Origin: a virus
Direction: 5' to 3' (one strand)
DNA length: 22,975 nucleotides
IMG/VR virus record: IMGVR_UViG_3300042890_000054
Location: 1-22,975 of that record
Shown piece after piece: positions 1 to 22,975 of this stretch. The position numbers were made by a program, and so were the translations under genes. A model generated the notes under the pieces. The model did not search any database and was not told where the DNA came from. It was given only the letters and a program-made list of their open reading frames with translations. Numbering within the stretch: the stretch's first letter is position 1; each line of letters begins with the position of its first letter.

Positions 1-2401
1 TGCCATACGGACTTGTTGCGTTTGTGTTTCTAATCAAAACAATGTTTTGATCTTGCTGGTCACTACGCAATTCGTGATAAGCGGATGTGGAGCCTGCGTA
101 AGTACCCGTATTACTCGCCTTGAAGAAACCCCCGCTCGTGATGCGTGCGCGTTCGGTCGGAGTTGACCCTGTTCCAAAAACAATTACACCAGACGCATTT
201 TTTGCGTTAATCGTTGTTTGATTGCTGCTTTGGACGGTTAAGTTGCCGCCCATGCGGATTTGCGTATCCGTACCCGGCCCTTGAATCGTGCTTTCATCGG
301 TTGGCAAATAAATGGCAGGCTGCGTGGCGTTGCTTTGCGTAATAACAAGACGACCGCCAGTCGTGGTCGTGGCACCAAGCCCCAAATTCCCACTCGCATC
401 CAGCGTCATCGCCTGCGTGAACGTGATGGCGTTGCCTGCGGTGCCGGAAGGGGCGTTGAAGAAACGGTGTTCACCCGATCCTTGTTGATAAATAGTTGCT
501 GTGCCGTTGACGGCATATTTATTTTCGCTTGCGTAATAAACATTTGCGCCAAGCGCGATGTTGTTTGAACCAATGCCCCAAAGCGAATTGCCTGCATTAC
601 CAACTTCAATAGCCTTACCAAGATTCCACGCACTTGGCGTCACGCCCAAGCCGAAGTTAGTGCCATCAAATACCAGCCCCGCCCCACTCGTCGCCACCTT
701 GCTGCCGTTCAGATACAGCACGCCGTTGGCGGTGCCGCCGTTGAGCGTAAGGTTACCCGACAGCGTAGCCGTGCCTGCGTTAGCCGAGGCGATAGAGGCG
801 TTTGTAACAGTCAGCCCTGTGACGACCGCTGTGCCGACGTTAGCCGATGCGATAGAAGCCCCGGTTGCGGTCAAACTTGTCACCGTCGCTGTGGTGAGTA
901 GCGCCACACCCGCGTTCATGCTAGCAATAGAGGCGCTGGTTGCCGTGAGGTTCGTGATAACCGCCACGCCCGCGTTGATGGAGGCGATAGAGGCCGCCGT
1001 AAACTGAAGGTTGCCGATGTTGGCCGAGGCGATGGACGCACCCGTAGCATTCAGCGTCGTAACCGTCGCGTTGGTGAAAAGAGCCACCCCTGCGTTCATA
1101 GAGGCGACAGACGCGCCTGTAGCGGTCAAATTCGTGACAACCGCCACCCCAAGGTTAGCCGAGGCTACGGACGCCCCTGTGGCCGTCAGCGTCGTCACAG
1201 CAGCCACGCCTGCGTTCATGGAGGCAGCCGAGACGGTGGTGACGTTGACCTTGCCCGTGGCATCGTCAATGACCATAGACGCCGTGCCGTCCTTAGCCTT
1301 GATGTTGGTTACTTCAAGGTTGGTGAGGTCAAGCGTCGTGGTGTTGACGGTTGTGATGGTCGCCGTCGTAAAGACCGCAGACGCCGCCGAAACAGTCGTA
1401 AAGTTACCCACAGCCGGGGAAGATCCACCGATGGTGGTAGCGTCAATCGTGCCGCCGTTGATGTCGGCGGTGGTGGCCACAACGCTGTTAAGCGTGACCA
1501 CACCCGTAGAGTCGGCAATAGAGCCTGCGGCGGTACCGTCCTTGGCTTTTAGGTTAGTGACCTCAAGGTTGGTGCTATCCACCGTCGTGGCGTTGACCGT
1601 TGTGATGTTGCCGGTCGTTGCGGTCGCGGTCGTAAACGTACCCGCAGCCGCCGTGCCGCCGCCAATGGTCGTGCCGTCAATGGTGCCGCCGTTAATATCA
1701 GCGGTCGTGATCGTGCCGATGTCAGCCCACGTTCCCGTGACCGATACGTTGTTGGTCAGCGTCCAGCCGCTTGCTTGGAAGTTGACGGTATCCGCGCCGG
1801 CGTTACCGACCTGAAGGTTGCCGTTAAGGGTCGTGGCACCGGCTACGGTCAACGTGCCAGAGACGTTGAGGTTGGTGACGCTGTTGACCGCGCTAATCAA
1901 CTGAAAGCGCGTGCCGTCGTACACCACGGCGACCATTTCGCCAGAGGTGATGTCACCGGCAACAAGGGCGGTCGTGCCATCACGCGTGACGTTCTTTGCG
2001 CCGAGCGTGTCAATGTTGAGCGTGACTGCGCCTGTGTTGGTTGCGGGGGCGATGAAGTAGTACACCGCGCCTGTAACGTAAGTCGTTAAAGCCGGGGTCA
2101 GCGTACCGACGAGCGTATCCGTACCCGTTACCGTGACAAGGGCCGCGCCGTTGCTCTGAATCTGCGCAACCGTGGCGGCGTCAGTCGCTGCCGTGCCGGT
2201 GGCAAGGTTTGTGATCTTGAAGCCGCCCATCGGAATGTTGGCGGTCGGCGTCGTTTGTCCGTCTTTGGTGATACAGGTGGAAAGGCCGTTAGCAAGGTCA
2301 GCCGTCAACGCGTTAAACGTCGTGGCCGAGATGACGGTGTTAGCGACGACAGGCTGGCCTGCCGAGTTGATGACAAAAGTGCCTGACCCGTTGAAACTCA
2401 T
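1..2401 (-). CDS. Tail fibre / receptor-binding-type protein, partial (C-terminus beyond window)
   Basis: The frame is open from the ATG at 2401 to the window edge, giving 800 codons with no stop. The start overlaps the previous stop as ATGA and has AAAGGAG eight bases upstream. Residues 1-90 (MSFNGSGTFVINSAGQPV..., then TPTANIPMGGFKITNLATG) match an N-terminal module I know from many phage fibre-like proteins, probably the virion attachment end. Residues 234 to about 394 hold two copies of a roughly 78-residue module (ADINGGTID.TTIGG ... LEVTN.KAKDGTA). Residues 385-549 are pentapeptide-like repeats. After about residue 560 comes a fibre-shaft segment with GVTPSAWN and LDASGNLGLG motifs, often found ahead of receptor-binding tips. 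The protein presumably contacts the host surface. The missing end may carry the tip or an intramolecular chaperone, which cannot be seen here. Composition is very rich in Thr, Ala, Gly, Asn and Val. Confidence 0.85.
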   Translation of the reverse strand, partial: MSFNGSGTFVINSAGQPVVANTVISATTFNALTADLANGLSTCITKDGQTTPTANIPMGGFKITNLATGTAATDAATVAQIQSNGAALVTVTGTDTLVGTLTPALTTYVTGAVYYFIAPATNTGAVTLNIDTLGAKNVTRDGTTALVAGDITSGEMVAVVYDGTRFQLISAVNSVTNLNVSGTLTVAGATTLNGNLQVGNAGADTVNFQASGWTLTNNVSVTGTWADIGTITTADINGGTIDGTTIGGGTAAAGTFTTATATTGNITTVNATTVDSTNLEVTNLKAKDGTAAGSIADSTGVVTLNSVVATTADINGGTIDATTIGGSSPAVGNFTTVSAASAVFTTATITTVNTTTLDLTNLEVTNIKAKDGTASMVIDDATGKVNVTTVSAASMNAGVAAVTTLTATGASVASANLGVAVVTNLTATGASVASMNAGVALFTNATVTTLNATGASIASANIGNLQFTAASIASINAGVAVITNLTATSASIASMNAGVALLTTATVTSLTATGASIASANVGTAVVTGLTVTNASIASANAGTATLSGNLTLNGGTANGVLYLNGSKVATSGAGLVFDGTNFGLGVTPSAWNLGKAIEVGNAGNSLWGIGSNNIALGANVYYASENKYAVNGTATIYQQGSGEHRFFNAPSGTAGNAITFTQAMTLDASGNLGLGATTTTGGRLVITQSNATQPAIYLPTDESTIQGPGTDTQIRMGGNLTVQSSNQTTINAKNASGVIVFGTGSTPTERARITSGGFFKASNTGTYAGSTSAYHELRSDQQDQNIVLIRNTNATSPYG
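755..1249 (-). repeat. 33 pentapeptide-like units inside the fibre gene (residues 385-549)
   Basis: The encoded 165 residues divide into 33 successive five-residue units without a break. Recurrent units are ASVAS/ASIAS, MNAGV/ANLGV, AVVTN and LTATG. The first position is always A, L, M, I or V, and the third always A, V, I, L or F. Positions 2, 4 and 5 are mostly Thr, Ser, Asn or Gly. Higher-order blocks begin near bases 1212, 1152, 1092, 1017, 972, 912, 837 and 777. Their spacings are 60, 60, 75, 45, 60, 75 and 60 bases, all multiples of 15. Confidence 0.85.
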
Positions 2402-4041
2402 TTAAAATACTCCTTTGTCGTCGCAAAAAACGGCTTTTCTTCAGCCGCATATTGTGATGCACCCATGCGCAACACACGCGCTAAATCTTCCCGCTCTTGT
2501 GCCGATAATTTACGTCGGAACTGCCGTTCAAAATCTTGAATTTGGCGCTGTACATCCGTTTGGCCCGCCAACACTCGGCCTAACTTTCGGCCTTGATCGC
2601 TATATACAAATGCAGCCGGGACTGCCGTTGCATAACCGACAAGTTGGCTTGGTTGTTGTGCGCCAGTTACGGGCGTTCGGGGCGAAAACACATCTGCGGA
2701 TTCTGCAGCAATGTTTCTCATTCTGCCGCCGCCGCCAGCATACTGTCCTTTGCCACCTGCGCTTTGCCTTACCGCACCGGAAAATTGTTTTGGCGTAAAA
2801 GCCTCTGGCTGATCTATGGAGCGATAAACAGCATCTTCCAAAACTTTGAAATTGCCATATTTAGCGTCTACTGCGCGTAACGCTTTCATGGCGTCAGGCG
2901 GCAACTGCGACTCTAATATCTCTGTCGCCTTTTTCTCTGAAGTTTTTAGCAGTTTTTCTGCGTCAGGGAAACTTTGATTTCCTGACATATCGCGCAATTT
3001 TGCGCGAATGTTTGATCTAATTTCTAGCAAATCTCCGCTGGTTAATTGCCGGCCCTTAACTCGGCTTAACTCGGTATCAATAAAGTTTTGCACATACCGA
3101 CGCGACTTAACGTCAGCAGCCGCTTGGCGAGGGATTGCCATGGCTTGCGACAGCGGCACATCTCCGCCTTCAACCCGCATTAAAACTGGTTGCAATGGGT
3201 AATTTTTAAATTGACCATATGCTTCGTTATATGCGTCCTTTAAATCGTTGTATGTATCGCGCACATCTGCGCGAGACGGAGGCGTATACCCCGGCGGTGC
3301 CGCTTCCTTGCCAATCAATTCTTGTGTTTGTTGCCACCCGCGTTGTCTTGCCGCGACAACCTTGGGTCGGATGAACGGAATGTTCATCATAGATTCTTCA
3401 ATCATTGCCCAAGTGCTGTCAGGAGCCATTTGGCCGGGCGACAATTCAACGCCTTTTGCTGTCAACCGACGAGCAGCCGGCGACATATCAATGCCGTGCG
3501 TTAAACCACGCAAGGCTTGACCTCCTTTTGTTAGGCCGCCTCCTGCCAATGCACCATAAGCACCCTCTGTGCGACGGTCTTGCGGATCGGCTGTTGCATA
3601 AGTTGTCACGCCGCTTTCTATTGCGCTGCGCATTGCGGGGCCGCCCATACGCAATGCACGACCTACAGGGCCGCCCATTAGTGACGTTGCGGCTGTTTCG
3701 CCCACAAACTGCCCTGCCGATCCTTCTGGCCCTTGCGTAAACGGTTCGTTTTGCTCTTGGGTTTGCTGATAACGCTCTGGCGACACCAAGCCCAACAATT
3801 CGCCAAGGCTTGAAACGCTCCGCTCAACGCCAGCGCCTACGCCCATCAATGCACGCACCAATGGGTTGACCTCACCGCCGACAGTGCCGGTTTTAGGGTC
3901 AAACATACGCGCTTGCGGTGTGGACGAGACGGGAGCAGGGGCTTGGGCAGAGTGAGTCATTGCCTCCACATTTTGGCGGCCCTGTTCCTCGGCAAAACGC
4001 CTTTTGAAGCGTTCAATTTCCTCTAGAGAGTAATCTTCCAT
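2398..4041 (-). CDS. Probable internal virion / ejection-type structural protein (547 aa)
   Basis: I do not recognise a named family with certainty. The start is taken at 4041 because AAGGAGG lies just upstream and the ATG forms TAATG with the preceding stop; a longer frame beginning at 4068 has no such support. The N-terminus (MEDYSLEEIERFKRRFAEEQ) is charged and helical, followed by a Gln/Pro linker. Residues 70-200 are rich in Gly and Ala (GGPVGRALRMGGPAMRSAI), and a segment LTAKGVELSPGQM ... SMMNIPFIRP follows at about 195-235. The segment from SPGQM onward resembles one I know from internal or injected proteins of environmental podoviruses. The C-terminal 250 residues are mostly helical and charged. 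Its place between a similar helical protein and the fibre fits a virion component released or used at DNA entry, which is inference. The stop overlaps the fibre start (ATGA). Confidence 0.72.
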   Translation of the reverse strand: MEDYSLEEIERFKRRFAEEQGRQNVEAMTHSAQAPAPVSSTPQARMFDPKTGTVGGEVNPLVRALMGVGAGVERSVSSLGELLGLVSPERYQQTQEQNEPFTQGPEGSAGQFVGETAATSLMGGPVGRALRMGGPAMRSAIESGVTTYATADPQDRRTEGAYGALAGGGLTKGGQALRGLTHGIDMSPAARRLTAKGVELSPGQMAPDSTWAMIEESMMNIPFIRPKVVAARQRGWQQTQELIGKEAAPPGYTPPSRADVRDTYNDLKDAYNEAYGQFKNYPLQPVLMRVEGGDVPLSQAMAIPRQAAADVKSRRYVQNFIDTELSRVKGRQLTSGDLLEIRSNIRAKLRDMSGNQSFPDAEKLLKTSEKKATEILESQLPPDAMKALRAVDAKYGNFKVLEDAVYRSIDQPEAFTPKQFSGAVRQSAGGKGQYAGGGGRMRNIAAESADVFSPRTPVTGAQQPSQLVGYATAVPAAFVYSDQGRKLGRVLAGQTDVQRQIQDFERQFRRKLSAQEREDLARVLRMGASQYAAEEKPFFATTKEYFK

Positions 4042-5333
4042 TACAAACCTCCTTGGTTGCGCTTCCATCGCTGATAGCGCACTTCTTCGTCATCAATCTT
4101 TTTGTAAGGAATCTTGGAGTCTTTGTAAGTTGAGTAATAGTCATCAATCAGCGAATCGTATTCATCAATTACGTCAAGTTGCTTGTTGCGAATGATATTT
4201 CCGATAGCAACACGCGCTTGAGGACTGTTGACAATTTGCGGGAACATTCTTTCCAAAATTGCAGTTTCTTCTTTTGTAAACCCACGCGCACCGCCCAAAG
4301 CGGCTTGAGTAGACAGAACCAAATCACTGACCTGCGCAGAAAACGCCTCAGTGTTTTTCAATGTCTCTGGATCAACTTTAATTCCAAGGCTGTTTAAGAA
4401 TTGCCCTGCTCCAACCGCTCCTGTAGCCAAAGCGCCGGTGTAAGTTCCTTTCTGCGTCAACCGATCAAGATTGTTGACTGATTTAATAATGTTTTTGGCA
4501 GCATTAGCCCGTGGACGCATTGTGCCAATGTCTCCCAAAAAGATTTTTTGTGCTTCCGCATCACCCTTTGCTCCAAGATCAATGCGTACTGGTGCAGATT
4601 GCGTTGTTTCTTTAGAAATTGCCGCATCATATGTTGCGCGCAACGGACTGTTTAGCGGCAATGCCTCGCGTTCTGCAATCAATTTGCTTAACGAACTGCC
4701 CGCCGCCGGTTTTGGTGACGCCGTTACAGGCTTGCCATCCATCATTACAGGCGTAGCCATGCCATCGCTAATGTTAAACAACTGATCGCCAAACTCCATC
4801 GTCTGAGTTTTTGGCTCTTGCGCTGCCATAACTTGCGCAAGACGCTGCGCCGTCGGCGTTCCGGTTGCGGCGTAATTTGCAAAGATGTTTTGACGTTCTT
4901 TTGCAGTCGGGCCAACCATCTCTGTGCGCATAGGCGCTTGCTGCGGTGCGCCATATGTTACGTCGCCTTCCGCACCGACTTGCGGCATACCAACGCTGGC
5001 CGCAATTTCAGCGGTTGTCGGGGCAGCAACACGCGCTTGCGGTGCCAATTCCTGACGCAGCCGCTCTGCACCTGCAATATCGGCTTCGGCTGCCTTTTGC
5101 TCGGCTTCCTCTGCCTTCTCCAACGCCTTTTTAGAGCCGTAGGCTTGCAGCATCTTGGTCAGCGCGGTCAGCGGCGACGGCATGGCCCGAATACCCTGAT
5201 AGGTAAACGGCTCCTCCTCTGCTAAGGCTTGCTGTTGCAGCAGTTCGGCGTAACGGCGCTGCTGCTCTGCGCGGCGTCGTTCTTGATCGTAGGGTGATGG
5301 AGGCTTGAATGCCTCGTACGATTTAATTGCCAT
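4041..5333 (-). CDS. Probable internal virion structural protein, helical (430 aa)
   Basis: The function is not recognised for certain. The start is the ATG at 5333, with AGGGG a few bases upstream and an 11-base overlap with the previous gene. Residues 1-110 are strongly helical and charged (YDQERRRAEQQRRYAELLQQ, then EKAEEAEQKAAEADIAGAE), a probable coiled coil. A Pro/Thr-rich linker follows to about residue 215. The C-terminal half has a helical domain with LSKLIAEREALPLNSPLR and a segment NLDRLTQKGTYTGALATGAV ... GIKVDPETLKNTEAFSAQV. I associate this C-terminal pattern with virion proteins of environmental podoviruses lying next to the fibre gene. No enzymatic motif is visible. It ends with the Shine-Dalgarno sequence of the next gene inside its own last codons (AACCAAGGAGGTTTGTAATG), so the two genes are translationally coupled. 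Confidence 0.72.
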   Translation of the reverse strand: MAIKSYEAFKPPSPYDQERRRAEQQRRYAELLQQQALAEEEPFTYQGIRAMPSPLTALTKMLQAYGSKKALEKAEEAEQKAAEADIAGAERLRQELAPQARVAAPTTAEIAASVGMPQVGAEGDVTYGAPQQAPMRTEMVGPTAKERQNIFANYAATGTPTAQRLAQVMAAQEPKTQTMEFGDQLFNISDGMATPVMMDGKPVTASPKPAAGSSLSKLIAEREALPLNSPLRATYDAAISKETTQSAPVRIDLGAKGDAEAQKIFLGDIGTMRPRANAAKNIIKSVNNLDRLTQKGTYTGALATGAVGAGQFLNSLGIKVDPETLKNTEAFSAQVSDLVLSTQAALGGARGFTKEETAILERMFPQIVNSPQARVAIGNIIRNKQLDVIDEYDSLIDDYYSTYKDSKIPYKKIDDEEVRYQRWKRNQGGL

Positions 5334-5721
5334 CAAAGTCCCCTCGGTAGGTGCCTCCCTGCGGCGTCGTCATGCCGGGGGAGGACGGATACCCGCGTGC
5401 GCCTGCACCTTGCGGACGCTTCATGCCGCCCACTTGCGGTGCGCCTTGTTGCGGCGGTGCCATGGCACTCATTGCGGGGTTGCTGATCGGGCCGGTGTAC
5501 TGCGCTGGGCCACGCGGGCCGTTAAAGTTCATGTTCTGCGGTGCAACGCCGGGGGCTGAGTTTGGCGTAGCCCCTGCGTAAGCAAGCGATGGCTGCTGCG
5601 GCTGACGCGGCGTCATGCCGTCAAGCGATGCGTTGCGTTCCTGCATCGCCAACATACGCGCCAACTCTTGTGGGCGACGGTCAGGCTGCATCGGCATATT
5701 CATTGGGCGTCGTCCGTTCAT
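5323..5721 (-). CDS. Small Pro/Gln/Met-rich virion-region protein (132 aa)
   Basis: The start at 5721 has AGAGGTGG a few bases upstream. The N-terminal 45 residues are basic and helical (QPDRRPQELARMLAMQERN). The rest is low-complexity Pro, Gly, Gln and Ala with Tyr and Asn (PGVAPQNMNFNGPRGPAQYT, then KRPQGAGARGYPSSP), probably disordered. No family was recognised. It sits 12 bases after the 1201-residue repeat protein and overlaps the next gene, so it is likely a co-translated partner or linker of the internal or tail complex. It is a real gene by spacing, ribosome binding site and position, but its function is unknown. Confidence 0.68.
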   Translation of the reverse strand: MNGRRPMNMPMQPDRRPQELARMLAMQERNASLDGMTPRQPQQPSLAYAGATPNSAPGVAPQNMNFNGPRGPAQYTGPISNPAMSAMAPPQQGAPQVGGMKRPQGAGARGYPSSPGMTTPQGGTYRGDFDGN

Positions 5722-5733
5722 TAGCCACCTCTG

Positions 5734-8700
5734 TTAAAATAAACCACTTAAAAATCCACCGCTCGGTGCGCCTGCGACTGCGCCTGCCAACCCATATAGA
5801 CCTGACATACCGCTTGCGGCTTGGTTTGCAGCAATACCGTAACGCTGGATATTTGCGGCATCTTGCGCCTGCATGGCTTGTAGATACGGTGTTGGTGCAA
5901 CCGTGACGCCGCTGTAGCCTTGGAACTGCGGCATCTGTACCTGCGATCCCGAGAGCAACGCAGAGATTTCGTTGAGCGGCTGATTGCGTAGTGCAACCTG
6001 CTGCTGCAACGCTTGCTGGATGGCTTGGTTGCCGAACGTGCCTGCACCCATCGCTTGGTTGTACTGCTGCTGTTGCGCGGCATTTGCGGCGGCTTGCTGC
6101 GTAAGTGCGGCCTGCTGGTTCTGCAAAATCGCGGCGTTCTGCAAGCCACGAATGTCCATGCCCTGACCAAAGCGTTGCTGCTGTGCAGCGTTGGCGGCGG
6201 CTTGTTCGGCCATCGCACGCTGGTATGCCTGTGCCTGTGCTTCGTTGAAGAATCCAGCCTGCGCACCGGCTTGCTGGAAGCCCTGCTGCTGACGCGCCAA
6301 ATTGGCTTGATAAGCGGCCAATGCTTGTTGCTGGTTCTGTGCAACGGCTTGGTTCGCAAACTGTCCAAGGCCCATCTGCTGCGCGTAACGCTGCTGCTGG
6401 GCTTGCATGGCGGCTTGTTGCTGCTGCAACGCGGCCTGTTGGTTTTGACCCAAGGCTTGATTGCGCAGTTCCTGTGCCGTGACTTGCTGGCCAAACGCAC
6501 CTTGCGCTGCTTGGTTCTGCATCTGCGCAGCGGCTTGAGCCTGCGCAAAGTTCTGCGCCATGGCTTGATTTTGTGCCTGCTGGGCTTGTTGCCCCATGCC
6601 AAACTGTGCAAGTAACGCCTGACGGTTAAACTCTCCTGCGCCAACCGCTTGACCATAACGCTGCTGTTGCGCTTGGTTTTGCATCTGCTGCAACGCCAAC
6701 GCTTGCTGGTAGTTTTGCTGGGCGGCTTGGTTCTGCGCTTGTGTCGCCTGCTGTCCCGTTTGGAACGTCGCAAGTTGTGCCTCTCGGCCAAACTCGCCTG
6801 CGGCCACACGTTGCAAGAAATTCTGTTGTTGTGCGGCGTTGCCCATCTGCGCAGCCGCAAGGGCTTGCTGATAGTTTTGCGCTTGTGCTTGGTTTGCAGC
6901 CTGCTGCGCCTGTTGACCCATCGCAAACTGCTGGCCGGTCAATTGTGCGCCAAGTTCTGCTTGGGTCGCGGCTTGACCAAACTGTTGCGCTTGCGCGGCA
7001 CGTTGGGCTTCCTCGGTCGCCAATGCACCCTGCAAGTTTTGCTGCACCGCTTGGTTTTGCAACTGCTGTGAGGCTTGACCTTGTGCAAAGTTCTGAGCAA
7101 TGGCGCGGTTGATCGCCTCTTGTGCCGCTTGACCCGTCTGGAAAGAAGCCAATTGTGCTTCTTGTCCAAACTCTCCAGCGGCGAGACGTTGTGCAAAGTC
7201 TTGTGCCTGCGCTTGGTTTGCAAACTGACCTGACTGCAACGCCAATTGCGTGTTTTGCGCAATTGCTGCGTTCTGCGCTTGCTGTGCTGTTTGTTGCGTC
7301 TCAAATCCTGCCAGCGCACCCTCACGGCCAAACTGCTGCGCGGCCATTTCTTGCCCAAAACCTTGTGCTTGTGCGGCGTTTTGCGCTTGTTGGGCAGCCA
7401 ACGCACGCTCAAAGTTCTGCTGTTGCGCTTGGTTGACCGCTTGTTGTGCCTGTTGGCCCATACCAAAGGACGCCATCTGCGCTTCACGGCCAAACTGACC
7501 CGCCTGTAGGCGCTGCTGGAATGCCTGCTGTTGCGCCATGTTCTGCGCAGACTGTGCGGCAAGCGACTGCTGGAAGTTTTGCGCGAGGGCTTCGTTGTAG
7601 AGTCCCAAGCCTTGTGCGCCTGCTCCAAACTGCGCGAGTGCGGCTTGGTTGGCAAAGTCGGCAAGGGTCTGTTGTTCGGCAAGTCCCTGCTGACGCATGG
7701 AGGCGTCTAGGCTGATGCCTTGCAATGCCGCTTGCGTGCGCAAATCGTTTTCACGTTGCGCTTGCAGTTCCATCTCTGCGTTGTACGCCTCACCGCCCGG
7801 TCGCAAGCCTTGGTTGACAAGGCGCTGCTCCAACTGCGCACGTTCACGCTGCAATTGCGGCTCAAGGCGCGACATGATGGCGTTTTGCGCCGTCATTCCC
7901 GCGTTGACTGGCATGGCGGCAAGCCCTTGCGTTGCCAACTGCCGTTGAAGTTCTGGTGTTGCTAACTCACCGCGTGCGTAGCCAAATCGGCCCTCTTGCA
8001 CGTTGCGGGCAACATCGCCGACGCCTGAAAGGTTAAGGTTTTCTTCTAGTGACGGTGCGGCAGGGCCACCGATGGCACGACCAAACTGATCGGCTGACGG
8101 GCCACCTGCGATTTCACCGAGGCGTGAGGTATCAAACCCGCCAAGATTCAACCCTGCGGGGCCGCCTTGTGCTTGACCAAACTGCCCAACGCCGCCTTGT
8201 ACGCCTTGCATTCCTGCAAGGTTAAGGCCGCCAAACTGCACGCCCGCTGGGCCAGCACCGGCCATGCCGTACAGGCCCGCAGCAGGGCCGCCACCGGCCA
8301 TTCCAAACTGACCGTAGCCAACGCCGGGGCCAATCTGCCCAACGCGTGAGAAGTCGGCTCCTTGGACATTCGGGGCATTGGGGCCAGCGCCTGCGGCGTA
8401 CTGACCGAGATTGCCAAATCCTTGTGCGGTGCCAAGCCCCGAAAGGTCTAGGCCACCAAACTGCACGCCGCCGGGGCCGGCTTGTGCCATGCCGTACTGA
8501 CCCATAGCGGGGCCACCGCCGACACCGCCGACGCCTGAGAGGTCAAGTTGACCGAGGTTGTACGCGGCTGGCCCACCGCCTGCCATACCAAACTGGCCGC
8601 CCGAGGGGCCGCCTGTAAAACCTGTCAGTGCGACATTACCGCCCGCCTGACCCATGCCAGTAAGGTCGGGAGCCTGCGCAACGTCACCAAACGCGCCGAT

Positions 8701-9339
8701 GCCTTGTTGCGCCTGCCCAACAGGTGCATACATTCCCGGCATGGTTTCGGCAGTAAAGGTTGAGCGAGGGCCATACTGCGCCGCGCTAGGTGCGCCTGAT
8801 ACCGCGCCAAATTCCCCCGCACCGGGTGCGCCAGCCGTGCCGTAACCAGCAAGGTTGGGTGCGCCTGCGACCTGTCCGTACTGACCAAGTTGGGTCTGGA
8901 TGGCAGGAAGTTGGGCGGCAAAGTTTTGGTTAAGAAACGACGACAGGTCGCCGATTTCACGCAGTCCCAAATTTGCCATCGCCTGTTCGGCTTGCTGCTG
9001 CGTGCCAAAAATGTCTTTGGCAGGGCCAACCAACTCCTGTCGGATGGTCGGTTGCTCAACGTAAGTCGTGAATTGCGCAATATCAGGTGCTGCTCCTGAC
9101 GCCATATCAGGATCACGCAGCACGTTGGCTTGATAATCAGCCATTGCTTGGTCATACGCAGCCTGATTGATTTGCGGCGTGCGCTGCCACGTTACCGTCT
9201 GCTGCGCCGTAGGCGTGTAGACGTTGGGATTGGACATATAAGCCGACTGACGAGCGGCTTCTATGTTCTCCTGACCTTGCTGCCGCGCAATGGCGGCGTA
9301 ATCAGGTGTTGGCGGCGGTGCTGGTGATCTTTTGCCCAT
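5734..9339 (-). CDS. Giant repeat-rich virion protein (1201 aa), candidate ejection or tail-associated protein
   Basis: The start at 9339 has GGAG seven bases upstream and overlaps the acetyltransferase gene by 38 bases. Five regions are visible. Residues 1-155 begin MGKRSPAPPPTPDYAAIARQ and contain EQPTIRQELVGPAKDIF, an N-terminal style I know from environmental podoviruses. Residues about 155-440 are Gly-rich with irregular repeats (MAGAGPAGVQFGGLNLAG). Residues about 465-586 are helical with VNQGLRPGGEAYNAEMELQ, a motif recurrent in phage structural proteins. Residues 587-1090 are Gln/Ala-rich 54-residue repeats. Residues 1091-1201 continue the helix and end in a Gly-rich hydrophobic tail (LYGLAGAVAGAPSGGFLSGLF, written here in part). 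No catalytic motif is seen. Position and size recall the T7 gp14-gp16 or P22 ejection proteins, but I see no direct homology. A fibrous tail protein is the alternative. Confidence 0.85.
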   Translation of the reverse strand: MGKRSPAPPPTPDYAAIARQQGQENIEAARQSAYMSNPNVYTPTAQQTVTWQRTPQINQAAYDQAMADYQANVLRDPDMASGAAPDIAQFTTYVEQPTIRQELVGPAKDIFGTQQQAEQAMANLGLREIGDLSSFLNQNFAAQLPAIQTQLGQYGQVAGAPNLAGYGTAGAPGAGEFGAVSGAPSAAQYGPRSTFTAETMPGMYAPVGQAQQGIGAFGDVAQAPDLTGMGQAGGNVALTGFTGGPSGGQFGMAGGGPAAYNLGQLDLSGVGGVGGGPAMGQYGMAQAGPGGVQFGGLDLSGLGTAQGFGNLGQYAAGAGPNAPNVQGADFSRVGQIGPGVGYGQFGMAGGGPAAGLYGMAGAGPAGVQFGGLNLAGMQGVQGGVGQFGQAQGGPAGLNLGGFDTSRLGEIAGGPSADQFGRAIGGPAAPSLEENLNLSGVGDVARNVQEGRFGYARGELATPELQRQLATQGLAAMPVNAGMTAQNAIMSRLEPQLQRERAQLEQRLVNQGLRPGGEAYNAEMELQAQRENDLRTQAALQGISLDASMRQQGLAEQQTLADFANQAALAQFGAGAQGLGLYNEALAQNFQQSLAAQSAQNMAQQQAFQQRLQAGQFGREAQMASFGMGQQAQQAVNQAQQQNFERALAAQQAQNAAQAQGFGQEMAAQQFGREGALAGFETQQTAQQAQNAAIAQNTQLALQSGQFANQAQAQDFAQRLAAGEFGQEAQLASFQTGQAAQEAINRAIAQNFAQGQASQQLQNQAVQQNLQGALATEEAQRAAQAQQFGQAATQAELGAQLTGQQFAMGQQAQQAANQAQAQNYQQALAAAQMGNAAQQQNFLQRVAAGEFGREAQLATFQTGQQATQAQNQAAQQNYQQALALQQMQNQAQQQRYGQAVGAGEFNRQALLAQFGMGQQAQQAQNQAMAQNFAQAQAAAQMQNQAAQGAFGQQVTAQELRNQALGQNQQAALQQQQAAMQAQQQRYAQQMGLGQFANQAVAQNQQQALAAYQANLARQQQGFQQAGAQAGFFNEAQAQAYQRAMAEQAAANAAQQQRFGQGMDIRGLQNAAILQNQQAALTQQAAANAAQQQQYNQAMGAGTFGNQAIQQALQQQVALRNQPLNEISALLSGSQVQMPQFQGYSGVTVAPTPYLQAMQAQDAANIQRYGIAANQAASGMSGLYGLAGAVAGAPSGGFLSGLF
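6070..7581 (-). repeat. Tandem 54-residue (162-base) repeats, each three 18-residue units
   Basis: These encode residues 587-1090 of the 1201-residue protein. Units begin at residues 587, 641, 695, 749, 821, 875, 929, 983 and 1037, typically with QNF, QNY or QRY. Eight units are 54 residues and one is 72, longer by exactly 18. The consensus is roughly QNFQQALAAQQMQNQAQQ, then QxFxQRLAAGEFGREAQL, then ASFGMGQQAQQAQNQAxx. Eighteen residues equal five turns of alpha helix, so the block should form a long regular helical rod or coiled coil. Confidence 0.85.
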
Positions 9340-9745
9340 ACCGAGGCTCCAAATAACGACACTTTTCAGGTGTCTGAGTCATAAATACGATGTCCCCGGC
9401 GTCGTGCGCGGCCTGTTTGATCCGCGCCTCCTCCGAAAACCCCATTTTTGTGACCAGTTTCAGCGCCCGGGTATGGTTACTGCTGATTGGCCCTATTATC
9501 TTATCAACTCCGCAGACGTTGTACGCATAATCGTAGACGGCGGCGACGTAGGCAGGGGTTACGCGGTTCCAAGCAATGTGGCAAACGACCGATTTGCCGT
9601 TCCACATCTCGTAAACCGTACCGGCGACAATCTGACCGTCCTTTTTAAGTCCGATGGCCGTTGCCCGCTCGGGCCAAAATGACCCGTCGGTTTGCGCCGT
9701 TACCCAATGGCCGATTTCCGGCCCGCTGACTATATTCCAGCCCAT
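9302..9745 (-). CDS. GNAT-family N-acetyltransferase, phage type (147 aa)
   Basis: The fold is suggested by a strand pattern (ATAIGLKKDGQIVAGTVYEM) and by the C-terminal hallmark PISSNHTRALKLVTKMGFSE. In GNAT enzymes this Asn-x-x-Ala-x-x-Leu-x-x-x-Gly-Phe segment forms the acceptor-side helix before the last strand. These enzymes move an acetyl group from acetyl-CoA to an amine, but the substrate here is unknown. The classical R/QxxGxG/A pyrophosphate loop is not clear, so cofactor binding needs proof. I chose the ATG at 9745; an in-frame ATG at 9778 would add 11 residues but has no Shine-Dalgarno sequence. The gene overlaps the gp10-like gene by 16 bases and the giant repeat gene by 38. Such enzymes occur beside tail genes in other phages, so a virion or host-protein target is possible. 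Confidence 0.78.
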   Translation of the reverse strand: MGWNIVSGPEIGHWVTAQTDGSFWPERATAIGLKKDGQIVAGTVYEMWNGKSVVCHIAWNRVTPAYVAAVYDYAYNVCGVDKIIGPISSNHTRALKLVTKMGFSEEARIKQAAHDAGDIVFMTQTPEKCRYLEPRYGQKITSTAANT

Positions 9746-11295
9746 CCGATTTGATACACAACGTCTGTTGATGCCCATTGAATCTGCAAATTCTTACTGC
9801 TACTCGTGAACGAAATGGCTCCCGAGTAACCGAGTCCTGTCACGCCAGATTGGTTGTTCGTGATGACGACATCAGAACCCCATAGCGCAACATCCCATAA
9901 ACCAACATTCCACAATCCTGCGGTTGTTGGCGAAAACGACAACGCACCCGTCTGGTCAACCGTCTGAAAGTCGGTGTTGATACCGATAACAATGGCAGGC
10001 TGCCCGTTGCTAAAGATGCTCGGTCGTGCGCGGGTAAAGTATTTGATGACGCCACGCGTCTCAAAGTAGTTAAATGCTTGCAGCGCCTTGGTCGGGATCG
10101 GCTCACCGTCATCGGCATAGCCACCGTCACCCGTTGTCCACGCCTTTGCAACGTAGGTGTTGCCGCCAAAGTACGGTTCATTGCCGACCAACGCCCACGA
10201 CGACGCATTCCACCCAGTAAAGTTGCACCACGCCTTGGTGATGTTGTTCATCACAAACTGCTGCTGGCCGGTGCTGACGGGAACATTGACGATCAGCGCG
10301 TTGTTGAGCGGGTTATAAAGCAACGCCCACCCAAAGGTGTCCTTGTAGGTGCGTGCGGCAGCAGCAAAAGCACCCTGTATCTTGTCGGACAGCGCGATGT
10401 TGGGGTCTAACCGCGACGACTGTAGCGCCGAGGCGAACGGAATTAGCCCGTCCAGCGTCAAAATGAGCAAATCACCGCCGTATTTTGTCACGCAACGGCG
10501 CGAAATCGGCGAACCGATGATCCACACGCCGATCAATGCCCAAGTGGATGCGCTGGTCGGGTCAGTGCCGCGATATACCGCAACCTCGCCCTTATCGCTC
10601 ACCAAAACAAGGTTATCGTCAACGCCGTAGCCTGCGTCAATCGTCCATGTAGCCATCGCGGTCAGTTTGCCGCCGAGGTGCATAACGCTTGAGAGGTCTA
10701 GCACGTTGGCTGCACCACCTACTGATGCAACCGGCAAATACCACGCTTTAAGCGTGTTTTTCTCAATAAACCACATCCGATTCTTGAAAAGCGTGGGGCT
10801 TTCAAGGCTCGTTGTGGTAACGCCTGTGATGGCAGGCGAACTTGTGCCGTCAATTGGTGTCCAAGTCGTGCCGTTGTAGAGCAACGGCTTGTCCACACCG
10901 TTCGCGGCATACAAATAACTACCGCCGCCCGTGGTGACGTTGGTGTACTCCCATGCAGAGTTGGAGAGACTCGCAACCAACGCTGACCCGGCGCTACCTG
11001 CCGACGTTACGTCAAAAATCTTGCCGTCGCTGATCGCAAACAGTTTGATCGTGCTGCCTGCGTTGTACGTCATCAGCGTATCAACAGTTCCCGGCAGCCC
11101 CGTCTTGTGCTTCGTGTAACCACCTCGCAAATTGACGTTGGATACGCTTGGAAACATATTTTCCAAGTACACAGCGTCCGTTGGGGCCATGTTTGCCAGC
11201 GCATCGCGTGCGTTCCAGCCGCCGACAGGGGCGGGCAACGACGCCACGTTGGCCGTCGTGCGCTGAACAAGCCGTCTGCGAACCGGCGAGGCCAT
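9730..11295 (-). CDS. Tail hub / packaged-DNA stabilisation protein, P22 gp10-like (521 aa)
   Basis: The N-terminal signature PAPVGGWNARDALANM ... DAVYLENMFPS ... NLRGGYTKH is typical of a widespread podoviral tail protein. I place it by family resemblance with P22 gp10, the stabilisation protein that plugs the tail channel after packaging (about 470 residues in P22). The body is dense in beta strand with repeated aromatic and Gly turns (SYLYAANGVDKPLLYNGTTW, KNRMWFIEKNTLKAWYLP). This suits a propeller or beta-barrel hub. The C-terminus carries GLWNVGLWDVALWG, an aromatic repeat often seen in the family. It is preceded directly by the adaptor gene with a TAATG overlap, the same neighbour relation as P22 gp4-gp10. 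The gp10 label is by analogy; the T7 gp12-like nozzle is the alternative name for this position. Confidence 0.78.
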   Translation of the reverse strand: MASPVRRRLVQRTTANVASLPAPVGGWNARDALANMAPTDAVYLENMFPSVSNVNLRGGYTKHKTGLPGTVDTLMTYNAGSTIKLFAISDGKIFDVTSAGSAGSALVASLSNSAWEYTNVTTGGGSYLYAANGVDKPLLYNGTTWTPIDGTSSPAITGVTTTSLESPTLFKNRMWFIEKNTLKAWYLPVASVGGAANVLDLSSVMHLGGKLTAMATWTIDAGYGVDDNLVLVSDKGEVAVYRGTDPTSASTWALIGVWIIGSPISRRCVTKYGGDLLILTLDGLIPFASALQSSRLDPNIALSDKIQGAFAAAARTYKDTFGWALLYNPLNNALIVNVPVSTGQQQFVMNNITKAWCNFTGWNASSWALVGNEPYFGGNTYVAKAWTTGDGGYADDGEPIPTKALQAFNYFETRGVIKYFTRARPSIFSNGQPAIVIGINTDFQTVDQTGALSFSPTTAGLWNVGLWDVALWGSDVVITNNQSGVTGLGYSGAISFTSSSKNLQIQWASTDVVYQIGWAGI

Positions 11296-12209
11296 TATTG
11301 GCTATCCGTCCCGTAGCCCGAGTCGGGGATGTTGTCGTAACCGATCAACACCGTACCCGGTCGCGGGGCAAACGACAGGTTGGCCGCTGCCATATCCTGC
11401 GCCATTGCTGTTTCAAGTTCGGCGAGGTAATCGCGGTAGAGGGCGGTCGTGTCAAAGCCCTTGGCTTCAAAGTATTTAAGTTTGGTGCCTAGCACCATCA
11501 CGCGGTCTGGGTAGACGCACGTATCGGTGTCGGCGGTAAAACTGGTCTTGGCTACGCCTAACGCGTTATAGGCCCACGCGTTACTGCGGTACTCAAAGCC
11601 GAGCAACTCCCCACCGTTCATTCCCGGCCAAATCTGGAAGTATTGGCCGAGCAAGCGCCACCGGATACGGGGGCCGGTGCTGATATAACCCGACAGCAAC
11701 CATTCCCACTGCTGCGGTGACTCGGGGCCGAGCATTTCCCACCGCTTAGACTTGTCCCAATGCGTGCGATTGACCGTGCTGTAGTAGTCCGACGGCAGGC
11801 TGTATTTAACCTTTTGGAAAATCAGTTGCCCGTCAACTTGTGCTTCCGTTGGCTGGTAGTTGATCGTGACCGTAGACGATCCTGTGACCGCCGTGACATA
11901 GGTGGCGTTTGGGATGCCGACGCCCTGCACCTGATACGTCGTGTTGAGCGATGTCGTGCTGGGGATGCCGGTGATCGTGTACGAGGACGTTGACCACGTT
12001 CCCGTTGTCGTGATGGCTTCCGTGTAAAACGTATGCTGACGCGTTAATTCGCGCCAATCAGCACGACGGAGCAATTCGTATCCACACGCATTCATCAACG
12101 CCAAAAGTTGGATAACGTCTTGGCTGGAATTGCCAGCGACGGTGGAGGGCGTCGGGATACCGAGTTCGTTTGTGCATTGCTGCACCAATTGCACCATCGT
12201 GCTGCCCAT
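11295..12209 (-). CDS. Head-to-tail adaptor (P22 gp4 / T7 gp11-like) with inserted beta domain (304 aa)
   Basis: The adaptor joins the portal ring to the short tail. The signatures seen are ACGYELLRRADWRELTRQHT (41-60) and SLPSDYYSTVNRTHWDKSKRW (138-157, given here in part), followed by GPESPQQWEWL and a strand-rich end. I know this pattern from podoviral tail-adaptor proteins. Typical members pass from the QHTF segment to LPSD within a short loop. Here about 60 residues rich in Thr, Ser, Gly and Val (about 66-127, including SYTITGIPSTTSL and VTAVTGSSTVTI) are inserted. They look like a small beta-sandwich decoration. The start at 12209 has GGAGG six bases upstream and follows the previous stop by one base. 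The stop overlaps the gp10-like start (TAATG). Confidence 0.8.
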   Translation of the reverse strand: MGSTMVQLVQQCTNELGIPTPSTVAGNSSQDVIQLLALMNACGYELLRRADWRELTRQHTFYTEAITTTGTWSTSSYTITGIPSTTSLNTTYQVQGVGIPNATYVTAVTGSSTVTINYQPTEAQVDGQLIFQKVKYSLPSDYYSTVNRTHWDKSKRWEMLGPESPQQWEWLLSGYISTGPRIRWRLLGQYFQIWPGMNGGELLGFEYRSNAWAYNALGVAKTSFTADTDTCVYPDRVMVLGTKLKYFEAKGFDTTALYRDYLAELETAMAQDMAAANLSFAPRPGTVLIGYDNIPDSGYGTDSQ

Positions 12210-12210
12210 A

Positions 12211-12753
12211 CTATCCCTCCGTTAATTCTTTAGGTGGCCGACCACGGCGCTTTTGTGACGCAATGAGTTCGGCCATCTGTGCTTGAAGTTCTGCAAGTTG
12301 CTGCTTGGTCGCATCCAACTCTGCGTTGGCGTCCACGCGGTTCTTGCGATTTAAGTACATACGCGCTTTCTCGCGCAATCCAATGCCACCCATGCCGACG
12401 CGCTGCAATTGGGCGTCCGAGGCAAGGGCTAACTGCTCCACCGTGACAAACTTGAGGATAGACAGTTCACCGATCTGGTCGCGGTTGATGTCATCCGGTG
12501 CGTCCGACTGCCATTGCGTCAGCGGCGTGCCGATCTGCGAGGCGGCACCTTCGCTCTGCTGCATCTGGAAATACAACCACTGACGCGGGAAACGCGCCTT
12601 ATGGTCGTCACGCAACGGCTGGTCAATCACGTTGGTCTTGTCGCCGGGGGCTTGGATGCGGCAATAGACGTTGCCCTTGTTCGGGCCATCCTCGCGTGCA
12701 TAAAACTCAACGTGAAGTTGGGCGTCGGCGTTGTTAATGTCACTGTCTAGCAT
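12211..12753 (-). CDS. Conserved phage protein of unknown function with C-terminal AT-hook-like motif (180 aa)
   Basis: The N-terminal part (LHVEFYAREDGPNKGNVYCR, then IQAPGDKTNVIDQPLRDDHK, then RFPRQWLYFQ) follows a pattern I know from unassigned podoviral proteins in the head-tail cluster. Residues about 95-130 (LSILKFVTVEQLALASDAQL ... GGIGLREKARMYL) look like a helix-hairpin-helix-type helical segment. A coiled coil follows (NAELDATKQQLAELQAQMAE). It ends in SQKRRGRPPKELTEG, which contains the RGRP core of an AT-hook flanked by Lys and Arg. This suggests DNA contact, for example at the packaging or connector stage, as inference only. The start at 12753 has AGGAG about seven bases upstream. 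A 22-base gap separates it from the previous gene. Confidence 0.72.
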   Translation of the reverse strand: MLDSDINNADAQLHVEFYAREDGPNKGNVYCRIQAPGDKTNVIDQPLRDDHKARFPRQWLYFQMQQSEGAASQIGTPLTQWQSDAPDDINRDQIGELSILKFVTVEQLALASDAQLQRVGMGGIGLREKARMYLNRKNRVDANAELDATKQQLAELQAQMAELIASQKRRGRPPKELTEG

Positions 12754-12759
12754 TTCCGT

Positions 12760-12793
12760 TCTCCTGTGGGGATTTTTACAGGTTGTTGACCTG
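12760..12793 (-). promoter_or_regulatory. Leader with two overlapping short inverted repeats at a ribosome binding site
   Basis: On the minus strand this covers the last codons of the TNF-like gene and the Shine-Dalgarno sequence of the AT-hook gene. CAGGT-CAACA-ACCTG (12793-12779) can pair, and so can CCTGT-AAAAATCCCC-ACAGG (12782-12763). The two hairpins share bases and so exclude each other. The second would pair the start of the AGGAG ribosome binding site. The stems are only five base pairs, so the folding is tentative. The 15 bases at 12760-12774 recur exactly at 16961-16975, ahead of the scaffold gene. Confidence 0.3.
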
Positions 12794-13603
12794 TGTTACG
12801 GTACAAATGACTGATGGAATGGCGGGCCATACGCTTGTGGCGCTGGCCGCAAGAATTCTAACGCTTGTGTCATCCGTCGCCCACATCAATTCAACGTAGT
12901 TTGTTGGTTCTAGTTGAATGATGAAGTTCCACGCGGCGACGGTACGCGCTGCGCTTCCTTGAATGGCGACGGTAGTGGCTGTGTTGGCGACGTTGGTGCC
13001 GTTTTTACGCAACCAGATATAAATGTTGCCCACGCCGCCCGAGGTTTTGTCCAACTGTGCTGAAAACTGCACGTTGTAGACGCCTTGATAATCCACAACC
13101 AAACGGGACGACGGCGACCCGATAGATACGCCATTGCTGCTGTCGGTCGTGTTAAAAACCATGCCGTAGGCGGTGTCAATGGAAGCCGCCGTTTGCAGCG
13201 TTGTGTCGCTAAACGCACCAAAATGCAGAATCGGCACAGCGCGGCCAAAGCCTTGCAGTTCCTCCCACAACGTATTGCTAACGGCAAAAAACAATGCCGA
13301 GCAATCGGGGTTGATCGTGCCAAACCCTGCGTTGTTGATGCTGCTGCTGGCGTTATACGGATAAACGGAAATTGGGTTTGCCGTCGTATTCTTGACAATG
13401 ATGGTTTCGCCCATCTCCGTCGGTGGCAACTTTACGCCTGTCCCAACGGCTGCGCTTGTGACGTTGTTGTACACATACGTCAACGTGGTGGCATCGCCTG
13501 TCGACGTACCGGCTGCCGTGACCGATGCAATACCATCGCCGCAAATACTGACGGTGGACAATTGGTTGATGCCGCTGCCGAGTACGCGTGACGGGATTGC
13601 CAT
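12776..13603 (-). CDS. Virion protein with probable TNF/C1q-like jelly-roll C-terminal domain (275 aa)
   Basis: I take the ATG at 13603, which forms TAATG with the previous stop; AAGGCGG lies upstream. A longer frame from 13633 would only overlap the neighbour. Residues about 15-125 are a beta-rich domain with Gly and Asn turns (KLPPTEMGETIIVKNTTANP). Residues about 130-275 read HFGAFSDTTLQTAASIDTAY ... LVVDYQGVYNVQFSAQLDKT ... NIYIWLRKNGTNV and end VICTVTQ. This order of strands, with the G-x-Y-x-x-x-x-S segment, resembles C1q/TNF-type jelly rolls found in phage head decorations and tail proteins. It probably decorates the capsid or tail and may bind glycans, but this is inferred from fold resemblance. 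It is not an enzyme by any visible motif. Confidence 0.72.
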   Translation of the reverse strand: MAIPSRVLGSGINQLSTVSICGDGIASVTAAGTSTGDATTLTYVYNNVTSAAVGTGVKLPPTEMGETIIVKNTTANPISVYPYNASSSINNAGFGTINPDCSALFFAVSNTLWEELQGFGRAVPILHFGAFSDTTLQTAASIDTAYGMVFNTTDSSNGVSIGSPSSRLVVDYQGVYNVQFSAQLDKTSGGVGNIYIWLRKNGTNVANTATTVAIQGSAARTVAAWNFIIQLEPTNYVELMWATDDTSVRILAASATSVWPAIPSVICTVTQVNNL

Positions 13604-14379
13604 TAGGCCGCCTTCGCCATGTTGCGGCGGCAACGCATGATTTCAGCAATCAGCCCCGGCCCGATGACCTCTATTTGCAGGTCGGGCATCACCTCAAACA
13701 ATTTCTGGAATTCGTTGGCCTGCTGGGCCATCGCGGCGTTGCAGTTAAATTTCTTGCCGTCTGCGCCGCCCACCCATACGTCTACCGTTAGCCCCGGCAA
13801 CTCGCCCGTAAACCGCTTACGTCCATCCGGGCTGTTGCACGAGTCGTAGCCGTACAGGAAAAACTTACGGAAGCCCATGATATAGCCGATGTTGATGGCA
13901 CGCAGACCCGAGGTCGTGCCGCCACCGATGGCCAATTTACCCGGCCCCATGGCGTCCATTTCTGGGCCTTCAGCCCATGAGTGCCACACCATCACGCGCT
14001 TACCTTGAAGGTAATCAAACGTGGAGGGCGGGCAGCGCGAGGCAACAAGGTACAGCGTGCGGTCGTTCTTGTGCTTGATACCGTTGGTGCGGTCGCGGGG
14101 GTCAAGGTTGACCCAAAAATCTGGTTCTACGCCGTTCTCTACCAAAAAGTCATGCGCACCCTTAATTGCACCGATCACATGACCGGCCTTCCGGTGCGCT
14201 TTGATGTCGTTAATGTAGTCGGGCATAGACCACCCGCTCGCCACCAGCACCATGGTTGCATCGTGCGTGATGGGAGCGAGGGTCAGTTCTGGTAGACCAC
14301 GGGCAAGGGCAGAACGTATGTTAGAACATAGTTCTTCAGGCGTTCCCGCCGCTTGTACCGTGATCTCCAGAGGTTTCAT
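13603..14379 (-). CDS. MAF_flag10 / DUF115-family (MptE-like) protein (258 aa)
   Basis: Three motifs line up with the MAF/DUF115 fold: VLVASGWSMPDYI (44-56), a first nucleotide-binding-like loop; GAHDFLVENGVEPDFWVNLDPRD (74-96, shown whole only by its parts GAHDFLVENG and PDFWVNLDPRD); and IGGGTTSGLRAINIGYIMG with FRKFFLYGYDSC (151-181). In that family the last motif is the GG-x-x-x-x-x-A-x-x-x-A-x-x-x-G-F-x-x-I-x-L-x-G-x-D block. Members include the motility accessory factor linked to flagellin glycosylation and the archaeal pterin diphosphokinase MptE. They are thought to act on nucleotide-sugar or pterin substrates. The phage substrate is unknown. The gene is locked by TAATG overlaps to the decoration gene before it and the jelly-roll gene after it, so it is expressed with virion proteins. 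No Shine-Dalgarno sequence of its own is clear. Confidence 0.8.
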   Translation of the reverse strand: MKPLEITVQAAGTPEELCSNIRSALARGLPELTLAPITHDATMVLVASGWSMPDYINDIKAHRKAGHVIGAIKGAHDFLVENGVEPDFWVNLDPRDRTNGIKHKNDRTLYLVASRCPPSTFDYLQGKRVMVWHSWAEGPEMDAMGPGKLAIGGGTTSGLRAINIGYIMGFRKFFLYGYDSCNSPDGRKRFTGELPGLTVDVWVGGADGKKFNCNAAMAQQANEFQKLFEVMPDLQIEVIGPGLIAEIMRCRRNMAKAA

Positions 14380-14861
14380 TAGGCGCCCGAGTACCCAACA
14401 ACGTGCGGGAAGCCCGCAACGCAGGTAATCGCCGTGGCACCCGACGCGGTTGCCGTGGCAACGATACCGGCCACAAGGCCGACACCGCCACCCGACACCG
14501 TGGCGTCATCCAGAACGCCAGCCGTCGCCGTCGTAAAGAGCGGGACAGCCGGGTTGCAGGACGCCGCAAGGTTGACGCGCATCACGCCACCCGATTGCAC
14601 CCAGCCAAAGGAGCCAGAGGCAATAGAGACTTGCGCGACCGCAAACCGCTTGGAGTCGGCAGCGTTGGTCGTCGTCACCGGCACAGCCTTGTTGTCGGCA
14701 CGGACAGACACGGCGGCGTACTGCGAGACGGTAGAGGCCGCCTGCACGTAAATCGCCTGTCCACCGTCGTCAAGGTTGACGCAGGTGCCGAGGTTGAACT
14801 GCTGCGTGGTGTCGGCATAGCCAAGGGCAACGCCAATGACATTACTAGTTGAAACAGTCAT
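14379..14861 (-). CDS. Capsid decoration / head stabilising protein (160 aa)
   Basis: It lies directly after the major capsid gene, 13 bases downstream, with AAGGAG about nine bases before its ATG. The sequence is small, beta-rich and Cys-poor, with Ala, Val, Thr and Gly dominant. The end has PLFTTATAGVLDDATVSGGG and GIVATATASGATAI, a pattern I know from decoration proteins of similar phages (moderate family resemblance, no enzyme motif). It probably binds the outside of the capsid lattice and stabilises the expanded head. The TAATG overlap couples it to the MAF/DUF115 gene. Confidence 0.75.
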   Translation of the reverse strand: MTVSTSNVIGVALGYADTTQQFNLGTCVNLDDGGQAIYVQAASTVSQYAAVSVRADNKAVPVTTTNAADSKRFAVAQVSIASGSFGWVQSGGVMRVNLAASCNPAVPLFTTATAGVLDDATVSGGGVGLVAGIVATATASGATAITCVAGFPHVVGYSGA

Positions 14862-14874
14862 TTTCGTTTACTCC

Positions 14875-15900
14875 TTAAGCAATCAACACGCCTTGGAACT
14901 GGCTGCCCGAGCAGGTGAGGTTACCGGCCCAGCCAATCAGTTTCACAATGGCGTCTTGGTTGACGGCCTGACGCTCACCGCCAATCGGCACAAAGTTGCG
15001 ATCTTTGTGCGGGCGGAACATCAGGTACTTGGTGTTGAGGAACCACATATGGTTTGCGTTGCCCGAACCGCTGTTGTACGTGGACGATCCGATACCACCG
15101 TCCAACACAACGTCGGAGGCCATACCAGCGCCATAATACTTCAACGAGGCAAAGCCCGCTCCGGCGAGGCCCGAACCACTCTCCGTAATACGCTGGATCG
15201 CTTGCAGCGATTGCAGGTAGAAGCGGTAGTAGTTGTTGTCGGCCACGATGAGGTCAGGCTTGTCGGTTCCACGAACGAGTTGCACGGCAAGCGCATCCAT
15301 GTAGCCTTGAATCGTCGTGCTGGACACAGCGCCCGCACCACCGCCATCAGCGGCAGCCGAGAACTTCTTGCTCTGCCAGAACGACCACACAGCGCGGTTG
15401 ATGCCGCCGTAGGTGCCAACAGTCGGGTCATCCGGCACAGCCGCAGCAAGGCCCGTGAGGTTCTTGCCGGCGTTTCCGGTGCCGTCGCCGTACAGGTCGC
15501 CCGAGATGCGGTTAGCAAGTTGGGCTTCCGCGACTTCCATGCGACCGTCAAGAAGGTCAATGATGGCCTCCTTGCCCGAGTTCTGGATCATCTCCAGACC
15601 CGAAATGGTCACAGCCGAGGCGTACTGCGTGATGCTGAACTGCGCCGCAGAAATCGGCGAGTTCTGGCCCACGTTCAGCACTTCATAGCCGCTGTACGAG
15701 TTGGTGTTGTTCGTGGTCGGATCGGTGTACATGATTTCTTGCAAAATCACGTTACCGCCCGAGAACGTCTTGACGTTCCCACGCTCCTTCAGACGACGAA
15801 GCAACGCGTTGTTGTTCGTCACGTTATCAGCAAGTTCACCGCTACGGCTCTGAATCGTGGTAGCAATGATGTCGCTGATACTAGAGTTGGCAAATGCCAT
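14875..15900 (-). CDS. Major capsid protein, HK97-type fold expected (341 aa)
   Basis: The N-terminus (FANSSISDIIATTIQSRSGE, LADNVTNNNALLRRLKERGN) and the following SGGNVILQEIMY, SGYEVLNVGQ and ISGLEMIQNSGKEAIIDLLD match a large family annotated as phage major capsid protein. Further landmarks are GLAAAVPDDPTVGTYGGINR, VWSFWQSKKF, KPDLIVADNNYYRFYLQSLQ and the C-terminal PIGGERQAVNQDAIVKLIGW. The HK97 fold is inferred from family, not visible directly. It forms the icosahedral shell with the scaffold encoded just upstream. The gene has free gaps on both sides (23 and 13 bases) and GGAG before the ATG. This suits high, independent translation of the most abundant virion protein. No cleavable pro-region is obvious. 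Confidence 0.93.
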   Translation of the reverse strand: MAFANSSISDIIATTIQSRSGELADNVTNNNALLRRLKERGNVKTFSGGNVILQEIMYTDPTTNNTNSYSGYEVLNVGQNSPISAAQFSITQYASAVTISGLEMIQNSGKEAIIDLLDGRMEVAEAQLANRISGDLYGDGTGNAGKNLTGLAAAVPDDPTVGTYGGINRAVWSFWQSKKFSAAADGGGAGAVSSTTIQGYMDALAVQLVRGTDKPDLIVADNNYYRFYLQSLQAIQRITESGSGLAGAGFASLKYYGAGMASDVVLDGGIGSSTYNSGSGNANHMWFLNTKYLMFRPHKDRNFVPIGGERQAVNQDAIVKLIGWAGNLTCSGSQFQGVLIA

Positions 15901-15923
15901 TTGATGTCTCCTAGTTCAGTTAA

Positions 15924-16955
15924 TTACAAACGCGCTTCTTGTTCGGTCAATGCTTCTTCAAGAAGTGCGCGACGGTTTGCTGCCTTGGGAGCCGTGTTTA
16001 CGCCGGGTGTGGCGCTTCTGACACTCACCGCTGCTGCACGGGCAACTTTCGCCGCCCGGTTGGCCTCTTTGGCCTGTTTAGCCGCTTCCTCGGCCTGTCG
16101 GGCCTTGGTCACTTGGTCAAACAAATTGGGGGTGAGGCGTATGGCTTTTTCATACGCGTCTTGCAACGTCTCGGCGAGTCCACCCTGTAGGAGTTGGATC
16201 ATCACCGGGCGTGCTTCCTCAAAATACTCAACCTTTTGACTAAAACTGTTAATTTCGGTCAACAAGTTCTGGTTTTCGGCCATTTCCTGCTGCTGTTTCC
16301 AGCCCATGACCTCACCACGTACCTTGTTGAGTTCATTTTGCAGTTGGTAAACGAGCGGATCAACAGCGCGTTGCGCTTGCTGACCCGGCTGCTGCGTCAT
16401 GGAACCCAAATTGATGCCATACGACTGCGCCAACTGCGTGAAATACTGCATTTTCGTCTGCGGGTCGCTATTCCGCAGCATATGGTCGGCCTGCATCAAC
16501 GCAGACACGGCCTTGTCGGGCGTAATGCCTAACCCTTGGATGGTTTGCATATACGGCTCAATGGCCGCTTGCATGGAATCCGCAAATTCAGCCTTGCCAA
16601 AAATGTTTTCCACACCCTTGCGCATTTCTTCTTCACGCTTCCACGCGTATTCCTGCAATTTTGGGTCGGCTTTCTGCCAAATTTCGTGATATTCACGACG
16701 CCATGAGGCGGGCGGGCGTTTCCACACCGGATCGTTGTCGTACAGTGTGTTAAACGACGACTTTTCTTCCGTATTTTCGGGTTCCGGTTGTTGTGGTGCC
16801 GCTTCTTGCTTGCTGAACCGCCCTGCCGCATCGCGTACGACGGTTTCTACGGGTTCGCCCTTCTCGGCGGCCTCAAACCCTGCTTCTAACAACTCACGAC
16901 GGTCAATCTCTTGATCTTCCCGTGCCGCAACCATTGCTGGATTAGTGTTGTCCAT
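15924..16955 (-). CDS. Scaffolding protein (343 aa)
   Basis: Position between portal and major capsid, an acidic Gln/Glu-rich N-terminus and a predicted helical body identify it. Residues 40-75 are a linker of low complexity (AAPQQPEPENTEEKSSF). A segment with DPVWKRPPASWRREYHEIWQ and LQEYAWKREEEMRKGVE follows. I associate both with scaffold proteins of related podoviruses. The middle has QLQNELNKVRGEVMGWKQQQ, a coiled coil. The end is basic (RAAKVARAAAVSVRSATPGV, then ANRRALLEEAL), as expected for the coat-binding helix of scaffolds. It guides prohead assembly and leaves before DNA entry. The start at 16955 has AGGAG six bases upstream and overlaps the previous stop as TAATG. Confidence 0.86.
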   Translation of the reverse strand: MDNTNPAMVAAREDQEIDRRELLEAGFEAAEKGEPVETVVRDAAGRFSKQEAAPQQPEPENTEEKSSFNTLYDNDPVWKRPPASWRREYHEIWQKADPKLQEYAWKREEEMRKGVENIFGKAEFADSMQAAIEPYMQTIQGLGITPDKAVSALMQADHMLRNSDPQTKMQYFTQLAQSYGINLGSMTQQPGQQAQRAVDPLVYQLQNELNKVRGEVMGWKQQQEMAENQNLLTEINSFSQKVEYFEEARPVMIQLLQGGLAETLQDAYEKAIRLTPNLFDQVTKARQAEEAAKQAKEANRAAKVARAAAVSVRSATPGVNTAPKAANRRALLEEALTEQEARL

Positions 16956-17302
16956 TACCCTCTCCTGTGGGGATTGGTGAAATTGGCTTGTTGGCGTATT
17001 TCGCGCAGTATGCGATCAGCCTGTTCGTTGGTCATACGTGTGTTGACCATGTGCTTAATGCGTTCCAGCCGAGTGTTATTCTCGGGTTCACGCCGAATGT
17101 GCTTGGCAGGGTCGTCGTTACCTACCTCCTCGCAATTGTTAGCCTTTAAATGACGGCGATGCTCCGAGCGTGATGTCACCATCTTGCCGTCAATCATGCT
17201 CCGGTAGGGCGTGATGTCAGGCATGACGTAGTGGTAGCGCCCCTTCTCGTCCTTTTTGCGCTCCACAAACTCGCCGTCTATGTAAACGTACGTCCGTTTC
17301 AT
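16955..17302 (-). CDS. Conserved small protein between portal and scaffold (115 aa)
   Basis: The start overlaps the portal stop as ATGA and has no Shine-Dalgarno sequence, so it depends on translational coupling. The core MPDITPYRSMIDGKMVTSRS (27-46) and EHRRHLKANNCEEVGND is a recurrent phage motif that I know only as unassigned. The C-terminal half is basic and helical (LERIKHMVNTRMTNEQADRI). No enzymatic residues are visible. It ends PHRRG, and its last codons carry the ribosome binding site of the scaffold gene. The place suggests a head-assembly accessory, which is inference. Confidence 0.75.
   Translation of the reverse strand: MKRTYVYIDGEFVERKKDEKGRYHYVMPDITPYRSMIDGKMVTSRSEHRRHLKANNCEEVGNDDPAKHIRREPENNTRLERIKHMVNTRMTNEQADRILREIRQQANFTNPHRRG
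16961..16975 (-). repeat. 15-base element shared by two ribosome binding regions
   Basis: On the minus strand AATCCCCACAGGAGA lies ahead of the scaffold start at 16955, and the same 15 bases lie ahead of the AT-hook gene at 12760-12774. Both supply the AGGAG of the ribosome binding site. Here it is also coding for the end of the 115-residue protein. A 15-base match in 23 kb can arise by chance. Confidence 0.35.
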
Positions 17303-19314
17303 TGCGTAAAAGGCGGCTCAGGCATCGTCTTGCCCATCTGGGCGATAATCAGTTTGGTCTGGGCGTCAACGTCGGCCTTGTACTTGGCAGCAGCCTGTTG
17401 GCTCTGTAGTTCGGCAGCCTTCAGTTGCGCTTCAAAGTTCATCTTTTGCTGTTCCATCGCCATCTTGGCTTGGTTCTTCATCTGCTCCATTTGCATGGCG
17501 TGCTGCATTTCGGCTTGCTTTAGCGCCGACTGCATTTGCATCTTGGACGATTCCAATTGGCCCTTGGCTTGCAACTCCGCTTGCTTGCCCTGCTCCTCTG
17601 GAGGCCGCTGTTGGGCGGCCTGCGCAAGTTGCTGGAGCGTCGCGTCAATCTGGCCCTCAATCGGACGGGCTGCCTTAAACGCCTGCATACCAAAGCGCAG
17701 CAGTTCCATCATCATCGGCACCATCTGCGGGCTGGCCTGACCGACCGGCAACGCTTGGGCAAGGAAACCACCGAATGCTTGCAGGAACTGCATACGGTCT
17801 TGCTTGTTCTGGTTTTCGTCCAGCATCACAAGGCTGTCGGCGGCAATGTCCACGCGGAAGTTACGCAGCGGCTTGTTACGCAGCAGTTCCAACGCCTGCG
17901 GAATCAGTTGCTGGTCAGCGGGCGTCATCTGCTGTGCGGCAGCGTACGCAAGGATCGTCTCGGGCTGATACTTCATGCACATGACCTGTGACTTGAGGCG
18001 TATCAGTTCCGAGGCAAAGAGGGCAACGTCCTCTTGCATAGAACGCAGTCTTAGCCCTGCGTATTGCCCTTTGATTTGCTGCGCGGTGGCCGTTTCGCTG
18101 GCGAACGACGTACCTCGGATGATGTCCGAGATGCCCGTGATTTCGTAGATTTGGCTCTTGATGTCTTCTCTAGCGCGGTAGCACTGGAGTAGCGCATTTG
18201 CGAGTGTGTCAAGGGGGAGGAGGTCAATACTACCTTTAAGACCGCCCTTTTCACTAAATGCCATCCATTTATCAACCGGGATAAGAGCATTGTTATCGCC
18301 CTCCGTCATCAGTCGTTGCAGCGCGGGTTGGCTGGAGTCGTAGACGCCACGCACGCGCAGTGCTTTGACCAAACCATCAATGCGGTCGGACAGGATGTCC
18401 AACTCCATCGCCTGATCTTGGTACAGCACAAAGTCGGGGACAGGTACGAGCGTGTCGCTGGTCGTCGTCGCATACAGCGGTTTTGGGCAAGGGAAGAAGC
18501 CCTCAAGGCCGAGCGGGTCATCACGCTCGTCAATGATCTCGGGCATTCCCTTGCTGAACCAGTAAACCTTCTCAGTCTCCTTGTCCCACAGTTCACAAAT
18601 CTTTGCGCGGTTGTAGAGACGCTTGTTCTCGTTGTAGGCGTTGAGCGGCTCGGGGCCACTGTCTAGCGGTATGCGGCGTGCGACGTCCTCACCAAAACGC
18701 TCTACCAGCGCCTCACGGGTCATAAACACCCAGCGCCACACCTGCCCGACTTCTTCCCATGTGCGGGCGGGAGAGTGCCCAAAGTCGCGCCAATGGACGT
18801 AATCCACGGGTGCGCATTCGTACTCAATACGCTCAAGGTTGGGCGGTGCGCCTTCACCCTGCTCAATGTCAGGCGTGATAGATACGCCGTCGTCCTCTAA
18901 CCCAATCGGCGCAGTGTGCGGTTCATAACGCACCCATGCGGTGCCGCGTCCACCGAGGAACCGATCCTCTACGGCATACGCCATCGTGGAGCGGTAATCG
19001 GGGTAATGCTCAATTTCAAAGTCAATGGCACGCTCAACCAACTGTGCGGCCACGCGGCCCACGGGGTCGTTGTCACCAAAGCGGCGGCTAATGTCGGCTT
19101 TCGGCAGTTTGGCGTAGACGGCAGGCTTTAAGGTCTGCACGTTTGACCAAAGGATATTAAACTTGGCCGATTCGGTCAGCGTCTGCCCACGCGTATCGTC
19201 GCGGTAACGCTTGATGATCTTCTTCGTACGCGCCATCCACTTGGCAAACTCGTTGTCGTACTGCCCGATGATGCGCAGATAGCGGTCAAGTTTTGGCTGT
19301 AACAGTCCGTCCAT
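17299..19314 (-). CDS. Portal protein, P22-like (671 aa)
   Basis: The portal is the dodecameric ring through which DNA enters and leaves the head. The N-terminus (LDRYLRIIGQYDNEFAKWMA, TKKIIKRYRDD) and FNILWSNVQTLKPAVYAKLP are family landmarks. So are VHWRDFGHSPARTWEEVGQV and the later YEITGISDIIRGTSFASETA. Residues about 520-671 are a long Gln/Ala/Met/Lys helical region (QMQSALKQAEMQHAMQMEQM), like the C-terminal barrel of P22-type portals. The length of 671 residues is near that of P22 gp1 (about 725). The start at 19314 has GAGGG about six bases upstream and forms TAATG with the previous stop; its own stop overlaps the next start as ATGA. Confidence 0.93.
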   Translation of the reverse strand: MDGLLQPKLDRYLRIIGQYDNEFAKWMARTKKIIKRYRDDTRGQTLTESAKFNILWSNVQTLKPAVYAKLPKADISRRFGDNDPVGRVAAQLVERAIDFEIEHYPDYRSTMAYAVEDRFLGGRGTAWVRYEPHTAPIGLEDDGVSITPDIEQGEGAPPNLERIEYECAPVDYVHWRDFGHSPARTWEEVGQVWRWVFMTREALVERFGEDVARRIPLDSGPEPLNAYNENKRLYNRAKICELWDKETEKVYWFSKGMPEIIDERDDPLGLEGFFPCPKPLYATTTSDTLVPVPDFVLYQDQAMELDILSDRIDGLVKALRVRGVYDSSQPALQRLMTEGDNNALIPVDKWMAFSEKGGLKGSIDLLPLDTLANALLQCYRAREDIKSQIYEITGISDIIRGTSFASETATAQQIKGQYAGLRLRSMQEDVALFASELIRLKSQVMCMKYQPETILAYAAAQQMTPADQQLIPQALELLRNKPLRNFRVDIAADSLVMLDENQNKQDRMQFLQAFGGFLAQALPVGQASPQMVPMMMELLRFGMQAFKAARPIEGQIDATLQQLAQAAQQRPPEEQGKQAELQAKGQLESSKMQMQSALKQAEMQHAMQMEQMKNQAKMAMEQQKMNFEAQLKAAELQSQQAAAKYKADVDAQTKLIIAQMGKTMPEPPFTQ

Positions 19315-19607
19315 TACTTGCCCTCGTTTCGTTTGCTAATGGCTTTGGCCTTTGATTTGGCCTCTGCCTTACTACCAGCGCCCCATGCTCTCAGAGCAAG
19401 TGCAAGGCGCGTCGGTTCACCATTCTTTTCCATCGGCCCCGGCATATTGCCCATGCGGGCGAGGAACGATGCGCGGCGTGGGTTGTCGCCCGATTTGACG
19501 GGAGGCTTCAGCGTCCCGCCCGTCTCGGCTTTGTACGAGGCGCGACCCTTGGCGTTCAAACCGCCTTTCGGGTTTTTGCCTTCGGATCGTTGCCACGCTG
19601 CCGTCAT
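19314..19607 (-). CDS. Small basic phage protein, DUF6321-like (97 aa)
   Basis: It reads KNPKGGLNAKGRASYKAETG, then LKPPVKSGDNPRRASFLARM, then GNMPGPMEKNGEPTRLALAL with RAWGA. I recall this arrangement, with PKGGL, RR-x-SF, GPM-x-x-x-G-x-PT-x-x-AL and AWG, from a conserved phage family that I believe is DUF6321. It is highly basic, ends in a Lys/Ala tail and has no known activity. It may bind DNA, portal or terminase, since it lies just before the portal gene. It begins in an ATGA overlap with the 52-codon gene and ends in TAATG with the portal. Confidence 0.74.
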   Translation of the reverse strand: MTAAWQRSEGKNPKGGLNAKGRASYKAETGGTLKPPVKSGDNPRRASFLARMGNMPGPMEKNGEPTRLALALRAWGAGSKAEAKSKAKAISKRNEGK

Positions 19608-19762
19608 TTCTTGGCCGTTTTCGCTGATTGCTTAAACGCTTCGGCAGTCGGTGCGCCTTTCTCGCCGGGTTTGCGGGTACGCTCTACGGGGCGACCCTCA
19701 CGGCGCTGTCTTGCCTGCCGCTCCTGCTTGGCAAGAATGTTGGCGTAGAGGCCGGCTTTCAT
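19604..19762 (-). CDS. Very small basic protein (52 aa)
   Basis: This short frame reads MKAGLYANILAKQERQARQR followed by a Lys/Arg/Glu/Pro-rich end that closes QSAKTAKK. It is framed by a TAATG overlap with the gene before and an ATGA overlap with the gene after, which is strong support for a real gene although it lacks a Shine-Dalgarno sequence. About a third of its residues are Lys or Arg. The N-terminus (MKAGLYANI) is typical of small helical phage proteins next to terminase that I cannot assign. Role unknown; DNA or portal binding is possible on charge alone. Confidence 0.72.
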   Translation of the reverse strand: MKAGLYANILAKQERQARQRREGRPVERTRKPGEKGAPTAEAFKQSAKTAKK

Positions 19763-20055
19763 TAGGCGTACGTGCTAAAGAGGCCGACGACCGACATGGA
19801 GGCGTTTTGGCTGCACGTTGCCGTAATCTGGCCCGTCGTGGCGACGTTAAGTTCCACCGAGTACACACCGGCTGCCGTCGTCGCGGGGAACGACACCAAC
19901 GTGGTGCTGCCGTCCTTCACGATGGCCGAGGCTTCCGTGTTGCTGGCGACGTTGACCACCACGCGGTGCAGGTACGCGCCGGGGCTGCCAAAGGCCGTTG
20001 TGGACGTTGCGCCAACGGCAACGTAGTTCATCCGAGTTGGCTGTTGAACGCTCAT
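19762..20055 (-). CDS. Small beta-rich protein after TerL (97 aa)
   Basis: The protein is short and rich in Val, Ala, Thr and Ser with alternating hydrophobic strands: YLHRVVVNVASNTEASAIVK, then TLVSFPATTAAGVYSVELNV, then QITATCSQNASMSVVGLF. It looks like a single beta-sandwich domain of the sort used for capsid or tail decoration, but I do not recognise a named family. AGGAG lies about nine bases before the ATG, which overlaps the terminase stop as ATGA. The stop overlaps the next small gene as TAATG. Its place far from the other decoration genes is unusual. Confidence 0.72.
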   Translation of the reverse strand: MSVQQPTRMNYVAVGATSTTAFGSPGAYLHRVVVNVASNTEASAIVKDGSTTLVSFPATTAAGVYSVELNVATTGQITATCSQNASMSVVGLFSTYA

Positions 20056-21392
20056 ATCCTTGCTCTCCTGCTAACCGTGCGGTCGTGAACGGCCCACATA
20101 TCGTTTAGCGTGACCTTGTTTTCAGGCCCAACCAGCAGCGGTTTTACCTCTACCGATGGGGGCTTGTCAGAAATCTCCTGCCATGATACCGCAAGCATAC
20201 GGAATGCGTCACTAGGGTGGCTAGTCCAATCGTGACGCGGGGACTGCCGAAACGCCTTCTTGTCCTCGTCGTACTCGCGTTGATACTGCCGTAATGCCTC
20301 TATGCCATCGCGGCATTTCTCGCCGTCAAACCACACTCGCGGCAACGTCATGCGCACGGCTTGAATGCCGTTTTGCACGCCGATGTCGGGAACAACAGCA
20401 AGGTTGGCGGTGCCGAGATACGCGGCTAATTGCTCAATGATGCTGCGGCCTGTCTGTAGGCTCTTGGCCCGTGCGTCGTGCGGCAGGAAGTGTTTGACGT
20501 ACTTGTAAGGCTTGCTTTCTACGTGTTCGGCAATGTCGTGGATGTCAGCGCCCGAAATGGCAAAGTAGTCAATGACGCGTATTTCTCCGCGTGAGGGCTG
20601 GTAAAACCATACCGCCGTGTCGTCGCGGTAGCCTAAGTCAAACGCCGTGTAAGTCGGCAAGTTCGGGTCATACGGCACGCGTGTAATACGGCCTTGATCC
20701 TGCGCTTGACGCATTTCTGTGCCGTAAAAAGCGCCGAGGATGGCTGCTTCAAATGAGCATTCGTACTCCTGTAGGTACTGATCCTCGGCCAACTGCGCCT
20801 TGGCTGCCGCTAGTTCGCTCTGCGGCAATAGCCCACTGGTGGAGGCGGGGAGGCGCAACAGGAACCATTCATTTGGGATGCGCTGTGCGGTTTCGTAGAT
20901 TTCCCAGAATTGGTTTTTGCCTTTCGGTGTACCGCCAAACACAGCCCAACCTTGCTTGTCTGATAGGGCAGGGCGTATGACGTTGCCAAATGCGCTGGGC
21001 TTAAAGTCACCGAATTCGTCCATGTAGACCCCCGAGAACCCCAGCCCGCGCATTGCGTCTGCGGTTTCGGCTCCGTAAAGGCGTATTTGGCTGTTGTTAA
21101 TGAGCGTTATCGTCAGTTCTTGCTCATTGACGCTGCTGATGATGGGTTGGGCAAACTCTTTGAAGTATTGCCATGCCACGGCTTTGGCCTGCGACCGATA
21201 TGGCGCAACGTATCCAAATAAACCATATGGGCCTTGGTAAGTGATAGCGGCACGGATCATGTCGTTGACAGCGGCGACCGTCTTGCCTGCGCGTCTATGT
21301 GCGACAAGGCACGCCCAGCGGTGCGTCCTGTTGTGAAAGGGCAGGAACGCTTTGCGTGGGCGATAGGGCAGGATTATTCGGGAGCCATCCAT
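20052..21392 (-). CDS. terL: Terminase large subunit (446 aa)
   Basis: The packaging motor cuts concatemeric phage DNA and drives it through the portal by ATP hydrolysis. The Walker A loop is AHRRAGKT (31-38) and the Walker B strand is VYMDE (122-126), with the catalytic Glu after Asp. The coupling motif FGGTPKGKN lies at 152-160. The RNase H-like nuclease half has AFDLGYRDDTAVW (about 250-262; Asp252 is the first metal ligand by position), LPHDARAK (303-310) and HDWTSHPSDAFRML (387-400; Asp395 the last acidic residue). The order and spacing are complete and the length of 446 is normal, so the enzyme looks intact. The start overlaps the small subunit gene by 19 bases, and the Shine-Dalgarno sequence is weak, implying coupling to TerS. 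Confidence 0.95.
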   Translation of the reverse strand: MDGSRIILPYRPRKAFLPFHNRTHRWACLVAHRRAGKTVAAVNDMIRAAITYQGPYGLFGYVAPYRSQAKAVAWQYFKEFAQPIISSVNEQELTITLINNSQIRLYGAETADAMRGLGFSGVYMDEFGDFKPSAFGNVIRPALSDKQGWAVFGGTPKGKNQFWEIYETAQRIPNEWFLLRLPASTSGLLPQSELAAAKAQLAEDQYLQEYECSFEAAILGAFYGTEMRQAQDQGRITRVPYDPNLPTYTAFDLGYRDDTAVWFYQPSRGEIRVIDYFAISGADIHDIAEHVESKPYKYVKHFLPHDARAKSLQTGRSIIEQLAAYLGTANLAVVPDIGVQNGIQAVRMTLPRVWFDGEKCRDGIEALRQYQREYDEDKKAFRQSPRHDWTSHPSDAFRMLAVSWQEISDKPPSVEVKPLLVGPENKVTLNDMWAVHDRTVSRRARI

Positions 21393-21649
21393 CCGATCTG
21401 TACCTTGACCGGGCCGTTGTCTTGTCCTGTGATCTCTTGGCGGGCGAGTTTGGGAACGTGGTACTCCAGCAATGTGCTGAAAGCATCAAAGGCGGCCTGT
21501 GGCCCCTTCTCCTCTGCGATCTGATCTAGCCACCCTTGGAGACGGTCTGCGTTGCCGTCTACAAAAGCGGCTATCGCCTCCCTAGCAGCCTGTGTGGCCC
21601 GATTAGGGGTGCCTGCCTGCCTACCGCCTGTTTTTTTACCCTTTGCCAT
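21374..21649 (-). CDS. terS: Probable terminase small subunit (91 aa)
   Basis: The call rests on position directly before TerL and on the N-terminus AKGKKTGGRQAGTPNRATQA, a Gly/Lys/Arg-rich lead with the T-G-G-R-x-x-G-T-P-N pattern I know from proteins paired with phage terminases. The rest is helical (FVDGNADRLQGWLDQIAEEK, then AFDAFSTLLEYHVPKL), suited to oligomer formation, and ends MAPE. It should bind the packaging site and hand DNA to TerL, which is known for the class and not seen directly. At 91 residues it is short for the class. A clear DNA-binding helix-turn-helix is not obvious. The Shine-Dalgarno sequence before 21649 is weak (GAGCG). Confidence 0.72.
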   Translation of the reverse strand: MAKGKKTGGRQAGTPNRATQAAREAIAAFVDGNADRLQGWLDQIAEEKGPQAAFDAFSTLLEYHVPKLARQEITGQDNGPVKVQIGWMAPE

Positions 21650-21668
21650 GTAGTTCGCTCTAGTTTAG

Positions 21669-21698
21669 ATCACAGGTGAAACAGTTAACCCTTCTCAA
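21669..21698 (-). promoter_or_regulatory. Weak sigma70-like promoter candidate before TerS
   Basis: On the minus strand TTGAGA (21698-21693, five of six to TTGACA) is followed after 18 bases by TGTGAT (21674-21669, four of six to TATAAT). It sits in the only long gap in the window, so a promoter here is sensible. The predicted transcript would start about 12 bases before the TerS codon, which is short. Chance matches of this quality are common. Confidence 0.25.
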
Positions 21699-21759
21699 GC
21701 ATTTTGCGCATAATCGTTCCGGCCCTAAACCGTCGTTGCTTAACGGAAATGCTAGGCAT
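21685..21759 (-). CDS. Micro-ORF (24 aa), doubtful
   Basis: This frame reads MPSISVKQRRFRAGTIMRKM and ends LEKG. Its ATG directly abuts the metallopeptidase stop (TAA-ATG) and it is strongly basic. The first half resembles the start of small phage and bacterial proteins that begin MP-x-x-S-x-x-Q-x-RF. It could be a real micro-protein, a leftover of a longer gene, or chance. No good Shine-Dalgarno sequence precedes it. Confidence 0.25.
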   Translation of the reverse strand: MPSISVKQRRFRAGTIMRKMLEKG

Positions 21760-22791
21760 TTATTTTCTCTGATCCCACAATTCGTGAATTGGAACGTCAT
21801 ATGATTCCAACGGAAATTTTTGCCGTCTCTGTTTTTCAGAGAGCGTCCGACGCGCAGCAGCCGCCCGAGCCTCTGCCTCTCCCATTGTCCTTGCATATCG
21901 CCCATACCCACTAAAAGGGCGAACTAAAGCAAAAGCCTTATCAACTAACGCTGACCTTTCCTCACCGGGCGGCAATTTTTGCCACTGCTGTTCCAATCGG
22001 TCATATCGTTTTTGAATGTTTGAAGGCACCGGCAAATCAGGCAGAGCGTGTGACCCCGGCGCAAATTTTTCCGTGTTTTGAACCAAATGCTGCAATTCAT
22101 GAACAAAAGTATCTTTGGTGTCGCCTTTTAACAAACCTTTACCAACATGGATATATTCTGGAAAAGGCAATGGCGATGCCGAACCACCTTCGTAATCTTC
22201 GCCTTTAAAAACCATTGTCCGTTTTGCCTCGGGGTATGATTCCGTTAATTTTTTGTGGGTTACGACATTTGGCAATCTCCGGTATTTTCCTTCTGGCAAT
22301 GCAAAAAATTTGTTCTCGTCTTTAAATTGCATTTCCTTATCACTAATTTCTTGGCGTAGTTGGCCATCTGGCGCTCGGAATGTTCCTGTTTCGCGCCATA
22401 TTTCCTCCGGCGCTATCCCAGCCTTTTCTAATTCTTCCGCTCGTTTGGCAGAGGCGGCATCCCATGTCTTTGCAGACTTGCCGATAAAAATTTTCTGCAC
22501 TGTCGGGTCGTAACCCTTTAGCGCACCAATTAGCCTACCGACCGGCACAACAGAAGCCGCCGCCATTGCCATACCGGCCTCATCGTCGGCCCGTCTTGCG
22601 CGTTCAAAATCACGGGCGGCAAGGGCTTGCCCAACCCCCGGCACAAGGCTCCCGCCCATCTCCAGCGCCGTGTCTATGGCGTCGGCGTCCTGCGGCTGGT
22701 CTAGGCTGACCATGCGTTCGTAGCGGCGTTTTAGGTCGGCCTTGTCGCCAAGGTAACGGAGGGCGGCTGCGACCTGCTCCTTCCGTGGCAT
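21760..22791 (-). CDS. Predicted zinc metallopeptidase-domain phage protein (HELQH; 343 aa)
   Basis: The key motif is FVHELQHLVQNTEKFAPGS, with HELQH at 231-235. About 70 residues later comes MGEAEARAAAARRTLSEKQR (303-322), where a Glu could be the third zinc ligand. In phage large polyvalent protein-associated domains, an (S/D)-T-(L/F)-x-HE-(I/L)-QH-x-(I/V)-Q motif followed by GE-x-EAR is known as a predicted peptidase core, and I match it on that basis. Residues 101-150 (IFIGKSAKTWDAASAKRAEE, GIAPEEIWRETGTFRAPDG) form another segment I know from such proteins. Residues 40-92 are Ala/Gly-rich and hydrophobic. The activity is predicted, not shown. It could act on virion proteins or on the host. 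The start forms TAATG with the gene before; a GGAG lies 12 bases upstream. Confidence 0.82.
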   Translation of the reverse strand: MPRKEQVAAALRYLGDKADLKRRYERMVSLDQPQDADAIDTALEMGGSLVPGVGQALAARDFERARRADDEAGMAMAAASVVPVGRLIGALKGYDPTVQKIFIGKSAKTWDAASAKRAEELEKAGIAPEEIWRETGTFRAPDGQLRQEISDKEMQFKDENKFFALPEGKYRRLPNVVTHKKLTESYPEAKRTMVFKGEDYEGGSASPLPFPEYIHVGKGLLKGDTKDTFVHELQHLVQNTEKFAPGSHALPDLPVPSNIQKRYDRLEQQWQKLPPGEERSALVDKAFALVRPFSGYGRYARTMGEAEARAAAARRTLSEKQRRQKFPLESYDVPIHELWDQRK

Positions 22792-22975
22792 TACTTAAAT
22801 CGCTCCAACTTGTAGAGCAGGGCGGCAATCTCGCCCACGATCTCGTCAATGATGTTCTGGAGGTCGGTGTCTTTGGGCAGGTCTTTGCGGGTGCCTTTTA
22901 CAAAGGTCAGCAGGCTGTCGGCGTATTTGGCCGCATCGGTTTGTACCTTGAAGCCTTCGGGATAGTCGGCGAGAG
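22791..22975 (-). CDS. C-terminal 60 residues of an unknown gene (5' end outside window)
   Basis: The frame entering the window reads LADYPEGFKVQTDAAKYADS, then LLTFVKGTRKDLPKDTDLQN, then IIDEIVGEIAALLYKLERFK and stops at 22791. The TAA overlaps the next ATG (TAATG). The last 25 residues should form an amphipathic helix. I do not recognise a family. Coupling to the metallopeptidase gene is the main clue: it may be a partner or substrate, but this is a guess. Confidence 0.7.
   Translation of the reverse strand, partial: LADYPEGFKVQTDAAKYADSLLTFVKGTRKDLPKDTDLQNIIDEIVGEIAALLYKLERFK

Follow-up and report, generated by a model that had tools for sequence, protein, structure and literature searches.

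A tail-fibre gene in a 22,975-nucleotide viral sequence (positions 1–22,975 of IMG/VR record IMGVR_UViG_3300042890_000054; hereafter the window) encodes 33 unbroken five-residue units. We consider it probable that this array forms a homotrimeric shaft of the triple-β-helix type in a phage tail fibre, built from an unusually strict five-residue unit and carrying exchangeable tips. The array itself is a real, selected five-residue register; despite its pentapeptide look, a three-chain shaft is the most likely structure because the end of the fibre bears a chaperone known for three-chain fibres. The fibre gene and its surroundings are laid out as follows.

2–2401, minus strand: tail-fibre open reading frame, 800 residues in the window, starting at 2401 and running off the end of the record
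1931–2401, minus strand: N-terminal region, residues 1–157, matching phrog_13989 (virion structural; E = 1.3e-16), probably the virion anchor
1583–1747, minus strand: relaxed register, residues 219–273, 11 units (VSVTG, TWADI, GTITT, ADING, GTIDG, TTIGG and so on), exceeding shuffles
1295–1399, minus strand: seven relaxed units, residues ~335–369, alone within chance
755–1249, minus strand: main shaft, residues 385–549, 33 strict units, marked by its register, a dN/dS of ~0.19 and whole-unit gaps
2–754, minus strand: post-shaft tip, residues 550–800, incomplete, with an S74 chaperone (residues 847–904) past the window end
2398–4068, minus strand: gene directly upstream of the fibre, DNA ejection protein family phrog_26400 (E = 1e-7)

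A second contig, IMGVR_UViG_3300042294_000223, is identical to window positions 1–7401 (7,401 bp) and encodes the complete fibre of 969 residues, with matches in its C-terminal part to several tail fiber families of PHROG (the best at 1.8e-28). Other genes in the window encode a terminase, portal, major head protein and amidase, together with tail and virion structural proteins. An acyl-CoA N-acyltransferase-like gene (9302–9778, minus strand; phrog_4470, 3.1e-27) is flanked by the lysis amidase and a large gene for a virion structural protein, and it overlaps each of them. A 343-residue frame (21760–22791, minus strand) matches the middle of the very long phrog_13543 (positions 1177–1313 of 1879). 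A 467-residue plus-strand frame (14836–16239) with no family match runs opposite the gene for the major head protein (14875–15900, minus strand; phrog_9953, 7.9e-106) and is probably not a gene. The plus strand opposite the shaft (1011–1814) is open for 267 codons and has a likewise repetitive translation, probably a by-product of the repeat.

The array keeps a strict five-residue register

The pattern [AVILMF]x[AVILMF]xx holds in all 33 units, with non-polar residues at position 1 in 33/33 and at position 3 in 33/33; the first-pass annotation had counted 66 non-polar first and third positions, and 66/66 is what we found. Positions 2, 4 and 5 are non-polar in 6/33, 8/33 and 6/33 units. Given the composition of the array (86 non-polar among 165 residues), the chance of two given phases being wholly non-polar is ~10^-27.8, and the longest strict run in 2,000 shuffles of the fibre protein was 8 consecutive units. 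Upstream, the 11 relaxed units at residues 219–273 compare with a maximum of 9 in 1,000 shuffles of residues 191–384; the seven at residues 335–369, divided from the main array by the loop-like stretch KDGTASMVIDDATGK, do not by themselves go beyond shuffles of that same region.

We collected relatives by two scans of viral contigs in IMG/VR, which yielded more than 100 loci and 81 distinct strict runs of 10–43 units each. In a register-wise alignment of 26 sequences, all aligned residue pairs were in the same phase; the gaps, some of them counted repeatedly because relatives inherited them together, comprised 92 of 5 residues, 3 of 10 and one of 2, and never one of 20. The earlier proposal that insertions and deletions keep the five-residue register therefore stands, and the register is a conserved family trait. 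The dN/dS value given above was obtained among these relatives, whose synonymous sites are near saturation. A tblastn search of the shaft against named phages gave no match, which says little because the BLAST low-complexity filter may mask the shaft; a single bacterial-genome match (L162, a Planctomycetota MAG) was set aside, there being no comparable fibre there.

Spacings between AS[VIAL][AST]S blocks in all relatives were 15 (99 times), 20 (201 times) and 25 residues (227 times). All three spacings in the first-pass annotation were thus seen, and 602 of 625 were multiples of 5. The 20-residue spacing, to which special meaning had been given as one quadrilateral coil, is not set apart from the rest, since 25 is the commonest and no four-unit coil stands out.

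The fibre ends in an S74 chaperone and its tips are exchangeable

The Peptidase_S74 intramolecular chaperone is a hallmark of homotrimeric fibres with intertwined chains. The 969-residue fibre ends in such a domain (PF13884, residues 847–904), which scored 28.5 bits in locus L081 and, in the twin contig, 33.9 bits (the cut-off is 22). Among 49 tails of shaft-bearing relatives, 19 matched Peptidase_S74 (best 9.8e-18), and about half of the relatives have other C-termini without an S74 match. We found 21 distinct SD-x-[RK]-x-K sites in the relatives, with Ser followed by Lys at +5; in the 969-residue fibre the predicted cleavage pair is Ser847 and Lys852. The S74 domains of T5 pb1 and its relatives trimerise, guide folding and self-cleave via a Ser-Lys pair, which in T5 pb1 is Ser1264 and Lys1269 (PMC4690869). 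In T5 pb1 and endoNF an adjacent chain supplies an Arg at -14, which is accessory and not universal; the 969-residue fibre lacks it, having Ser833 there instead and an Arg at -8. In MyRF cleavage no stalk residue participates (PMC8326128).

Tips at the shaft end are exchangeable among relatives: locus L082 shares 96% DNA identity with the window over the shaft and the upstream gene, but not over the tip. Several further shaft-bearing loci (L030, L038, L056, L071 and similar ones) have quite different short tips, in which a run of glycines precedes a terminal AFAWFIS and the SD-x-[RK]-x-K site is missing.

Resemblance to pentapeptide-repeat proteins is partial

A different arrangement, which we regard as unlikely, would place three separate right-handed quadrilateral solenoids of the pentapeptide type side by side in the trimer, one per chain, much as solenoids lie side by side in the trimers of P22-like tailspikes. 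No tail fibre known to us has a shaft made of pentapeptide-type solenoids; if true, this would be a natural rod, its length determined by how many five-residue units it contains. The register itself speaks for it, and the only solved structures matched by sequence were pentapeptide proteins, weakly (best 3.1e-4 with a single sequence and 3.6e-7 with a profile). PF13599 was touched by 13 of 40 relatives (best 1.5e-5); a trace of these weak matches survived in-register shuffling and none survived full shuffling, so that they derive from the register and nothing else. The window protein had no Pfam pentapeptide match at the curated cut-off, and when relatives were scored directly against PF13599 the best reached 19.7 bits, where the cut-off is 38. 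Pfam matches to bPH_5, Phage_T4_gp19 and FNG were disregarded as chance.

The unit itself departs further. In the pentapeptide-repeat consensus the centre residue is Leu or Phe (PMC8145042). Of the 33 units in the window array, 11 have Ala at position 3, 10 have Val, 7 have Ile and just 5 have Leu or Phe; the canonical A(D/N)(L/F)xx is thus mostly missing. Across the family, the centre is Leu or Phe in 15% of 3,125 units versus 98% in 12 pentapeptide proteins, the latter figure being somewhat flattering because their stretches were picked with a score that favours Leu and Phe. Inverted units, with a large residue at position 1 and Ala, Gly or Ser at position 3, make up 15% of the family and 0% of the pentapeptide proteins, and charged residues account for 3% and 17%, respectively. 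Where the pentapeptide family calls for at least eight contiguous repeats in one register the array has 33, but a Leu/Phe centre is scarce and the curated profile score is not attained. A comparison of core volume over windows of 2–6 units, intended to separate three- from four-sided coils, was dropped as non-diagnostic since true pentapeptide proteins likewise lack four-unit compensation.

Single-unit gaps also weigh against separate solenoids, as the part of a chain beyond each gap would be turned by 90 degrees, which would disrupt the side-by-side packing. Structure prediction gave no confident monomer solenoid: an AlphaFold2 monomer model of residues 330–600 had a mean pLDDT of 57.4 and was almost free of strands, and a second had a pLDDT of 52.9 and a pTM of 0.48, with short intra-chain strands on most units. 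Foldseek found no significant match for the AlphaFold2 models, the first match of the second being the pentapeptide protein MfpA (E = 0.088). Because AlphaFold2 gives repeats confident but false β-solenoids (PMC11795689), low confidence disfavours a simple monomer solenoid; it would be expected if hydrogen bonds run between chains, and thin alignments could do likewise. The near absence of strands from the first model would also be compatible with bonds of that kind.

Set beside the pentapeptide-repeat proteins (PF00805, PF13599; MfpA, Qnr, All3740), the shaft is alike in its five-residue period, its apparently inward positions 1 and 3, its Ala-rich position 1 and its frequent Asn at position 2; it is unlike them in its Ile/Val/Ala centre with inverted units, its near lack of charge, its score below the Pfam cut-off and its place in a fibre that bears a trimerising chaperone. 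The reading of the shaft as a PENTAPEPTIDE protein is therefore only partly supported: its sequence is closer to pentapeptide-repeat proteins than to any other solved structure, but the quadrilateral solenoid that had been proposed is not supported.

A triangular solenoid whose coils each take up 15 residues of a single chain, present once or three times in a fibre, appears very improbable. Spruce budworm antifreeze protein is a left-handed triangular solenoid with 15 residues per coil, and to our knowledge such a solenoid has no precedent in a fibre. Five residues per face would also suit a three-sided coil, the 15-residue spacing does occur, and TxT pairs are present in the LTATG and ATVTN units; spacings of 20 and 25 are, however, commoner than 15, and Foldseek returned no significant match to such a fold. 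Least credible of all is a low-complexity threonine/alanine linker without a defined fold, its repeat kept by recombination, which the low AlphaFold2 confidence and low charge would suit but which is at odds with the dN/dS value at near-saturated synonymous sites and with copies of a 60-base repeat that are only 67% alike in DNA, all 66 core positions having been retained as the DNA diverged.

A putative three-chain architecture

The triangular trimeric β-helix, which the first-pass annotation had kept as the main alternative, is now the better reading given the Peptidase_S74 chaperone. Besides that domain and its Ser-Lys pair, several features suggest a trimer: the spacing of two hydrophobic residues one residue apart (h-x-h) appears to match the MyRF stalk, the gaps are mostly of single units and never of 20 residues, no four-unit spacing is preferred, and the tip has been swapped in L082. 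Within a unit, a larger side chain at residue 1 tends to go with a smaller one at residue 3 and vice versa (r = -0.47 for unique unit types), and the value drops to only -0.22 with a looser unit definition.

In the trimer that we infer, each five-residue unit would form one short β-strand and a turn, with residues 1 and 3 directed inward to a hydrophobic core that the chains share, and residues 2, 4 and 5 outward. Three chains would intertwine around one axis, and a layer, on a plan modelled on the triple β-helix stalks that adjoin S74 chaperones, would consist of one unit per chain and hold six core residues. The C-terminal S74 domains would trimerise first, through their coiled-coil end, keep the chains in register while shaft and tip fold, and then self-cleave at Ser847. 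One added unit would rotate every chain by one face of the three-fold rod; because each chain turns by the same face, symmetry would be kept after a single-unit insertion or deletion, which may be why whole-unit changes are tolerated singly. As such changes would alter length only, the shaft would be free to vary while tips swap at its end, serving as a spacer towards a receptor-binding tip.

Several observations count against this trimer. Among solved trimeric shafts we found none built on a strict five-residue unit, and sequence searches lead to pentapeptide proteins, not to fibres. The six known trimeric fibres examined below lack the register, and the MyRF stalk uses six residues. The second, weak AlphaFold2 model places intra-chain strands on most units. 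The missing Arg at -14, the relatives without S74 and the weaker volume compensation with looser units fall on the same side.

Comparison with known fibres

In T4 gp34 (C-terminal part), gp36 and gp37, T5 pb1, K1F endosialidase and phi29 gp12, the longest strict run is 2–4 units against the 33 here, so a register this strict is out of the ordinary among known trimeric fibres. Our literature search, with most subscription journals outside its reach, turned up no description of a fibre shaft with a five-residue unit. T5 pb1, K1F endosialidase and phi29 gp12, S74 fibres or spikes with triple β-helices, otherwise resemble this fibre in having a virion-anchor-like N-terminus, a shaft, a tip and a C-terminal S74 domain with a Ser-Lys cleavage pair.

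The MyRF stalk adjoins an S74-type domain and has the shape of a triangular prism; each of its layers contains six core residues, every strand contributing two that lie one residue apart (PMC8326128). The shaft shares this h-x-h spacing and differs in that MyRF has six-residue repeats and the array strict five; its unit may suit the MyRF plan if each strand and its turn are together one residue shorter. Strands that are short and carry two core residues each, along with small turn residues, would be common to the shaft, T4 gp34 and the MyRF stalk. T4 gp34 has no clear sequence motif, according to its authors, in contrast to the strictly regular unit here. A pentapeptide-like register in a virion protein, then, need not mean a pentapeptide solenoid. 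Triple β-helix shafts usually have no readable sequence code, whereas this fibre family appears to have one, five residues per strand with two in the core, in natural variants of 10–43 strict units through which fibre length, stability and symmetry could be studied unit by unit.
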